A stretch of DNA of 64,000 nucleotides from Calothrix sp. FI2-JRJ7. Lineage in GTDB: Bacteria; Cyanobacteriota; Cyanobacteriia; Cyanobacteriales; Nostocaceae. The stretch's first letter is position 1. Each line of letters starts with the position of its first letter. Below, piece by piece: positions 1 through 64,000 of the stretch. The position numbers were made by a program, and so were the translations under genes. Under the pieces are notes generated by a model. That model did not search any database, was not told where the DNA came from, and saw only the letters and a program-made list of their open reading frames with translations. The stretch is taken from assembly GCA_019359675.1 (NCBI GenBank), contig JAHHGX010000091.1:124001-188000 (forward strand), given 5' to 3'.

Positions 1-2
1 GG

Positions 3-170
3 CAGCAGGGATATCCAGGAATCATGGTTACAGACACCGCCCCTTTCCGCTACCCTTACTACCATACTCAGCAAGATACTCCTGACAAAGTTGACTACGA
101 GCGTTTGGCGCGAGTTGTTGCTGGCTTAGAGCGTGTGATTACCGACCTTGGTGCAGGTGTTACCAACTAA
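3..170 (+). CDS. M28-family zinc peptidase, C-terminal end (partial)
   Basis: Only the last 55 residues are in the window; the gene enters from the left edge in frame with position 3 and stops with TAA at 168-170. The visible tail carries MVTDTAPFRYPYYHT followed by DTPDKVDYERLARVV, a pattern I recognise from the C-terminus of M28 (aminopeptidase Y/glutaminyl cyclase-like) metallopeptidases. There the TD and YH residues lie near the di-zinc site and the final helix packs on the core. The enzyme would hydrolyse peptide N-termini, probably as an exported or membrane-linked protein. The N-terminus cannot be judged. The next gene is convergent, with about 30 bases between the stops. Confidence 0.75.
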   Translation, partial: QQGYPGIMVTDTAPFRYPYYHTQQDTPDKVDYERLARVVAGLERVITDLGAGVTN

Positions 171-202
171 CAATTAACACTCAATAGACGAAAACTTTCA
201 CC

Positions 203-922
203 TTACGGTAACGCTAAAAGTTCGCGCTTTTCCCCAAGCAAGCGGTCGTACTCCTCTTTAACCGTCTTGAAACACTCACACGAACAGGCTTCTAACCCTT
301 GCAGATCAAGAATTTCAACATCGCCGCGATGGTAGCGAATCAGACCCTTATCCTGAAGTTTTTGGGCTGTTTGCGTAACACCAGAACGGCGAACACCCAG
401 CATATCTGCAATAAATTCCTGAGTCAGCTTGAGATTATTCTTGTCGATGCGGTCTTGCACCTCTAGCAGCCAGCGTGCCAGACGTTGTTCGACGTTGTGG
501 AGACTGTTGCAGGCAGTGGTTTGCGAAACCTGGGCGATGAATGCCTGGGTATAGCGCAGCATCACGTCGCGCATTTGCTTATTACGATCAAATTCATCCA
601 GTAATACATTTGCATTGATTTTCATGGCGCTGCCTGCAACCTGAACAATGTAAGCTGTTTGCGTCGTTTCTCTGCCACCCATAAAGGCGTTAATGCCAAT
701 CACGTCTCGTTTACCAGCGATACCGGTTTCAGCTGTACTCCCATTATTCATGGTAATGGTAATTGAAAGAGCGCAATCGAGGGGAAAATAGAGGTCGGTG
801 ATCAGCTCATTTGGCTCGTGTAGAAACTGTCCCCGTTTCATAACGACTAGCTTCAGATTGGGAGCAAGCCTTTCGTATAGCTCACGGGGTAGAGCATCAA
901 GCAGACGATTTTGAGCAGCCAT
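203..922 (-). CDS. Crp/Fnr-family transcription regulator
   Basis: A cyclic-nucleotide-binding-like beta barrel (roughly residues 10-125 from the chosen start) is followed by a dimer helix and a Crp-type winged helix-turn-helix (about 155-215). The HTH contains LTQEFIADMLGVRRSGVTQTA, with the recognition helix in the VRRSGV region. The barrel motif does not show the full cAMP phosphate-binding signature, so the ligand is unknown. An ATG at 964 would add 14 residues (MGYYLLINLFAVQD). I prefer the ATG at 922 (MAAQNRLLDAL) because homologues start close to the barrel, but neither start has a strong ribosome site. The C-terminal segment contains a CSCECF cysteine cluster, which could be a metal or redox site (inference). 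It is divergent from the CheR gene. Confidence 0.8.
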   Translation of the reverse strand: MAAQNRLLDALPRELYERLAPNLKLVVMKRGQFLHEPNELITDLYFPLDCALSITITMNNGSTAETGIAGKRDVIGINAFMGGRETTQTAYIVQVAGSAMKINANVLLDEFDRNKQMRDVMLRYTQAFIAQVSQTTACNSLHNVEQRLARWLLEVQDRIDKNNLKLTQEFIADMLGVRRSGVTQTAQKLQDKGLIRYHRGDVEILDLQGLEACSCECFKTVKEEYDRLLGEKRELLALP

Positions 923-1133
923 GTCTTGGACGGCAAACAGGTTTATCAACAGATAATATCCCATAGCTCAAATTTATGCATCGCACGCAAGTCAGAGATT
1001 GTTTAGATATTACTAACAAGCTCCATGATTTTTTCCTATGTCAAAACCGTACAGACGCATGAGGAGCGAAAGCTTTAATCTGGAAGAGTAAAAGCTTCGA
1101 CATTTGAAGCATAGAAGCAAAACGATTACTTTA

Positions 1134-2030
1134 ATGTTTACACTTGATCTCCCTGCTGCTAATGTCTCCACCCCATCCCTAGAAACGGCTGAACTTGAAA
1201 ATTTACTCAACTATCTCAAACAAGTTCAACAAATTGATCTTACAGGCTATAAACGCCCTACTTTGATGCGTCGAACATTGACACGGATGCAGCAAGTCGG
1301 GGTCGAGCATTATCGAGAGTATCTCGACTATCTAGAGCAGCAACCCCAGGAATCGACTCATTTATTAAATACCGTTCTTATCAACGTCACCGATTTCTTT
1401 CGTGATGGCGCCGTTTGGGATTACCTAGCGAATCACACTATCCCCCAGATTATTGCGAAAAAAGAGCCAAATGAGCCAATTCGGGTGTGGAGTGCAGGGT
1501 GTGCTTCGGGAGAAGAAACATATTCGCTGGCAATGCTACTGGCAGAAGCACTGGGTATAAAACAATTTCAGCAACGAGTACAGTTGTATGGAACAGATGT
1601 TGATCTTAATGCCGTGATGCAAGCCCGTAAAGGCTACTATTCGGCTCATGAAGTTTCGGCAATTCCTGCGGCTCTGCAAAAAAAGTATTTTGAACACACA
1701 GCCGATGGCTACCTCTGGCGAGCCGATTTGCGTCGCTCAACACTTTTTCACTGCCGCTCACTGATTCAAGCAGCCCCTTTTCCACGAATTGACTTGCTCC
1801 TATGTCGCAATACGCTCATCTATTTTATGGAAGAGGCTCAAATCCGGGTATTAGTTCGCTTTCATTTCAGTTTGACTCATAACGGATTTCTGGTACTAGG
1901 GCAGGCAGATAACCTGAGCGCTCATTCTCAAAGTTCGCTTTTCACACCTGTTTCACGAGATGCCAGAGTTTTTACAAAAGTGCCTGATGCCCATCGAGAT
2001 GCACGCTTGTTATCGATTGCCTTTTGTTGA
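1134..2030 (+). CDS. CheR-type S-adenosylmethionine-dependent methyltransferase
   Basis: This protein of about 298 residues has the two parts of CheR. An N-terminal helical domain (about 15-80) contains YKRPTLMRRTLTRM. A Rossmann SAM-binding domain contains WSAGCASGEETYSLAML (motif I), YGTDVD (motif II) and DLLLCRNTLIYF. CheR enzymes methylate glutamates on chemoreceptors. In cyanobacteria, stand-alone members of this group also act in other two-component circuits, and no receptor or che gene is nearby. The start at 1134 (MFTLDLPAANV) fits the family better than an in-frame ATG at 1104. Divergent from the Crp/Fnr regulator, so the 923-1133 interval likely holds both promoters. Confidence 0.85.
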   Translation: MFTLDLPAANVSTPSLETAELENLLNYLKQVQQIDLTGYKRPTLMRRTLTRMQQVGVEHYREYLDYLEQQPQESTHLLNTVLINVTDFFRDGAVWDYLANHTIPQIIAKKEPNEPIRVWSAGCASGEETYSLAMLLAEALGIKQFQQRVQLYGTDVDLNAVMQARKGYYSAHEVSAIPAALQKKYFEHTADGYLWRADLRRSTLFHCRSLIQAAPFPRIDLLLCRNTLIYFMEEAQIRVLVRFHFSLTHNGFLVLGQADNLSAHSQSSLFTPVSRDARVFTKVPDAHRDARLLSIAFC

Positions 2031-2444
2031 AAAGGCGCCTTCCAAAGCAATGGAAGTATGCCTTCATACGTTTGTGCTTTGATTGCAGTCCTACTTAGTG
2101 CTTAGGAACTACCGACCTAGAAGTATTAAATCACACGAATTTGCTTAACAAAAGAATAACTCTTAAGTAAGATTATTTTAATTAATCTTTTCATTATTAT
2201 AGGTTATTAAATTAGTCTAAACAAGTACAAATATGTTTATTGTAATAGTCCGTTCAGGAATTGTGAAAAGTTCCCAAATGTAGATGTCGCGTTATTGAGT
2301 GTTCTACATTTGGGAATTTTACGTTGGGTTACGCTGATAGCTATACAACGATTCCAAAAGCTAAAAAGTTGATTTATATTATCAACTTTCTTTTTTTGCC
2401 TAGAGTCACATGATTCCTTTATATAAGATTTTGTGCTTTTTAAT
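2031..2444. other. AT-rich intergenic region without a recognisable gene
   Basis: About 410 bases between the CheR gene and the MFS gene. It begins with one GGCGCC site just after the stop and contains a perfect 14-bp inverted repeat (described separately). I see no coding potential, tRNA or known RNA in it. It presumably carries the promoter of the downstream transporter gene. Confidence 0.5.
2271..2316. repeat. 14-bp perfect inverted repeat with 18-nt loop
   Basis: The arms are TTCCCAAATGTAGA at 2271-2284 and its exact reverse complement at 2303-2316, followed by TTTT. It could be a Rho-independent terminator-like hairpin for the CheR transcript, a remnant of a small mobile element, or an operator. 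It lies about 240 bases after the CheR stop, which is far for a simple terminator. Confidence 0.6.
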
Positions 2445-3911
2445 ATGTCTAATAACCAAGGTGACGACTTTTTAACAGAAGTAACTTCTCTTCCCATTCA
2501 CGAAATATCGCAAGATGTGGTAGTAATGGAGACCGTAGTTCCTGCAACTTCAAAACTACCTTTGAAAATTTCTAAGCCGGAAATTCGGACAAGTCTCAAA
2601 GCGTTAACTGTCGAAAGCATCTTTGCTACTATTTTTTACAGTATTATCGGCGGCGCCTTGCTGACTAATTTCTTGTTAGAGCAAGGTGCAGATTGTGTGC
2701 AAATTGGTCTGCTTGCTTCTATTCCTCAACTGGTGAACCTAGCCCAACCGTTGGGAGCATACTTGTTAGAGCGATTTACTAGCTTCCGCTGGTATACTTT
2801 AATCATTTTTGCTTCGTCGCGATTAATGTGGCTAATTCTTTTACCACTGATTTGGTTAGTTAGTTCGTCTCGAATTACAGGCTGCCAACTAGTGCAGTTG
2901 ACGTTGGGAGTTGTCTGGATAACTAATATCATTGAAGCTTTTGGTCGCGCTCCCTGGTCAGGCTGGACGGCTATATTAGTGCCACAGCGGTTGCGAGGAC
3001 GGTATTTTGGTTTTCGCAACAGTCTTTTAAGCTTAACAGGTCTTATTTGTGTGCCATTGTTAGGTTTCGCTGTATCAGCTTGGCCGAGTGGAACAGCTCA
3101 AGGTTTCGGTGCTGTATTGACATTAGGAATTGTGCTTAGTGTTATCAGTTTGTTAAGTCAATTCTTGATGAAAGATGTCAACCCACAGTTATTAAAAGCG
3201 ACAGATGGCGATACTTCATCGCAACGGAAGAAAATAGATACTACCGTTTTGAAAGATGGCAATTATTTGAAGTTTGTCTTCTACCTAGCTATATGGTGCT
3301 TTGCTGTAAATGTCAGCGCTCCTTTCTTTAACCTCTATATGCTTGATAACTTACATATTGATATTAGTGTAGTTACAATTTATAACGGTTTAGCAGGGGC
3401 TGCTAACATGCTGATGCTCCCACTTTGGGGTAAAGTAGCCGACCGAATTGGCAACCGTCCGCTCCTATTATTGGTAGGAATTTTTGTGGCAGTCACGCCT
3501 CTATTGTGGCTCTTTACTGGAAAGCATGAAATGACTATGTGGGTATTGTTTCCTTTGTTGCATGTGCTTCATGGTGCAACCTGGGCAGCGATTGATTTAT
3601 GTACTAACAATCTCATTATGGGAGTGGCGCCGCTACAGCATCAGTCGTCTTATTTTGGGCTTTCGGGCGCCGTTGCTGGTTTGACTGGAGCAGCGGGAAT
3701 TACTGCTGGCAGCTTTCTTGCAACGGGAGTTGGTGCTAGTGGTTTGTTAGTGCTATTCGCTATCTCCGGCGTTTTACGACTGGTTGCACTCCTGCCCTTA
3801 ATGTTTGTTGAGGAACAGCGTTCTATGTCTTTAGGTCACCTCATGGAACTTTTATTTCCTTACACCAAAAGAGCAGAGCAATTGCTAGCAAACGATTCAC
3901 TGCACTCTTAA
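2445..3911 (+). CDS. MFS-type membrane transporter
   Basis: A 488-residue integral membrane protein. After a soluble N-terminal tail of about 60 residues come roughly 12 hydrophobic segments. A typical MFS loop signature lies between the middle helices (WGKVADRIGNRPLLLL, about residue 330). The fold is the two-bundle major facilitator type, but the substrate cannot be read from sequence. The start at 2445 (MSNNQGDDF) is preferred to an ATG four codons upstream. It ends 17 bases before the convergent aldo/keto reductase gene. No regulator or enzyme beside it suggests a cargo. Confidence 0.8.
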   Translation: MSNNQGDDFLTEVTSLPIHEISQDVVVMETVVPATSKLPLKISKPEIRTSLKALTVESIFATIFYSIIGGALLTNFLLEQGADCVQIGLLASIPQLVNLAQPLGAYLLERFTSFRWYTLIIFASSRLMWLILLPLIWLVSSSRITGCQLVQLTLGVVWITNIIEAFGRAPWSGWTAILVPQRLRGRYFGFRNSLLSLTGLICVPLLGFAVSAWPSGTAQGFGAVLTLGIVLSVISLLSQFLMKDVNPQLLKATDGDTSSQRKKIDTTVLKDGNYLKFVFYLAIWCFAVNVSAPFFNLYMLDNLHIDISVVTIYNGLAGAANMLMLPLWGKVADRIGNRPLLLLVGIFVAVTPLLWLFTGKHEMTMWVLFPLLHVLHGATWAAIDLCTNNLIMGVAPLQHQSSYFGLSGAVAGLTGAAGITAGSFLATGVGASGLLVLFAISGVLRLVALLPLMFVEEQRSMSLGHLMELLFPYTKRAEQLLANDSLHS

Positions 3912-3927
3912 CGGTAAGAGTGCTACG

Positions 3928-5055
3928 TCAACCCCAAAGTCTCCTGCCTGGTTTGCCTTTGAGTTGTTCGTGAGTATCGTATAACAAGGTGGGAATATCT
4001 AAATTTTCAGGACACTTGGGTAAACATTCTCCACATTCTGTACATTTGTTTGCTTTCATACCTGGGAACCAGTGACCAGCGTTTTCAAACATGCCGTAGC
4101 GATATTGTCCGTAATCGGTCATATCATATGCTACGGCTAAATTTCTTAATCGTAATACTTCAGGAATGTTAATGTTTTCAGGGCATGGTAAACAAGCATA
4201 GCATTGACTACATTTGTCGGTGCCTAAACTCGAAGAAAGCTGCAAATCTAAACGCTGTAATACCTCAATTTCTTTTTGTGTCAGATCATGAGTACTCTCA
4301 GCAATACGCAACGGTTCGATTAATTCTTCTGGAGTTGCAGGTCCTACACTTAATGTCGTAATCCGAGTATCACTAAGTAAAAAACGGTAGTTTAATTCTA
4401 ATGGTGTAAAGGGGTGACAAATATCTTGGAGTTTTTGCGGCGCCGTATATAATTTCCCGCCTTTGTCAGCAGGTGAGATAATAAACACGCCCATGTCTTT
4501 CTCTATTGCACGCTCAATAGCTGCTGCGTGACGTTGAAAAAAATAGTAATAATGTATATTGACAAATTCAAATAAGTCTGTATTTATAGCGGCAAGAATT
4601 AGTTCGAGCGAACCGTGGGTAGAAAAGCCAACATGCCGAACGTGACCATCAGCGATAGCTTCTTGTACCGCGTGCATACAACCGTCTTCAGCTTTTACCC
4701 AGTCAAGGTGTTCCCAAGTATTTAAACCATGAATACCTAAACAGTCTAAATAATCAAGATTTAACCGTTCTAAAGATTCGTTAATGTACCGACGCATCGA
4801 AGTCGCATCTGGTGTGGGTGGGATTTTGGTGGTGATATAAACTTGGTCGCGAGATACTGACCCAGAAGCAATAGCACCACCGAGATGCTCCTCACTACTA
4901 CCGTAACCCCTGGCTGTTTCAATATGATTTATTCCCAACTCCACCGCTTTCAAGATAATCTGCTGCGCGATTTCCTTTGAACCCAAGTAGCGCATAGTCC
5001 CTAAAGAGAAGACAGACAAACTGAGATTAGTTTTCCCAAAGCGTCGGTATTGCAT
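3928..5055 (-). CDS. Aldo/keto reductase with C-terminal ferredoxin-like [4Fe-4S] domain
   Basis: Residues 1-270 form an aldo/keto reductase barrel. It starts MQYRRFGKTNLSLSVFSLG and has the HIETARGYGSSEEHLG segment that carries the active-site tyrosine, plus YITTKIPP with the lysine. The C-terminus carries two cysteine clusters, CSQCYACLPCPENI (about 285) and CTECGECLPKCPENL (about 345), which are expected to bind iron-sulfur clusters. Enzymes with this fusion are redox proteins of uncertain substrate, common in cyanobacteria. The length of 375 residues fits the family. The region just upstream contains a tandem ATGAGTTA-type repeat. Confidence 0.88.
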   Translation of the reverse strand: MQYRRFGKTNLSLSVFSLGTMRYLGSKEIAQQIILKAVELGINHIETARGYGSSEEHLGGAIASGSVSRDQVYITTKIPPTPDATSMRRYINESLERLNLDYLDCLGIHGLNTWEHLDWVKAEDGCMHAVQEAIADGHVRHVGFSTHGSLELILAAINTDLFEFVNIHYYYFFQRHAAAIERAIEKDMGVFIISPADKGGKLYTAPQKLQDICHPFTPLELNYRFLLSDTRITTLSVGPATPEELIEPLRIAESTHDLTQKEIEVLQRLDLQLSSSLGTDKCSQCYACLPCPENINIPEVLRLRNLAVAYDMTDYGQYRYGMFENAGHWFPGMKANKCTECGECLPKCPENLDIPTLLYDTHEQLKGKPGRRLWG

Positions 5056-5057
5056 TT

Positions 5058-5150
5058 TTAAAAGTTATGAGTTAAGAGTTATGAGTTAGGAGTTATGAGC
5101 TATCAATTATAACTTTACTTTCTACTCAGCACTCAGCACTCAGCACGAGC
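5058..5150. repeat. Tandem GAGTTATGAGTTA and ACTCAGC repeats
   Basis: Between the aldo/keto reductase and the BFN gene are several copies of GAGTTATGAGTTA-like units, then three copies of ACTCAGC. A related block lies at 36856-36925. These low-complexity short repeats are common in Nostocales spacers, and no function is known. Confidence 0.7.
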
Positions 5151-5156
5151 GCACTT

Positions 5157-5651
5157 CTAACTATTACTTCCGAAGCGTTTGATTAAATCTTCGGGTCGAA
5201 GGTTAGAGACGAAATCGCGGAAAGCTTGCTGTTCAGCTTCGTCGGCATCTCGGTCTACGGGTATTGATGCATCAGCGACTACTTCCTCCATTACCCAAAT
5301 AGGCGCATTTGTACGGAGAGCCACAGCAATTGCATCGCTTGGACGCGCGTCGATTTCTTTGCGGGTTTCCCCTTGTTGCAAGATTAAAGACGCATAAAAA
5401 GTGTCTTTTTGCAGCGAGTGAATAATAACCTTTTCTAGCGTCATATTCAATGCTTCAATAATACTGACTATTAAATCGTGCGTTAAGGGTCGAGGAGGTT
5501 TCTGGTTCTCCAACGGCGCCATAATTGCTCGCGCTTGTTCCTGACCAATGTAAATGGGCAAAGCACGACGGTCTGTACTATCCTTAAGGAGTACTATCGG
5601 GCTGCGGGTGATGGCATCTAATGCTATACCAGCGACTTTCATTTCAATCAT
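5157..5651 (-). CDS. Bifunctional nuclease (BFN/DUF151) family protein
   Basis: The 164-residue protein matches the BFN/DUF151 family along its length: MIEMKVAGIALDAITRSPIVLL, then LPIYIGQEQARAIMAPLE and the acidic IDARPSDAIAVALR motif. The C-terminus has LRPEDLIKRFG. Characterised relatives have nuclease activity on RNA and DNA. In cyanobacteria the gene is commonly found beside riboflavin synthase, as here, where the two are divergent. The start ATG at 5651 gives the usual length. Confidence 0.9.
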   Translation of the reverse strand: MIEMKVAGIALDAITRSPIVLLKDSTDRRALPIYIGQEQARAIMAPLENQKPPRPLTHDLIVSIIEALNMTLEKVIIHSLQKDTFYASLILQQGETRKEIDARPSDAIAVALRTNAPIWVMEEVVADASIPVDRDADEAEQQAFRDFVSNLRPEDLIKRFGSNS

Positions 5652-5988
5652 CTGTCAAGCCTCTACAATCCTTTGAGCGCTTCGTGAAGTATGTAACAAA
5701 TCATACCTATTTATAGGAATGATTAAGGTGAAGGTAAACATAAGCTTTGACTCGCTATAATTGCTTCTATTAAACTCCTTATTTGATGTAAATACCAGAG
5801 TAAGTCTAGTTAGTTTAGTTTGACAATAATCTACTTACCCAAGTATGCCTTGAATTCCTTGTTCATGTATTGATAACGTATACAAAATCGCGTTAGAAAT
5901 TATACTTAAACAATTGAGCGCAACGCGATATTTACTAGTTTATAGCAGCTAGAATTCATAGTAAATCAAGTAAGAATCAAGAAAAGCC
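5652..5988. promoter_or_regulatory. Divergent promoter region between BFN and riboflavin synthase genes
   Basis: The 337-base spacer contains no ORF or repeat. On the plus strand a TTGACA at 5820-5825 is followed 17-18 bases later by TATGCC near 5844-5849, a plausible sigma-70-type promoter for ribE. I see no FMN riboswitch fold. Promoter placement is inference from consensus only. Confidence 0.35.
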
Positions 5989-6669
5989 GTGTTTACAGGA
6001 TTAATTCAAGCGTTAGGAACGATTAAGCCCCTAGGGGGGGATTTTTGGAAGATTTCATTTATCAGCCATTCGTTAGATGTTATTTTACAAGATTTAGCAT
6101 ATGGCGATAGTGTAGCAGTTGATGGGGTCTGTTTGACAGTAGAGAAAATATCAAATGATGGATTTGTGGCAACTGCTTCACCTGAAACGCTCTTGAGAAC
6201 AACTTTGGGTACTATGTCAACGCAAAACCGATATGTTAACCTTGAAGCTTCCCTAAAAGTTGGTAGTAAAATTGGTGGTCACTTTGTAATGGGACATGTG
6301 GATGGTGTCGGGCAATTATTAGAGTCCCGGCAAACTGCTACTTCCTGGGAAATGACTTTTCAGGCGCCGAGTTCCATAGCTAGGTATATAGTGCCTAAAG
6401 GTAGTATTGCCATAAATGGTATTAGTTTGACTGTTGCTGAGTATGACAGTGAGGCAATGCAGTTTAAAGTCGCTGTTATTCCAATAACCTACAAAGAAAC
6501 CAATTTAAGCCAATTGGCGCCTGGTAGCTCAGTAAATCTTGAAGGTGATATTCTGGGCAAATACGTTGAAAAGTTCTTGATTTCAGGCAGAAACACCCAC
6601 AATTCAACCGAAAACGCCGACGATTATAACATTACGTCAGCGTTCTTGATAGAAAATGGATATTTGTAG
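5989..6669 (+). CDS. ribE: Riboflavin synthase alpha subunit
   Basis: This enzyme dismutates two 6,7-dimethyl-8-ribityllumazine molecules to riboflavin and a pyrimidine, the last step of riboflavin synthesis. The 226-residue protein shows the two tandem lumazine-binding barrels. Barrel one begins FTGLIQALGTI and contains DSVAVDGVCLTV. Barrel two has GGHFVMGHVDG and GSIAINGISLTV. The start codon is GTG at 5989, as required by the conserved MFTGLI start. The C-terminus (after about residue 200) extends slightly beyond typical bacterial RibE, as is common in cyanobacteria. The stop codon is touched by the palindromic repeat at 6668. Confidence 0.95.
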   Translation: MFTGLIQALGTIKPLGGDFWKISFISHSLDVILQDLAYGDSVAVDGVCLTVEKISNDGFVATASPETLLRTTLGTMSTQNRYVNLEASLKVGSKIGGHFVMGHVDGVGQLLESRQTATSWEMTFQAPSSIARYIVPKGSIAINGISLTVAEYDSEAMQFKVAVIPITYKETNLSQLAPGSSVNLEGDILGKYVEKFLISGRNTHNSTENADDYNITSAFLIENGYL

Positions 6670-6805
6670 GGTGCGTGACGCTATAACAATTATGAAACAA
6701 AACGAATGAACTGGTGGCATCACGCACCTTAATTAGTTCCGGTGCGTGACGCCACTAGATTACTGGCTTCGCTGCAAGATTGTTAGTAGCGTCACACACC
6801 CTACC
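6668..6805. repeat. Double copy of TGCGTGACGC palindromic element (family A)
   Basis: Two hairpin units face each other. GGTGCGTGACGC pairs with GCATCACGCACC across about 35 bases, then a second GGTGCGTGACGCC pairs with GCGTCACACACC. The loop of the first unit (CATAACAAT-like start, AACGAATGAACT end) is nearly the same as in the copy at 10495, so this is a dispersed element and not a chance hairpin. It fills the space between the convergent ribE and M23 peptidase genes and reaches the M23 stop codon at 6801. Confidence 0.8.
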
Positions 6806-8561
6806 TTTGTTGAGGTACTTGTGCGGTACGTATGGACTGCATTAATTGCGTAAGAGCGTACTGTAAATGTATACCTGGGTCTGTTGCTACCCAACCTTCG
6901 GGTGTAAGCTGGCGAATTTCAAAGTGTAGGTGGGGACCTGTTGAAGCTCCTGTGCTGCCAACTAAACCAATGACTGTACCTTGTTGTACCCATTGACCTG
7001 GTTGCACGAAGAGTTGCGACATGTGACCGTAAAGTGTTTGCACGGCGCCGTTATGGTTAAGAACAGCAGTCAAACCGTAACCACCAACAAAGTCAGCGAC
7101 TTCAACTTGACCTGTAAAAGCGGCAATAACTGGTGTACCCATTGCAGCACCTAAGTCTGTACCAGAGTGGAATCTACTTTCGCCTGTAATTGGATGATTC
7201 CGCCAACCAAATATCGAGGTAATAGATGCTGGTATTGACAGAGGGAATATTAAGCCGTTGGGGTTGTAAGCAATTGCGGAACCCGAATAAGGTACACGAG
7301 GTAAAGTTGATTCTAATGGAATGTTATATGCGACTCTGCTATCACGCGGCGCCATGTTTACTGCGTTAACAGGTGCTGGTAGTGCCGCTCCATCTTGTGT
7401 AGGGGCGCTACCTAATGGTATCGGTGATGGAGCGAAATTATTTGGGGAAGGAATAAATCGATTTGGATGGTAAGTACTTTTATTCGATGAAATTGCAGCG
7501 CTTGCTACAGATAATGGAGCGCGGGGTACACTGCGAGTTACATTAACAGTGTTTACGTTACTTACATTTTGATTAGTTGCTGCAATTCGAGTTCGCCAAC
7601 TAGCTTGCCCACTAGCTTTAGATGTACTTGTTGAGTTTGTTGTACTAGTGATAGTAGGGCGGCTTACGTTTACTGCGCTTGCAATGCTAACGTTTTGACT
7701 TTTTCTTATCCAGCTTGGTTTGCTGGCAGTTTGGGCATTATTATCGTTGCCACCGTTAGAAGCAGTTATACCTCTTCTTAACGAAGCAGCGATAGGTGTC
7801 TTAAGACAATCAGCACGCACTCCACCAGCTGCTAAAATGGCACGGCAACCACTGGAACGCTCGGTTAACACTACTGTGTCTGGAGATTCGTATTTGCCTG
7901 TATTTCCTGTACTGTAGTCTGTAGGGTCAATATAAGCGTTGTTGTAATCTTTAACAGGTTTATCTGTATCAGCAGTATTAACTGGTTTGTTATTTCGCGA
8001 TATCTCAGGTAACTTACTTGGCACTTGAGCATTTTGTTCGCGCTTCGATTCTCTGGGTTGCGATGTCGCTTCAATACTTCTACGAATACGTACTTCAGGC
8101 GCCTGATTGCGTAAAGACTCAGCAATTTTGGGTCTTAAGTTTCTAATTGGGGGAATTTCTTGTGCTGACTCATTTTGGTTTGTTTTCCGAGCTTGGCGTA
8201 AACGTTGTATAGTTTCTGATGCTTGTTGGGAAGTACGTACTCTTGAACTATCGGAATTTTGTGCCTGTACTTTTCTTTTTAATCTCTCACGAAGCCTTGC
8301 ACGACGAGAAGAAAAATCATTTTCATTTGATGATTGTTTAGACTCAGTAGTGCTACGTTCTATTGTTACTTTTGGCGCCGATTCTCTAGAAGATTGCGTA
8401 TTTTCCGTAGTCGGCACAATATTATCAATTGCGGATTCGGTCTGAGCAAGCACCAACCCACTGCTCATTAGACTAATACTACTTAGCCAACAGAGGCTCT
8501 GGGCACCTAGAGAGCGATGCCATAAAATTTTTGAGTTACGGGCGTTTTTGCGCTGCGTCAT
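6801..8561 (-). CDS. Secreted M23-family (LytM-type) peptidoglycan peptidase
   Basis: A 586-residue exported protein. The N-terminus has a basic stretch followed by a hydrophobic signal (LCWLSSISLMSSGLVLAQT). A long low-complexity Ser/Thr/Asn/Arg-rich linker runs from about 40 to 430. The C-terminal catalytic domain (about 455-570) has FHSGTDLGAAMGTPV and HLHFEIR, which supply the zinc ligands of M23 endopeptidases, plus the YGHMSQ histidine. Such enzymes cut peptide cross-links in peptidoglycan during growth or cell separation. The long disordered linker suggests anchoring across the cell wall. The stop codon abuts a dispersed repeat. Confidence 0.9.
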   Translation of the reverse strand: MTQRKNARNSKILWHRSLGAQSLCWLSSISLMSSGLVLAQTESAIDNIVPTTENTQSSRESAPKVTIERSTTESKQSSNENDFSSRRARLRERLKRKVQAQNSDSSRVRTSQQASETIQRLRQARKTNQNESAQEIPPIRNLRPKIAESLRNQAPEVRIRRSIEATSQPRESKREQNAQVPSKLPEISRNNKPVNTADTDKPVKDYNNAYIDPTDYSTGNTGKYESPDTVVLTERSSGCRAILAAGGVRADCLKTPIAASLRRGITASNGGNDNNAQTASKPSWIRKSQNVSIASAVNVSRPTITSTTNSTSTSKASGQASWRTRIAATNQNVSNVNTVNVTRSVPRAPLSVASAAISSNKSTYHPNRFIPSPNNFAPSPIPLGSAPTQDGAALPAPVNAVNMAPRDSRVAYNIPLESTLPRVPYSGSAIAYNPNGLIFPLSIPASITSIFGWRNHPITGESRFHSGTDLGAAMGTPVIAAFTGQVEVADFVGGYGLTAVLNHNGAVQTLYGHMSQLFVQPGQWVQQGTVIGLVGSTGASTGPHLHFEIRQLTPEGWVATDPGIHLQYALTQLMQSIRTAQVPQQR

Positions 8562-8650
8562 GTGTCCTACTGGTATATATCGGGTGATTACTTTAAGTCG
8601 TACTTTCGGAAATTTAATTAAAAATTCTTCTTATTTGATTCAAATTTAAT

Positions 8651-9472
8651 TCACAGTTTTTGTGAATTGCGATAGCCCAAACTGATTGTACCTGGAGGCA
8701 AGAACAAATCTGGTGTATCTACCGATTTTGAATCAAAATCTAACGTGCGAACATGGAGACATCCTGTAGATGTTACCCCAACTACGGTACCTGAAACGTT
8801 TTCCAGGTATACACTTTCTCCAATATTTGTTAACAAGCTGGTGTATTTAGGCAAGAGTACATCTACTCCATCTTGGCTAAGACATTCAATACCGGATTCT
8901 ATACCAAGCAAAACCTTTTCGGCGAGTATTTCAATACTATAAATTGTTTGGGGTAATGCTTTAGTGGCGCCAATAAGCCATGACTTCATATTAATGCCTG
9001 TTGTAGGAACTGGGTTTGAGTAGTTAATACCAACACCTATCACAGCTTGACTGATTTTGCCATGACTGATTTTTGTTTCCGTTAGAATACCTCCCAACTT
9101 CAACCTATTTAAAACTAAATCGTTGGGCCATTTAATCTCAACAGGAATATTTGAGTCTCGCAGTTGTTGAGTAATTCCCCAGGCAGTAGCAAAAGTTAAC
9201 AGATAACTATCGCGCGCTTCAATATTGGGTGTAATTGCTACAGAAAGATACAAACCACCTTGAGATGAAACCCACTGGCGCCCCCATTGCCCGCGTCCTG
9301 CTGTTTGTTGTGTCGCAATTACTACCGTTCCGGCGGGCATACCTTCTTGCATTAATTGCCATAAAACTTGATTCGTTGAAGTCACATTATCATATATATG
9401 TAGCGAAAATGACAAAAAATGACTTGAGCTAGCACTTTTTAAAGCTGCTTCTATGCTTCGTTTATCAACCAC
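8651..9472 (-). CDS. birA: Biotin--[acetyl-CoA-carboxylase] ligase
   Basis: Attaches biotin to the carboxyl carrier protein of acetyl-CoA carboxylase using ATP. The biotinyl-5'-AMP binding loop is visible as GRGQWGRQWVSSQGGLY, and the catalytic lysine block as IKWPNDLVLNRLKLGGILTE. A short C-terminal SH3-like domain follows (about 220-273). There is no N-terminal DNA-binding domain, so this is the monofunctional type. Length of 273 residues is normal for cyanobacteria. It lies 89 bases upstream of the M23 peptidase gene in the same direction. Confidence 0.92.
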   Translation of the reverse strand: MVDKRSIEAALKSASSSHFLSFSLHIYDNVTSTNQVLWQLMQEGMPAGTVVIATQQTAGRGQWGRQWVSSQGGLYLSVAITPNIEARDSYLLTFATAWGITQQLRDSNIPVEIKWPNDLVLNRLKLGGILTETKISHGKISQAVIGVGINYSNPVPTTGINMKSWLIGATKALPQTIYSIEILAEKVLLGIESGIECLSQDGVDVLLPKYTSLLTNIGESVYLENVSGTVVGVTSTGCLHVRTLDFDSKSVDTPDLFLPPGTISLGYRNSQKL

Positions 9473-9684
9473 AGGACGTTATACAATCAGGACTTCGCTA
9501 AATTAGCATAAAAATTCATCATTAAAGACTCAAACGTTCCATTTTATAGAGTGGGCTTTAAAACTAGTCTTTTATCAGCAATGCAAAATTTAATAACTTA
9601 CCCCGAAAGGGGAGTGTAAAATTTCCAACTATCAAGATAAACTGGACTGGCGTAATTTTACTTGATTTTTGGAGTAAGTTAACG

Positions 9685-10479
9685 ATGCATGAATGGCAGT
9701 GGCGTACTTGGCAAGAATTGCCTTATTTAACTTGTAGTTTACTAGAAGCCTTCCCACATGGTTTTTTTACCCAACAGTTTGTAGGAAGACGACCGTTAGA
9801 ATTAACACATGTACTACATGGTGAAGCATCAGGATATCGACTCAAGCAAGTGCATGGCAATGTCGTCTTAACACCACAAGAAATTACTAGTAAGCTAGCA
9901 ACAGGTGGCGATGATGTTGACACAGATGGAGATTCTGCGCTCGTACATGGCGATGGTATAGCTAGTGACAACTCTTCTCAAGCAGTGTGGGTAGCCAGTG
10001 CAGACTGTACACCAGCATTAATAGCCGATATTACAACAGGCGCCGTTGCAGCAGTACACGCAGGATGGCGAGGAACATCTAAAAAAATTATACCAGTCGC
10101 AATCGGGCGCCTAGTTTCGCAAGGTAGTAAATTAGAAGACTTACGCATCGCACTTGGTCCAGCAATAGCAGGTGAAGTCTATCAAGTTTCAACACAAACT
10201 GCTGCTGAAGTAGGCGCCACAATATCATCAGAAAATGAAGATAAAATTGTAGAAGCGTTACTAGAACAACCAAACTCACCAATACTAAATGACCCAGAAC
10301 CAGGTAAAGTACGTTTAGATGTGCGAAGAGTAAACGTACTACAAATGGAAAATATGGGGATAGACGCAGAACAAATAGCTGTCTCTCCCTACTGCACTTT
10401 TCAAACTCCCGAATACTTCTTCTCTTACCGTCGCGAAAAAGAAAAGAAAATCCAATGGTCGGGGATAGTTAGTAAATAG
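9685..10479 (+). CDS. YfiH/PgeF (DUF152) polyphenol oxidase/purine nucleoside phosphorylase-like protein
   Basis: A 264-residue protein with the zinc-site motifs of this family: LKQVHGNVV (His), ASADCTPALIAD (Cys) and AAVHAGWRGTSKK (His). Members have been called multicopper oxidase-like laccases, peptidoglycan editing factors and purine nucleoside phosphorylases, so the exact activity here is uncertain. The C-terminal SPYCTFQTPEYFFSYRR is typical. The ATG at 9685 follows GGAGTAAGTTAACG, a reasonable ribosome site. The stop is followed directly by a family A repeat. Confidence 0.88.
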   Translation: MHEWQWRTWQELPYLTCSLLEAFPHGFFTQQFVGRRPLELTHVLHGEASGYRLKQVHGNVVLTPQEITSKLATGGDDVDTDGDSALVHGDGIASDNSSQAVWVASADCTPALIADITTGAVAAVHAGWRGTSKKIIPVAIGRLVSQGSKLEDLRIALGPAIAGEVYQVSTQTAAEVGATISSENEDKIVEALLEQPNSPILNDPEPGKVRLDVRRVNVLQMENMGIDAEQIAVSPYCTFQTPEYFFSYRREKEKKIQWSGIVSK

Positions 10480-10494
10480 TTATAAGGCGCGGAG

Positions 10495-10600
10495 GTAGGG
10501 TGCGTGACGCCATAACAATCGCAAAGCAAAACGAATGAACTAGTAGCGTCACGCACAGGAGCGAGTTAAAGGTAGGGTGCGTGACTGGCGCCCGTAGATT
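10495..10600. repeat. TGCGTGACGC palindromic element (family A), one full and one partial copy
   Basis: GGGTGCGTGACGCCATAACA through TAGCGTCACGCAC makes a full hairpin, followed by a half copy GGGTGCGTGACTGGCGCC. The interior AAAACGAATGAACT is shared with the copy at 6668. It lies between two convergent genes. Confidence 0.8.
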
Positions 10601-10626
10601 CTATGTAAAATTGTGTTAAAGATTTC

Positions 10627-11974
10627 TCAATTATTCAACCAATTTTCTATTTCTTGTGCTAACCATCCACGTTCAGATTCTGTTAAATTACTGTAGTTAT
10701 TGAAATTTAGCAAAGTAATACCAGATGCTATTAACAATAGTTCTGGCTTTGATTTGATTTGCTTTAAACTTAATGTGATGTTGACTTGAGATATTGTACT
10801 TGTATCAAGAGAATATTTACGGCGCCATTTAAAGCAAAGTAGTTTATGAATTACAGTAATAGATTTTGCAGTCATTACTATCTGTGTTTTTTTGAAAAAA
10901 CCCCATGCAATTAAATAAATTAAATACCCAAGTGCAGATATTTGAAAAAGTAAGTATAATACATTCCCAAATGAAATATCTGTTTGTCTTAATAATGCAA
11001 ATATATTGAAAATATTAATTTCCTGAGAATGAATTCCAACGCTGAAAGGTGTAACTAGAGAAATAAGCGCAATTAAACCAGCACCAAAGCCTTTTGGTGG
11101 CATAATAATTTCTAATTTTTCATCTGTTTTATTTAAGACAATTTCTGTACTGGGTGGTTTATCTGGTAATTGCTCTTTGATAATAGCTTTTGTTCTTGGT
11201 GGTGGATTATCGATAGATTCGAGAGCTAAATGTGCTGATGAAAATCTTTGATTTAAGCTTGGTTCAGTCATCCATTCTAACCAGTCAGCAAATTCTAGAT
11301 TTATATCGGCAAATTTACGAAATTGAATTTGCAAGTCTTGTTGAGGTAGTTCAGTTGGGTGCATTCCAGTTACTAAATATATCAAAGTGGCGTGTTGCAT
11401 AACCTCCAAATTGCTCAGGTGGCATATAGCCATATGTACCCACAACTGTGACTGTTTTACCCGCTTTGGAGGCAAGCGTTTGCACTGAACCAAAGTCAAC
11501 TAAATATATTTTTCCAATTTCATTCTTTAAATTTTCTACCAAAATGATATTGCTCGGTTTGATATCACGATGAATTACAGGTGGGTGCTGTTCGTGTAAA
11601 TATATAAGTATTTGAAGTAGTTGTTCTGCAATATCATGAAGCTCATCTTCGGTAAATAACCGTCTGTTTTGCATGTACTGTTCGAGCGATTGACCTTCTA
11701 TATATGTTTGTACAAGCGCACAACTTCGATTACCTTCTTCAACTTCAAAGTAGTCAATATAACTAGGAATAGCAGGGTGTGCGAGTGATTTCAGCGTTTC
11801 TGCTTCCCGTTCAAATAACTTTAAGTCTTCCCAAACAAAATCGCTGCTGAAACTTAGCAGCTTAATAATCACCATTTGCCCAGTTTGTATATCTTGCGCT
11901 AGTACAGTCTTTCTACCAGCTTTTTTACCTAGCTGCTTCTGTACCTCATAGCGTTGCAAAATTTGCTCGCTCAT
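10627..11974 (-). pseudogene. Ser/Thr protein kinase with C-terminal membrane domain, broken by deletion/frameshift
   Basis: The first 195 residues (from the ATG at 11974) are a protein kinase: LGKKAGRKTVLAQD, HRDIKPSNIILVE (catalytic loop), VDFGSVQ (DFG) and GTYGYMPPEQFGG. Right after FGG the reading frame fails. In the next frame the homology resumes as ATLIYLVTGMHPTELPQQDL and runs to 10627 through a linker, two membrane helices (about GFGAGLIALISLV and VLYLLFQISALGYLIYL) and a PH-like tail. The roughly 12 residues expected between FGG and ATLIY, including the conserved SDLYSLG stretch, are missing. Thus a small deletion in the activation segment also shifted the frame, near 11393-11412. 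The kinase is very likely inactive unless the gap is a sequencing error. Confidence 0.82.
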
Positions 11975-12189
11975 TTGCTTTTCTGTTATCAGGTTATATA
12001 ACAGTTGTATTGCAGTTTATATGTAGCTACCTACTGGCGCCATTCCATTGCGTGTAAAGTTGTCTTAAAGTTTTGTAGATAAATACCTACGAAGTTGAAT
12101 TAGGCAGTAAAAAGTAACTGTGCAGATTGCGCTTACTAGGGATAAGAGCTTTAAATATAGTACATGCCCTTTTCTTATCTGGAGCCTGA

Positions 12190-13050
12190 ATGTCGGAACA
12201 GCAAAATACTCAACCTCGCTTGGGATGGTCATTACAGGAACGAGACACAAATTTTATTAAATTATTAATGCCTATTTGGGAGTTGCTGTACCGCTATTAC
12301 TTTCGCGTACAAACGAGTGGTTGGGAAAATATACCTAGTCAAGATAAAGTTTTACTCGTCGGGTCGCATAACGGTGGAATTGCGGCGCCAGATATGCACA
12401 TGATGATGTACGACTGGTTTCGTCGCTTTGGTGCAGAGCGTCCGGTTTACGGGTTAATGCATCCCAAAGCTTGGCAAGTTAGTCCTGAAATTGGGCAACT
12501 AGCAGCAAAAGTAGGGGCAATTATCGCACGTCCACGTATAGCTGCTGCTGCATTGCGTAGTGGCGCCAGTTTACTAGTATATCCTGGTGGTGCTCAAGAT
12601 TTATTTAAACTGCACTCACAACGTAATCAAATATACTTTGCAGGAAGAAAAGCTTTTATTAAACTAGCACTGCGTGAAAATGTACCTATTGTTCCTGTAA
12701 TTTCTACAGGCGCCCATGATACATTAATTATACTTTCAGATATATATCCTTTCGTTGAACAAATACACAAAATGGGAATGCCTTGGCTATTTAATATAGA
12801 CCCCGAAGTTTTTCCTGTATATTTAGGCTTACCGTGGATATTAGGAATTGGACCTCTACCAAATATTCCGTTACCTGTAACTATTCAGACTAGAGTATGT
12901 CCGCCAATTGTATTTGAAAAGTATGGTGCAGAAGCAGCGTCAGATAAGGTTTATGTTAATGATTGTTATGAAATGGTTGTAAGTAAAATGCAGTATGAAT
13001 TGGATATGTTGGTGAAAGAAAGTGCTGTTCCCCCCCTAACCCCCCCTTAA
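12190..13050 (+). CDS. PlsC/DGAT-like lysophospholipid acyltransferase family protein
   Basis: A 286-residue membrane-associated acyltransferase. The catalytic histidine lies in LLVGSHNGGIAAPD (about residue 60), and a substrate-binding block is seen as SLLVYPGGAQD (about 135). HNGG and YPGG are the variants seen in cyanobacterial and DGAT-like members in place of the classical HXXXXD and EGTR. It likely transfers acyl groups to a glycerolipid or similar alcohol. The last seven residues (VPPLTPP) and the TAA stop are encoded by the C-rich arm of the repeat that begins at 13029, so the native C-terminus has been replaced. Confidence 0.8.
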   Translation: MSEQQNTQPRLGWSLQERDTNFIKLLMPIWELLYRYYFRVQTSGWENIPSQDKVLLVGSHNGGIAAPDMHMMMYDWFRRFGAERPVYGLMHPKAWQVSPEIGQLAAKVGAIIARPRIAAAALRSGASLLVYPGGAQDLFKLHSQRNQIYFAGRKAFIKLALRENVPIVPVISTGAHDTLIILSDIYPFVEQIHKMGMPWLFNIDPEVFPVYLGLPWILGIGPLPNIPLPVTIQTRVCPPIVFEKYGAEAASDKVYVNDCYEMVVSKMQYELDMLVKESAVPPLTPP

Positions 13051-13141
13051 TAAGGGGGGGAACAAGAAGGGTCAGAGTCATTTTTTTACAACTAGTTATA
13101 AACGTCCTCTTAACCCCCCTTATTAAGGGGGGTTGGGGGGA
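13029..13141. repeat. CCCCCCTTAATAAGGGGGG-type palindromic repeat pair
   Basis: Two G/C-tract hairpins: CCCCCCTTAATAAGGGGGGG at about 13041-13060 and a related CCCCCCTTATTAAGGGGGG at about 13115-13133, with extra CCCCCCTAA and GGTTGGGGGG wings. The first hairpin encodes the end of the acyltransferase gene. The second stops just before the HicA-like gene end. This type is common in filamentous cyanobacterial spacers. Confidence 0.8.
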
Positions 13142-13149
13142 TCAAATTA

Positions 13150-13629
13150 TTATGATTTTAAACGTTTTTCTGCTGATACCATCAACTTTTGTGCATCAGT
13201 ATAAGCAGTCGTACCAGGTTTAATAGTTTTAAGCTCTTTAATCAAATCTTGTAACTCTAATATATATGATTCTCTATTAGTTGGTGGAGATTGTGCCAAA
13301 GATTCAGCACGATTATAAATATCATCTAATGTTTCTGTGGCATTTGCTTCAAGTTGCATACGGTATTGAATAACTTTAAGATTATTTTGATAAGTTTTAA
13401 GTAGCTTTTGTGCCTCAATATAACCAGGTTCACTCTGATTTATCCTTTCTAGCCGGATTAAGCTTCTTAATAAACCAGGCGCCAATTCTTGATGATTCGG
13501 GACTGATAAAGTTGGCTTTGAATCATGCCACAATATCATATGGCTTCCCGTTTGATGGTCTAATATATAACCAAACTTCTCAAAAATTTTAATAGCCTCT
13601 TTACCAGAGATATTGGATAAGCGTCCCAT
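13150..13629 (-). CDS. hicA: HicA-type toxin fused to a cyanobacterial helical repeat segment
   Basis: Residues 1-60 are HicA: SNISGKEAIKIFEKFGYI, then TGSHMILW with the catalytic histidine, PNHQELAPGLLRSLIR. HicA mRNA interferases usually stop within 15 residues of this point. Here another 100 residues follow, with two repeats of the pattern YIEAQKLLKTYQ and YTDAQKLMVSAEKRL, which resemble C-terminal helical segments of unrelated cyanobacterial proteins. This looks like a fusion or a rearranged gene. The start ATG at 13629 overlaps the end of the antitoxin stop (TAAATG), so translation is coupled. Whether it is still toxic is unknown. Confidence 0.75.
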   Translation of the reverse strand: MGRLSNISGKEAIKIFEKFGYILDHQTGSHMILWHDSKPTLSVPNHQELAPGLLRSLIRLERINQSEPGYIEAQKLLKTYQNNLKVIQYRMQLEANATETLDDIYNRAESLAQSPPTNRESYILELQDLIKELKTIKPGTTAYTDAQKLMVSAEKRLKS

Positions 13630-13854
13630 TTATACTAAAACTTCTCCGATAAAAGTTTTCGATTCTTTAGGTGTGTAAGGTTTTCCATGTTTAGCTTGAA
13701 CATGTAAATAACCTTTAATTGCATCTTTGATGTTTTCAACAGCTTCTTCCAGTGTTTTGCCTTGACTGACGCAGCCAGGGAGTTCTGGAACCTCAGCTAC
13801 ATATCCTTCATACTCAGTGTCAAAAGTAAAAATTACTTGAAACTTCATCATCAA
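13630..13854 (-). CDS. hicB: HicB-family antitoxin
   Basis: A 74-residue protein with the HicB fold: FTFDTEYEGYVAEVPELPGCVSQGKTLEEAVENIKDAIKGYL. This is the partial RNase H-like domain that binds and blocks HicA. It lies upstream of the HicA-like gene and its TAA stop directly precedes the toxin ATG. No C-terminal DNA-binding domain is visible, so autoregulation would depend on other elements. The order antitoxin-toxin is the one usual in cyanobacteria. Confidence 0.88.
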   Translation of the reverse strand: MMMKFQVIFTFDTEYEGYVAEVPELPGCVSQGKTLEEAVENIKDAIKGYLHVQAKHGKPYTPKESKTFIGEVLV

Positions 13855-13935
13855 TGGATCTTTAATAAAGTGCCTAGCATAAATATAACGCAGGGTTGTA
13901 ATGAGTGCGCGCGGGGAATATATATAACTTTAAAG

Positions 13936-13974
13936 AAAGGCGCCTTAACCGATAATAAAAGTGTTGGCGCCTTT
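13936..13974. terminator. Hairpin whose arms are two GGCGCC sites
   Basis: AAAGGCGCC at 13936-13944 pairs with GGCGCCTTT at 13966-13974 across a 21-nt loop. It lies between the hicBA promoter side and the phosphoketolase gene end. The minus-strand reading would place it downstream of the phosphoketolase stop as a possible terminator, though there is no long T run. Confidence 0.5.
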
Positions 13975-14024
13975 CTATATTTGCAGCAGGAGTAGTGGGA
14001 TGAAGAAGAGAAATGAGCAAATGT

Positions 14025-14057
14025 TCTTGTGGAACGGGCATAGAAAGCCCGTCCCAT
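14025..14057. repeat. GTGG-rich hairpin element (family B)
   Basis: TTGTGGAACGGGCATAGAAA is followed by GCCCGTCCC: the 6-bp arms ACGGGC and GCCCGT flank a 7-nt loop at 14034-14052. It sits just after the phosphoketolase gene end and may terminate it. The same CTTGTGG...GCCC layout recurs at many gene ends in the window. Confidence 0.65.
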
Positions 14058-14072
14058 ATACATTATTACTAA

Positions 14073-16277
14073 CTACCCAACCAACTCCATCCCCCGCTTC
14101 ACCAAAGCATCTGGAGTCAACCCATTAAATGCCATCAACTCACCTGCACTAGCGGTAGTTTCCCCACGCTTCCAAGCAAAAGTATCCCGCGCACAATTAC
14201 TGCGTAACATAATAGGTTCTAGCATAGCCGAGGCGCCACCAGTAACACCAATTAAAGCATCTCCTCCAAACAACTGATTAAATTTCGCATCATCAATAAA
14301 CCCACCATCAGCCTTAGAACAAGTATCCCAAGCTACATCCGAAGAACGATATAAACGACGGGGGTTAATAACAGAAACGATGCGACTTCCTATACCTTGT
14401 TCTTGAAGTGACTTAGCAGCTTCGTAAACAGGAATTAATGTCATATCACCAATTACTGCAAATACAACTGTTTTATTTCCAGCAGTTTCTTGTAAAACTA
14501 CGGCGCCATTTTCTAAACCTTCGCGCGTTTGTGCAAAAGTAGTTCTAATTGCCAAAGGTGATTTACTCGCAGTAATGACTATTCCCTTATTCTTTGTACT
14601 TAATGCCCAGTCGTAACAAACCTGAATACTATTAGCATCAGGTGGGAATACAGGGAAAACGTTTCCATTACGCATCATCGAGGCAAAGTAAGCTTCGATT
14701 TCGGGACGTTGATGAGTCCAACCGTTACGTCCTTGTTCTAAGGCGCCTGCTGTATATAGAGTAATTGTGGACGGTGTTTGGCGCCGTAATTCAGCCATTG
14801 CTTGGGTAACTGTTTGGAAAATTGGCAACCCGTTAATTGCAAACGACTCGTAAGAACACCATAATGTTCTGGCACCCATCAATGCTAAACCTACAGCTAA
14901 ACCTGCACAAGCATCTTCACTCAATGGTTCATAGACTTGACCGCCAGGTGCTTGGTTATACAAGTCATCTTTAACAGGGTGATTAATTTTAAGTGCTTGG
15001 TTGATATTGGCAATACCTGATGCTTCGTTACCATCAGCGTTGGTGACAAGGAAGTTTTTGTCTTTTTGTCCAACTATACCTACTAATCTTCCCATTGCTG
15101 TGGTAGAAACTTTTGCTTCGCCACCTACTTCATATTCTTCTAAAGGTAAGGCGCCGATATCAGCTAATGGTAGCTCAAATTCGGTGACTGCGGTTTTGGA
15201 TGCTGGGCCACCACCTGCTTTTTCTAAGTTGGTTCTAACTAACTGCCAAGCTTCCGGAGTCAACGCACGTTCTTTAAGCGCACTTATAATATGTGGAGCA
15301 TCAAGCGTATCTTTAGCATACAAGTTGTGCGACTTGGCGCCACGTGCGTGAACTCCAGCACCTTTTAATTGTTTAATAATAAATACGGTTAATTTGCCAC
15401 CGAGTGCTGACTTCGCTGCTTTATCGACATTTTCTAAAATAGCTTTAGTAAACTCTATTCGCTTTGCAAACGAAAAAGCTGTACTATCAATATAATCACC
15501 AGGTTGGTTTTTATCGTCGAAGTCCTTTGCGTCAACTAATATAACTTCCTCAAAACCATTACCTTGCCAGTACCCTATCATCTCTGCGTTAGATTTGGTT
15601 GATACCATACTGTGGTGTTCTTGGCTAAAACCATTCCATACCAACACTGGTAAAAAATTTGTCACATCTGGGTACGCAGTATGAAAATGACCCATCGAAC
15701 TCATAATGTAAGGTTCACCCAAACCACCATCACCCACAGTGAACGGGAAAAGCTTATCACGATGAAGTAATGCTGCTGACATAGCAAAGTGCTGCCCTTG
15801 CCCTAATGGTCCAGCAGGCGCCAGAATACCAGGAATATATCCAGAAAGGTGTCCAAGCAGTCCATGCTTTTCACGGAAACGGTCGCGTAGTTGCTGCACA
15901 GTGGAAATGCCCATATCTTCGAGCGAACGGTCGAGGAACATGGCACTATAAAAACCGGGAGCATGGTGCCCTACTTCGGTAACAATATTTTTGTGACCAA
16001 GCATGACTAAAGCAGCATAAGCTTCAGCTTGACTCGCGAAACCACCTGGGTGTCCTGAAGCTTTAGAACCAGTGACTTGTAAAGTTAAGTAACGGAGTGC
16101 ATCGGCGTAGAGAAGTGTCTGGTATACTGCCGCATCATCACTCGGGTCAACGGCATTACCACTTAATGCACTTTCTTTTCCATACTTATCAAAGTCCGGC
16201 AGAGGTTCCCCAAAATATTGTATGCCTTCACAAAAATTGGGAATAACTGAAGTTGGCTTTGGGGTTGTTGCTGTCAT
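14073..16277 (-). CDS. Phosphoketolase-family ThDP enzyme
   Basis: Phosphoketolases split xylulose-5-phosphate or fructose-6-phosphate with phosphate to give acetyl-phosphate. The 734-residue protein has the N-terminal ThDP region with SGHPGGFASQAEAYAAL, GHLSGYIPGILAPAGPLGQG and VGDGGLGEPYIMSSMGHFHTAYP, then a pyrimidine-binding transketolase-like domain (YEPLSEDACAGLAVGLALMG) and a C-terminal domain. It is a little shorter than classical bifunctional phosphoketolases of about 790-800 residues, but similar proteins are standard in Nostocales. Substrate preference cannot be decided here. Monocistronic, with TA genes on both sides. Confidence 0.85.
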   Translation of the reverse strand: MTATTPKPTSVIPNFCEGIQYFGEPLPDFDKYGKESALSGNAVDPSDDAAVYQTLLYADALRYLTLQVTGSKASGHPGGFASQAEAYAALVMLGHKNIVTEVGHHAPGFYSAMFLDRSLEDMGISTVQQLRDRFREKHGLLGHLSGYIPGILAPAGPLGQGQHFAMSAALLHRDKLFPFTVGDGGLGEPYIMSSMGHFHTAYPDVTNFLPVLVWNGFSQEHHSMVSTKSNAEMIGYWQGNGFEEVILVDAKDFDDKNQPGDYIDSTAFSFAKRIEFTKAILENVDKAAKSALGGKLTVFIIKQLKGAGVHARGAKSHNLYAKDTLDAPHIISALKERALTPEAWQLVRTNLEKAGGGPASKTAVTEFELPLADIGALPLEEYEVGGEAKVSTTAMGRLVGIVGQKDKNFLVTNADGNEASGIANINQALKINHPVKDDLYNQAPGGQVYEPLSEDACAGLAVGLALMGARTLWCSYESFAINGLPIFQTVTQAMAELRRQTPSTITLYTAGALEQGRNGWTHQRPEIEAYFASMMRNGNVFPVFPPDANSIQVCYDWALSTKNKGIVITASKSPLAIRTTFAQTREGLENGAVVLQETAGNKTVVFAVIGDMTLIPVYEAAKSLQEQGIGSRIVSVINPRRLYRSSDVAWDTCSKADGGFIDDAKFNQLFGGDALIGVTGGASAMLEPIMLRSNCARDTFAWKRGETTASAGELMAFNGLTPDALVKRGMELVG

Positions 16278-16465
16278 GCTAGATACCTTAAAAATGCTTA
16301 TTACAAAGAGAAGCGATCATAAACTCACCATCGGAAACCGACTGGTGCGCTTGTCCAATTTAACAAAGATTTTACAACTTCCCGGCTCCCCTGCTTATTT
16401 GTTTTCCGCAATACAATAATAAGCAAGTCTGGGTAATACGTTTATTTGCTAGCTATATAGAAGCT

Positions 16466-16497
16466 CTTGTGGGATAGGCGTCCCGCCTGTCCCTATA
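16466..16497. repeat. GTGGGATAGGCG hairpin element (family B)
   Basis: CTTGTGGGATAGGCGTCCC is followed by GCCTGTCCC. The arms pair as GGATAGGC/GCCTGTCC with one G-T pair. It is in the spacer upstream of the Phd/YefM-like gene, about 40 bases before its start. Confidence 0.6.
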
Positions 16498-16532
16498 AAA
16501 GATATAATCTTTGTACATTTGTACTTTTACCT

Positions 16533-16754
16533 ATGACAAATACTATCAGCCTAACAGAAGCGCACACAAACTTCCAAGACGTGCTTAACCGAGTCGAGCA
16601 TGGAGGTGAACGCATGGTAATTGAGCGACAAGGTAAAGCAGCACTCGCTATTCTAAAAACTTGTATGCACGACGTAGAGACGCTACATGTAACGTCTCTA
16701 CTACATAAATTGTTGATTTCAGAGTTAGAATTGATTATATATATCAATATCTAG
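16533..16754 (+). CDS. Phd/YefM-type antitoxin, C-terminus overwritten by a palindromic repeat
   Basis: The ATG at 16533 starts MTNTISLTEAHTNFQDVLNRVEHGGERMVIERQGKAALAIL, a clear Phd/YefM N-terminal DNA-binding and dimerisation domain. After about residue 45 family homology stops and the frame runs into the 28-bp palindrome at 16674-16701, then ends in an unrelated hydrophobic tail. The toxin-binding C-terminal part is therefore missing. No matching RelE/Doc toxin follows; the next genes are a DUF433/DUF5615 pair. Probably a decayed antitoxin, though it may still bind its operator. Confidence 0.7.
   Translation: MTNTISLTEAHTNFQDVLNRVEHGGERMVIERQGKAALAILKTCMHDVETLHVTSLLHKLLISELELIIYINI
16674..16701. 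repeat. GTAGAGACG...CGTCTCTAC palindrome (family D)
   Basis: A 28-bp near-perfect palindrome with centre ACATGT, here inside the coding frame of the Phd/YefM gene. It differs by one base from the copies at 38989 and 42198 (GACGCTACATG instead of GACGTTACATG). Confidence 0.85.
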
Positions 16755-16763
16755 GTAAAAGCG

Positions 16764-16988
16764 ATGACCTACGGAGACATCATTACTATTGAACCAGGTA
16801 AGCGTGGTGGTAAACCCTGTATTCGAGGAATGAGAATTACAGTGTATGATATTTTAGAATATCTTGCAGCAGGAATGTCTCATCAAGAAATTCTTGAAGA
16901 TTTTCCGTACCTAACTGAGGACGACATTCGAGCTTGCCTTAGTTATGCTGCTGATAGAGAAAAAATGTTAATGGTTGTAAAAGTGTGA
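16764..16988 (+). CDS. DUF433 antitoxin
   Basis: The 74-residue protein has the DUF433 pattern: PGKRGGKPCIRGMRITVYDILEYLAAGMSHQEILEDFPYLTEDDIRACLSYAADRE, a VapB-like DNA-binding fold with an HTH. DUF433 proteins pair with PIN-like DUF5615 toxins, which is the next gene. The stop TGA overlaps the toxin GTG start by four bases, so the two are translationally coupled. Confidence 0.9.
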   Translation: MTYGDIITIEPGKRGGKPCIRGMRITVYDILEYLAAGMSHQEILEDFPYLTEDDIRACLSYAADREKMLMVVKV

Positions 16989-17317
16989 AGTTGCTCTTCG
17001 ATCATAATTTGTCTCCAACGTTAGTAAGTCGTTTGCAAGACCTTTATCCTGATTCCAATCACCTTTACAGTTTAGGTCTTGATCGAGTACCAGATACAGA
17101 AGTTTGGGAATATGCACGACAAGAAGACTTTTTAATTGTTACTAAAGATGCAGATTTTAGCGACCTTTGTTTACTTCGTGGTTTTCGACCCAAAATTATT
17201 TGGATTCGACGTGGTAATTGTAAAACAGTAGATATCGAGGCAATGCTGCGAAGCCACTATGATGATATTAATAAATTGAATAATGAAGAAACAGTTGGTG
17301 TGCTGACATTATTTTAG
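16985..17317 (+). CDS. DUF5615 PIN-like toxin
   Basis: A 110-residue PIN-like protein: MKLLFDHNLSPTLVSRL carries the first acidic residue, then IVTKDADFSDLCLLRG and PKIIWIRRGNC. The family is the usual partner of DUF433 antitoxins and is predicted to be a metal-dependent ribonuclease. The start is GTG at 16985, inside the antitoxin stop. All visible PIN acidic positions (LLFD, TKDADF) are present, so this module looks intact. Confidence 0.88.
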   Translation: MKLLFDHNLSPTLVSRLQDLYPDSNHLYSLGLDRVPDTEVWEYARQEDFLIVTKDADFSDLCLLRGFRPKIIWIRRGNCKTVDIEAMLRSHYDDINKLNNEETVGVLTLF

Positions 17318-17354
17318 TCATAAATAAGTCTTAAATATATAACAGAGGTTAAAA

Positions 17355-17570
17355 ATGTTTCGGCGCATTGAGTTTCAACCCAAAGTCCAAAATGGGTTAA
17401 TCCAAGTTCCCGATGAGTATAAACAAGAACTTAATAAATTAGACGATATTAAAGTTATAATTTTGGTGAACAATAAATCACATAAACAAAAAGATATTAT
17501 TGATGAGTTAACAGAAAACCCCGTTCCAGTTGATGGTTTTCTTAGTAGCGAAGAAGTTTACAGTAAATAG
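17355..17570 (+). CDS. Small antitoxin-like protein
   Basis: A 71-residue protein, MFRRIEFQPKVQNGLIQVPDEYKQEL. The N-terminal pattern (aromatic and basic residues, then NGLIQVPDEY) resembles short AbrB-like or related cyanobacterial antitoxins that precede PIN toxins, and the end has the acidic DELTENP...EEVYSK. No toxin gene follows; the next feature is a family A repeat. It may be an orphan antitoxin or a third member of the preceding operon, 37 bases downstream. Function is uncertain. Confidence 0.55.
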   Translation: MFRRIEFQPKVQNGLIQVPDEYKQELNKLDDIKVIILVNNKSHKQKDIIDELTENPVPVDGFLSSEEVYSK

Positions 17571-17676
17571 TTATGACTAATGGTTATTTGTGCTTTCCTA
17601 CTTAGGTTTGATTTAAACTCGGCGCCTTTAAAAGCACTCACTATCAGAACTTACGATACTATTACAATTATAAGTT

Positions 17677-17738
17677 GGTGCGTGACGCTACAAGTCTTAT
17701 AACTACGTTGAAATCTTTTCATAGCGTCACGCACCCTA
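17677..17738. repeat. TGCGTGACGC palindromic element (family A)
   Basis: GGTGCGTGACGCTA and TAGCGTCACGCACC are perfect 14-bp arms around a loop of about 34 bases. The loop differs from the copies at 6668 and 10495. It lies upstream of the first P450 gene. Confidence 0.8.
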
Positions 17739-17823
17739 CTATTTATAAATATTTCAACAAAACTTAATAATTGATTTGGAGTTTCAATGGCACAACAGAA
17801 GTAATACTTCTCTACATACAAGT

Positions 17824-19161
17824 ATGAAACTTCCAAACGGTCCTCAAACTCCTGCAATTGTACAAATGCTTCAATGGGTTGCTACTCCCATGTGGTTTAT
17901 GGAAGATTGTGCAAAGCGTTATGGTGATATTTTTACGATACAGTTAAATATGCCACTTGTATTGGTTAGTAACCCGCAAGCGCTACAGCAAATTTTAACA
18001 GGTGATGCTAAAGAATTTGCGGCGCCTAGCAATTTAAATTCGCTGTTTGAACCACTTCTAGGCAAAAATTCTGTAATTACAGTTAGCGGTGAAACGCATA
18101 AACGTCAGCGACAGTTATTAACACCACCTTTTCACGGTGAACGGATGCATAATTATGCTCAAACTATTAGGAATATTACTCAAGAAGTTATTAAAAGTTG
18201 GCAAGTTTCGGAAGTTGTTTGTATTCGTTCGGCGATGCAAACTATAACTTTACGGGTGATAATGCAAGCTGTATTTGGATTATATAACTCTGAGCGTGCA
18301 GTTGAACTTGAACGGGTTATTAGCATTATCATGGATGCTGGTGGAAGTTCACCTTTACGCGCGCTTATGTTATATTACCCTGCTCTGCAACGCGATTTGG
18401 GTAAATTAACACCCTGGGGGATTTTTTTACGGCGCCGTGAAATGGTAGATAAGTTAATATACGCCGAAATTGCCGAACGTCGAGAAAACCCTGACCCATC
18501 ACGTACTGATATTTTAAGTTTATTAATGGCAGCGCGCGATGAAAACGGGGAACCGATGGCTGATGTAGAATTACGTGATGAGTTAATGACATTGTTAAGT
18601 GCTGGACATGAAACTACTGCAACAGCTTTAACTTGGGCATTTTATTGGATACATAAAACACCATCGGTACGTTATAAGTTATTAGCTGAACTTGATGGTT
18701 TGGATAATATGGACTTTAATGCTGTTAATAAGCTGCCGTATTTGAGTGCTGTTTGTAACGAAACTCTACGAATTTATCCTGTAGGAATGCTGACTTTTCC
18801 ACGCGAGGTTAGAGAACCAGTTAATTTGTGCGGCTATGATTTAGAACCTGGTTCCTATATTATGGGTTCGATTTATTTAACTCATCAGCGTGAGGATATA
18901 TATCCAGAAGCGAAACAATTTAGTCCAGAAAGATTTTTGGAGAAACAATTTTCACAATATGAGTTTTTACCTTTTGGTGGTGGTGTACGTCGATGTATTG
19001 GTAATGCTTTTGCAATGTTAGAAATGAAAGTTGTGTTAGCTACGGTTATGAAGTTGGTAGAGTTGGAGCTTGTTACTACTGAGGATGTTAGACCACGACG
19101 ACGCGGTTTGGTAACGGGTCCGAATCGAGTTATAAATATGAGTGTTAAAGGTACAGCGTAA
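17824..19161 (+). CDS. Cytochrome P450 (CYP110-like)
   Basis: A 445-residue heme monooxygenase with the usual signatures: the I-helix oxygen-binding motif AGHETTATAL, the K-helix ETLRIYP (ExxR), and the heme-cysteine loop PFGGGVRRCIGNAFAM. The N-terminus MKLPNGPQTPAIVQMLQW is proline-rich without a membrane anchor, as in soluble cyanobacterial CYP110 proteins that hydroxylate fatty acids or terpenes. I chose the ATG at 17824; an upstream TTG at 17776 is less likely. Two related P450s (one deleted) follow on the same strand, so this is a tandem array. Confidence 0.9.
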   Translation: MKLPNGPQTPAIVQMLQWVATPMWFMEDCAKRYGDIFTIQLNMPLVLVSNPQALQQILTGDAKEFAAPSNLNSLFEPLLGKNSVITVSGETHKRQRQLLTPPFHGERMHNYAQTIRNITQEVIKSWQVSEVVCIRSAMQTITLRVIMQAVFGLYNSERAVELERVISIIMDAGGSSPLRALMLYYPALQRDLGKLTPWGIFLRRREMVDKLIYAEIAERRENPDPSRTDILSLLMAARDENGEPMADVELRDELMTLLSAGHETTATALTWAFYWIHKTPSVRYKLLAELDGLDNMDFNAVNKLPYLSAVCNETLRIYPVGMLTFPREVREPVNLCGYDLEPGSYIMGSIYLTHQREDIYPEAKQFSPERFLEKQFSQYEFLPFGGGVRRCIGNAFAMLEMKVVLATVMKLVELELVTTEDVRPRRRGLVTGPNRVINMSVKGTA

Positions 19162-19195
19162 AATTAGTAATGTCGGTTCTATTTATAAACCAGAT

Positions 19196-19612
19196 ATGCA
19201 TTTACCACCTACACCTCGTACTCCTGGCGCCATAGAATTGTTACGTTGGATATTTACACCAATGTCATATATGGACGAATGCGCTTCTGCGTATGGTGAT
19301 ATTTATAGTTTAAATGTACGTCCTGATTACCCGACTGTTTTTATTAGTCAAGATTTATACCCAAATCCAGAGCAATTTAAACCCGAAAGATTTTTAGAAC
19401 GACAATATTCAGCTTATGAATTTTTACCATTTGGTGGAGGTGCCAGACGTTGTATTGGGCTAGCATTTGCTCAGTTTGAAATGAAACTAGTACTAGCAAG
19501 AATCCTTACATCAGTACAATTAGAACTAGTCACAAAAACCAAAGTAAACGCCAAACGTCGAGGTTTAGTTTCCGCTCCCGACCGCCCAATCTATATTAAT
19601 AGGTTATCATAG
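19196..19612 (+). pseudogene. Cytochrome P450 with large internal in-frame deletion
   Basis: The first 46 or so residues, MHLPPTPRTPGAIELLRW to YPTVFISQ, match a P450 N-terminus. The sequence then jumps directly to DLYPNPEQFKPERFLERQYS and PFGGGARRCIGLAFAQF, the C-terminal heme-binding loop. About 300 residues are missing, including the I helix and ExxR motif. The frame is kept, giving 138 codons. It cannot be a working P450 because the oxygen-activating core is absent, yet the reading frame has not decayed. It begins about 35 bases after the upstream P450 gene. Confidence 0.85.
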
Positions 19613-19659
19613 TCGTTGACGTTGGAACAATCAGAATAGACTTGGTATTCAAACCTGCC

Positions 19660-19987
19660 CTACAAATGTTTTTGTCTTTTGGGTAAATATAAGTTATGCT
19701 TTTCAACGATACCACCTATTTCATAAATCGTAATTTGTTCTTTAATTCCCTTCGGTTGTACTTGCATTTCTCCATCGACCCGCACTATTTCTTTTAGTGG
19801 TTGCAGGTATCAGCGGAAATCAAAATTTGTCCGCCTGCTGTGTACTTTTCGATACGAGCAGTTAAGTTCACGTTACTACCTATCACTGTATATTTAGCAT
19901 ACTTTTGGGAGCTAATATTTCCAGCAATAACGGCGCCTGTATGTATACCAATACCCATTGCCAAAGATGGAAATCCTAAAGGAACGA
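19660..19987 (-). pseudogene. Remnant of an adenylate/guanylate cyclase catalytic domain
   Basis: On the minus strand MGIGIHTGAVIAGNISSQKY and YTVIGSNVNLTARIEKYTAG are class III cyclase catalytic-domain motifs. They continue, after a frameshift near 19800, as LQPLKEIVRVDGEMQVQPKG and a stop at 19660. The N-terminal part of the domain and any sensor domain are missing; the homology is cut off near 19987, where an unrelated remnant on the other strand begins. Confidence 0.75.
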
Positions 19988-20077
19988 TTGCGTATATTAG
20001 ATATGACACAACCAATTGAGTTGAGTCATATATATACAGATATCAATATATTAATCAGACCTCATCTGAAAATATAG
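19985..20077 (+). pseudogene. Short remnant of a NACHT-domain protein
   Basis: The plus strand encodes LRILDMTQPIELSHIYTDIN and then a stop at 20075. This phrase (RIL-M-QPI-L--IYTDVNIL) is a motif I recognise from the segment preceding the P-loop in cyanobacterial NACHT ATPases. Only about 30 residues are left. It abuts the cyclase remnant back to back. Confidence 0.5.
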
Positions 20078-20259
20078 ACACACTGTCACAACAAGTTGCT
20101 TATCTTCTTTCTGATAACCATCAAGCATTACCTTTATCGGAAACAATCCTCAGAATTGGTGATTCAGGGCACCACAACTTTATAAAACTAACTTTTAACA
20201 GAAACAACGATACTTCGTGGGAAAGACGTAATCTTGATGGTGCTTTTTTAGGATTGTAA
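20078..20259 (+). pseudogene. Unidentified open fragment without start
   Basis: A frame without a start codon runs to a TAA at 20257 and encodes SDNHQALPLSETILRIGDSG and NRNNDTSWERRNLDGAFLGL near its end. The composition is protein-like. I do not recognise the family. It is most likely the C-terminal scrap of a deleted gene, lying next to two other remnants. Confidence 0.35.
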
Positions 20260-20287
20260 GCGTTGTTATATGTAGAAGTATAAAATA

Positions 20288-21088
20288 ATGAATTCATCAA
20301 TTATACCCTTGGCTGTTGTAACAGGCGCCTCTAATGGTATAGGTTACGAGCTTGCGAAACAGTTCGCTCGAAATGGCTTTGATTTGCTGATTACTGCGAC
20401 AGGTTCAAATATAGAAGAAGTTGCAAAAGAAATCGCTCAAACTTCAAAAGCCGAAATTGAGACGGTGCAAGCTGACCTTGCGGCTTATGAAGGTGTTGAG
20501 ACTCTTTATAACAAAATAAAATCTCTTAACCGACCTGTGGATGCTATCGCTATTAATGCAGGTGTCGGTGTTGGTGGTGATTTTGCACGCGAGACTGATT
20601 TACAGGATGAACTTAATCTTATCAACCTCAACGTTGTATCGTCTGTTCATCTTGCCAAAAGAGTGGTAAAGGATATGCTCGAACGTGGCAAAGGTAAAAT
20701 TCTCTTTACTTCATCGATTGCTGCTATAATGCCGGGGCCATTCGAGGCAGTTTACGCAGCTTCTAAAGCGTTTATACAATCCTTCTCACTGTCCCTACGT
20801 AATGAGTTGAAAGATACAGGTATAACTGTTACAGCGCTTCAGCCTGGACCTACGGGCACCAACTTTTTCCACCGTGCGGATATGGACGATACAAAGGCAG
20901 GTGCAGGTCCAAAGGATGACCCTGCCGAAGTCGCAAAACAAGGATTTGAGGCTTTAATGGCTGGTAAAGAAAGTGTTGTTGCTGGTTCAATTATGACAAA
21001 AATTCAAGGCGCAGTTGCTAAGGTTCTACCCGATGGCGCTAAAACTGAAATGCACCGTCAGATAGCTGAACCAGGTTCCGCTAATTAA
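20288..21088 (+). CDS. Short-chain dehydrogenase/reductase (SDR)
   Basis: A 266-residue classical SDR. The NAD(P) motif is VTGASNGIGYELAKQFA (TGxxxGIG), NAG is at INAGVGVGG, and the catalytic serine/tyrosine/lysine are in FTSSIAAIMPG and YAASKAFIQSF. Substrate unknown. It lies between P450 genes and might reduce or oxidise a P450 product (inference). The stop is followed at once by a GGCGCC site and family B hairpins. Confidence 0.88.
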   Translation: MNSSIIPLAVVTGASNGIGYELAKQFARNGFDLLITATGSNIEEVAKEIAQTSKAEIETVQADLAAYEGVETLYNKIKSLNRPVDAIAINAGVGVGGDFARETDLQDELNLINLNVVSSVHLAKRVVKDMLERGKGKILFTSSIAAIMPGPFEAVYAASKAFIQSFSLSLRNELKDTGITVTALQPGPTGTNFFHRADMDDTKAGAGPKDDPAEVAKQGFEALMAGKESVVAGSIMTKIQGAVAKVLPDGAKTEMHRQIAEPGSAN

Positions 21089-21123
21089 ACAGGCGCCTGC
21101 TTAATATAAGTATGAAGGAATAA

Positions 21124-21215
21124 TCTTGTGGGATAATCTTGTGGGGTGGGCAGGAAAGCCCACCCTTAATTTTTGACAGACCTGCCCTTAATTTGTAACA
21201 GTTCGTATGCCTGTT
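21124..21215. terminator. GGGTGGGC...GCCCACCC hairpin with T run (family B) and satellite repeats
   Basis: GGGTGGGC at 21144-21151 pairs with GCCCACCC at 21158-21165 across a 6-nt loop, followed by TTAATTTTTG. This is a good intrinsic terminator for the SDR gene. It is flanked by repeated CTTGTGG and CCTGTTCCACAAG strings seen at other family B sites. Confidence 0.7.
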
Positions 21216-21245
21216 CCACAAGGGAATTAATTCAATTTTATTAAA

Positions 21246-22589
21246 ATGACTTCTTTAGTACAAACTATTCAATTAATCGCTAACCCTACCAAATTTCTAG
21301 ATAAAAGCGCAGCTAAATATGGCGATACCTTTACAATGCGCGTACTAGGTATAAACTCGCCACCTGTTGTATTTTTTAGTCATCCGCAAGCTATATCTGA
21401 ATGTTTCGCTATTCCCGCACAGAAATTAGACTTTAAAAAAGCAACCCACGTCTTTAAACCATTATTCGGCGCCAATTCGATTGTCCTCCAAGAAGGTCTA
21501 CAGCACAACCGTCAGCGTAGTTTACTAATGCCGCCTTTTCACGGGGATCGAATGAAGTCTTATGGTGACACGATATATAGTATTACTCAAGATGTCACTA
21601 AAAGCTGGCGGGTAGGTCAAGTTGTGTCAATGCAGCATGTAATGCCCAATATTACTTTACAAATTATACTACAAGTAGTATTTGGTATTAGTCCAGGCGA
21701 AAGGTATCAAAAGCTTAAACAACTTCTCAGTGCTTTGTTAGATGATATTACTACACCTTGGTACTCTAGCTTATTTTTCTTTCCACCGCTACAACAAGAC
21801 TTAGGCGCTTGGAGTCCTTGGGGAAATTATCTCAAGCGTAAGCAAGATATAGATAATCTTGTCTATGCTGAAATTTCAGAAAGACGACACGTACAAGATG
21901 ATTCGCTAACTGATATTTTAAGCTTATTAATGTCCGCACGCGATGAAGACGGGCAAGCGATGAGCGATGAAGAATTAAAAGACCAGTTAATATCGCTTTT
22001 ACTTTTAGGATATGAAACAACTGCTGGTGTTTTACAGTGGCTATTTTATCTAATTCACGCACATCCACATGTTAAAGATAAAATTATTGATGAATTAAAA
22101 AATTTAAAAGAACCAGACCCGACTAAGCTGCCGTATCTTTCTGCTGTTTGTCAAGAAACAATGCGACTCCACCCTATAGCATTAATTTGTACTCCACGCA
22201 TGACAAAAGAAACAGTAGAAATAAGTGGTGTTGAATATGCAACTGGTACTGTTTTAGTTCCTTGTATTCATTTAGCGCATCATCGTAGTGAAACTTACAC
22301 AGAACCAGAGAAGTTTATTCCTGATAGATTTTTAAATCAAAAGTATTCTGCAACCGAGTATTTACCTTTTGGAGGTGGGTATCGAGGATGTGTTGGTTCT
22401 GCTTTTTCTATGTATGAATTGAAGCTAGTAGTCGCACGTATTTTATCTCAATTTGAACTTGAACTTGTTGATAGGCGCCCTGTTAAACCAGTACGTCGCG
22501 GTATTACTATTGTTCCATCTTCAGGTGTACCAATGAAAGTAAAACAAGTAAACTCTTGTGGAGCGGGCATCGCAAGCCCCGCCCCTTAA
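21246..22589 (+). CDS. Cytochrome P450 (CYP110-like)
   Basis: A 447-residue P450 with I-helix LLGYETTAGVLQW (Gly-Tyr-Glu-Thr-Thr instead of the usual Ala-Gly-His/Asp-Thr), ExxR in CQETMRLHP and heme loop PFGGGYRGCVGSAFSM. The N-terminus begins MTSLVQTIQLIANPTKFLDK without a membrane anchor. It is related to the P450 at 17824 but clearly diverged. The last 12 or so residues (NSCGAGIASPAP) and the TAA are encoded by a family B hairpin, so the natural C-terminus has been replaced. Substrate unknown. Confidence 0.88.
   Translation: MTSLVQTIQLIANPTKFLDKSAAKYGDTFTMRVLGINSPPVVFFSHPQAISECFAIPAQKLDFKKATHVFKPLFGANSIVLQEGLQHNRQRSLLMPPFHGDRMKSYGDTIYSITQDVTKSWRVGQVVSMQHVMPNITLQIILQVVFGISPGERYQKLKQLLSALLDDITTPWYSSLFFFPPLQQDLGAWSPWGNYLKRKQDIDNLVYAEISERRHVQDDSLTDILSLLMSARDEDGQAMSDEELKDQLISLLLLGYETTAGVLQWLFYLIHAHPHVKDKIIDELKNLKEPDPTKLPYLSAVCQETMRLHPIALICTPRMTKETVEISGVEYATGTVLVPCIHLAHHRSETYTEPEKFIPDRFLNQKYSATEYLPFGGGYRGCVGSAFSMYELKLVVARILSQFELELVDRRPVKPVRRGITIVPSSGVPMKVKQVNSCGAGIASPAP
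22556..22589. repeat. GTGGAGCGGGC...GCCCCGCCCC hairpin inside a gene end (family B)
   Basis: CTTGTGGAGCGGGCATCGCA followed by AGCCCCGCCCCTT forms a GCGGGC/GCCCCGC hairpin that lies in frame at the end of the P450 coding region and supplies its last codons. CAGGCAGGGATGCCTGTTCC follows, a related string that recurs at 32511 and elsewhere. Confidence 0.75.
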
Positions 22590-22776
22590 CCTAAAAGACA
22601 CAGGCAGGGATGCCTGTTCCACAAGATAATTATTGCCTGTTCCACAATGTTAAAATAAGGCGCCTTCTATCAATTGGTAGAATAAACGAAATTAGATATT
22701 ACCTTCGCAATATAGATTAATTTTTATTTCCTAGCGTCTAGATTTACAGAACTGACGAAACCTTGAGGGTAAAATT

Positions 22777-23538
22777 GTGCAAACTGAACAAAATCTAGAA
22801 GGAACGCTAGTCTCCAAAGCGATTGAAACAAGTGTGGGTCTTGCGTTTGATAATGTTGATGAAATTGACGTTGATATCCAAACTGATATATTGAAACTTC
22901 TTCAAGGACAAGTTGATGGAGTCGGGGTACAGGGACAGGGTTTGGAAATGCAAGGTGTTCGCATACAAGAACTTCAGTTGCAAACCGATACTGTTTCAGT
23001 TAATCCTTTAAACGCTGTTTTTGGTAAAGTCGAATTTGACCAACCTGTTAATGCTAATGCCCGTGTGGTATTGACCGAGGATGATTTAAACCGTGCGATG
23101 ACTACTGACTGGGTTCGTAGCTTCCTACAAAAGGGACTTGCTTTAGACTTAAACGGTGATACCGTTACTTTTAAACCCCAACTTATCCGTCTTCATTTAC
23201 CTGAAGCTAATAAAATAAAGGTTGTCGGTAAAATTTTACTTGAACAAGCAGGCGCCACACGCCCATTAACGTTTCAATCTATTATTTGTCCTCGTACTGA
23301 AACCTCACCAATTATACTCGAAAGCTTTGTATGTGCTGAAAATGAAGGTGTTACCCTTGATTTCGTCACAGCTTTGATTAAAAAACTTAAAGAATTAACA
23401 GAAGCACCTTATCTAGAAATGGGCGGGACTGCTTTTCGTGTTAAAAAGATGGAGGTAGAAAAAGGTACTATGACATTAATGGTACAAGTGCATTTACGTA
23501 AAATCCCTTCGTCTAACAAAGTAGAATCATGCAACTAA
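22777..23538 (+). CDS. LmeA/DUF2993-family phospholipid-binding protein
   Basis: A 253-residue protein of the cyanobacterial DUF2993 type, related to the lipid-binding LmeA. Its pattern includes NVDEIDVDIQTDILKLLQGQ, VDGVGVQGQGLEMQGVRIQEL, VSVNPLNAVFGKVEFDQPV and VLTEDDLNRAM. It probably sits at a membrane surface. The start is GTG at 22777. Its stop overlaps the epimerase start by 10 bases, so it heads a three-gene operon. A paralogue lies at 40069-40803. Confidence 0.85.
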   Translation: MQTEQNLEGTLVSKAIETSVGLAFDNVDEIDVDIQTDILKLLQGQVDGVGVQGQGLEMQGVRIQELQLQTDTVSVNPLNAVFGKVEFDQPVNANARVVLTEDDLNRAMTTDWVRSFLQKGLALDLNGDTVTFKPQLIRLHLPEANKIKVVGKILLEQAGATRPLTFQSIICPRTETSPIILESFVCAENEGVTLDFVTALIKKLKELTEAPYLEMGGTAFRVKKMEVEKGTMTLMVQVHLRKIPSSNKVESCN

Positions 23539-24581
23539 ATGTAAAATTATTTACCCTCACAAAACGTTTTCCGCTCAAAATTAGTTATGGTACAACGGCG
23601 CAGACAACGAATGTATGGGTAAAGATTTTACACAATGGTATTGAAGGGTGGGGTGAAGCATCACCGTTTAGTGCGGGAGGTGGTGCTTTAACTACCGAAA
23701 TGATTTACTCTTCTTTACTTAAGCTGGCACCAACTTTAGAAAAATTCACTCCCTATGAGCGTCACCGTATAGAACAAGTTTTAATTGAAGCTAATATTAT
23801 CAGCCCAGTACGTGCGGCAATAGATATCGCTTTACACGACTGGTTTGGCAAAAGTGTTAATTTACCCCTTTGGAAAATATGGGGTTTAGATAGAAATACG
23901 ATTGTTCCCACTTCTGTAACGATTGGTATAAATACACCTGATGGTGCAAAAGAACGAGTAAAAAAATGGCTGGAATACGCTGATATTAAGGTTTTAAAAG
24001 TAAAGCTTGGTAGCATTGAAGGTATCGAAGCTGACAAACAAATGTTACTGGCTGTACAAGATTCGGCGCCAAATCTTGAGATATTTGTCGATGCCAACGG
24101 TGGTTGGAGTTTGGAGAATGCCATTACAATGGGTAAATGGCTAGCAGATTTAAATATTAAGTATATTGAACAACCCTTAGCAAAAGGAAAAGAGGCAGAA
24201 TTATCGGAATTGAAAGCTAAACAGCCATTGCCGATATTTTTAGACGAAAGTTGTTTTATAAGTCAAGATGTTCCAGACTTGGCAAACAGCATCGATGGTA
24301 TTAATATCAAGCTGATGAAGTCGGGTGGCTTAACCGAGGCAATACGGATGATACATGTAGCACGCGCCTATGAATTGCAAGTTATGTTAGGTTGTTATTC
24401 AGATAGCGCATTAACAAATACTGCTGCTGCACAAATTTCTCCGTTAGCAGACTATCTAGATTTAGACAGTCATCTTAATCTTATAGATGACCCTTTTTGT
24501 GGTGCGGTTCTACAATCTGGGCGCCTGTTTCCTAATGATTTACCAGGTTTGGGGGTAGAATATCGTGCGGTTAGCGCTTAA
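23529..24581 (+). CDS. Enolase-superfamily dipeptide epimerase / DgcA-like racemase
   Basis: A 350-residue muconate-lactonising-type enolase-superfamily enzyme. The catalytic KxK is KVLKVKLG (about 158), the metal ligands are in VDANGGW, EQPL and FLDES, and the second-side lysine is in NIKLMKSGG. This pattern fits L-Ala-D/L-Glu epimerases and the N-acetyl-glutamate racemase DgcA. Followed with a 17-base overlap by a DUF1611 gene, the DgcN-type partner, which supports a role in D-glutamate or peptidoglycan-peptide recycling (inference). Confidence 0.87.
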   Translation: MQLNVKLFTLTKRFPLKISYGTTAQTTNVWVKILHNGIEGWGEASPFSAGGGALTTEMIYSSLLKLAPTLEKFTPYERHRIEQVLIEANIISPVRAAIDIALHDWFGKSVNLPLWKIWGLDRNTIVPTSVTIGINTPDGAKERVKKWLEYADIKVLKVKLGSIEGIEADKQMLLAVQDSAPNLEIFVDANGGWSLENAITMGKWLADLNIKYIEQPLAKGKEAELSELKAKQPLPIFLDESCFISQDVPDLANSIDGINIKLMKSGGLTEAIRMIHVARAYELQVMLGCYSDSALTNTAAAQISPLADYLDLDSHLNLIDDPFCGAVLQSGRLFPNDLPGLGVEYRAVSA

Positions 24582-25605
24582 TCAAAGGGTTGCAATTCTT
24601 TTACACGGTGGAATTACTGGAACGATTGGAAAAACTGGGCTGTCGCTCTTGCGATATAGCGAAGCTCCAATAGTTGCCGCAATTGATAAAGAATCTGTTG
24701 GTAAATCAATAGTTGAGTTAACGGGTATTAAGCGCGATGTACCGATAGTCGCTTCGGTGGCAGAGTCTTTGAAATATCGACCCGAAGTTTTAGTCATTGC
24801 TATTGCTCCTAAAGGTGGCGCCTTGCCTGATGATTATTGGCACGAATTAAAAGATGCCATCAAAGCAGGAATGTCTATAGTTAATGGGTTGCATACTCCT
24901 TTAGAAAATATCCCCGAACTCAAAGCACTCCTCAAACCTGGTCAGCTAATTTGGGATGTGCGAAAAGAGCCATCTAATTTAGGTATAGGAACAGCACAAG
25001 CACGCAATTTACCTTGCCGTCGTGTATTAACTATTGGCACTGATATGGCTGTAGGCAAAATGTCTACTAGTATAGAATTACACCATGCATCTCGATTAAG
25101 AGGATGGCGTTCTAAATTTTTAGCAACCGGGCAAACTGGGTTAATGCTCGAAGGTGACGGAGTTCCTTTAGATGCAATACGGGTAGACTATGCAGCCGGC
25201 GCCGTTGAACAAATGGTAATGCGATATGGAAAAAGCTATGATATTTTGCACATCGAAGGACAAGGTTCGCTATTACATCCAGCATCAACAGCAACATTAC
25301 CTTTAATACGTGGCTCACAGCCAACACAAATGATTCTCGTACATCGGGCAGGGCAAACCGAAGTAATGGAAGGTATACCTATTCCTCCGTTGAACGAAGT
25401 TATCAAGCTGTACGAAATAGTCGCAAAAGGTGCTGGAGCATTTACAGGCGCCTCTGTTGTAGGTGTTGCTTTGAATACAGCACATCTAGATGAAGCCACA
25501 GCTAAACAAGAAATAGCTAAAGTTCAAACAGAAACTGGTTTACCTTGTACTGATGTAATTAGATATGGTGGTGCTAAGTTATTAGATGCCGTGATGCGAA
25601 GTTAG
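24565..25605 (+). CDS. DUF1611 (DgcN-like) protein with P-loop-like domain
   Basis: A 346-residue DUF1611 protein. The N-terminal Rossmann-like part is VAILLHGGITGTIGKTGLSLL. The C-terminal nucleotide-binding part has VLTIGTDMAVGKMSTSIEL (P-loop-like) and HIEGQGSLLHPAS. DgcN in marine bacteria is a D-glutamate N-acetyltransferase acting with DgcA; transfer of this role here is inference. Start is GTG at 24565, inside the upstream gene. The TAG stop at 25603 overlaps the first arm of a family C repeat. Confidence 0.85.
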   Translation: MRLALNQRVAILLHGGITGTIGKTGLSLLRYSEAPIVAAIDKESVGKSIVELTGIKRDVPIVASVAESLKYRPEVLVIAIAPKGGALPDDYWHELKDAIKAGMSIVNGLHTPLENIPELKALLKPGQLIWDVRKEPSNLGIGTAQARNLPCRRVLTIGTDMAVGKMSTSIELHHASRLRGWRSKFLATGQTGLMLEGDGVPLDAIRVDYAAGAVEQMVMRYGKSYDILHIEGQGSLLHPASTATLPLIRGSQPTQMILVHRAGQTEVMEGIPIPPLNEVIKLYEIVAKGAGAFTGASVVGVALNTAHLDEATAKQEIAKVQTETGLPCTDVIRYGGAKLLDAVMRS

Positions 25606-25670
25606 AAACCGGGTTTCTACGCAAAATCGTTATTGATATTATAATATATCAACGAAGAAACCCGGTTTCT
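25604..25670. repeat. AGAAACCGGGTTTCT inverted pair (family C)
   Basis: AGAAACCGGGTTTCT at 25604-25618 and its reverse complement AGAAACCCGGTTTCT at 25656-25670 flank a 37-base AT-rich loop. Each arm is itself nearly palindromic. Other copies are at 27987-28053, 32526-32592, 39992-40058, 51905-51919 and 56443-56479. Confidence 0.85.
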
Positions 25671-25728
25671 CAGGTGTTTTTATAGCTACACCATAAGTTA
25701 GAGATAGTGAACCTACTGAGTTTCTATA

Positions 25729-26319
25729 ATGGAATTTATGTTCTTAGAATATGACAGTTGGTTAAGAATGCAGATTTTTAGATTTTTTAAGCATATCAAG
25801 CAACGGCACTTAAGTTTTGTAGTTAACCCATTGGTAATTTTGGGAGCCAGTGCTGGTGTTCTACTTTTTAGCACTAATGCGAATGCTGCCGAACAAGTGA
25901 TTTTAAAATACGGCTCCTTCCAAGGAAAAGTCTCTACCAATGAATTAAATCAGTTTGTGAATACTGGTCAGACCACACCTGTACTAAAAGCTTATTTACA
26001 AGCGTCTCGACAAACTCCTGCGGTTGCTCGTAAAGCACTAACAGCAGGTATAAAAGCCGACCCAGCCTTTTTAGATAGCTTATTATCAAGCTGGGCAGGC
26101 CCAGTTTTGGTAGACCAAATTGGCTCAGTAGTTAGCCCTCCTGGAAAAGAATTAGACGAACGCACACTGCGAACAGCTTTGAGTGAGTCTATAAAGCAAA
26201 ATGGTGAAGTAACTCTGCTTGGAGCTATTCGGAACTATCCCACTGCTGCTGTTGAACTTCGTGGAGATAGACTCGTCTCTGTTTATGAACGTTTAAGCAC
26301 GCTTGCAAAATTGTTCTAA
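25729..26319 (+). CDS. Exported DUF1400 (alpha/beta hydrolase N-terminal-like) protein
   Basis: A 196-residue protein. A signal peptide-like segment (FVVNPLVILGASAGVLLFST, then NANAAEQ cleavage-type site) is followed by the DUF1400 domain, VILKYGSFQGKVSTNELNQF to LVSVYERLSTLAKL. DUF1400 is cyanobacteria-specific and often precedes an alpha/beta hydrolase domain; here that domain is absent. Probable periplasmic location, role unknown. A second start at M14 (25768) would shorten the signal peptide. Confidence 0.8.
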   Translation: MEFMFLEYDSWLRMQIFRFFKHIKQRHLSFVVNPLVILGASAGVLLFSTNANAAEQVILKYGSFQGKVSTNELNQFVNTGQTTPVLKAYLQASRQTPAVARKALTAGIKADPAFLDSLLSSWAGPVLVDQIGSVVSPPGKELDERTLRTALSESIKQNGEVTLLGAIRNYPTAAVELRGDRLVSVYERLSTLAKLF

Positions 26320-26779
26320 AGGACTTCCAATTAAAAAATTTTTTTGTGGGGTGGGCATCTTTGCCTGCCCCAACATTTTAGACGGGGCAAGAGAAAGCCC
26401 ATCCCAGAAAATGTACAAGTCAGAACTAATTTACCTTGTACTGATGTCATTAAATATAACCAATACTGTATTTATATTATCCGTTTCATCCGTTCTATCC
26501 GCTGCCAATCTTCACAATCTACTGCCAATTGTAAAAACTTTACGAACGGCGCCTAAAAGTTTTATTAAAAATAAATAATTGATTGACTAAAGCCATATTA
26601 TAAATCAATAAAAGAACTTATTCCCTTTCATGCCTCTGCAAGAATCTTCTTGAGGGTGAGTTCTGCATACCAAAAAAATTATTAATTTGGCTGTGCAAAT
26701 TGTCATTAAATAGCAATTTGTTGCTAATCTCCACAAGTGTTGCCAAACAAATTTTACTATTTTAGATAGTAGATATATT
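26320..26779. other. Intergenic region with family B hairpins, no gene
   Basis: The 460 bases hold GTGGGGTGGGCATCTTTGCC, CCTGCCCC and a second GGGGCAAGAGAAAGCCCATCCC hairpin (26345-26406), then one GGCGCC and AT-rich sequence. Short frames here are not protein-like. The last 150 bases probably include the promoter of the glycosyltransferase gene. Confidence 0.6.
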
Positions 26780-27982
26780 ATGCTGACTAACAATTTTTTA
26801 TTTACAATCGTTAATAATTATTTGCAAGTAATTTCGCTGTTGTTAGCATTCCCTTCTTCAATTTTGTTTATTGAATGTATGGCAGCTTTGCTACCTAAAC
26901 GTAATCATGCAAACTATAGTCATTATCAACCAAAAGTATGTGTTTTAATACCAGCACATAACGAAGCAAACAGTATTCAAACCACGTTAGCAGCAATATA
27001 CGCTTCAACGACGAATGTACAAATATTAGTAGTTGCTGATAATTGTACCGACAAAACAGCTGATATTGTGCGTGCAGAAGGCGCCACTGTCATAGAACGG
27101 TTTGATTTACAAAACAGAGGCAAAGGATATGCACTTGACTTTGGATTTAAATATTTGGGTGCGAATCCACCCGATGTTGTTATAGTCATTGATGCAGATT
27201 GCATCGTACATTCAGGTACAATACAACGCTTGGCAACAATGGCAGTCTCGACAAATCGACCCATTCAAGCAACAAATCTACTCAAGGCGCCAGAAAATTT
27301 TACAGCAAGACACGCAGTCTCAACTCTGGCATTCTTAGTCAAAAACTTAGTCCGTCAGCGCGGGTGTGCTAGGTTAGGTGTACCAGCTTCACTTACAGGA
27401 ACGGGAATGGCTTTTCCTTGGTGTCTAGTTGAAAAAGTCGGATTTGCAAGCGGTAACATTGTCGAGGACAAGCAAACCGGACTAGATTTTACATTAGCTG
27501 GTTTTGCGCCAGTATTTTGTGAAGAAGCACTAGTAACTGGATATTTTCCTGAGCAACAACAAGCAGGAAACACTCAGCGAACAAGATGGGTTCACGGACA
27601 CTTACAAACCCTTTTAACACAAGTACCTAGATTACTCGTAGCTGCAATACAGCAAAAAAGATTTAATCTAATTGCCATCGCTTTAGATTTATCAGTTCTA
27701 CCTGTATCTTTATTAGTAATGCTTTGGTTATTAAGCTTTACCTTCGCTCTATTTACATCGATAATTCTAGGTATAACTAGGCTCTCAACGTTGGTTATAG
27801 GTATTGAGGGATTGTTGATAATTATTGCAATAACAAGCGCATGGTTTAAATTTGGACGTACCGACTTACCTGCACGTGCGCTTATGACTATACCGTTTTA
27901 TATTATTTGGAACCTTGGCATTTATCTATCTTTCTTGCTTAAACCCCAAAAAACCTGGGTTCGTACTCAAAGAGATGCTTAA
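26780..27982 (+). CDS. Family 2 glycosyltransferase, membrane-bound
   Basis: A 400-residue processive-type GT2. One N-terminal hydrophobic helix (about 15-35) is followed by the GT-A domain: VLIPAHNEANSIQTTL, VVADNCTDKTA, IDADCIV (DxD-type metal motif), then a Q/RxxRW-like motif in NTQRTRWVHGH. Two to three C-terminal membrane helices end the protein. It probably transfers a sugar to an exopolysaccharide or lipid acceptor. A polysaccharide deacetylase follows, which fits N-acetylglucosamine polymer or chitooligosaccharide handling (inference). Confidence 0.88.
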   Translation: MLTNNFLFTIVNNYLQVISLLLAFPSSILFIECMAALLPKRNHANYSHYQPKVCVLIPAHNEANSIQTTLAAIYASTTNVQILVVADNCTDKTADIVRAEGATVIERFDLQNRGKGYALDFGFKYLGANPPDVVIVIDADCIVHSGTIQRLATMAVSTNRPIQATNLLKAPENFTARHAVSTLAFLVKNLVRQRGCARLGVPASLTGTGMAFPWCLVEKVGFASGNIVEDKQTGLDFTLAGFAPVFCEEALVTGYFPEQQQAGNTQRTRWVHGHLQTLLTQVPRLLVAAIQQKRFNLIAIALDLSVLPVSLLVMLWLLSFTFALFTSIILGITRLSTLVIGIEGLLIIIAITSAWFKFGRTDLPARALMTIPFYIIWNLGIYLSFLLKPQKTWVRTQRDA

Positions 27983-27986
27983 ACTC

Positions 27987-28053
27987 AGAAACCCGGTTTC
28001 TTCTACACTGAACACAACAACGTTCAACATTAACCAAAAGAAACCCGGTTTCT
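27987..28053. repeat. AGAAACCCGGTTTCT direct pair (family C)
   Basis: Copies at 27987-28001 and 28039-28053 in the same orientation, five bases after the glycosyltransferase stop. Immediately followed by a family A element. Confidence 0.8.
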
Positions 28054-28072
28054 CACTAAGACATTCTAAACT

Positions 28073-28135
28073 GGTGCGTGAAAGCTGTTTAATATTCCAT
28101 TCTATTGATGATTGTAATAGCTTTCACGCACCCTA
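28073..28135. repeat. GGTGCGTGAAAGCT palindromic element (family A variant)
   Basis: GGTGCGTGAAAGCTGTT and TAGCTTTCACGCACC form perfect arms of about 14 bases over a loop of about 35. The outer GGTGCGTGA matches family A, but the inner stem (AAGCT instead of CGCTA) has changed on both sides, keeping base pairing. Confidence 0.8.
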
Positions 28136-28151
28136 CGTTATCTTATCTCTT

Positions 28152-28838
28152 ATGTATTTACTAATCACCATTACAGTAATAACCATCACATATCTATTAC
28201 TAGATAAACTAGCCCAAACCTCTAAATTTCAACTATTCGGACAATACTTTACTAAAGTAAATACGCAAGAACTGGTAGTTGCTTTAACATATGATGATGG
28301 TCCAAACCCGCCACATACAGACCAATTAATAGACCTACTCAATCAACTGGGAGTCAAAGCGACATTTTTTACAATTGGTCAAAACATCGAAGTACATACG
28401 CAAACTGTCCAAAATCTCATTGCCAATAAACATGAGATTGGTAATCACTCTTATTCTCATCAAAAACTTATTTGGAAAACTCCAGCTTTCATCCGTTCGG
28501 AAATAAATAAAACAGATGAACTAATAAGAAAATTAGGAGTAAAGCAAGAAATATTATTTAGGGCGCCATATGGGTATAAAAGATTTACGCTGCCCTATAT
28601 TCTGAATAAAATGCAAAAGAAAAATATTCTATGGAATTTAGACCCAAAAGACTATCACGAATCAAACCCAGAGGTAATTGCAAACTACGTAATTAATAAT
28701 GTAACTCCAGGCGCCATAATTTTACTTCACGATGGTGGAGGAGAACGAGGCGCCACGATTGCTGCGACAGAAATAATTGTGCGTACACTACAAGCACAAG
28801 GTTATAAATTCCAAACAGTGTCACAAATGCTCAAATAA
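28152..28838 (+). CDS. Polysaccharide deacetylase (NodB-like), membrane-anchored
   Basis: A 228-residue protein with an N-terminal hydrophobic anchor (MYLLITITVITITYLLL) and a NodB domain: TYDDGPNPPHTDQL (catalytic Asp and metal Asp), HEIGNHSYSHQKL (metal His pair), RAPYG, and LLHDGGG near the C-terminus. It removes acetyl groups from N-acetylated sugars outside the membrane. The start at 28152 is preferred because the longer upstream frame is made of repeat sequence. It is probably co-expressed with the upstream GT2. Confidence 0.9.
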   Translation: MYLLITITVITITYLLLDKLAQTSKFQLFGQYFTKVNTQELVVALTYDDGPNPPHTDQLIDLLNQLGVKATFFTIGQNIEVHTQTVQNLIANKHEIGNHSYSHQKLIWKTPAFIRSEINKTDELIRKLGVKQEILFRAPYGYKRFTLPYILNKMQKKNILWNLDPKDYHESNPEVIANYVINNVTPGAIILLHDGGGERGATIAATEIIVRTLQAQGYKFQTVSQMLK

Positions 28839-28881
28839 TCTACACTCGAAAGGTAAGACCCGATTATTTGATGCCGTTGCT

Positions 28882-29319
28882 ATGTCGTTTTCTTCTGAAT
28901 CATTGCCACCGTCCTTGGCGAAAATCGTCCAACGTTTCCAACGCGCGACAGACCAGAAGCGACGGTACGAACAGTTAATTTGGTACGGAACCAAGCTCAA
29001 CCCACTTTCTGAAGAAGATAAAGTACCAGAAAATAAAGTCCCCGGTTGTGTCTCGCAAGTTTTTATTACTGCTGCACTCGATGATGGCAAGGTTACATAT
29101 AGTGGTGACTCTGACTCACAACTCACCAAGGGTTTAGTTGGTTTATTGGTTGAAGGACTCAACGGACTGACCCCAGCAGAAATTATTCAACTGACTCCCG
29201 ACTTTATTCAAGAAACTGGTTTAAACGTTAGTCTTACCCCATCGCGCGCTAATGGTTTTTACAATATTTTTAAAACCATGCAAAAAAAAGCTTTGGAAAC
29301 AGGGAGCAATAACTTATGA
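28882..29319 (+). CDS. sufE: SufE-family Fe-S cluster assembly sulfur acceptor
   Basis: A 145-residue SufE-like protein. The sulfur-accepting cysteine is in VPGCVSQVFI, and PSRANGFYNIFKTM is the conserved C-terminal helix. It receives sulfane sulfur from the cysteine desulfurase SufS. The ATG at 28882 gives the normal length; the frame upstream of it is not conserved. The stop TGA overlaps the next gene's ATG by four bases, so the pair is coupled. No suf genes are nearby. Confidence 0.92.
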   Translation: MSFSSESLPPSLAKIVQRFQRATDQKRRYEQLIWYGTKLNPLSEEDKVPENKVPGCVSQVFITAALDDGKVTYSGDSDSQLTKGLVGLLVEGLNGLTPAEIIQLTPDFIQETGLNVSLTPSRANGFYNIFKTMQKKALETGSNNL

Positions 29320-30218
29320 CAAATTTATTATCTCAAGACACCGCAGTTAACTTTAATATTGGTGGCGCCGTTCACGAATACACATGGAACTACCAAAACC
29401 AAAGCGTTTGTGTAGTTTACGAAATTCTCGGCAACGGTACTCCAGTACTGTTACTGCCAGCATTTAGCACCGTCTCAATGCGTTCAGAAATGAGTGGTAT
29501 AGCCAAGCTGCTATCACCCCACTTTCAAACTATTGCAGTTGATTTTCCTGGTTTCGGAGATTCGTCACGACCTGCTCTTGACTATCAACCAGCAATTTAT
29601 CATCAATTTCTTCGAGACTTCATTATAAATTGCCTACAAACTCCTATTGCCGTTGTTGCTGCAGGACATAGTAGTGCTTATGTTTTAGAACTTGCCAATA
29701 AACAGTCAAGTTTATTTTCGCGGATTGTGTTAGTGGCGCCAACTTGGCGTGGTCCATTACCTACAATGGGGTTAAGTCGCGACCAAGCTGATATTGGTAA
29801 AAATTTAGTGCGTTCTCCAATTGTTGGACAACTATTATATAAACTCAACACCGCACCATCTTTTTTAAGCTGGATGTATCGGCGCCATGTATACGTTGAT
29901 GCAAATAAGCTCACACCCGAATTTGTAGAACACAAGTGGCGTAACACTCAGAAACCAGGAGCGCGGTTTGCACCAGCAGCATTTGTTACAGGTAATTTGG
30001 ATGCAGTTCATAGTCGAACAGAATATTTAGAACTAGCAAGCCGTTTAAATATTCCTGTAATGGTAGTAATTGGAGAATCATCACCACCAAAATCGCGTGC
30101 TGATATGGATGCACTAGCAGCATTGCCCAACGTCATTAGCGTCACCCTTCCCGGTACACTAGGAATGCACGAAGAATATTCCCAAGAAGTCGTTGAAGCA
30201 ATTTCTCCATTCTTGTAG
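29316..30218 (+). CDS. Alpha/beta-fold hydrolase
   Basis: A 300-residue hydrolase. The oxyanion-side motif is LLPAFSTVSMRSE, the aspartate-side motif VDFPGFGDSSRP, and the nucleophile elbow AAGHSSAYVLEL (GHSSA). A C-terminal His is near TLGMHEEYSQEV. Substrate unknown. It overlaps SufE by four bases, an arrangement that suggests co-translation but not a shared pathway. Confidence 0.88.
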   Translation: MTNLLSQDTAVNFNIGGAVHEYTWNYQNQSVCVVYEILGNGTPVLLLPAFSTVSMRSEMSGIAKLLSPHFQTIAVDFPGFGDSSRPALDYQPAIYHQFLRDFIINCLQTPIAVVAAGHSSAYVLELANKQSSLFSRIVLVAPTWRGPLPTMGLSRDQADIGKNLVRSPIVGQLLYKLNTAPSFLSWMYRRHVYVDANKLTPEFVEHKWRNTQKPGARFAPAAFVTGNLDAVHSRTEYLELASRLNIPVMVVIGESSPPKSRADMDALAALPNVISVTLPGTLGMHEEYSQEVVEAISPFL

Positions 30219-30334
30219 GTTGGGTGGAGGAACGGAACCCAACAAAATCTTAAATTATCCAGAAAAAACGCCCATCGACTTGAAAATAATATTTGGCTAA
30301 CAGGTAAACTTATCACTCCACACTCTGCGATATT

Positions 30335-31315
30335 ATGACAACAACTGATATTACTCCCTCAATACCTGTAACAGTTTTAACAGGATACCTAGGCGCTGGC
30401 AAAACAACACTCCTAAACCGAATTCTTACCCATGAACACGGTAAAAAAGTTGCCGTTATTGTGAACGAGTTTGGAGAAGTAGGTATCGACAACCAATTAG
30501 TTATCGATGCTGATGAAGAAATTTTTGAAATGAACAACGGTTGTATTTGTTGTACAGTGCGTGGTGACTTAATACGCATTATCGGCAACTTGATGAAGCG
30601 TCGTAACAAATTTGACCACCTTGTCATAGAAACTACTGGATTAGCAGACCCGGCGCCTGTAATTCAAACTTTCTTTGTCGATGAGGACATGAAAGAGAAA
30701 TTAGAACTAGATGCAGTCGTCACAGTAGTAGATGCGAAGCATATTTGGCAACATTGGGATGCAGATGAAGCGCAAGAGCAAATAGCATTTGCCGATGTCA
30801 TATTATTAAACAAAACCGATTTAGTCGAACCCGAACAACTTGAAGAACTCGAAAAGCGAATTCGGTCGATGAATGTCATGGCTAAAATTTACCGCACCCG
30901 CAACTCGGAGTTAGAAATGGATGCGCTGTTAGGTGTAAAAGCGTTTGATTTAGAACGCGCGTTAGAAATAGAGCCAGAATTTTTAACCGAAGAACACGAC
31001 CATGAACATGATGAAACAGTAACATCGGTCGCGCTCGTGGAAAAAGGCGCCTTGGATGGAGAAAAACTCAACGCTTGGTTAAGCGAATTGTTACAAACTC
31101 AAGGTCCCGATATTTTCCGTATGAAAGGGATATTGAATATAGAAGGTGAAGATGAGCGCTTTGTTTTCCAGGGAGTACACATGTTGTTTGAAGGTAAACC
31201 AGACCGTGCTTGGAAAGAAAGCGAAACTCGCAAAAACGAACTAGTGTTTATTGGACGTAACTTAGATGAAGCCAAATTAAAACAAGACTTTTTAAGCTGC
31301 GTCTCTTCCAACTAA
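30335..31315 (+). CDS. CobW-family (COG0523) metal-chaperone GTPase
   Basis: A 326-residue G3E GTPase. The P-loop is GYLGAGKTTLLNRIL, the metal-binding CxCC is in NNGCICCTVRGDL, Walker B-type ETTGLADP, and the base-recognition motif LLNKTDLV. The C-terminal domain contains a His/Glu-rich EEHDHEHDE stretch that may bind zinc. Members deliver Zn2+ or cobalt to target proteins. No Zur box was searched for successfully upstream, so regulation is unknown. Confidence 0.92.
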   Translation: MTTTDITPSIPVTVLTGYLGAGKTTLLNRILTHEHGKKVAVIVNEFGEVGIDNQLVIDADEEIFEMNNGCICCTVRGDLIRIIGNLMKRRNKFDHLVIETTGLADPAPVIQTFFVDEDMKEKLELDAVVTVVDAKHIWQHWDADEAQEQIAFADVILLNKTDLVEPEQLEELEKRIRSMNVMAKIYRTRNSELEMDALLGVKAFDLERALEIEPEFLTEEHDHEHDETVTSVALVEKGALDGEKLNAWLSELLQTQGPDIFRMKGILNIEGEDERFVFQGVHMLFEGKPDRAWKESETRKNELVFIGRNLDEAKLKQDFLSCVSSN

Positions 31316-31322
31316 TATATTA

Positions 31323-31440
31323 TTCTTGTGGGGTGGGCATCCTAAACCGCCCTTGTGAATTTTCTTTACAATTTGATGTTAAAGGGGCGGGTTTAGGATG
31401 ATTGTAATTTAGTTTTAGGTTATGGGTTAACCCGCCCCTA
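31323..31440. repeat. GTGGGGTGGGCATCCTAAAC inverted pair (family B)
   Basis: GGGCATCCTAAACCGCCC and, about 50 bases on, GGGGCGGGTTTAGGATG and AACCCGCCCCTA make a long interrupted inverted repeat between the convergent CobW and glutathionyl-hydroquinone reductase genes. The right end overlaps the stop of the reductase gene at 31427. Confidence 0.7.
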
Positions 31441-32410
31441 CGGTATCACGATTGTGCGGCGCCTCGAAATCGATGTTTGGCCCTTTGGGTACAATGCGGG
31501 TGGGGTTAACTTTGGGATGGCTTTTGTAATAATGGCGTTTGATGTGGTCTAGGTTACAGGTTTCTTTGACTCCTGGGTATTGATATAATTCTTTAAGATA
31601 GTTCCATAGATTTGGGTAGTCCATAATGCGGTTGATGTTGCATTTGAAGTGGACGTAATATACTGCATCAAATCTAAATAGTGTTGTGAACATGCACCAG
31701 TCTGCTTCGGTGATTTGGGCGCCACATAAATAACGCTGTTTTTCTAGTACTTTTTCCCAATGTTCTAATGCTGTAAATAATTCAGTCACAGCTTCATCGT
31801 ATGCTGTTTGAGATGTAGCAAAACCTGCGCGGTATACTCCATTATTTATAGGTTGATATATTTTATCGATGGTTTCGTCTATTTTGTCTTGTAAATGCTT
31901 CGGATAAAAATCAATGTCTTGGTGCGCCCCTAAAATATTACAATCGTTAAATTCGGTGTCAAACATTTTGATGATTTCGCGCGATTCATTATTTACTATC
32001 GTCGAAGTTTGTTTATCCCATAAAACGGGTACTGTAACGCGACCGCTATAATTAGGGTCAGCTTTGAGATAAATTTGCCATAGATACTGAGCATTATTTA
32101 CTGTATCGGGTATAGTTCCAGGTTCGTCTGTAAATTCCCAACTGTTATCTTTTATTTCTGCTCCTACTACTGACATAGTAATAACGTCTTGCAGTTCTTT
32201 GAGTTCTCGTAAAATAGCTGTGCGACAAGCCCACGGACATGCCCAAGATATATATAAGTGATATCGTCCTGGTTCTGCTTTGAATTTACTTGAACCATCT
32301 GCGGTTATTTTGTCGCGGAACGTAGTAGATGGACGGATAAATTTACCTTCTTTGTCTTCTTGGTCGCGCTCTGGTATCCATTTACCGTCTTTGAGTATTC
32401 CTAAACCCAT
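31427..32410 (-). CDS. Glutathionyl-hydroquinone reductase (YqjG/ECM4-like GST)
   Basis: A xi-class glutathione transferase that reduces glutathionyl-quinones. The catalytic cysteine is in YISWACPWACRTAIL, and conserved VPVLWDKQTSTIVNNESREI and the C-terminal helical domain follow, with ITEADWCMFTTLFRFDAVY. The start at 32410 (MGLGILKDGKW) fits the family; an upstream ATG at 32461 would add 17 non-conserved residues. About 327 residues, normal for the family. Convergent to CobW. Confidence 0.92.
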   Translation of the reverse strand: MGLGILKDGKWIPERDQEDKEGKFIRPSTTFRDKITADGSSKFKAEPGRYHLYISWACPWACRTAILRELKELQDVITMSVVGAEIKDNSWEFTDEPGTIPDTVNNAQYLWQIYLKADPNYSGRVTVPVLWDKQTSTIVNNESREIIKMFDTEFNDCNILGAHQDIDFYPKHLQDKIDETIDKIYQPINNGVYRAGFATSQTAYDEAVTELFTALEHWEKVLEKQRYLCGAQITEADWCMFTTLFRFDAVYYVHFKCNINRIMDYPNLWNYLKELYQYPGVKETCNLDHIKRHYYKSHPKVNPTRIVPKGPNIDFEAPHNRDTVGAG

Positions 32411-32525
32411 GATTTTTAACCTACATGCAAATATTTTAGTGGGCGCCTGTCTGTTATTCATTGATGCAGGTTGTGCTTTTTAATTCATCTTTCTATAGGT
32501 TAGTTATGAAACAGGCAGGGATGCC

Positions 32526-32592
32526 AGAAACCGGGTTTCTGTTGCTTGATGTTGATGATTGTGATGTTTAGTGAGAAAGAAACCCGGTTTCT
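32526..32592. repeat. AGAAACCGGGTTTCT inverted pair (family C)
   Basis: Arms at 32526-32540 and 32578-32592 in opposite orientation over a 37-base loop, the same spacing as at 25604. It is preceded by GGCAGGGATGCC. It sits between the divergent reductase and DsbD-like genes. Confidence 0.85.
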
Positions 32593-32690
32593 AAGATGAA
32601 TGTTTTTTAATAATTTTTTCATGAATGGTTTATTAATTTTGCCGAGTATGGATAAGAGCGCGTTCATACGGTAGGTTTACGGCAAGAACG

Positions 32691-34820
32691 ATGTGGTATC
32701 AGCAACGGACAGGTTTACAAAGTCAAAAAATAAAAGTTTTTATTATTACTGTATTAGCAAGTGTTTTTACTTTATTACAGTCGGTGCCAGCTTGGGCAAA
32801 CCCAGTTAAAACACCGAATGTACAAATACAATTAGTAAGCGAGATTAGTAATATTCAACCTCAAATGCCGTTTTGGGTGGGGTTTAATTTTAAAATTCGC
32901 CCCGGCTGGCATACTTACTGGCGTAACCCTGGTGATTCTGGCGCCGCTTTCAAGGTAAATTGGAAGTTGCCAAATGGATTTACAGCTAGTGATATTGTTT
33001 ACCCGTATCCTGAAAAGTTTCCTATTGGCCCATTGATGAATTATGGGTATAAAAATGAAGTTACTTTACTTAGCCAAATTACTCCTGGGAAGATAGCTGC
33101 TGGTAGTCCAGTTGAAATACAGGTTAATGCTGAGTGGTTAGTGTGCGAAAAGGAGTGCATTCCAGAGGAAGCAAGTTTAAGTTTAAAATTAGCTACTGGT
33201 GCCACAAGCAATACTAATACAACTTGGACAAAAGTTTTTGAACAAACTCGACGAAATATACCAAAACCTTCTCCGTGGCAAGCGCAGGCTAATATTAATG
33301 GTGAAACACTAAATTTGCAACTTCAGGCGCCACAGTTAAAAGGTACAAATAATCAAATACAAGAAATATCTTTTTTCCCCGATGAAGATGGTTGGATAAA
33401 TAATGCCGCACCTCAAAAAGTATCTTTTAATAATGAAGGATTAATTTTACAGTTACAGCGTGGGAATCGTAGCGATATTAATAAAGTTAGTGGTGTGCTG
33501 GTTGTTCGTGAAAAACTAGATACTCTGGTAAACCAAGCTTTTAATATAGAGGCGCCTGTTAGTACTCAACCCATACAAACTACCCAAGCTTCTACACCAC
33601 TTCCTCAAGTACTGCTACTAGCATTTATAGGAGGAATAGTTTTAAATTTAATGCCTTGCGTTTTTCCTGTTTTATCTATTAAAGCTTTGGGTATTGCACG
33701 AAAATCTCAGGCAAGTATCCAGGAAGTACGCTTACAAGCACTGTCATTTATGGCAGGAGTGTTAGTAAGTTTTGGCGTTGTTGCCGGAACTTTATTAATA
33801 CTGCGTAGTTTGGGTGAACAAATTGGGTGGGGTTTTCAATTGCAGTCCCCTGTATTTGTAACTTTAATGGCTTACTTAATGTTTGCCGTTGGACTAAGTT
33901 TATCTGGAGTATTTATATTCGGCGCCGCATTAATGGGTGTCGGGCAATCTTTAGTATCGCGTTCAGGTTATTTAGGAGAATTCTTTACAGGAATTTTTGC
34001 AACATTAATTGCCACACCATGCACTGCTCCATTTATGGCAACAGCAATTGGTATTGCTCTTACACAAGCTCCTTTAATTGCCATAGCGATTTTTGAAGTA
34101 TTAGGCTTTGGATTAGCGCTTCCTTATGTAGTAATCTGCTTCACTCCAGGGTTACAGCGCATCCTACCAAAACCAGGTGCCTGGATGGAAACATTTTCGC
34201 AAGTTTTAGCCTTTCCGATGTACGCTGCCACCGCATGGCTGGTATGGATACTAACATTACAAGCAGGAACTAATGGTTTAGCTGCTGCTTTGGCTGGACT
34301 TGTGTTAATTGGTTTTGCAGCTTGGTTCCACCAAAAAACACGTTTAGCTAAAGTATTTTGGCAACGTTTAGGAACAATAGGTGCCTTAGTAGTAGTTGGA
34401 TTTGCCCTAACTTTAGCCCAAATTCCCAATAACACTACAAACACAGTCGCAAATAACCCTTCTCAAAACAGCTTAATCAATTGGCAACCGTATACTTTAG
34501 TACGGTTAACCGAACTTCGCCAAGCAAGAAAACCAGTATTTGTAAATTTTTCAGCAGCTTGGTGTGTAAGTTGTCTTGTAAACGAACAAGTAGCTTTAAA
34601 TCAACCAGATACAATTGCAGCTTTTAAATCAAAAGGCGTTACTTTGCTCAAAGCTGACTGGACAAATCGTAACCCAGAAATTACCAAAGCATTAGAATCT
34701 TTTGGGCGTAGCGGAGTACCCTTGTATGTTTTATATCCTGCTACCAACTCCGACAAGCCCATAATTTTACCTCAGTCGCTTTCTGTAAGCGAAGTTGTAA
34801 ACACCTTGCAACGCATTTAA
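32691..34820 (+). CDS. DsbD/ScsB-like transmembrane thiol-disulfide reductase
   Basis: A 709-residue protein in three parts. A signal peptide (ending VPAWANP) and a DsbD N-terminal-like periplasmic domain (about 40-290), with WLVCEKECIPEEA, come first. An eight- to nine-helix CcdA-like membrane domain (about 300-570) follows, with NLMPCVFPVLSIK and ATPCTAPFMATAI carrying the two membrane cysteines. A C-terminal thioredoxin domain has SAAWCVSCLVNEQ. Electrons pass from cytosolic thioredoxin through the membrane to periplasmic targets. The downstream redoxin lipoprotein, 15 bases away, is a likely partner. Confidence 0.92.
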   Translation: MWYQQRTGLQSQKIKVFIITVLASVFTLLQSVPAWANPVKTPNVQIQLVSEISNIQPQMPFWVGFNFKIRPGWHTYWRNPGDSGAAFKVNWKLPNGFTASDIVYPYPEKFPIGPLMNYGYKNEVTLLSQITPGKIAAGSPVEIQVNAEWLVCEKECIPEEASLSLKLATGATSNTNTTWTKVFEQTRRNIPKPSPWQAQANINGETLNLQLQAPQLKGTNNQIQEISFFPDEDGWINNAAPQKVSFNNEGLILQLQRGNRSDINKVSGVLVVREKLDTLVNQAFNIEAPVSTQPIQTTQASTPLPQVLLLAFIGGIVLNLMPCVFPVLSIKALGIARKSQASIQEVRLQALSFMAGVLVSFGVVAGTLLILRSLGEQIGWGFQLQSPVFVTLMAYLMFAVGLSLSGVFIFGAALMGVGQSLVSRSGYLGEFFTGIFATLIATPCTAPFMATAIGIALTQAPLIAIAIFEVLGFGLALPYVVICFTPGLQRILPKPGAWMETFSQVLAFPMYAATAWLVWILTLQAGTNGLAAALAGLVLIGFAAWFHQKTRLAKVFWQRLGTIGALVVVGFALTLAQIPNNTTNTVANNPSQNSLINWQPYTLVRLTELRQARKPVFVNFSAAWCVSCLVNEQVALNQPDTIAAFKSKGVTLLKADWTNRNPEITKALESFGRSGVPLYVLYPATNSDKPIILPQSLSVSEVVNTLQRI

Positions 34821-34835
34821 TCAACATAACCAACC

Positions 34836-35546
34836 ATGAAAACACGTCTACTAAAACTCGACTGGAAAAAGCTAGCCATTGCAGGAATTACCACAATTGC
34901 TATAGCGTCAACAGCTGGTTGCCAAAGCTCTTCAAATTCAGCAGATAGCTCGGTGCCACAAACTGCATCAAGTCCTGTTTCACAAAATAGCAATACTACT
35001 GCTATTAGAGTAGGCGCCCCTGCTCCTGCATTTACAGCAGTAGATAGCAATGGAAAAACACATAACCTTAGTGATTTTAAAGGTAAAACAGTTGTATTAG
35101 AATGGACAAATAACGAATGCCCATTTGTGAAAAAGCATTATGAAAGCAATAATATGCAAGCGCTGCAAAAGGAAAAAACTGGTAAAGGAGTAGTCTGGCT
35201 ATCAATAATATCCTCGGCGCCTGAACAACAAGGAAATGTAACTCCACAAAAAGCCAACGAATTAACAAAAACTCGTAATGCAAACCCGACAGCAGTACTT
35301 ATTGATGCTGATGGTAAAGTTGGTAAATTGTATCAAGCTCGTACAACGCCTCATATGTATGTAATTGATAAAAACGGCGTATTACAATACACAGGCGCCA
35401 TTGATGATAATTCTTCAAAAAATCCTCAAGATGCCAAAACAGCTAATAATTATGTGCGTACAGCTGTAGATAGCGTTCTTAAGGGTGAAGCAGTCAAAAC
35501 ATCTACAACTCAACCTTATGGATGTAGCGTTAAGTATGCTTCATAA
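34836..35546 (+). CDS. Periplasmic thioredoxin/peroxiredoxin-like lipoprotein
   Basis: A 236-residue redoxin. The N-terminus (KLAIAGITTIAIASTAGCQSS) has a lipobox-type STAGC, so it should be lipid-anchored. The AhpC/TSA-like domain starts GAPAPAFTAVDSNGKTH; the reactive cysteine is in TNNECPFVKKHYES. A second cysteine appears near the C-terminus (PYGCSVKY). It begins 15 bases after the DsbD-like gene, which probably keeps it reduced. Its last 17 bases overlap the end of the convergent PfkB kinase gene. Confidence 0.88.
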   Translation: MKTRLLKLDWKKLAIAGITTIAIASTAGCQSSSNSADSSVPQTASSPVSQNSNTTAIRVGAPAPAFTAVDSNGKTHNLSDFKGKTVVLEWTNNECPFVKKHYESNNMQALQKEKTGKGVVWLSIISSAPEQQGNVTPQKANELTKTRNANPTAVLIDADGKVGKLYQARTTPHMYVIDKNGVLQYTGAIDDNSSKNPQDAKTANNYVRTAVDSVLKGEAVKTSTTQPYGCSVKYAS

Positions 35547-36483
35547 CCTTTAGTTCGCTTGCTAGTTTGTTAATCTCGGCTAACTCTGGAGGTTCAAAAC
35601 CGGGTCGAGAAACCTTGATGGAAGCCGCTGCTGTTGCAAACCGTGCCATTTCTTCCAACGAACAACCCTGAAGGTAGGAGTAGATAAAACCTGCTGAGAA
35701 ACTGGCGCCAGCACCAAAAGAATCAATTGCCTTAATGGATGGCGCCCAGACACGGATGATTTCTTTGCCGCGCACCACTAAACAGCCTTCTTTTGCTAGT
35801 GTTACCACGGCTATTTCTACACCTACTGCTAGGAGTTTCTTGGCTACTTCTAAAGGTGGTTCATTTCCAAGCTGGACGAAATCAGTGACAGCTTGACAAA
35901 TTGTCGCTCGTCCAGCGTAACGGGCTAAAATTTCCGGTTCTTTGTGTTTATGTTCTAAATTGAGAAAAACGGGAATATCGAGTCGAATTGCCTCGTCCAT
36001 TGGTCGAATGATGTGATCTTCGTCGTACCAGTCCACATATAGTAGACGACTGCCTTGTAAAAGCGAGAGGTCAGCTGTGTCTAATGTGGCAAGTACCTTC
36101 CTATTTGGTTGCCAGAAGACGGTACGGGCGCCTGTTGGATCGGAAACTACGACAGAAAACACAGTTTCTAGTTGTGGGTCTAGGCGCACTTCTCCTAGAA
36201 CTCCTATTTGTTTAAGTTGGGTAGCAATCCATTGCCCTCGGTAGTCCTGTCCGACTGCCGTCCCGATCATGGCGTTTTTCACATTCCAGCCTCGCAGCAT
36301 ACAGGCAATCATCGCTGCATCATAACAAACAATATCTTTGTTTTCTTGGAAAATGGAAGCATCATTTTGTGGCGGCCATTTATCTACCACTAGTAGAATA
36401 CCAATGGCTAACATCCCAAAGCAGACAACATCGGGGCTATCTAAGTGATTTTCTGCAACATTTAAAGAATTTTCTGCCTTCAT
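35530..36483 (-). CDS. PfkB-family carbohydrate kinase
   Basis: A 317-residue ribokinase-like enzyme. The C-terminal PfkB signature, with the anion hole and catalytic Asp, is IDSFGAGASFSAGFIYSY; the N-terminal lid starts VVCFGMLAIGILLVVDKWPP. It phosphorylates a sugar or nucleoside hydroxyl with ATP; substrate not readable. The gene ends inside the end of the redoxin gene on the other strand (17-base convergent overlap). Confidence 0.87.
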   Translation of the reverse strand: MKAENSLNVAENHLDSPDVVCFGMLAIGILLVVDKWPPQNDASIFQENKDIVCYDAAMIACMLRGWNVKNAMIGTAVGQDYRGQWIATQLKQIGVLGEVRLDPQLETVFSVVVSDPTGARTVFWQPNRKVLATLDTADLSLLQGSRLLYVDWYDEDHIIRPMDEAIRLDIPVFLNLEHKHKEPEILARYAGRATICQAVTDFVQLGNEPPLEVAKKLLAVGVEIAVVTLAKEGCLVVRGKEIIRVWAPSIKAIDSFGAGASFSAGFIYSYLQGCSLEEMARFATAAASIKVSRPGFEPPELAEINKLASELKVMKHT

Positions 36484-36559
36484 TTAATGTAAAAAGCGAA
36501 ACATGCAAATTTGCCCGCAGGTTGTATAGCATGACTTGCTGCACCTGCGGGTAAAGCAA

Positions 36560-36850
36560 CTATTCTGGATTTAGAATTTTTGGAACTTTGAAAAATTCAC
36601 CTTCTTGAGCAGGCGCCCCATTTAGAATTGCTTCACGTTCAGGATAAGGTTGTAAGTTATCGGCACGTGTGACATTACTAACATCAATTGCTCGCGTGGT
36701 GGGAAGAACATCGGTAACGTCTAGTTCGTCTAATTGGTCTACGTATTCTAAGATACTTCCCAATTGCGTAGTGAATTGCTCTTCTTCTTCGGGTGTTAAT
36801 TCTAAGCGCGCTAAAAAGGCGACTTTATGTACTAGTTCGCGATCAATCAT
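36560..36850 (-). CDS. gatC: Aspartyl/glutamyl-tRNA amidotransferase subunit C
   Basis: A 96-residue GatC: HKVAFLARLELTPEEEEQFTTQL, SILEYVDQLDELDV and the C-terminal TRADNLQPYPEREAILNGAP. It stabilises the GatA amidase in the GatCAB complex that makes Gln-tRNA(Gln). GatA and GatB are not in the window, which is common in cyanobacteria. Length and start are standard. Confidence 0.95.
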   Translation of the reverse strand: MIDRELVHKVAFLARLELTPEEEEQFTTQLGSILEYVDQLDELDVTDVLPTTRAIDVSNVTRADNLQPYPEREAILNGAPAQEGEFFKVPKILNPE

Positions 36851-36855
36851 GTTTT

Positions 36856-36925
36856 TAGTTATGAGTTATGAGTTATGAGGCGCGGAGTTATGAATTATAA
36901 TTCTTAACTCATAACTCCTCACTCC
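36856..36925. repeat. GAGTTATGAGTTATGAG tandem/inverted block
   Basis: Three GAGTTATGA units upstream of gatC are followed by AACTCATAACTCC in reverse orientation, so the block can fold on itself. It resembles the repeat at 5058-5150. Located between gatC and ycf3. Confidence 0.7.
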
Positions 36926-36940
36926 TAACTTTTTTGGCTT

Positions 36941-37462
36941 TTAAAAGAATATGTCAACTTGGGAGCGTCCGGTAGTCTTAAGCCAATTTTGTGCTTCGAT
37001 GTAGTTGTTCGGCGCCAAACGAATTGCACGAATCCAATAATCGGTAGCTTGGTCAAACAGTGCTTCCCCTGCATCGTTGTCACCTGCTTCCTTGGCTCTT
37101 TCACCTTGGAAGTGGTAAATTACAGCGATGTTATTTAATGCTTGAGGCATTCGTGGGTTTAGTTCGATGGCTTGGTGGTAATATTCCAAAGCCTTGTTAT
37201 GGTCGCCGTTACTTGCGTATATTAACCCCATGTTGTAAAGAACATAACTACGGTCATTAGGGTCTTGTTCGAGTTCTAGCGCTTCGTTGTAATAGTCTAA
37301 AGCTTCGGCATACTCACCTTCTGCCTGTGCCGACATTCCGTCACGGTAGTAAACGAACGCTTCTTTGGCTTTTTTGTTCGCTGGCAGTATCTTGAGGATG
37401 ATGTCCGCCATTACTGTAAAGGATTTATCGATAAAGTTATCGTTTTTCTGGGTTCTTGGCAT
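36941..37462 (-). CDS. ycf3: Photosystem I assembly protein Ycf3
   Basis: A 173-residue tetratricopeptide protein needed for assembly of photosystem I. Three TPR units are visible: [20 protein letters not shown], then [20 protein letters not shown], and [20 protein letters not shown]; the C-terminal [20 protein letters not shown] and [11 protein letters not shown] are diagnostic. It acts on the stromal/cytoplasmic side of the thylakoid. The start [18 protein letters not shown] is the normal one. Confidence 0.97.
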
Positions 37463-37494
37463 ATATTTATCGTAAAAGTAGGTTTAAAACTAGT

Positions 37495-38160
37495 CTATAC
37501 AGGCGCCACGCACTCAGGTGTATTGTTTTTGGGACTGTTTACGATGGTGCTTACTGGATATGCCGTCATAGGTTCGGTTGAATAGGGCTGCAATAGTGGT
37601 TGTAACATTTTTGGGTCTTGCACTTGCACATCAAGCCACAAATCGTAATCTTCTGGCTTTAAGATTACTGGCATTCGGTCGTGAATTGGCGCCATTAGAG
37701 AATTGGCACTCGTTGTCAAAATTGTACATGTATCAATTTGTTCGCCAGCACTATCGTGCCATTGCTCCCAAAGTCCAGCAAAGCCAAACGGTTGAGAGTC
37801 CTGAAGTTGGAAATAATAAGGCTGTTTTTTACCTTCTGTACGCTGCCACTCGTAAAACCCGTCTGCTATTACCAAACACCGACGTTTTTTAAACGCTGAC
37901 CGAAATGAGGGTTTCTCCGCGACTGTTTCTGAACGCGCGTTAATAAGCTTTGATGCGATGCTGGGGTCTTTTGACCACGAAGGTATTAATCCCCAATGTA
38001 ATAATTGAAACACACGATGATGTTCTGGATGATGCAATACTGTCATTACGGTTTGCGTAGGCGCTATATTGTATTGTGGTTTGAAATCTGGAATATCTGG
38101 AATATCGAAAACTTCAGCCAATTTCTGCTCTAACCGTGTTAAAGTAAATCTTCCACACAT
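37495..38160 (-). CDS. SRAP/YedK-family abasic-site protein (SOS response-associated peptidase)
   Basis: A 221-residue SRAP protein. Cys2 in the MCGRFTL start forms a covalent bond with abasic sites in single-stranded DNA. INARSETVAEKPSFRSAF, VIADGFYEW and MAPIHDRMPVIL carry the conserved Asn, Glu and His. It shields abasic sites during replication. The start MCGRF must be at 38160 because Met1 is removed to expose Cys2. The 200-base spacer upstream to the divergent GST gene has no feature I can name. Confidence 0.94.
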   Translation of the reverse strand: MCGRFTLTRLEQKLAEVFDIPDIPDFKPQYNIAPTQTVMTVLHHPEHHRVFQLLHWGLIPSWSKDPSIASKLINARSETVAEKPSFRSAFKKRRCLVIADGFYEWQRTEGKKQPYYFQLQDSQPFGFAGLWEQWHDSAGEQIDTCTILTTSANSLMAPIHDRMPVILKPEDYDLWLDVQVQDPKMLQPLLQPYSTEPMTAYPVSTIVNSPKNNTPECVAPV

Positions 38161-38359
38161 AATTTAAACCTTTAATACCTTGCTAAAAATCAATTTCGCG
38201 CTTCCGGAAATTAAATATTACTTTATGAGCGAGATTTCTCTCTTTTTTATACCTTCGATAAGGTATATATAAAATTTTATCCTAATTATTGGGTGAATCT
38301 GATAATATATAGTTTTTTCCTCCTTCTTAAAAATATCAACTTCATCCCAATTTCTTGGC

Positions 38360-38971
38360 ATGGAAAATTTGCGTTTGTTCGATTTTTTACCTTCTGGAAA
38401 TGGTTATAAGATACGGCTTTTACTAACACAACTGGGGATACCTTTTGAGCGCATAAATCTGGATATAACCAAGAGTGAGACTAGGAGTCCAGACTTTTTG
38501 AGCAAAAACCCAAATGGTAAAATACCTGTGTTAGAAGTTCAACCGGGTCAGTATTTAGCTGAATCAAATGCTATCTTAATTTACCTTAGTGAGGGTACTG
38601 AGTATTTACCATACGACCGTTGGCAACGCGCTCAAGTTTTACAGTGGTTGTTCTTTGAGCAGTTTAGTCACGAACCTTACATCGCATCACCTAGATTTTG
38701 GATTTCTATTCTCAAAACTCACGAGGAACATCAAGCCGAAATCGAAAAACGACACCAGCAGGGTTACGCAGCACTACGGCTAATGGAAAATCATTTACAA
38801 ACGAATAACTTTTTTGTGGGAGGACGTTACTCGATAGCAGATATCAGCTTATTTGCATACACGCATGTGGCACCTGAAGGTGGTTACGATTTAACACCGT
38901 TTCCTGCTATTGGCGCCTGGATTGATCGAATTAAAAGCCAACCCGGATACATTGATATTACGGAAGATTAG
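38360..38971 (+). CDS. Glutathione S-transferase
   Basis: A 203-residue GST with an N-terminal thioredoxin-like domain (LFDFLPSGNGYKIRLLLTQLG, NPNGKIPVLEVQPGQYLAESNAIL) and a C-terminal helical domain (FVGGRYSIADISLFAYTHVA). The first-domain catalytic residue is probably the Ser at SGNGYK. Substrate unknown. The stop is followed by a family D palindrome. Confidence 0.9.
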   Translation: MENLRLFDFLPSGNGYKIRLLLTQLGIPFERINLDITKSETRSPDFLSKNPNGKIPVLEVQPGQYLAESNAILIYLSEGTEYLPYDRWQRAQVLQWLFFEQFSHEPYIASPRFWISILKTHEEHQAEIEKRHQQGYAALRLMENHLQTNNFFVGGRYSIADISLFAYTHVAPEGGYDLTPFPAIGAWIDRIKSQPGYIDITED

Positions 38972-38988
38972 ATACATAATATATATAC

Positions 38989-39016
38989 GTAGAGACGTTA
39001 CATGTAACGTCTCTAC
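38989..39016. repeat. GTAGAGACGTTACATGTAAC...CTCTAC palindrome (family D)
   Basis: A 28-bp perfect palindrome. Its right end contains the TAG stop codon (complement CTA at 39013-39015) of the DUF167 gene on the minus strand. An identical sequence is at 42198-42225. Confidence 0.9.
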
Positions 39017-39234
39017 ATATCAATTTCAACTAATTTTTGCCGTGCGGATAAACCAGATTTGATTGTGACATCAGATTTTGGCACATTATATTTCTCAGCA
39101 AGAGTTTTAATTAACTCCTCGTTTGCTTTACCATCTACTGGTGGCGACTTGAGATGTACCGTGAGGGTGCCATCTTCTTCTTCAATAATTTTCGGTGCCT
39201 TGGAGTTAGGTTTTACTTTGACTCTTATTTGCAT
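39013..39234 (-). CDS. DUF167 (YggU-like) protein
   Basis: A 73-residue protein: [40 protein letters not shown] and [19 protein letters not shown] are the full DUF167 pattern. Function is unknown. Its length is normal, so the stop supplied by the family D palindrome replaces only one or two residues. Confidence 0.92.
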
Positions 39235-39335
39235 TTTGATAATTATTCACAATCATAAAAATGCTCACCGCGACGATGAGCAAAGAGAGGATTACGTTTC
39301 AGCTTTAAAGCTTATACTGTACATAATAAGCAAAA

Positions 39336-39379
39336 CGCCAAAGTTTAAAAGTTTTGTAAATAACTTTTTGACTTTGGCG
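39336..39379. repeat. Imperfect hairpin including a GGCGCC arm
   Basis: CGCCAAAGTTTAAAAG at 39336-39351 pairs with CTTTTTGACTTTGGCG at 39364-39379 (two mismatches, 12-nt loop). It lies in the spacer between DUF167 and DUF2231 genes and may terminate the latter on the minus strand. Confidence 0.45.
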
Positions 39380-39402
39380 CCTCCTAAAAGCTTACTAATT
39401 TT

Positions 39403-39945
39403 CTAAGGTTCGCTGCGACTACCATTACCAATCACTGATATTTTGTGGCGATATATAAGTTCTCCACCATACCAGCCAGATAATCCTAAAGCTGTAGCGA
39501 CTATAAGTGAAAGAACAAGTCCCCAAGGTAGTACCGCAGAAACGGGATGATTCCAACGAATTAACAAGTTAACGAGTGTTAAACCTAAAACGATAACATT
39601 TAGAATTAAGTGTGCCCATCCTGCGGTGCGCTTACGAACTCTCTCAATGCGGAAAAAGTCTGATAGACCAGTAGCAGCAGCGGCAAGTCCAGCAACGAAA
39701 CCACCAAGAATTAACCAGTATGCACCCAGTGCCCAGAAACTATCGCGATTAAACCAAAAAACTACATCTGCTAATGTGGAGCCAGCAAGAAAAGCAACTG
39801 GGAACTGAACCAAAATAGGGTGAATTGGATGTCCAGCAATTGCTACTGTGCTTGGTACACCAGCATCACGAAATTCGCGACTATCGCTCTCAAGTACAGC
39901 AGGAATGTTTGGATATGGGGTAGTGTTTCTTTGTTCTGTTTCCAT
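39403..39945 (-). CDS. DUF2231 four-helix membrane protein
   Basis: A 180-residue integral membrane protein. After a 30-residue soluble start comes AIAGHPIHPILVQFPVAFLAG, the DUF2231 signature with conserved His residues, then four hydrophobic helices and DFFRIERVRKRTAGWAHLILN. Function is unknown; the histidines could bind heme or metal (inference). Upstream lies a family C repeat. Confidence 0.88.
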   Translation of the reverse strand: METEQRNTTPYPNIPAVLESDSREFRDAGVPSTVAIAGHPIHPILVQFPVAFLAGSTLADVVFWFNRDSFWALGAYWLILGGFVAGLAAAATGLSDFFRIERVRKRTAGWAHLILNVIVLGLTLVNLLIRWNHPVSAVLPWGLVLSLIVATALGLSGWYGGELIYRHKISVIGNGSRSEP

Positions 39946-39991
39946 AGTTGTTTGTATTTACTAGTTAGTAGTTAATGGTGTGTTGATAACT

Positions 39992-40058
39992 AGAAACCGG
40001 GTTTTTTATCAATGTCTTGTAATAAAAACAACCATTCTGGGTAAAAACCCGGTTTCTT
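39992..40058. repeat. AGAAACCGGGTTTT inverted pair (family C, degenerate)
   Basis: Arms at 39992-40006 and 40043-40058 with one or two changes from the consensus. Lies between DUF2231 and the second DUF2993 gene, 11 bases from the DUF2993 stop. Confidence 0.75.
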
Positions 40059-40068
40059 TCGGTTTCTT

Positions 40069-40803
40069 TTAAGCTGAAGGGATTTGTTCTACATATGCTT
40101 CAGCAGCAATAATCAATTGACCAACTTCAGGGTATAAACCTTTAATGGTCAGCGTCATACCTTGTAAATCAAAATTATCCAGGTTTAAGATTTCGCTTGT
40201 AGCATCAATCAAGGATTGTGTGATTGACGAGCTTTCCTCTCTTTGTGGATATTCGACGTTTTCTAAATTAATTGTTTTACCGTTCGCACTAACAGTTGGA
40301 ACTGCTGAAAATGCAACTTGATGATTCTCATTACTATCTAATTGCACATTGGCTTTTAGTTCAACTCGATTTTGTCCTGGCAAATGAAAGTCAACTTGCT
40401 TTAAACTAACTGCTACAGGTTGACCTGATAAGTTAATTGTTTGGCTTTGCAATTTGCTGCGAATATAATCTGAGTTAAACGCACAATTAATATCAGTTTC
40501 AGTCAAAACAATCTTTGCACTGCCTTGAGTTGGTCTTGTCAGTTCGACTTTGCCAAATGCAACGCTAAGAGGATTTATAGCAACGTTATCAACCTGCATG
40601 TGCAATTCTTCCACACGCAGGCTTTTTTGCATTACTAAACCTTCACCTTCGACTGTGACGCTATCAAGTTCGCCCTGCATTAACTTTAGAGGGTCTGTCT
40701 TTACGTTTACATCTAGGTTTTCTACTTCGTCTAATTGGCTAGTTATACCAATTTCGGCAGCTTTATTCAACGCCTGCTCGCCTAATCCAGGATTGTTAGG
40801 CAT
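40069..40803 (-). CDS. LmeA/DUF2993-family phospholipid-binding protein (paralogue)
   Basis: A 244-residue DUF2993 protein: LDEVENLDVNVKTDPLKLMQ, VTVEGEGLVMQKSLRVEELH and VAINPLSVAFGKVELTRPTQ follow the same plan as the protein at 22777. VLTETDINCAFN replaces VLTEDDLNRAM. It is clearly a diverged paralogue. Single gene, no operon partner. Confidence 0.85.
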   Translation of the reverse strand: MPNNPGLGEQALNKAAEIGITSQLDEVENLDVNVKTDPLKLMQGELDSVTVEGEGLVMQKSLRVEELHMQVDNVAINPLSVAFGKVELTRPTQGSAKIVLTETDINCAFNSDYIRSKLQSQTINLSGQPVAVSLKQVDFHLPGQNRVELKANVQLDSNENHQVAFSAVPTVSANGKTINLENVEYPQREESSSITQSLIDATSEILNLDNFDLQGMTLTIKGLYPEVGQLIIAAEAYVEQIPSA

Positions 40804-41093
40804 TATCAGTGCAATCTCCCATCTTAACCTTCACTGTCAATCTAGAAAATTGCAATGAAATTTTGCTCTATCTATTGGAATAGGACGTATTCATTTTGGC
40901 TCTATCGAAAAGTATATATCTGTTTTTTGCAGTAATTTCTTTATTTATTAATACAATACCAAAAATAAAATCATGCGTTTCTACCTTACGGTTTTAATGG
41001 TAATCGCTCAAAAGTCAGATGGAAGCTCGTAATCTATGTGGCAACCTTGAAATTAAGGAATTAAACAAAACCCTTTAAGAGGAGAACACACAA

Positions 41094-42146
41094 ATGGTAG
41101 CTACATTAGACGATACCAAGCGCTCTGCTATCGGCATGAAGCTAGCTGATATGAAAGCGTTGCAAGAATTGTTGATTCAAAACGAACAGCAGTTTTTGCG
41201 TGAGTCCAATGATTCTGAAATTTCTGAGCGCTTCCAGAAGATGCTCGAAGATGACCAAAAGAATTTAGGTGTTTTAGATACTGTTATTGTACAGTATGGT
41301 GTACAAGCACAACCTGAGCAAACCATCACCAAAATGATCGACACGCTTAAGCAGTTGATGCAAGGTTCAGAGTTAAGCTTCTACGAAAAAGTATTCCAAC
41401 ATGAATTGTTGAAGCACCAACAAGTAATGAGTGGTTTGACCATTCACAAGGCAGCACAAAAAGTTGGCGCTGATGTGATGATGGCAATTGGACCTTTGAA
41501 CACCGTCAACTTTGAAAACCGCGCGCACCAAGAGCAACTCAAAGGTGTATTAGAAGTACTAGGTGTTCGCGAACTAACCGGACAAGATGCTGACCAAGGT
41601 ATTTGGGCACGAGTACAAGACGCAATGGCAGCTTTAAGTGGTGTGTTTGGTAGCGCTGTTACCCAAACCACCGATAAGACTGACATGAACATTCAAGACA
41701 TAATTCGTCTTGACCACAACAAAGTAAATACCTTGTTCACTCAGTTATTCGCAAGCAACGACCCTCAGAAAATTCAAGAGTACTTCGGTCAAATCTACAA
41801 AGATTTATTAGTACACTCGATTGCAGAAGAAAAAGTTGTATATCCCGCAGTACGTCCTTTCTACGGTGAAGAAGACACCAAAGAATTGTACGATGAGCAA
41901 GCACACTTCCGTGTGTTGTTAGACGAAATCAAGGCTACCAACCCCGGAGCGCCTGAGTTCAAAGACAAAGTTAAGAAGTTAATGGATGAAGTTGGCGACC
42001 ACATTCGTCAAGAAGAAAGCACCATGTTTGCTGCTATTCGTAACAACTTCAGCACTGAGCAAAGCGAGCAACTAGCTACACAGTTCAAGACTGCTAAGAG
42101 CGAAGAACAACAAAAAATGGCTAAAGAAGCCGGCATGATGAAGTAA
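41094..42146 (+). CDS. DUF892/ferritin-like plus hemerythrin HHE-domain protein
   Basis: A 350-residue helical protein. Residues 1-190 form a helical ferritin-like region. The C-terminal HHE cation-binding domain (about 200-340) has IIRLDHNKVNTLF, LLVHSIAEEKVVYPAV, QAHFRVLLDEI and GDHIRQEESTMF, which give the His/Glu ligands of a di-iron site. Likely roles are iron storage or oxygen/NO binding and stress response (inference). A strong ribosome site, AAGAGGAGAACACACAA, precedes the ATG at 41094. The coding sequence contains no GGCGCC, unlike its neighbours, which may reflect high expression or different codon use. Confidence 0.85.
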   Translation: MVATLDDTKRSAIGMKLADMKALQELLIQNEQQFLRESNDSEISERFQKMLEDDQKNLGVLDTVIVQYGVQAQPEQTITKMIDTLKQLMQGSELSFYEKVFQHELLKHQQVMSGLTIHKAAQKVGADVMMAIGPLNTVNFENRAHQEQLKGVLEVLGVRELTGQDADQGIWARVQDAMAALSGVFGSAVTQTTDKTDMNIQDIIRLDHNKVNTLFTQLFASNDPQKIQEYFGQIYKDLLVHSIAEEKVVYPAVRPFYGEEDTKELYDEQAHFRVLLDEIKATNPGAPEFKDKVKKLMDEVGDHIRQEESTMFAAIRNNFSTEQSEQLATQFKTAKSEEQQKMAKEAGMMK

Positions 42147-42148
42147 TT

Positions 42149-42175
42149 GTAAGGTGGGCATTGCCCACCTTACAA
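42149..42175. terminator. Perfect GGTGGGCA/TGCCCACC hairpin (family B)
   Basis: TGTAAGGTGGGCA pairs exactly with TGCCCACCTTACA (13 bp) around a single central base. It lies immediately after the hemerythrin stop and is a likely terminator. Similar hairpins are at 52371-52388 and 63504-63520. Confidence 0.7.
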
Positions 42176-42197
42176 CATACATACAATATGAAATCTT

Positions 42198-42225
42198 GTA
42201 GAGACGTTACATGTAACGTCTCTAC
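42198..42225. repeat. GTAGAGACGTTACATGTAAC...CTCTAC palindrome (family D)
   Basis: Identical in 28 bases to the element at 38989-39016. It lies between the hemerythrin and M20 amidohydrolase genes. Confidence 0.9.
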
Positions 42226-42279
42226 ATATTTTATGGTGCTTTACTATCATGGAATAAAAGTATGTAGTTTAATTGAGAT

Positions 42280-43464
42280 ATGTTGACCGATATAAAAGAC
42301 TTAGCAACAAAATTGGCGCCTCGCTTAATTGAAATTCGTCGTCACCTGCATTCGCACCCAGAACTAAGCGGTCAGGAATACCAAACGGCAGCTTTTGTTG
42401 CTGGTGTTTTATCTTCGAGTGGTTTACATGTACAAGAAGGTGTAGGCAAAACTGGTGTAATTGGAGAGTTGCAGGGTACTGGAGAAAGTAATCGCATTTT
42501 AGCGATTCGTACTGATATGGATGCACTACCAATTCAGGAACGTACAGGATTAGATTTTACCTCACGCGCGTCGGGTATAATGCACGCTTGTGGTCACGAT
42601 GTCCACACAACAGTTGGTTTAGGAACAGCGATGATATTGTCGCAGTTAGCAGAAGAATTACCAGGAAAACTTCGGTTTTTATTTCAACCTGCTGAGGAAA
42701 TTGCTCAAGGTGCTAGTTGGATGGTTAAAGATGGGGCAATGAGTGATGTTACGGCAATATTGGGAGTACATGTTTTTCCATCAATACCAGGTGGTTCGGT
42801 TGGGTTACGTTACGGCGCCCTAACTGCTGCTGCTGATGATTTAGAGATTATTATTATAGGAGAATCGGGACACGGCGCTCGTCCACACGAAGCAGTCGAT
42901 GCAATTTGGATAGCTTCACAGGTAATAACAACACTACAACAAGCGATTAGTCGAACCCAAAACCCATTACGTCCCGTAGTATTAAGTATCGGACAAATAA
43001 ATGGAGGACGGGCACCAAACGTAATTGCCGATAAAGTAGAATTAAAAGGAACAGTACGCTCATTACATCCAGAAACACGAGCAAATTTACCAGCTTGGAT
43101 AGAAACAATCGTAGCCAACGTTTGTAACTCGTATGGCGCCAAATATGAAGTTAACTATCGTCAAGGAGTTCCCAGCGTCCAAAACGATTATATGTTAACG
43201 CAGTTACTACAATCTGCAGCCGAAGAAGCATGGGGATGCGAGAGAGTCCAGGTACTACCAGAACCGAGCTTAGGCGCCGAAGATTTTTCAGTATATTTAG
43301 ATTATGCACCCGGTAGCATGTTCCGTCTCGGTGTAGGATTCAAAGAAAGACCCACCAACTACCCATTACATCATCCACAATTTGAAGTTGATGAAAATGC
43401 CATAATTACAGGTGTAGTCACAATGGCATATGCTGCATCTAAATTTTGGAATCATAGCTCGTAG
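42280..43464 (+). CDS. M20-family amidohydrolase (N-acyl-amino acid or IAA-amino acid hydrolase type)
   Basis: A 394-residue metalloenzyme. The metal ligands are in MHACGHDVHTTVGL, FQPAEEIAQGAS and the C-terminal HPQFEVDE. The IRRHLHSHPELSGQEYQTA start and the dimerisation domain (about 180-290) with GHGARPHEAVDAI are typical of amidohydrolases that remove acyl groups from amino acids. Substrate unknown. A link to mycosporine or glycine conjugates in the neighbouring cluster is only a guess. Confidence 0.9.
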   Translation: MLTDIKDLATKLAPRLIEIRRHLHSHPELSGQEYQTAAFVAGVLSSSGLHVQEGVGKTGVIGELQGTGESNRILAIRTDMDALPIQERTGLDFTSRASGIMHACGHDVHTTVGLGTAMILSQLAEELPGKLRFLFQPAEEIAQGASWMVKDGAMSDVTAILGVHVFPSIPGGSVGLRYGALTAAADDLEIIIIGESGHGARPHEAVDAIWIASQVITTLQQAISRTQNPLRPVVLSIGQINGGRAPNVIADKVELKGTVRSLHPETRANLPAWIETIVANVCNSYGAKYEVNYRQGVPSVQNDYMLTQLLQSAAEEAWGCERVQVLPEPSLGAEDFSVYLDYAPGSMFRLGVGFKERPTNYPLHHPQFEVDENAIITGVVTMAYAASKFWNHSS

Positions 43465-43475
43465 AATAGACATCT

Positions 43476-43506
43476 TGTGGGGTGGACAGGAAAGCCCGCC
43501 CCTTTT
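43476..43506. repeat. GTGGGGTGGACAGGAAAGCC hairpin (family B)
   Basis: CTTGTGGGGTGGACAGGAAA is followed by GCCCGCCCC. The pairing is weaker than in other family B copies. It lies between the convergent M20 and receiver-kinase genes and probably terminates one or both. Confidence 0.6.
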
Positions 43507-43520
43507 AAATAACATTAAAA

Positions 43521-44810
43521 TTAGTGTTGTACTGGAATTTTAATAGTAAATTCTGTACCTTTACCAGGTGTAGATTTACAATAAATATTTCCATTATGCT
43601 TTTCCACAACAATTTGATAGCTAATAGATAAACCTAAACCTGTTTCCTTACCAGCAGATTTTGTTGTAAAAAATGGTTCAAATATTTTTGCTTGTACTTC
43701 TTCGCTCATCCCTGAACCATTATCAGCGAATTGAATTGCTATCCAATTATCATCAATTACTGTAGTACAAATTTTTATTTGACTAGGTTCTTGAATAATT
43801 TCTTCTAGCGAACGCTGTTGGTTATAATAATTTAAGGCATCAATTGCATTATTTAAAATATTCATAAATACTTGATTTATCTGCCCTAAGTAGCATTCTA
43901 CTAATGGTAATTGACCATAGTTTTTTATTACTTCGATGCTAGGATATTCTAGTTTTGATTTTAAGCGATAGTTAAGAACAGTTAATGTGCTATCAATTCC
44001 CTCATGAATATCAGACGGTTTCATAACTTTTTCATCTATACAAGAAAAAATCCTTGTAGATTTAATAATTTCATGAATACGTTTGGCGCCAATATTCATA
44101 GAATTTATTAATTTTAGCAAATCATGTTGAAGAAAATCTATATCAATAGCTTCTAATTCAGCCTGAATACGAGGTGTTGGTATTGGATATTCCTCTTGAT
44201 AAATACGTAGGAGATTTAAAATATTTTCAGTATACTCCGACGCATGAGCCAAATTACCATATATAAAATTTACTGGGTTATTGATTTCATGAGCAATTCC
44301 AGAAATCATTTGTCCTACACTTGATGATTGTTCACTTTGTATTAGCTTAATTTGCATTTGCTCTAAGTTTTTATAAGCAAGGCTTAATTCAGCGAAGTTT
44401 TCTTCCAAAAGAGTATTCTTTTGCTTTAAGTTTTCAGCTAGTTCATGCAATTTTAAATGCAATCTTACCCGTGATATTACTTCTTCTTGTTGAAAAGGTT
44501 TAGTAATATAGTCAACTGCGCCAATTTGAAATCCTTCTACTTTATTTGCTGTATCAGAAAGTGCCGTCATAAAAATTATGGGAATGTTTTGAGTTTGAGG
44601 ATTTGCTTTTAATTGACGACAAGTTTCATAACCGTCTATTTCTGGCATCATTATGTCTAACAAAATTAAATCTGGTAAAGCATATTTAACTCGTTCTAAA
44701 GCCACTTTTCCTGATTTAGCTACCCAAATTTCAAACCCTTCTTGGTCAAGGGCATCAGATAATACACTTAAATTGGCTGGATTGTCGTCAACGATTAGAA
44801 TTGTGTTCAT
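43521..44810 (-). CDS. Response regulator-histidine kinase hybrid (receiver first)
   Basis: A 429-residue protein. The N-terminal receiver (1-120) has [14 protein letters not shown] and [15 protein letters not shown] (phospho-Asp about 53). A coiled coil (120-165) leads to a HisKA with [16 protein letters not shown] (His about 175) and a HATPase with [33 protein letters not shown] and [13 protein letters not shown]. It lacks a sensor domain, so it likely receives phosphate from the upstream hybrid kinase, whose stop is 20 bases away. Confidence 0.9.
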
Positions 44811-44830
44811 GATATTTTGAAATAACTAAT

Positions 44831-47431
44831 TTATTTACAAGTTTGAATAAGTTCTAAAATTGCTTTATCTTGAAATTCTTTTGCTAGTTGTTGTATCTTT
44901 TTAGCAAAGGGTATATAATTTTCGTATTTTTGTTCTAGCAATGCTGCTTGTCTGATGATTCCTTTAAAGTTACCAAGCATGGCTAAGTTGTAGAGATTTT
45001 CTACTTCTGTCGCAGGTGGCACAATTATTTCTGTGTTATCGTGTTGTTGAGATACGATTATTTTTTCTTCATAAATCCACGTTAGTTTTAGATGTTTTTG
45101 CAATGTTTGGAATAAATCGATTGCTTGTATAGGTTTAGGAAGAAAATCATTTCCTCCTGCTTCTAAACTACGGTGTCTGTCGGCTTCAAATACGCTTGCT
45201 GATGACACGATAATTGGAATATTTTTAACATTTTGAAATTTTTCTGATTCGCGCAATTGTTTAATTAAGCCATAACCATCGAGTTTTGGCATCAATAAGT
45301 CAGTAATAATGATATCTGGCTGAGATTCCAAAACTTTGTGTAAACCTTCTTCTCCATTAGTTGCTTCTATCATCTCAAAACCAATGGGACTAAGCAAATT
45401 AGCAACCACTGAGCGATTCTCCCATTTATCATCAACTATAAGTAGTTTAGGTTGATAATCTTTAATACCAACGATTTGACCATTATCATCAATTTGTGAG
45501 GTTTTCACCCATTCCAATGCTTCTGGTAGGTTAACGTCAAACCAAAAAATGCTGCCAACACCCAATTCACTTTGAACTTGAATGGTACTACCCATTAGTT
45601 CTATGATTTTTTGACTAATTGCTAACCCTAGACCCGTTCCCTCAGTTTGCCGGCGCCTTTCGGAAGCTTGCTCAAAGGGTTGAAAAACGATTTGGAGATT
45701 TTCTTGGGCAATTCCAATACCTGTATCGCGAACTTCAAAACGAATTTTTTCTTTAGATGCATAACTGACAGTGAATGTAACATTACCTACATCAGTAAAT
45801 TTGATAGCGTTTGAGAGTAAATTAACTAGTACTTGTCGTAAACGTTTTTCATCACTCTTAACACCAATAGGTAATTCTGAAGCTATTTGATATTGGAATT
45901 GAATTCCTTTAAGTTCCGCGCGGATGCGACACATTTCTGCAACACCTTGCAAAAATGCGGGAAAATGGAAATCAGTTGGCGTAATTACGACTTTTTGGGC
46001 TTCAATCTTCGATAAATCAAGAATATCATTGATTAAAGTCAGCAAATGTGAGCCACACTGATAAATAATATCTATTTTAGAGCGTTCATCTTCATGCAAA
46101 TTTTTGGAACGCTGAAGGATTTGAGCGTACCCAAGAATACCATTGAGCGGAGTTCGCAATTCGTGACTCATGTTAGCTAGAAATTCACTTTTTGCGTAAC
46201 TTGCCGCTTCTGCTGCTTCCTTAGCTTTGGCAAGTGCAACTTCAAATTGTTTACGTTCGGTAATATCTCTTGTAACTGCGATGAGACCTAAAACATTACC
46301 ATGTGCATCACGCCAAGGCGCCTTTGTTGTTAGAAAAATACCGTTATTTGCACCATTAGTAACTTCCTCTTCGTAAGTTTCAGCAATACCTGTTGTCATA
46401 ATATGACGGTCTTTCGCCATCATAAGAGACGCGACTTCAGGGGGTAATAATTCAGAATCATCTTTGCCAATAATGTCCTCTATTGGCTTATTAAAAAAGT
46501 TTGCCATATTTAAATTAACAGCAATATGGCGCCCTTTACGGTCTTTAACAACCATTAAACCGGGTGTGTTTTCTAAAATTGAGCGTAGTAAGAGATTATT
46601 TTCGCGCAAAGCATCTTCAGCTTGTTTAGCGTCGTGAATATCCGTACAGGTGCCAATCCATTCTCGAACACTACCATCTTCATTTAAAATAGGAACGGCT
46701 CGAGACAGAAAATAACGATAATTGTTATCTTTTGCTTTTATACGAAACTCTGTTTCATACAAACTTTTGGTTTTGACAGCTTCCATCCATGTCTGAACTG
46801 CTTGTTCACGGTCATCTGGATGTACCCCAGTTAACCAACCAGTTTCCTTATTTTGCACGTTAGCAGTTTCTAAATAATCTCCAGAGACTAACGAAAGGTC
46901 ATCTAAAACATTTCCTCGTGCATCTGCTGTCCAGACAACTTGAGATGTTGCGGTAATTAATGATAGACAGCGTTCTTCGCTTTGTTTCAGTGCTAACTCT
47001 ATGCGCTTACACTCGCTAATATCAATAATAATGCCACCAATTCCTAGAACGGTGCCATTAGCCACTAAAGGATAATAAGATACTGACCAATAACCTAAAA
47101 TACCAGGTTCTTGAGGTGTTTCTCCAGAAATTTCATAATCATATACTGGCTGTGCTGTATCAAGGATATCTTTAAATAATGGTTCTAAGAAAGCCAGTTC
47201 TGGTATTACGTCAAATACAAGCTTTCCAAGATGGTCAGCAACATCCAAACCATTGATTTCTGCTAATGCCTGATTTACATAAACATATCTTAGCTGGCAG
47301 TCTAAAATCATTAGTCCAGCATTCGCACCTCTAAAAAAAGCATTGAAAAGAGCGATATCAAGTGATAATGATTCTAAGTCTTTTACCTGGGTGCTGCTAC
47401 AAGTGTTTACAGATGGGAGTTGCTGACTCAT
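44831..47431 (-). CDS. Multi-PAS hybrid sensor histidine kinase
   Basis: An 866-residue soluble sensor. Three PAS domains lie in the first 410 residues, one beginning FNAFFRGANAGLMILDCQL and others with WIGTCTDIHDAKQAED and IAVTRDITERKQFE as PAC ends. A HisKA with NMSHELRTPLNGILGYAQIL (His about 422) follows, then HATPase with LVNLLSNAIKF, DTGIGIAQENLQ and GTGLGLAISQK. The receiver (about 662-785) has LLIVDDKWENRSV and IITDLLMPKLDGYG. No membrane helices or GAF/bilin signatures are visible, so the signal is unknown. It is encoded 158 bases downstream of mysC on the same strand. Confidence 0.92.
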   Translation of the reverse strand: MSQQLPSVNTCSSTQVKDLESLSLDIALFNAFFRGANAGLMILDCQLRYVYVNQALAEINGLDVADHLGKLVFDVIPELAFLEPLFKDILDTAQPVYDYEISGETPQEPGILGYWSVSYYPLVANGTVLGIGGIIIDISECKRIELALKQSEERCLSLITATSQVVWTADARGNVLDDLSLVSGDYLETANVQNKETGWLTGVHPDDREQAVQTWMEAVKTKSLYETEFRIKAKDNNYRYFLSRAVPILNEDGSVREWIGTCTDIHDAKQAEDALRENNLLLRSILENTPGLMVVKDRKGRHIAVNLNMANFFNKPIEDIIGKDDSELLPPEVASLMMAKDRHIMTTGIAETYEEEVTNGANNGIFLTTKAPWRDAHGNVLGLIAVTRDITERKQFEVALAKAKEAAEAASYAKSEFLANMSHELRTPLNGILGYAQILQRSKNLHEDERSKIDIIYQCGSHLLTLINDILDLSKIEAQKVVITPTDFHFPAFLQGVAEMCRIRAELKGIQFQYQIASELPIGVKSDEKRLRQVLVNLLSNAIKFTDVGNVTFTVSYASKEKIRFEVRDTGIGIAQENLQIVFQPFEQASERRRQTEGTGLGLAISQKIIELMGSTIQVQSELGVGSIFWFDVNLPEALEWVKTSQIDDNGQIVGIKDYQPKLLIVDDKWENRSVVANLLSPIGFEMIEATNGEEGLHKVLESQPDIIITDLLMPKLDGYGLIKQLRESEKFQNVKNIPIIVSSASVFEADRHRSLEAGGNDFLPKPIQAIDLFQTLQKHLKLTWIYEEKIIVSQQHDNTEIIVPPATEVENLYNLAMLGNFKGIIRQAALLEQKYENYIPFAKKIQQLAKEFQDKAILELIQTCK

Positions 47432-47589
47432 GTCATTCCTGAATTCTAGCTTTTTAGGATTGCTACATAATTTAATGCCCCATATACAGATAGACTGTAT
47501 ATAGGGATATATCTATAGTTCCCTGCCAGCCTCAACTAATAACACAAGTCACATATTTTTATTCCTTGGCTAGATACGTGCCTTGAAAA

Positions 47590-48963
47590 CTAGTCTCCAC
47601 CGAGTTCAACCAACTTACCGATATTGAAATCAATCCTTATCCATCCTCGATTTTTCTGCAAATTTTGGATTAACAGCAAGAAAATTTGCCAATGAGGATT
47701 CATTAAAAACGGTAACGGGTCTTGCCAAGAAAAAATAGCATCCTTACCGCGCGTGATAATTTTTAATCTATAAACAAAATCTGACCACGAACGAGCATTA
47801 AATAGGCGCCATATTTCATGGTATGTCCAGTAAGTTGGTTTACTCGTAGATTTTGGTTGAATAGGTTCTACCAAATTACTTCCTGTACCTAGATATGCAT
47901 CTGCAACACTAGGATGGTTATAAAACATTGTGATAGCACTGTGAGTACGAGGATTACATTCAATAGCGTATATATTTCCGTCTTCTGCTTCAATAAAATC
48001 AAAAGAAACCTGTCCAGTAATACCTAACTCTTTTACAAAACGACTTACCCATTCAAAAATCTTAGGGTTATCAACATTTTCATAGTTGACTTGAAACGCA
48101 CTAGACTCACAGCAGCAGTGCAATGTAATTACCCCGTTGCGAACGGTACTGTGAGTGCAATATTCTTTACCTGGAATAAATTCTTGCATAATCCAGGGTT
48201 TTTCTGAACTAATAGGTAAACTTCTCACGAATGCTGCGGTTGCTTCGGGAGTATCGCAGGGAAGTTTAGTTAAATCTAACCTACGTACTGAGTCGTAAGG
48301 AATACTTTTAAGAATGTACTTACGCTTTTCTTGGGAGAAATCAAAGTTTATAACTTGTTCGGGGTCAGTAATTTTAAAAGACTTAGGAACTGATAGACCA
48401 AAACTTTGTGCAGTTTGTGCGAATGCGTACTTATCATCAAGCATTTGCGTCATTTCTGCATCGCAATGTATGACTTCACATTGTGGCAGTGCTTTCTTCG
48501 CAAGAGAATCATAGTAACTCGCAACAGGACTACACACAGGTACATAAACATCGATATTTTCTTTTTCTACGATGTCTACTAATGACTGAATATAACCTTC
48601 TGGGTCTTTTTCAGGCGCCTCAACTGTGTAAAATTTATTTACAGCAGACGAAAAGCGGTGTCCAGTTAACCAATATTTATGCGCTTCTAATAAGATAACT
48701 CGATGCCCTTGTTCATGGAACGAGCGCGCGAGTTGTAATGCTTTGGTCATTTTACCACCGCTAATCAATATATTTTTACGTTCTTTAGTGGTAACATTTT
48801 GAGGACGCAAACTTTTTAAAAGTAGTGCTACCAAAACAAGCGACGCATTTAATGGTAAAGCAAGCAATAGAAGTGTAAGGGTGCCTAAAGTTTTTAGCGA
48901 AGAAGCGCTAATACCAGGAGCATGTGTTTCTGCAGGTGAGGAAAGCGAAATTGACTGTGCCAT
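47590..48963 (-). CDS. mysC: ATP-grasp ligase MysC (4-deoxygadusol to mycosporine-glycine)
   Basis: MysC attaches glycine to 4-deoxygadusol using ATP to form mycosporine-glycine. The 457-residue protein has an N-terminal pre-ATP-grasp membrane-like helix (LGTLTLLLLALPLNASLVLVAL) then ILISGGKMTKALQLARSF, the ATP-grasp core with KYILKSIPYDSVRRLDL, MQEFIPGKEYCTHS and the metal ligands in FDFIEAEDGNIYAIECNPRT. The ATG at 48963 follows AGAAG; an in-frame TTG at 48975 is less likely. It starts 8 bases after mysB. Confidence 0.92.
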   Translation of the reverse strand: MAQSISLSSPAETHAPGISASSLKTLGTLTLLLLALPLNASLVLVALLLKSLRPQNVTTKERKNILISGGKMTKALQLARSFHEQGHRVILLEAHKYWLTGHRFSSAVNKFYTVEAPEKDPEGYIQSLVDIVEKENIDVYVPVCSPVASYYDSLAKKALPQCEVIHCDAEMTQMLDDKYAFAQTAQSFGLSVPKSFKITDPEQVINFDFSQEKRKYILKSIPYDSVRRLDLTKLPCDTPEATAAFVRSLPISSEKPWIMQEFIPGKEYCTHSTVRNGVITLHCCCESSAFQVNYENVDNPKIFEWVSRFVKELGITGQVSFDFIEAEDGNIYAIECNPRTHSAITMFYNHPSVADAYLGTGSNLVEPIQPKSTSKPTYWTYHEIWRLFNARSWSDFVYRLKIITRGKDAIFSWQDPLPFLMNPHWQIFLLLIQNLQKNRGWIRIDFNIGKLVELGGD

Positions 48964-48971
48964 GTGTATAA

Positions 48972-49802
48972 TCAAATTCTTCTAATCAAAGTAACGCCAT
49001 CACGCAAAGGTAATATTACTTGCTCCACACGGGAATCATTTGCGACCACTTGATTAAATTCAGTAATTGCTTTACCGTTAACACTACGTTGTTCGTTAGG
49101 TAGATATACTTGTCCTTGCATTAATGTGTTATCAACACATATCAAACCACCAGGCGCCAGTAAGCTGCTGTCTAATATGGTGTGGAAGTATTCAATATAC
49201 TCTTTTTTATCAGCGTCGATGAAAATTAAATCAAACGACTCACCGTTTTGAGCTAACTTACGTAGTGTTTCAAGAGCAGGCGCCACTTCTACACTAATTT
49301 TATTACCATGAGGCGAATTTTGAAAGCAAGCTTCAGCGAAGCTAGCAACATAAGAATCAACTTCACAGGCCACAAGCTTACCATCATTGGGTAATGCTTC
49401 CGCCATTGCCAACGCCGAATAACCAGTAAACATCCCCACTTCAAGAACACGTTTGGCTTTAGTCAAATAAACAAACATTTTCAGCGTTTGTCCTTCAACA
49501 TGTCCAGATAACATCTCTTGTTCGAGTTGACGAACAGTTTCACCATCCGAAAACCGCTTAGACCAATCTTCAGTATTCGTCTTTTGTGCAAGTGCCGTCA
49601 AAGCTTCAGATTCATTTGTCGTATATTCACCAATATAAGGTTCTAAACCTGCGGCTAGATTATATATGTGCTGTAGTGAAGTCAATAGCTCTGCGGAAGT
49701 ATTTGATGTTTGCGCGAGTTGTAATGTACTTTGCAGCAATTCCACCAAAATACCATGAGGTGTAACAGCTCTCGGTTGATTAATTTGAGTAGCAGTAGTC
49801 AT
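48972..49802 (-). CDS. mysB: O-methyltransferase MysB (desmethyl-4-deoxygadusol to 4-deoxygadusol)
   Basis: A 276-residue class I SAM-dependent O-methyltransferase of the catechol type. SAM motif is KRVLEVGMFTGYSALAMAEAL, then VACEVDSYVA, LIFIDADKKEYIEYF and GGLICVDNTLMQGQV. In the mycosporine pathway it methylates demethyl-4-deoxygadusol. The start at 49802 (MTTATQINQPRAV) removes a false N-terminal extension made of spacer and repeat sequence. The order mysA-mysB-mysC is the cyanobacterial standard. Confidence 0.92.
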   Translation of the reverse strand: MTTATQINQPRAVTPHGILVELLQSTLQLAQTSNTSAELLTSLQHIYNLAAGLEPYIGEYTTNESEALTALAQKTNTEDWSKRFSDGETVRQLEQEMLSGHVEGQTLKMFVYLTKAKRVLEVGMFTGYSALAMAEALPNDGKLVACEVDSYVASFAEACFQNSPHGNKISVEVAPALETLRKLAQNGESFDLIFIDADKKEYIEYFHTILDSSLLAPGGLICVDNTLMQGQVYLPNEQRSVNGKAITEFNQVVANDSRVEQVILPLRDGVTLIRRI

Positions 49803-49841
49803 GTAATTTTCAATTTGATATTTCAAATGTGGGATACCGTA

Positions 49842-49902
49842 GGGGCGGGTTAACCAATATCCTAGAACCATGTTCACAATCCCGTAAACCCGCCCCATAC
49901 AG
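49842..49902. repeat. GGGGCGGGTTAACC...GTAAACCCGCCCC inverted repeat in mysA-mysB spacer
   Basis: GGGGCGGGTTAACC and GTAAACCCGCCCC form an interrupted 13-bp stem over a loop of about 30 bases, between mysA and mysB. It resembles the pair at 31323-31440. It could attenuate transcription between the two genes (inference). Confidence 0.65.
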
Positions 49903-49955
49903 ATATCGTATGTTTTATTATACCCACCCATACAAGGCGCCGAACCAATATTTTA

Positions 49956-51185
49956 TTACACCGTCACCATTTCCATTTCTTCCGTGCCAATATAAGCATC
50001 AACACCAGCACCCTCACGTGGCAACTTTGCACAAATATCTCTATGTGCAGCAACAGCTTCGTCAAGCTCCTCACGAGTTAAATCATTGACAAAAAAGCAA
50101 GTTCCAATTGGTTTTGGCATTGCTGCACGTAATTTCCCATCACGAGTCTGAGTAATTGACTCAGTAGCGTGCCAAAGTAAATCACCTTCTAGTAGTGGAT
50201 GGTCAAGTGACAAACCAATGCGAGACATTAAATCGAGAATACGGTCACGTTCTTCTACAGAAATATATCCGCGTCGAGATGCAATTGTTGCCGATAATGC
50301 CATATCAATATTTACCGCATGACCATGATATAAAGGAACGCACGGCGCCAATTCCAGTGTAGGACTCCAAGTATGACCATAGGCAATTACTCGGTCAAGG
50401 TCAATTTCATGCAAATTAGGGGTTTCTAACTCCAGCATTGTTTTAATCGCTTCGTAATTCACCCGATGAGCGATTTCTTGTAAATGCTCTGAACCATTTA
50501 CATAACCAAAGTGAGTTTGTAGTAAATCATGACCGTACTCGTACAGCAGTTCAAAAACTTCAGAATTTGAGACTACGGCAATCTTGACTAGCTCTGCCAT
50601 TCCGTTACGAACTTGTGCAATAGGTAGAGTTTTTAAGAACGAAAAGTCAAGAATTACCTTTTGTGGTGCATGATAGGCGCCTAAACGGTTTTTCAACTTC
50701 TTGTGATTGACCGCAACTTTAATTGCCACACCTGCATCAATTAAACCAATAAGCGTTGTCGGAATACGGATATAGTTAGTTTTACGACGATACGCAGAAC
50801 AAGCAAAACCCACTACATCAGTAACTAGTCCACCACCCACTACCAAAACTGGTTCTTTACGAATCAAACCAAAATCAGCAAACGCATCTACAACCGATTC
50901 AAACGTCGCTAGCGTCTTTGCAGGTTCGGTAATAGTAACAGGATGTACCGTCAAATCAATGTCGTAATAACGGAAGTAAGCGCAAATTTGCTCTCCATAC
51001 AAACGGTTAACGTTCGCATCAACCACTGCCAAACAGCGTCCAAACGGTTGGTAGCTGTCTGCCACTTCAGTATTTTTAATATCAAATGCACCGTTGACAT
51101 ACTCTAGACTGAAGTCTATTTTTTCATACCCAGTAACGTGAAACGCTTTTTCAGTCGCTGTAAAAGATGCGTGAGGTATACCCAT
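49956..51185 (-). CDS. mysA: Dehydroquinate synthase homologue MysA (demethyl-4-deoxygadusol synthase)
   Basis: MysA converts sedoheptulose-7-phosphate (or a shikimate-type intermediate) to demethyl-4-deoxygadusol. It is a 409-residue member of the 2-epi-5-epi-valiolone/dehydroquinate synthase family, with [52 protein letters not shown] and [14 protein letters not shown], and the metal histidine near [12 protein letters not shown]. The start is the ATG at 51185 ([13 protein letters not shown]), because AAGGACGAGAGAT lies just upstream as a ribosome site; a TTG at 51215 would swallow that site. Confidence 0.95.
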
Positions 51186-51325
51186 ATCTCTCGTCCTTGA
51201 TTTAATAATTGACAATCGAAAAATTGAAAATACTTTGCTTTAACGTCAGTCACCGCTTCTAAAAATCTACGAAAATCTAGTTCTCATAGTAAAAGCCCAC
51301 GGTATATCTTTAGCGCCAAAAACTA

Positions 51326-51553
51326 TTAGCGTTTGCACTTGGAAGAAGCCCGACTTTTACCTTGGAAAGCTACTCGCTCGACTTCAGCCTTGACCAATAG
51401 TCCCCAGTTAGAGACACTATAGTAATCATGCCTAGACTTGATTACTGTGCTTTGACACTTTTTAAATTGTGACCAACTGCTCCATACGTGTTTTCTTGGA
51501 TTCACTCCAAGATAAGCGGACACGGAGCTAGGTAGTTTTTCTGTTAGATTCAT
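51326..51553 (-). CDS. Possible small protein upstream of mysA
   Basis: A 75-codon frame, MNLTEKLPSSVSAYLGVNPR to GKSRASSKCKR, basic and cysteine-containing. I do not recognise a family, and there is no strong ribosome site. It could be a leader peptide or a decayed fragment. It ends 140 bases before the mysA ATG in the same direction. Confidence 0.25.
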   Translation of the reverse strand: MNLTEKLPSSVSAYLGVNPRKHVWSSWSQFKKCQSTVIKSRHDYYSVSNWGLLVKAEVERVAFQGKSRASSKCKR

Positions 51554-51805
51554 TCCTCTTCTTGCAATGACGATAGCAGCGGTTTCTCACATGTCAACGC
51601 GCGTTGATAATATTTTCCCTTAAACAATTAGTTTTTATATTCAGATTGCTTCTTGTGTACACGCAAATATTTTTATACATTGTGTACGTGCAAAGATTTC
51701 ATATAACATATAATTGCGGGAGCGAGAGATATTTCTTGAAAATTTGTAGACTAGTCAAGAGTAAAATGTATATTTTCAGAGATTTTTGCTAAAACACCAG
51801 CTATT

Positions 51806-51830
51806 ATCCTAGTAAAATCTAGGATTTTTG
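51806..51830 (+). terminator. ATCCTAG/CTAGGAT hairpin with TTTTTG tail
   Basis: Arms 51806-51812 and 51819-51825 around a 6-nt loop, followed by a short T run on the plus strand. No gene with a convincing product ends here on the plus strand, so it may end a small RNA or a lost gene. Confidence 0.45.
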
Positions 51831-52370
51831 CCAATAGTGATTAACCCGACAACCATTAAAACTCAACAGAACAGACTACGTACTAAAATTATCCCAAATC
51901 AAACAGAAACCCGGTTTCTAATGCCCTAAATTTGGACAATAGGGAATAAAAATATTAATGTTTTGCTTCTGTTCCTAGTAATACTAAATATGTTTACTGT
52001 GGAACCTCTAACGTAATCACTAGTAATATCTGTACCGTGGAAAATAGTTTATTTTTATCTCCTAACTTCCACTTGAGATTACAGCCCTGATTAATATTCA
52101 GTTCGCTGCCTTTAAGCATTCACTTTTGACCTCATTTAGCTAAAAACAGAAATAATTTGCAGCAAAAACTGCCGCATTGACCGCGCTTACATGAGTAATA
52201 TCAGCCAAATTGGATGTGAAGTTATTTTTCGCTACTAACTACAAAATTCAGATTAACTCTATTAGGTGACATATTTACCAATCTAAATATTAGTATTAGT
52301 TATCGAAACCAAATAATTAAATAATTATTAAATATATTGTATTTTATGGCAAAGTATGATAAGCGAATAA

Positions 52371-52388
52371 GGTGGGCATTGCCCACCC
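52371..52388. terminator. GGTGGGCA-TTGCCCACC hairpin (family B)
   Basis: GGTGGGCATTGCCCACCC, a perfect 8-bp stem with minimal loop, 15 bases past the pentapeptide gene end. Probably its terminator. Confidence 0.6.
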
Positions 52389-52402
52389 TACCGTTAATAT
52401 AA

Positions 52403-53011
52403 TTATTCGCGTCTTTCTGTAGTTTCCTCGGTTACTTGCTCGGTTGAACAAACGCTACCGCGCGCGCCCCTCTCAATATTGAATTTTTCGCAATCACGTT
52501 TTTGAGGACGTTGTAATGACCAACCATAAGGCTTATCACCAGTAACTAGACCGTTAGACAAGGTTGTTAAACGAAAGTTGGCGCCTCGCATGTTTACCAT
52601 CATGCTGGTTGATCCTTTAAGGTTTGCACCCTCCAAGTTGGCGCCCATCATGCTAGTAAACCTCATATTGGCATTTTCTAGGGATGCTGACTTTAATAAG
52701 GCACCTGTGAAAGAAGTAGCAGTAAGATTTGTATTACTTAATATAGCACCTTCCAGATTTGCACCAGTTAAGTCGGCACCAGTTAAGTTTGAGCCGCTAA
52801 AATTGGCGCCTTTGAGGTTGGCATCGCGTAAAATCACCCTAGTTAGATTAGCAGAGCTTAAGTCGGCGCCGCTCAAGTCACAGCGAGAACACACACCAGT
52901 AGCCTTAAACTGCTCTAAATCTTGTTGGTTGACTGCTTTGGCTTGTTGAGTTAATCCCAAACAAGCTAAAACCGCTAAAGTAGCAAAAATTGTATGTTGT
53001 TTATGTAGCAT
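52403..53011 (-). CDS. Exported pentapeptide-repeat protein
   Basis: A 202-residue protein. A signal peptide (MLHKQHTIFATLAVLACLGL, then TQQAKA) is followed by about 20 tandem A(D/N)LxG pentapeptides from residue 35 to 150 (CDLSGADLSSANLTRVILRD), forming a right-handed quadrilateral beta helix, then a basic C-terminal tail with two cysteines. Cyanobacteria have many such proteins of unknown role in the lumen or periplasm. GGCGCC occurs four times in its repeat, which codes Gly-Ala and similar pairs. Confidence 0.9.
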   Translation of the reverse strand: MLHKQHTIFATLAVLACLGLTQQAKAVNQQDLEQFKATGVCSRCDLSGADLSSANLTRVILRDANLKGANFSGSNLTGADLTGANLEGAILSNTNLTATSFTGALLKSASLENANMRFTSMMGANLEGANLKGSTSMMVNMRGANFRLTTLSNGLVTGDKPYGWSLQRPQKRDCEKFNIERGARGSVCSTEQVTEETTERRE

Positions 53012-53431
53012 ATTTTTAGAATTTTACCAATCGTGCGTATAGCCATACTTAACATATACGACTTTTTTCGCAAACAATAGGAATAAAGAAAATGTAAAGA
53101 AATAGTAAAATAAGTATAAACTATACACTGACATAGGTTGTTTTTGTACGATAAGTGTAATCTAACAAACAGAAAACCTCAGTAACGCTTGTGCGTATTA
53201 CAGATGAGGCGCATGTAAACATGAAGAGTCTGTAAAAACTATGTAAAAATACTATAAATTCGCGTGTTTGAACCACCGAATATTGCACGTAGAGATTAGA
53301 ATGGACATAACTGCTAATTATACAGAAACTCTATAGTCTAAGCCTTATGTAATCCCCCGGTCAGATAATGACTGGGGGATAAATATTTTATGATATTCAT
53401 ATTATTTTATGATATTCATATTATCTTTTTA
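53012..53431. other. AT-rich intergenic region with one strong hairpin
   Basis: The 420 bases between the pentapeptide gene and the kinase gene hold the hairpin at 53352-53380 and a direct repeat TTATGATATTCATATTA near 53388 and 53408. No gene seen. Confidence 0.5.
53352..53380. terminator. ATCCCCCGGTCA/TGACTGGGGGAT hairpin
   Basis: A 12-bp stem with one G-T pair and a 5-nt loop, followed on the plus strand by AAATATTTTA. It lies 51 bases past the stop of the minus-strand kinase gene and may terminate it, although the T run is on the other side. Confidence 0.55.
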
Positions 53432-55237
53432 TTATTTCCAACCTAAAAGCTTTAACCAAGGAACTACTAAATAATGACTTATAGCTAGGTAAAAGCTGTT
53501 GAAAATACCTAGCAAGCTAAAAAAGATAACTTTAGGCGCCAGTTGAGATGCTTCTGTAGAGAGTAGAAAGTTGAATAAGCTAGGTGACAAAATACCAAGA
53601 TTAATTAGTAAAGCAAAAGTTAAGGCTGTACCGAAAGCGCTAGTTAGTGCATAAACTATGTGATGACTACGTAGTCCTAAACCAAGAGTTAGCAAAGAAA
53701 CCGCGATTAATATCAACCCCATTAATCCTTCGGCTGTAACTGAGTAAGGAAGATTTGCACTGGGTACACTAATACCAGCTAATACTACCCATCCCAAACT
53801 GTAGCCAATAATACTTGTAATTAAAGCGATGAAGTAACGGCGCCTTTGTCCAAATGCACCGCTAATAGTTAGTGCCCATGAGGTTCCTAAACCAGCAACC
53901 GCAAATAATATTATTTCTGACCCTGACACATTGCTTGTATTATTCAACACGCCTGGAAGTTGGTTAGCAATATATACAGAAAGTTGTTTTCCCCAGATGG
54001 TGTTATTCGCGAGTAGTAAACCAACGATTGTACCAATACACGCGCCAATTGCAGCGAGGAGCATTGCCCAAGTAGTACTGAGACAAGCGAGAATAGTATT
54101 AATAAACGTCTTGACTGTAAAAAGTACCGTTTGAGAAGTAGCTTGTGCGAATGCAGTAGTTATTTGTACGCTTGTACCTTTTAACCGCTGCCAGAAGTTA
54201 GATAACGGTGATGCGGTGTTATTAACTTGATGGGTAATTTGAGTAAATTTTTTCTGAACGTTTTGCCCAACCTGAGAAAATAATGATATAGCAGGCGCCG
54301 CTTGAGAAATACTAGCGAGTCTTTTTTGGATAACGGTAGCGGATGCCGGACGAGAGCGGACATCGTATTTAACCATTTCGTCGAGTAAATCGCCCAATTT
54401 GGGTTTAACGTCAACTAAATGGCGCCAGCGTAACTCTCCTGTAACAGGGTCTTCCAAATCTGCTGGGTTTTTCCCAGTAAGTAATTCTATCATCGTTCGA
54501 CCAAGCGCATAAAAATCGGCTTGGGGCCCAACGTTAGCACCAGTTAGCTGCTCTGGGGGACTATAACCCGACGAAAACAACCGCGTTGAGCGACTAGGAA
54601 ACCGCAGCAAGGCCGAACTAACTTGCTTGACTCCACCAAAGTCAATTAATACTAGCTGGTCTCCACGTACCGCCCCACGAGAAAAGGCGCCAGTACGTAG
54701 CATAATATTAGAGGGTTTAATATCGCGATGGATAATTTTACGCGAATGCAAGTGATTTAAAATATCAATCGCTTGAAGCAGCCAGTTGAGTACTAATACT
54801 TGAGGACAACCTTGTGGATAGTGCTTTTGAATTTCCTCCAGCGTCAACCCATGAATTTTTTCCATCACCAAACATGGTAGTTTGCGAGGTTTGGGGTGTG
54901 AAAACTCAACCTGAAAATGCCCGCAAATATCAACAATAGGAACTCCAGGGTGTTCGAGATTACATAATATTTCTGCTTCTTGTACAAACAGTTCGAGTGC
55001 TTTGGGTGAATCTTCGATTAAGACTTTTAACACCTTTTCGGTTTGCGCTATTGTATCCCAAACCGTATAAATTTGGGCAAATCCACCAGAACCTAGGGTT
55101 TGCAATGGCACATAACGTTCAAGTAGCTGTAGATTGGCGCCACAGCTATTGCAAAACTTATTACCCCAAGGTTGCGGATAGGGACGCAAACAATCAGGAT
55201 TTATACAATGAATCGCACTCTTGTTTACCTGGGACAC
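53432..55237 (-). CDS. Ser/Thr protein kinase with zinc ribbon and C-terminal membrane domain
   Basis: A 601-residue protein. A zinc ribbon (INPDCLRPYPQPWGNKFCNS, CGANL) precedes the kinase domain (about 43-300) with LGSGGFAQIYTVWD, HRDIKPSNIMLR (catalytic loop, Asp about 168), IDFGGVKQ and SGYSPPEQLTGAN. A linker (300-380) and about six membrane helices (380-601) follow. The kinase is intact. The start is GTG at 55237. It resembles the broken kinase at 10627 only in general plan. Confidence 0.88.
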   Translation of the reverse strand: MSQVNKSAIHCINPDCLRPYPQPWGNKFCNSCGANLQLLERYVPLQTLGSGGFAQIYTVWDTIAQTEKVLKVLIEDSPKALELFVQEAEILCNLEHPGVPIVDICGHFQVEFSHPKPRKLPCLVMEKIHGLTLEEIQKHYPQGCPQVLVLNWLLQAIDILNHLHSRKIIHRDIKPSNIMLRTGAFSRGAVRGDQLVLIDFGGVKQVSSALLRFPSRSTRLFSSGYSPPEQLTGANVGPQADFYALGRTMIELLTGKNPADLEDPVTGELRWRHLVDVKPKLGDLLDEMVKYDVRSRPASATVIQKRLASISQAAPAISLFSQVGQNVQKKFTQITHQVNNTASPLSNFWQRLKGTSVQITTAFAQATSQTVLFTVKTFINTILACLSTTWAMLLAAIGACIGTIVGLLLANNTIWGKQLSVYIANQLPGVLNNTSNVSGSEIILFAVAGLGTSWALTISGAFGQRRRYFIALITSIIGYSLGWVVLAGISVPSANLPYSVTAEGLMGLILIAVSLLTLGLGLRSHHIVYALTSAFGTALTFALLINLGILSPSLFNFLLSTEASQLAPKVIFFSLLGIFNSFYLAISHYLVVPWLKLLGWK

Positions 55238-55394
55238 AACTGTTTAAGAGACACTAGCTTAGTTGATTGTACTAAACACAGGGTAACGCGAACTGTGTCT
55301 CATTAACTATTGTTAAGCTTTTACAGGTATTGACGAGAAAACGAAAATAAATAGAAAGTAAAGTAATGTAAAATTTTGACACGGAGAAATAGAT

Positions 55395-56435
55395 TTGTTA
55401 GGTACCAATTCGGCATCAAATAGACTTGCTAAGATGATTTATGGCTATTGGCAAAGCCAGTGTCTTTATATAGCAACAAATTTAGGTATACCTAACCTGT
55501 TACAGTCGGAACCAATGACTGTAGAAGCGATAGCAGAACAAACTTCGACAAAAGTAGAAACTCTTTATGTTCTTCTTCGTGCATTAGCTCATCTAGGTGT
55601 GTTTGCAGAAAAACCTGGACGTGTATTTGCTGCAACAGAACTCTCAGAACTCCTGGTTACAGATGCAGAGCCAAGTTTAGGACATTTTTTGTTACATATT
55701 ACAGAACCTAGTATGTGGGATGCCTGGAGAGAATTAGGTGGTGCGCTGAAAACAGGGGAAGTCGCTTTTGAAAGGGCACATGGCAAAAATTTCTACGAGT
55801 TTTTCATGTCGGAAAACCTCGATAGTAAAAATTTGTTCAATAATGCCATGAGCTATTTAACGAATCAAGCAATTGATTCGCTGTTTGAGGTCTACGACTT
55901 CGGGCAATTTGATACAGTTATGGACGTTGGAGGCAATCGTGGTTCACTAATTGCCCATATTGTTAAGAAATTCGGATGTAAAGGTATATTGTTCGACCTT
56001 CCACATGAAGTTGAGATAGCTCCTGCTTTCCTCGCAAGTCAAGGAATTGATAGCCATACCGTGCAAGTTGTTGGCGGAAATGCTTTAGAGGAGTTACCAA
56101 AAGGTGCTTCGGCAATTGTTATGAAGTATTTCTTGTCTGTATTTAGTGTTGAAGACGCACGTCAAGTAATCGCTCGGTGTAGAGAAGCTCTTCCTCCACA
56201 AGGTAAAGTCGTACTTCTACAAACACTTGTTCCACCTCGCGGGGCGCCAGTAGAATATCCAGATGGAACTATCCCAGGTCTTGCCGCAGTTCAAATGATG
56301 GTGACAAATCCAGGGGGTTACTGGCGCACGGAAGAAGAATACAAGGAGTTGTTTAGTACCAGTGAGTTTCAACTAGAACAAGTGATTCACACGGGAACTA
56401 GTCTGACAGTGATGGAATTTAGCAAAAAGTCTTGA
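55395..56435 (+). CDS. SAM-dependent O-methyltransferase (dimerisation plus methyltransferase_2 type)
   Basis: A 346-residue enzyme of the caffeic acid/hydroxyneurosporene O-methyltransferase family. The N-terminal winged-helix dimerisation domain (SASNRLAKMIYGYWQSQCLY, ALAHLGVFAEKPGRVF) is followed by a SAM domain with MDVGGNRGSLIAHIVKKF and the catalytic His region replaced around AIVMKYFLSVFSVEDARQV. It starts with TTG at 55395, preceded by ACGGAGAAATAGAT. It would methylate a hydroxyl of a small metabolite. First gene of the plus-strand series that leads to the NRPS, although 257 bases separate it from the next gene. Confidence 0.85.
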   Translation: MLGTNSASNRLAKMIYGYWQSQCLYIATNLGIPNLLQSEPMTVEAIAEQTSTKVETLYVLLRALAHLGVFAEKPGRVFAATELSELLVTDAEPSLGHFLLHITEPSMWDAWRELGGALKTGEVAFERAHGKNFYEFFMSENLDSKNLFNNAMSYLTNQAIDSLFEVYDFGQFDTVMDVGGNRGSLIAHIVKKFGCKGILFDLPHEVEIAPAFLASQGIDSHTVQVVGGNALEELPKGASAIVMKYFLSVFSVEDARQVIARCREALPPQGKVVLLQTLVPPRGAPVEYPDGTIPGLAAVQMMVTNPGGYWRTEEEYKELFSTSEFQLEQVIHTGTSLTVMEFSKKS

Positions 56436-56442
56436 GCATCCT

Positions 56443-56479
56443 AAAAACCCGGTTTCGGAAAGAAACTGGGTTCCTTTTT
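56443..56479. terminator. AAACCCGGTTTC hairpin with T run (family C, degenerate)
   Basis: AAAACCCGGTTTCGGAAAGA is followed by AACTGGGTTCCTTTTTG. The arms pair imperfectly and end in a T run, a plausible terminator for the methyltransferase gene. Confidence 0.55.
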
Positions 56480-56692
56480 GTCATATTTGTAGATTTTCTA
56501 TAATTTTCTTTGGAAAATTATAAAAAATAGCTATAAATGTAGTTAATTACCTCTGCTGACAGATTTTTTTTTATATGTTGCACTCGGACAATTGTAATAA
56601 TATGTAATAATTGTGACATTATATACTTGTACGCCCCAAAAGCGACAAAGTAGCAAGGAATACAAATACATTTGATAATCTATTGGAAATTA

Positions 56693-57664
56693 ATGCTTAA
56701 GGTTAAATCGAAACTCCCTGGCGAACAACTATTCGCATCACCAACGACCATAGCACTTGCTTCTTTGTTACTTAGCTTAGTAGCTCTATCTTTCTCGCCA
56801 ATTCTGATCCGTTTGAGCGAAGGTGAACTGGGTCCTAACGCTACAATTTTTAATCGTTTTTGGATATCTACTGTCGCTTTTGTGCTGTGGAATCAATTTA
56901 CAGCAGCACGCAGGCAACTGTCGGGTAGTCAACCGGAATTACCGCAACGTTACACAATCCGGCAAATCTTGCTCTTGATAGGAGTTGGAGTTGTGATGTT
57001 TGCCACTCTAGCTCTTTGGGCTTGGTCTTTAGCTCATACCAGCGTCGCGAACTCTACCCTTATGCACAATTTGGCGCCACTGTTCACAGTTTGTGGGGGG
57101 TGGTTGATTTGGGGAAAGCGCTTTGATAGTAAATTCCTTAGCGGTATGTTCGTAGCAATAACAGGAGCTTGCCTCTTGGCATACCATGATTTTACCGAAG
57201 CTGCTACTGACAAACTACAAGGAGATTTAGCGGCAATACTATCAGCCGTTTTTCTTGGCTTATACCCACTTTTAGTAGAGCAACTACGAACTCAATTGAG
57301 TCCGGTGGTTATTATGACTTGGTGTTCTGCAATTGGCACGATTTTGCTTTTTCCTATCGTCATACTTACAGAAGGTCAGATTTTCCCCCATTCATTGCAT
57401 GAATGGATTTACGTAATTTCACTAGCATTGATATGCCAAATACTAGGGCTGGGACTTTACGCATATTCACTCAATTGGTTAACTTCAGGATTTGTTTCCT
57501 TATGCGATTTGTTTGTTCCCGTTCTTAGCACCCAAGAAGCTTGGGTGATTTTTTCGGAAAGTCCTAGCTGGGTTACTTTGGTCAGTTTTGGTGTAATTTT
57601 GGTAGGGGTATGTATAACTTCAACCAGCCAATCTGCTATTAAGACAGAAGCAGAATCAGCCTAG
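56693..57664 (+). CDS. EamA/DMT-family transporter
   Basis: A 323-residue membrane protein with ten hydrophobic helices in two EamA repeats. The first is TIALASLLLSLVALSFSPIL and FNRFWISTVAFVLW; the second begins GDLAAILSAVFLGLYPLLVE. EamA carriers export small polar metabolites and amino acids. The ATG at 56693 is chosen over a TTG at 56672. Placed between a methyltransferase and an oxygenase, it is a likely exporter of the cluster product. Confidence 0.85.
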   Translation: MLKVKSKLPGEQLFASPTTIALASLLLSLVALSFSPILIRLSEGELGPNATIFNRFWISTVAFVLWNQFTAARRQLSGSQPELPQRYTIRQILLLIGVGVVMFATLALWAWSLAHTSVANSTLMHNLAPLFTVCGGWLIWGKRFDSKFLSGMFVAITGACLLAYHDFTEAATDKLQGDLAAILSAVFLGLYPLLVEQLRTQLSPVVIMTWCSAIGTILLFPIVILTEGQIFPHSLHEWIYVISLALICQILGLGLYAYSLNWLTSGFVSLCDLFVPVLSTQEAWVIFSESPSWVTLVSFGVILVGVCITSTSQSAIKTEAESA

Positions 57665-57739
57665 TGGAGGTATGGAAATTGGAACGATTAAAGTTATTAT
57701 TTTATTAACTGGTGCATTTTTTAGCTTTACACTATAAAC

Positions 57740-58918
57740 ATGCAAAATTTTCCAATTTCTATTTCAAAAGACATAAAATTCAGGTTTTTACGAGATGACG
57801 AAAAAACATACAGCACTAATGAAAAAGAGCTACCTTTAGTAATTGAGCCAGTACAAGAAAAATCTTTTGCACATCTGTTACGATTACTGGGTGAAAACGG
57901 CGCCGAGTTTAATAAACTACTAGATAAATACGGCGCCGTTTTGTTTCGAGGATTTGAAGTTGAGGATGGTAATCAATTTCAAAAAGTTTTAGAGCTATTA
58001 AATATCCAGTTAGAGTCAGTTTACCACTTTGGTAGCGCTCATCGTGTACGAATAACCGATAAGGTCTTCACTTCTTCAGAAGCTCCACCGGATACCATTA
58101 TTGCTCCTCATAATGAACTGAATATGGTACCTTGGCGCCCTAATATACTTGCTTTTTTTTGTCAAGTACAACCAGACGTATATGGTGAAACTCCGATAAT
58201 AAATACAGAAAAACTATTTAACGACTTATCTCCGAGTTTACAACACAAAATTGCCAATTATCCGCAGCGATTTGTGCGATATGTTCCTGAACATCTACTA
58301 GGATTAGTCTTTGAGGGACTATCGAGAGAGGAGATTAGTAAACTTCTCACTGAACAAGAATTTGATTTTAACTGGGAAGAAGATGGCTCTTTAAATTTTG
58401 AGTGTTCTTATATTACTTTATTTAGTCACCCAAGAACATCCCGACTCTGCTTTTGCCTTAGCATTGTTGATTGTTTAGTAAGTAGAGAATGGTATAAAAA
58501 CATCAGTCAACGGTATTCGTTAGGCAAAAAGCTCTATTACAATTGGCTACCAGCTTCGTTGTATAAAGAATATCAGCAAAGATTAACAACAGCAGCGACT
58601 GTTGTTGATGGTTCGCAAAAACGAACTAGCACCTTGAATGCATATTTTGTCAACCGTAACAATGAATCTACAACAATGACCGAAGCAGAAGCAAAGGAAT
58701 TGGGAAAAGCTGAATGGAAAAATGCAGCTATTTTTCAATGGAAGCAAGGGGATATTCTTCTCATCGATAACCTACAAGTTGCTCATAGTAGACTGAATAC
58801 TGCACAGAAGCGAAAGATACTCACTGCTTTTGGAAACATGTGTAACATCCGAGATATGAAACCAACTACTCTTGCTCTAACTTCAGCAAAGGAATTAGAA
58901 GCCAGCAAAATATCGTAA
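57740..58918 (+). CDS. TauD/TfdA-like Fe(II)/2-oxoglutarate oxygenase
   Basis: A 392-residue oxygenase. GAVLFRGFEVEDGNQF is the TauD entry motif. The iron ligands are in APHNELNM (His-x-Glu, about residue 124) and VAHSRL (distal His, about 350). GETPIINTEKLF and QGDILLIDNLQVAHS are typical of the SyrP-like subgroup that modifies amino acids bound to carriers or free metabolites. Target unknown; candidates are a mycosporine or a glycine-loaded product. It lies 75 bases after the EamA gene and overlaps the convergent BT1 carrier by 53 bases. Confidence 0.85.
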   Translation: MQNFPISISKDIKFRFLRDDEKTYSTNEKELPLVIEPVQEKSFAHLLRLLGENGAEFNKLLDKYGAVLFRGFEVEDGNQFQKVLELLNIQLESVYHFGSAHRVRITDKVFTSSEAPPDTIIAPHNELNMVPWRPNILAFFCQVQPDVYGETPIINTEKLFNDLSPSLQHKIANYPQRFVRYVPEHLLGLVFEGLSREEISKLLTEQEFDFNWEEDGSLNFECSYITLFSHPRTSRLCFCLSIVDCLVSREWYKNISQRYSLGKKLYYNWLPASLYKEYQQRLTTAATVVDGSQKRTSTLNAYFVNRNNESTTMTEAEAKELGKAEWKNAAIFQWKQGDILLIDNLQVAHSRLNTAQKRKILTAFGNMCNIRDMKPTTLALTSAKELEASKIS

Positions 58919-60089
58919 ATACGGCACTAATAATGACAAGAACGTAAACTGGAGTTCCCCAACCATATAAGTAACCTCCCAAAATAGGCCCAGGTTGTCT
59001 AACCAACTGATACACTGACATTAGTATTGCATAGGTGGCGCCTTCTACACCAACAGGACAAGACCTTGCTGCAATTTCCAAGACACCCAGCATGGCTATC
59101 ATTGAAAAAAATCCAAAAAATACACTAACCAGCATAGCGCTTTGTGCATTAGTTATGAATAATAGACCAATTGTAGAGGCACCTGTAAACCCAATTGCTA
59201 AATTTAACAACAGTTTTCGCGAAATCCTAAAGGCAAAGATACCAAACATGAGGGCGCCTATACCATTAGACAAAGCTTCAAATGTACCCAAAATACCTAT
59301 AAATTGAGAGTCAAAACTCAAAGCATCCTTGTAGTAATAGACAAGGTAATTTACTAGTGGTGGCACAAGAGTAAACTGAAGGCAAGCAATAAAAGCTATA
59401 ACAGCAAGGAAACGTCGTGATTTTACTGCTAACCAAACAGCTTTTAAATTAGTTTTAACTGGAACAGTGTTACGCTCCTTTTTTTCATCTGCAAGTAATA
59501 TGAAGGTTGCAACTAAACCAATCAATGGTACAATTGCAGTAAATATAAACGCCATTGATAAATTAGAATTTTGAGCAAACCAGCCGCCAACAAAATACAG
59601 TAGAGCTTGACCAAAACTTAAAGAAGTCCATTGAATTGCCTGTAAGCGAGCCGTGTTGTTTAAAATCCGACCCTGAACGACCATTATTTTATCTGTTAGT
59701 ACGTCGCTAAAGGCTATGAAAAAATTAACTAAAATTAGACTAATCGCCAGCACCCAATATGTGTTAACTTGAAATATACCTAACCCTAATAAGACAGCAA
59801 GCGTTAGCACATAGCAAATAAAAAAGTAGCTTTTGAACTGGTAACCAAATAATGAAACAGCATCTCCAATCATTCCGTAAATTGGTCTAACTAACCAGGG
59901 AGAGAAAATGAGACTGCTAAAGGTTGCTAACTGTGCTGGTAAAAGTCCAAGATTCTCTTTGAGATAAATGGTCAGCGGAAGACCGAAAAGTCCTGGATTA
60001 CATCCATAAGTTTGAATTAAGTAAAACAGAACCATGATGCCAATAAGTTGCTGTATTGTCATCGAATCTTGCCTAGTTGTGTTGGACAT
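58866..60089 (-). CDS. BT1/folate-biopterin-type MFS carrier
   Basis: A 407-residue 12-helix carrier. The segment IFSPWLVRPIYGMIGDAVSL and FGYQFKSYFFIC resembles the BT1 family (folate/biopterin transporters of cyanobacteria, plants and protozoa). Other MFS assignments are possible. Its 3' end overlaps the TauD gene end by 53 bases on the opposite strand. It reads away from the NRPS gene start, 97 bases apart, so 60090-60186 is a divergent promoter region. Confidence 0.8.
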   Translation of the reverse strand: MSNTTRQDSMTIQQLIGIMVLFYLIQTYGCNPGLFGLPLTIYLKENLGLLPAQLATFSSLIFSPWLVRPIYGMIGDAVSLFGYQFKSYFFICYVLTLAVLLGLGIFQVNTYWVLAISLILVNFFIAFSDVLTDKIMVVQGRILNNTARLQAIQWTSLSFGQALLYFVGGWFAQNSNLSMAFIFTAIVPLIGLVATFILLADEKKERNTVPVKTNLKAVWLAVKSRRFLAVIAFIACLQFTLVPPLVNYLVYYYKDALSFDSQFIGILGTFEALSNGIGALMFGIFAFRISRKLLLNLAIGFTGASTIGLLFITNAQSAMLVSVFFGFFSMIAMLGVLEIAARSCPVGVEGATYAILMSVYQLVRQPGPILGGYLYGWGTPVYVLVIISAVFTIFCWLLIPLLKLEQE

Positions 60090-60186
60090 TAGTCACCTGA
60101 TTTGATAGTTACCTGATTTAATTAAGCCATTAAACTTTATAATAGATTAAATTCTTAGCAGCGTCACCCTGAAAGTATCAATTTCT

Positions 60187-63100
60187 ATGTCTTCTATGTC
60201 AAAACTTCAAGCATATTGGGAAAAACATCTATCCGCAGAATTACCTGTACTCGAATTTCCTACTAATTTACCTCGTTCTACTAAAAAATATAATTGCGCT
60301 TCTTATAAGTTTGTAATCAATAATAAACTAACTGGGTTACTTAAACAACTGGCAAATAATGAAAGCGTCAGCATTGATAACGCTTTGTTAGCAGCATTTA
60401 AAGTTTTGCTTTACCGTTACACAAGTGAGAAAGAAATTATTGTTGGTTTGCTACTCACTAAGCTTAACTCTAACGTAGTCGTTTCAAAAGATTTGATTTC
60501 GGAAACTACCTCATTTAAAACCTTTTTGATCCAAGTAAGTGATACTGTTTCAGAAATAAGCGAGTATCAAGATTATCCCTTTGGTTCATTGGTAAAACAA
60601 TTACAGTCAAAGTATAATTCAAGCCCAAAACCTATTTGTCAAGCTTTATTTACTTACCAAGTTGAACTAGAGTACCAGAAACCACCCCAGGAGAATATAG
60701 AATTCGATTTATGCTTGGAAGTCATCGACACTTCTGATTCATTACTGTGCAATTTTAAATATAACAGCAATTTATTAGATAAAATAACAGTTGCTCAGTT
60801 CAGTGGGCATTTCCAAAAGTTACTGGAAAGTATTGTATCAAATCCAGAACAAGCAGTAGCCCAGTTATCATTGTTGAGTGAGAGGGAACGAGACGAAATA
60901 CTGATTGAGTGGAACGCAACTGAAAAAGATTGTGATTTTACAACTCTTCATCAATTAATTGAGGCACAGGTCGAGCGAACACCAGATACAGTAGCGGTTT
61001 CATTTGCTTCTAAAGAGCTTACTTATCGTGAACTAAACTCCTGTGCAAATCAACTAGCACACTATTTACAAACACTGGGAGTTAAACCAGGGGTATTGGT
61101 TGGTATTTGCATTGAGCGTTCTTTAGAAATGGTAGTAGGACTTTTAGCTATCCTCAAAGCAGGCGCGGCTTACCTACCTTTAGACCCAGGTTATCCACAA
61201 GAACGTTTAGAATTAATATTATCTGATTCTCAGGCGCCAGTATTGCTGACTGATAATGCAAAGTTCTTTTGTGATAATGAACAAAGGAAAATAATTTGTT
61301 TACAAACACACCAAGAACATATTGCTACCCATAGCCAAGAAAACTTGGCGCCATGTGCGACCGCCGAAAATCTAGCATATGTTATTTACACCTCTGGTTC
61401 AACAGGCAAACCGAAAGGAGTAGAAATTCCTCATCGCGGTGTGGTAAATTTTCTAAAATCGATGCAGCATGAACCTGGAATAACAGCATCAGATGTACTA
61501 TTGGCAGTTACTACAGTATCATTTGACATTGCCGCTTTAGAGTTATATTTACCTTTAATTACTGGCGCTCTTGTAGTATTAGCTAGCCGAGAAATAGCTA
61601 GTGATGGGAGGCGCCTGTTAGAGCTAATTAATAGTAGTGGTGCTACGATAATGCAAGCCACGCCAGCGAGTTGGCGAATGTTACTCGCAACTGGATGGAG
61701 TGGTTCTGAGGGATTAAAAATTCTTTGTGGTGGTGAAGGTTTAACAAGTGAGTTGGCGCAGCATTTATTAGACAAAGGTGAATCAGTATGGAATTTATAT
61801 GGACCGACTGAAACTACTATTTGGTCAACTGTTTGCAAAGTAGAAGCCGATAAGTTATCTCATGCTTTAGTGCCTATCGGTCGTCCCATTGCTAACACAC
61901 AAATTTACATATTAGATCAGCATCTCCAACCAGTACCAATAGGAGTAAGCGGCGAATTATATATAGGTGGTGCAGGAGTTGCGCGTGGCTATCTTAACCG
62001 TCCTGATTTAACTAGCGAACGGTTTATTGCTAATCCTTTATTACCAGGTTTGCGTTTTTATAAAACTGGAGACTTAGCTCGTTATCTACATGATGGCACT
62101 ATTGAATACATTAGTCGAATAGACAACCAAGTAAAAATTCGGGGTTTTCGGATTGAACTAGGAGAAATAGAAAACGCGTTATCTGCTCATCCAGAAGTGC
62201 GAGAAGCAGTCGTCATTACCCGTTGCGAACAATCATCAGAAAAACAAATAGTAGCTTATATTACTACAAATTGCGAACCAACTCCAGGCAAGTTGCGTGA
62301 TTTTTTGAGACAAAGGCTACCAGATTACATGATACCCGTAGCTTTTGTGATATTAGAGGCATTACCCTTAACACCGAGTGGAAAAGTAAACCGTCGTGCT
62401 TTGCCAAAGCCAACAGCTTCAAGCTTTAGCCAACACGATGAATTTATCGCACCGCGCAATGACACCGAACACAGACTCGCAAAAGTGTGGTCAGAGATTT
62501 TAAACATTCAACCAATAGGTATTAAAGATAACTTCTTTGAAATTGGTGGAAGTTCTCTTTCAGCAATATTCTTGATAGCAGCGATTGGGCAGCAGTTTGG
62601 TAAGGAATTACCGATTTCAACACTACTCACCAATCCTATTATTGAAGAATTTGCTCTACTTCTTAATACCACAGATACTTTTGATAACTCCCCCCTAATT
62701 CCTATCCAGCCAAAAGGTAACAAAGCGCCATTTTTCTGCGTACATCCCGCAGGTGGTCATGTTATGAGCTACTTGAAATTAGCGCAGTACCTAAGTAACG
62801 ACCAACCATTTTATGGCTTACAAGCACAAGGATTTAATGGAGAAGAACCTTTAACGCGAGTCGAGGATATGGCTAGCGTGTATATTGAAGCAATTCAAAA
62901 GTTTCAACCAAATGGGCCATATTATATTGGTGGGTGGTCATTTGGGGGAGTTGTGGCGTATGAAATAGCGCAGCAATTACACAAAATGGGACATGAAGTC
63001 TCTTTGTTAGCGATAATAGACTCCTATGTTCCAATTCTCTTAGATAAAAACAAGAAAATTGACGCTCCTTATTTAGTTGGCGCCCTTTCGAGGTATTTTG

Positions 63101-63501
63101 GTGGAATGTTAGGTCAGGATAATTTGGTAAACAGTAATGAAATGAAGCACTTGAATGCTCTTGAACAAATCGACTACATCCTTGACAAAGCAGTAGAAGC
63201 CAAAATATTACCACCATCAAATCAAAGCCAACAAAACCGACGCATCGTCGATGTATTAGTTGGCACCCTAAAAGCAACTTATTCTTACGTCAAACAGCCA
63301 TACCCAGGAAAAGTCACCGTATTTAGAGCTAAAGAAAAGCATATTATGGCGCCTGACCCAACCCTCGTATGGGTAGAATTCTTCTCTATCATGGACGCAG
63401 AAGATATAACAATCATTGATGTTCCTGGTAATCATTACACATGCGTCTTAGAACCCCATGTACAAGTATTAGCAGAACACTTTAAATCACAATTGGCGTA
63501 G
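60187..63501 (+). CDS. Single-module NRPS: partial C, A (predicted glycine), T, TE
   Basis: A 1104-residue synthetase. Residues 1-235 are only the C-terminal lobe of a condensation domain (YWEKHLSAELPVLEFPTNLP start); the HHxxxDG motif is absent, so it cannot condense normally. The A domain (about 255-760) has VIYTSGSTGKPKGVEIPHRG, FDIAALELYL, NLYGPTETTIWS and LPLTPSGKVNRRAL. Reading the ten Stachelhaus positions by alignment to GrsA gives D-I-L-Q-L-G-L-I-W-K, a glycine-type code. The carrier serine is in FFEIGGSSLSA (about 789), and the TE has GGWSFGGVV (about 917) with a His in GNHYTCVLE. It should load glycine and release or transfer it, a logic like the MysE of shinorine clusters. Confidence 0.85.
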   Translation: MSSMSKLQAYWEKHLSAELPVLEFPTNLPRSTKKYNCASYKFVINNKLTGLLKQLANNESVSIDNALLAAFKVLLYRYTSEKEIIVGLLLTKLNSNVVVSKDLISETTSFKTFLIQVSDTVSEISEYQDYPFGSLVKQLQSKYNSSPKPICQALFTYQVELEYQKPPQENIEFDLCLEVIDTSDSLLCNFKYNSNLLDKITVAQFSGHFQKLLESIVSNPEQAVAQLSLLSERERDEILIEWNATEKDCDFTTLHQLIEAQVERTPDTVAVSFASKELTYRELNSCANQLAHYLQTLGVKPGVLVGICIERSLEMVVGLLAILKAGAAYLPLDPGYPQERLELILSDSQAPVLLTDNAKFFCDNEQRKIICLQTHQEHIATHSQENLAPCATAENLAYVIYTSGSTGKPKGVEIPHRGVVNFLKSMQHEPGITASDVLLAVTTVSFDIAALELYLPLITGALVVLASREIASDGRRLLELINSSGATIMQATPASWRMLLATGWSGSEGLKILCGGEGLTSELAQHLLDKGESVWNLYGPTETTIWSTVCKVEADKLSHALVPIGRPIANTQIYILDQHLQPVPIGVSGELYIGGAGVARGYLNRPDLTSERFIANPLLPGLRFYKTGDLARYLHDGTIEYISRIDNQVKIRGFRIELGEIENALSAHPEVREAVVITRCEQSSEKQIVAYITTNCEPTPGKLRDFLRQRLPDYMIPVAFVILEALPLTPSGKVNRRALPKPTASSFSQHDEFIAPRNDTEHRLAKVWSEILNIQPIGIKDNFFEIGGSSLSAIFLIAAIGQQFGKELPISTLLTNPIIEEFALLLNTTDTFDNSPLIPIQPKGNKAPFFCVHPAGGHVMSYLKLAQYLSNDQPFYGLQAQGFNGEEPLTRVEDMASVYIEAIQKFQPNGPYYIGGWSFGGVVAYEIAQQLHKMGHEVSLLAIIDSYVPILLDKNKKIDAPYLVGALSRYFGGMLGQDNLVNSNEMKHLNALEQIDYILDKAVEAKILPPSNQSQQNRRIVDVLVGTLKATYSYVKQPYPGKVTVFRAKEKHIMAPDPTLVWVEFFSIMDAEDITIIDVPGNHYTCVLEPHVQVLAEHFKSQLA

Positions 63502-63503
63502 GG

Positions 63504-63526
63504 GGTGGGCAGTGCCCACCTTACTA
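63504..63526. terminator. GGTGGGC-AGT-GCCCACC hairpin (family B)
   Basis: GGTGGGCAGTGCCCACC at 63504-63520 forms a 7-bp stem with a 3-nt loop, followed by TTACTATT. It lies between the convergent NRPS and ATP-grasp genes, 3 bases after the NRPS stop. Confidence 0.65.
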
Positions 63527-63549
63527 TTAATAATTCATCCGTTGCAAAT

Positions 63550-64000
63550 TTAAGCTTCTTCCCAATTAATTGGCAAAGCATACTCTGAAATACTAGAAAA
63601 ATCACGATTTTTATTGCTAGTTTCTGCATCCAAAACTTTCGCAACCTTATTGTAAATCTCTTCAGCCTCTTGCAGCGAGTCACCAATACTTGTTAAACCT
63701 AATTTACCAAACTGTGACAAACAGCCCATTAAATGGAATACTGTTCCTGTCTCGGTACCAGAGTCAAAGTGCAAGCGGTGATGAGCAATAATATCCATCA
63801 AGTCATTCGGCAATAGCCCTTTATAACGGTCTTTTTGTAGGTTGTCGGTGGCAATATAGTATTTTGGGCGCCCTTGTTGGCTGTAAAATAATCCAGTTGA
63901 AGGGTTATAACGACCGTTCGTTAGTAGTTTTAAAGTCATGAATGGGTGAGTTGTACCACCTTTTCGCAAGTTAATTTCAATTGCTTGAATATCCCACTCG
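63550..64000 (-). CDS. PGM1-type ATP-grasp peptide ligase, C-terminal end (partial)
   Basis: The gene continues past the right edge. In the window it encodes WDIQAIEINLRKGGTTHP, the acidic metal-binding end of an ATP-grasp domain (EINLRKGG), then LKLLTNGRYNPSTGLFYSQQ and a helical C-terminal domain ending in EYALPINWEEA. These match the C-terminus of cyanobacterial proteins related to the pheganomycin peptide ligase PGM1, which join a small starter acid to peptides. Whether it belongs to the NRPS cluster or begins the next one cannot be seen. Confidence 0.75.
   Translation of the reverse strand, partial: EWDIQAIEINLRKGGTTHPFMTLKLLTNGRYNPSTGLFYSQQGRPKYYIATDNLQKDRYKGLLPNDLMDIIAHHRLHFDSGTETGTVFHLMGCLSQFGKLGLTSIGDSLQEAEEIYNKVAKVLDAETSNKNRDFSSISEYALPINWEEA

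Follow-up and report, generated by a model that had tools for sequence, protein, structure and literature searches.

A predicted tailoring cassette for mycosporine-like amino acids beside mysABC in Calothrix sp. FI2-JRJ7

Which pathway does the small NRPS locus of Calothrix sp. FI2-JRJ7 serve, and which of its neighbours belong to it? An earlier note on the window (the whole stretch of 64,000 nucleotides analysed here) listed six genes of specialised-metabolism type and regarded them as an unassigned locus, in a combination that it did not recognise from a described cluster. All six are present as open reading frames, five with Pfam matches above curated cut-offs; the list left out mysC, mysB, and mysA (47593-51215, minus strand). 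We consider the block at 55327-63541 to be a tailoring cassette of the mycosporine-like amino acid (MAA) sunscreen pathway, with a probability of about 0.93. By sequence, its methyltransferase, TauD oxygenase, and glycine-type NRPS match mysF, mysI, and Gly-specific mysE, a trio put forward in 2023 for MAAs of the aplysiapalythine type (PMC10510106). The combination is therefore a described one, in part as the earlier note had allowed it might prove to be; in the sections drawn on, its description is based on genome mining and metabolite detection rather than enzyme tests. The window adds a candidate exporter, a clean cassette boundary, and an NRPS with a reduced condensation domain. Gene content, linkage, A-domain code, cassette boundary, and active-site residues were established directly for the following features.

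47593-48975, minus strand: mysC-type ATP-grasp ligase (PF02655, 1.4e-7; NCBIfam PRK06849 'hypothetical protein', 527 bits against a cut-off of 406)
48975-49931, minus strand: mysB-type O-methyltransferase (PF01596, 9e-57; lies between mysA and mysC in relatives)
49956-51215, minus strand: mysA, sugar-phosphate cyclase (656 bits to PDB 5tpr, 269 bits to 4p53)
55327-63541, no strand: cassette, its limits taken from flank matches to two congeners that lack it here
55395-56435, plus strand: mysF, methyltransferase of the OMT family (PF00891, 8.9e-33; Methyltransf_2 and Dimerisation)
56672-57664, plus strand: EamA-family carrier, candidate MAA exporter (PF00892, 1.5e-32; 21 of the 26 MysI loci have it)
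57740-58918, plus strand: mysI, TauD/TfdA Fe(II)/2-oxoglutarate oxygenase (PF02668, 3.2e-21)
58866-60089, minus strand: BT1/MFS-family carrier, optional cassette member (PF03092, 7.5e-31; in 8 of 26 loci)
60187-63501, plus strand: mysE, glycine-type NRPS (Condensation, AMP-binding, PP-binding, and Thioesterase Pfam matches above curated cut-offs); condensation C-lobe remnant at residues 4-239, A at 259-733, PCP at 763-823, TE from 848
63550-64000, minus strand: C-terminal part of a PGM1-type ATP-grasp ligase, a flanking gene and not part of the cassette (whole gene 63550-65154, 534 aa)

The genes mysA, mysB, and mysC lie together, as in an MAA gene cluster, 4-8 kb from the cassette, mysA being 4 kb off. 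MysA is probably of the desmethyl-4-deoxygadusol-synthase type, as its far higher score to 5tpr (which we take to be the Anabaena enzyme) than to 4p53 (presumably an EEVS) suggests; the PDB labels of the two are 3-dehydroquinate synthase and Cyclase. MysC adds the first glycine to 4-deoxygadusol (PMC10510106). A mysA gene is found in all 26 genomes with MysI, which by itself is weak evidence because 166 of 217 genomes of the family have one. Gene neighbourhood bears on the chance that the cassette makes an independent glycine-derived metabolite and only happens to lie near mysABC. In 6 of the 26 MysI loci mysC falls outside the retrieved stretch, as such a reading would have it; however, mysA is present elsewhere in all six of these genomes, mysC is linked to the cassette in the other 20 in several gene orders, and the TE of the window NRPS is 68% identical to that of the serine-type MysE which adjoins mysC in one congener, so that an unrelated product seems very improbable.

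Flank matches to congener G426 stop at 55326 and restart at 63542, and those to congener G427 stop at 55319 and restart at 63555; in both, the PGM1-type gene follows directly after a kinase gene, with no cassette between. The earlier note had counted the PGM1-type ligase as a cluster member and proposed extending the sequence rightwards past 64000, where this gene continues to 65154, outside the unit. The ligase and both carriers are neighbours in the window, as they are in four of its congeners, which is what a six-gene cluster would predict. Yet the ligase gene is found in 80 of 100 genomes of the order and in only 5 of the 26 MysI loci (the window counted, all of its genus); it is thus not conserved with a biosynthetic cluster, and its match to NCBIfam BesA (150.8 bits) is below the cut-off of 750. 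These counts and the kinase-PGM1 adjacency in the two cassette-free congeners led us to reject a six-gene cluster that includes PGM1, and membership of the ligase together with both carriers is extremely improbable. Across relatives, where the note had suggested a gene-order check, most MysI loci have mysC (in varying order), EamA, and glycine MysE, and most lack PGM1 and BT1.

The A-domain code of MysE reads DILQLGLIWK, as the note had it, at ten specificity positions located by what we take to be the motif positions. The same code is found in 19 of 21 aligned NRPS rows, the window included, and a PCP follows (PP-binding, 1.3e-11); MysE thus has the make-up of the MAA NRPSs, whose A domain carries a serine, glycine, or proline code, and it likely adds glycine. 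The two rows that differ are from Trichodesmium and are tentatively called proline-like, on a code that we presume to be that of proline, since their fourth code letter shifts with the alignment.

MysE has A, PCP, and TE domains, and its condensation domain covers PF00668 positions 191-456 of 456, the C-lobe only. A complete C-A-PCP-TE module with HHxxxDG is thereby ruled out for the window, and tblastn with Trichodesmium and Brasilonema N-lobes (E ≤ 1e-3) against the window from 45001 on found no separate or frame-shifted N-lobe upstream. Serine- and proline-type MysE appear to have both lobes and to lack the second catalytic His, and most glycine types to have the C-lobe only. Where an N-lobe could be read in MysE, the second His of HHxxxDG was lost in 9 of 9; of 14 further condensation-family matches from the window's genome, taken as controls, 12 retain HHxxxD. 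An NRPS N-lobe fragment is present in locus L057.

A search of the window's genome for a second MysE, with the serine-type condensation domain as query, gave no match at E ≤ 1e-60, and the best match to a serine MysE A-PCP-TE query was the window's own MysE (56%), which alone exceeds 43% over A, PCP, and TE together; another one-module NRPS, on contig 40, reaches 43% over nearly the whole A-PCP-TE length. MysD was not found in this genome at E ≤ 1e-30.

MysI belongs to the TauD family, with the HxD/E...H triad and Arg: HxE is seen in 26 of 26 readable rows (27 aligned), and the distal His and the Arg in 27 of 27. TauD is its only Pfam family at E ≤ 0.001, with no match to the PhyH family of MysH, and no NCBIfam family is assigned to it. 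The structure models of MysI and MysF (mean pLDDT 57.4 and 58.2) were too low in confidence for use. Oxidative loss of one glycine through MysI is predicted and, on balance, probable; the mechanism is said to need validation (PMC10510106).

A glycine MysE is found in 19 of the 26 MysI loci; the other seven all have MysD. Five of these (L017, L049, L050, L051, and L057) combine MysI and MysD with no glycine MysE. In the remaining two, both from Trichodesmium (L018; L019 with L021), MysI and MysD occur together with a proline-like MysE, the MysD of L019 being counted from L021, a separate contig of the same assembly. MysI is therefore not tied to MysE-placed glycine. Within the same MAA cassette, MysI might instead attack the glycine placed by MysC, as is said of MysH, whatever the second ligase; this is an appreciable possibility, under which the published view that MysI acts on the C3 glycine from glycine MysE would be wrong or moot. 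In its favour, MysI is retained beside MysD, and the glycine set by MysC could serve as a substrate common to all. Against it, the MysI proteins of L018, L049, L050, and L057 are more distant (64-66%, versus 77-96% in the aligned glycine loci) and may have another substrate; that of L017 is at 78% despite MysD and no glycine MysE. Mycosporine-2-glycine is itself nearly symmetric.

MysF accompanies the DILQLGLIWK NRPS in 19 of 19 loci and occurs in 2 of the 7 remaining MysI loci. It departs from the O-methyltransferases of PF00891 with a catalytic His: Ser takes the place of this residue in all 20 readable rows (21 aligned), at a site that reads LHDW or VHDW in 6c5b, CalO6, AlpH, and MmcR. This replacement fits N-methylation, which we predict as the probable activity. 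Its named solved relatives are for the most part O-methyltransferases, a list that also has a C-methyltransferase and the hydroxylase RdmB, and MysF could by that token methylate an oxygen or form an ester (for example at a carboxylate or a ring hydroxyl). The loss of the His throughout its readable orthologues makes this unlikely, as does the report of aplysiapalythine E from a mysFIE strain, for which amine methylation is predicted (PMC10510106).

EamA orthologues of at least 72% identity are found in 16 of 208 genomes of the family, every one with MysI, and the best match in a MysI-free genome is 48% (E ≤ 1e-70). EamA is absent near MysI in five loci (L012, L017, L048, L051, and L052). A role as MAA carrier is predicted and somewhat favoured. 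A small glycine-bearing product with dedicated carriers, as the earlier note proposed, is a fair reading given the glycine code and the cassette-specific EamA; BT1 is optional and missing from most loci.

Each chemical step, and transport, is inferred here, with the chemistry modelled on PMC10510106. MysA, MysB, and MysC would yield mycosporine-glycine. Glycine-loading MysE would tie glycine to its own carrier domain, the free amine of the bound glycine would condense with the ring's second carbonyl, no functional condensation domain taking part, and mycosporine-2-glycine would be released by the TE. MysI would hydroxylate the alpha carbon of one glycine, breakdown leaving an amine (palythine), which MysF would methylate to a compound of the aplysiapalythine C type. 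Movement of the product across a membrane may then fall to the cassette-specific EamA carrier, joined by BT1 in the window's genus and in a few more. Cassette, enzymatic steps, and transport taken together form a likely account. More tentatively, the MysE class may form the MAA C-N bond with a dead condensation domain that was later lost, and the cassette of about 8.2 kb, with EamA as its own dedicated MAA exporter, could replace a serine-type mysE and turn a shinorine genotype into a methylated-palythine one in a single step.

An apparently orphan NRPS locus is thus placed in a known sunscreen pathway, with a carrier gene and two active-site oddities named (Ser for His in MysF; MysE without a working condensation domain). 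It comes closest to the mysFIE genes reported from Nostoc sp. UHCC 0926 and its relatives, where MysF, MysI, and glycine-specific MysE also lie side by side and mysABC is in the same genome (PMC10510106); in the window the three are adjacent with EamA and BT1 between. Calothrix sp. PCC 7716, of that study set (PMC10510106), is 95% (OMT), 94% (TauD), and 94% (NRPS) identical to the window. Differences remain: mysFIE of UHCC 0926 is on a plasmid and all of the study's mysFIE clusters are called discontiguous from mysABC, unlike the window cassette; glycine MysE is given as A-CP or A-CP-TE, without the C-lobe remnant in front seen here; and the main text makes no mention of transport, permease, condensation, or EamA (PMC10510106).

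In MysH palythine clusters an Fe/2OG oxygenase is likewise proposed to remove the glycine side chain, although MysH is described as a phytanoyl-CoA dioxygenase relative and MysI is of the TauD/TfdA type (PMC10510106, PMC11378024). A preprint describes MAA clusters of actinobacteria that carry HAD and TauD genes; like the window, they have a TauD-family oxygenase, and palythine formation is suggested for them. Unlike the window, they are described, in the part of the preprint used, without a glycine NRPS, EamA, or mysF (PMC11888242).

Within the genus, congener G427 (locus L065) has mysABC orthologues and an A-PCP-TE NRPS with the related TE noted above, and no MysI in its genome at E ≤ 1e-40. 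Its mysE differs in lying directly beside mysC, in a full-length condensation domain, and in the code DVWHISLIDK, which we take to be a serine code. G427 and the window thus offer a natural within-genus contrast for how MAA structure is set.

The stretch, bases 124001-188000 of a 440-kb contig in a genome of 8.66 Mb, has Calothrix and Dulcicalothrix as its nearest named relatives and carries all six genes that an earlier note had reported side by side. That note left the locus unassigned; three of its genes are already named in excerpts of PMC10510106, as a methyltransferase (MysF, here OMT), a TauD/TfdA oxygenase (MysI), and a glycine-specific MysE (the nonribosomal peptide synthetase, NRPS). 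The set in those excerpts includes Calothrix sp. PCC 7716 (L007), whose proteins are 95% (OMT), 94% (TauD), and 94% (NRPS) identical to those of the window. The block mysF-EamA-mysI-BT1-mysE (55327-63541), called the cassette here, has these neighbors:

47593-51215, opposite strand, mysC, mysB, and mysA, left of the finding
52403-55237, minus strand, pentapeptide-repeat protein and Ser/Thr kinase, separating mysA from the cassette
63550-65154, minus strand, PGM1-type ATP-grasp ligase (534 aa, completed by extending the sequence rightward)

MysA scored 656 bits against PDB 5tpr and 269 bits against 4p53. With mysC, mysB, and mysA on its left flank, the finding thus adjoins a full core for mycosporine-like amino acids (MAAs). 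The same genome has a second, 5′-truncated mysA-like gene (266 aa; contig 77, L058:9968-10768, plus strand); the 20 kb fetched around it contain neither mysB nor mysC. Five congeners carry a near-full-length second mysA; the surroundings of the copy in one of them (G428) are without mysB or mysC.

Excerpts of PMC10510106 propose a route from mycosporine-2-glycine to palythine and, by amine methylation, to aplysiapalythine C, and report aplysiapalythine E from a mysFIE strain; its authors state that the MysI mechanism still needs validation. TauD genes are also noted in actinobacterial MAA clusters in excerpts of a preprint (PMC11888242). The genes here are observed directly, and from that proposal and family knowledge we infer the chemistry of all steps: MysABC would make mycosporine-glycine, MysE would add a second glycine, MysI would oxidize one glycine away, MysF would methylate the remaining amine, and EamA, sometimes with BT1, would carry the product.

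A scan of named genomes gave 16 MysI loci, and searches found MysI in 10 of 388 order genomes and 21 of 217 family genomes (overlapping sets). Our comparison took one locus from each of 26 genomes (the window, L006-L020, and L048-L057; L021, another contig from the L019 assembly, was not counted separately). The fetched stretches contain mysC in 20, MysF in 21 (the first 98 residues only in L018, at the stretch end), glycine MysE in 19, EamA in 21, and BT1 in 8, absences not being firm where stretches reach contig ends (e.g., L019 and L049). Gene order, which the earlier note proposed to check among relatives, varies: mysABC-F-EamA-I-E (L010, L054, and L055), mysABC-EamA-I-E followed by an inverted F (L011 and L015), or F-EamA-I-E-mysC (L016). 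Six stretches are without mysC (L009, L012, L013, L048, L053, and L057), and mysA lies elsewhere in those genomes. Linkage is a stronger argument than the presence of mysA in all 26 genomes, because 166 of 217 family genomes have mysA anyway. A mysA-like fragment between MysE and BT1 (L053:7161-7487; query 314-413, 55%) may mean that the cassette once traveled with a mysA.

The Trichodesmium MAA locus (L018:1381-21083) has a divergent mysA (38%), EamA, MysI, two MysD, a tentatively proline-like MysE, the mysF start, and, named by eye, sodium/solute-symporter-like and NAD-binding dehydrogenase-like proteins; it likely makes a different product. In Scytonema tolypothrichoides (L017:2185-12350), MysI is found with two extra mysC and two mysD, without glycine MysE or mysF.

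EamA lies on the same strand as MysI in all 20 relatives that have it, at 62-415 bases in 17 and 1.3-2.5 kb in 3. When 208 family genomes were searched (E ≤ 1e-70), 16 yielded matches of at least 72%, and every one of these carries MysI. G516, which ranks next at 49%, has MysI too; genomes lacking MysI reach 48% at most. Close to the window lies a paralogue with 26% identity. No paper joining mycosporine and EamA was among the 20 matches listed, of 554, in a literature search (mycosporine/EamA/transporter).

In two congeners, G426 (L059) and G427 (L065), PGM1 comes next after the kinase, and no part of the cassette intervenes. G427 also has the pentapeptide-repeat protein there, as the window does; in G426 the search covered the kinase only. 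Flank matches stop at 55326 and restart at 63542 against G426, and stop at 55319 and restart at 63555 against G427. About 8.2 kb was therefore either gained here or lost there as one block. G426 has the cassette at another place (L013). In G427, a search for MysI at E ≤ 1e-40 found none; a serine-type MysE (DVWHISLIDK, taken as a serine code) directly adjoins its mysC. PGM1, which the earlier note had counted as a cluster member, is excluded, since it occurs in 5 of 26 cassette loci, all in the window's genus, and follows the kinase in the cassette-less G426 and G427 places; PGM1-type ligases are present in 80 of 100 order genomes, and the closest NCBIfam model, BesA, scores far under its cut-off. 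The window's genome has no MysD at E ≤ 1e-30 (MysD is in 17 of 27 genomes searched), and no second MysE was found in it; another NRPS, on a different contig, matches at 43%.

All 26 readable MysI rows have HNE, and all 27 have the distal His and Arg. In 7 of the 26 loci MysI occurs but glycine MysE does not: five have MysD, and the two from Trichodesmium have MysD and proline-like MysE. The substrate of MysI may therefore be the glycine that MysC adds. In MysF, Ser replaces the LHDW/VHDW-type His of solved relatives (20/20 readable rows of 21), and the usual O-methylation base is therefore gone; judged from sequence, this fits an amine substrate without proving one.

The A-domain code reported earlier, DILQLGLIWK, recurs in 19 of 21 NRPS rows, two Trichodesmium rows being proline-like. 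Compared with the serine MysE of G427, the window's enzyme is 52% identical ahead of the specificity core, 32% within it, 79% immediately behind it, and 68% in the TE, as would be expected if the A-domain core had been exchanged. Both condensation lobes are present in glycine types of the Brasilonema group (L010, L054, and L055), in Trichodesmium (L018 and L021), and in four serine types less than 3 kb from mysA (L065/L066, L067, L068, and L069; 9/10 code letters in the last three). All nine have another residue in place of the second HHxxxDG His (serine types, Cys in three and Gln in one; Brasilonema group, Ser in three; L018 and, from translation, L021, Gln); two of the nine domains were aligned to solved condensation domains. 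The 16 remaining glycine types, including the window's, are proteins of 1101-1149 aa; upstream, the frame is open for 3-39 residues in 13, too few for an N-lobe, and an N-lobe search in the other three (L007, L008, and L020) gave no match. The window's genome holds 15 condensation-family matches; MysE is the only one confined to 191-456, the other 14 being nearly full length and 12 of these keeping HHxxxD. Pairwise dN/dS (six pairs) is 0.28-0.44 for the C-lobe, which puts it under constraint, if a loose one; the A domain (0.145-0.23), the PCP (0.15-0.27), and the TE (0.09-0.135) have lower ratios. A catalytic role of the condensation domain is unlikely, because the catalytic His is missing; excerpts of PMC8073705 suggest that an additional condensation domain in one serine MysE may affect the product. 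To the known mysFIE trio, our analysis adds the link to EamA, the bounds of the cassette, the removal of PGM1 from it, the reduction of the condensation domain, and the Ser substitution in MysF.
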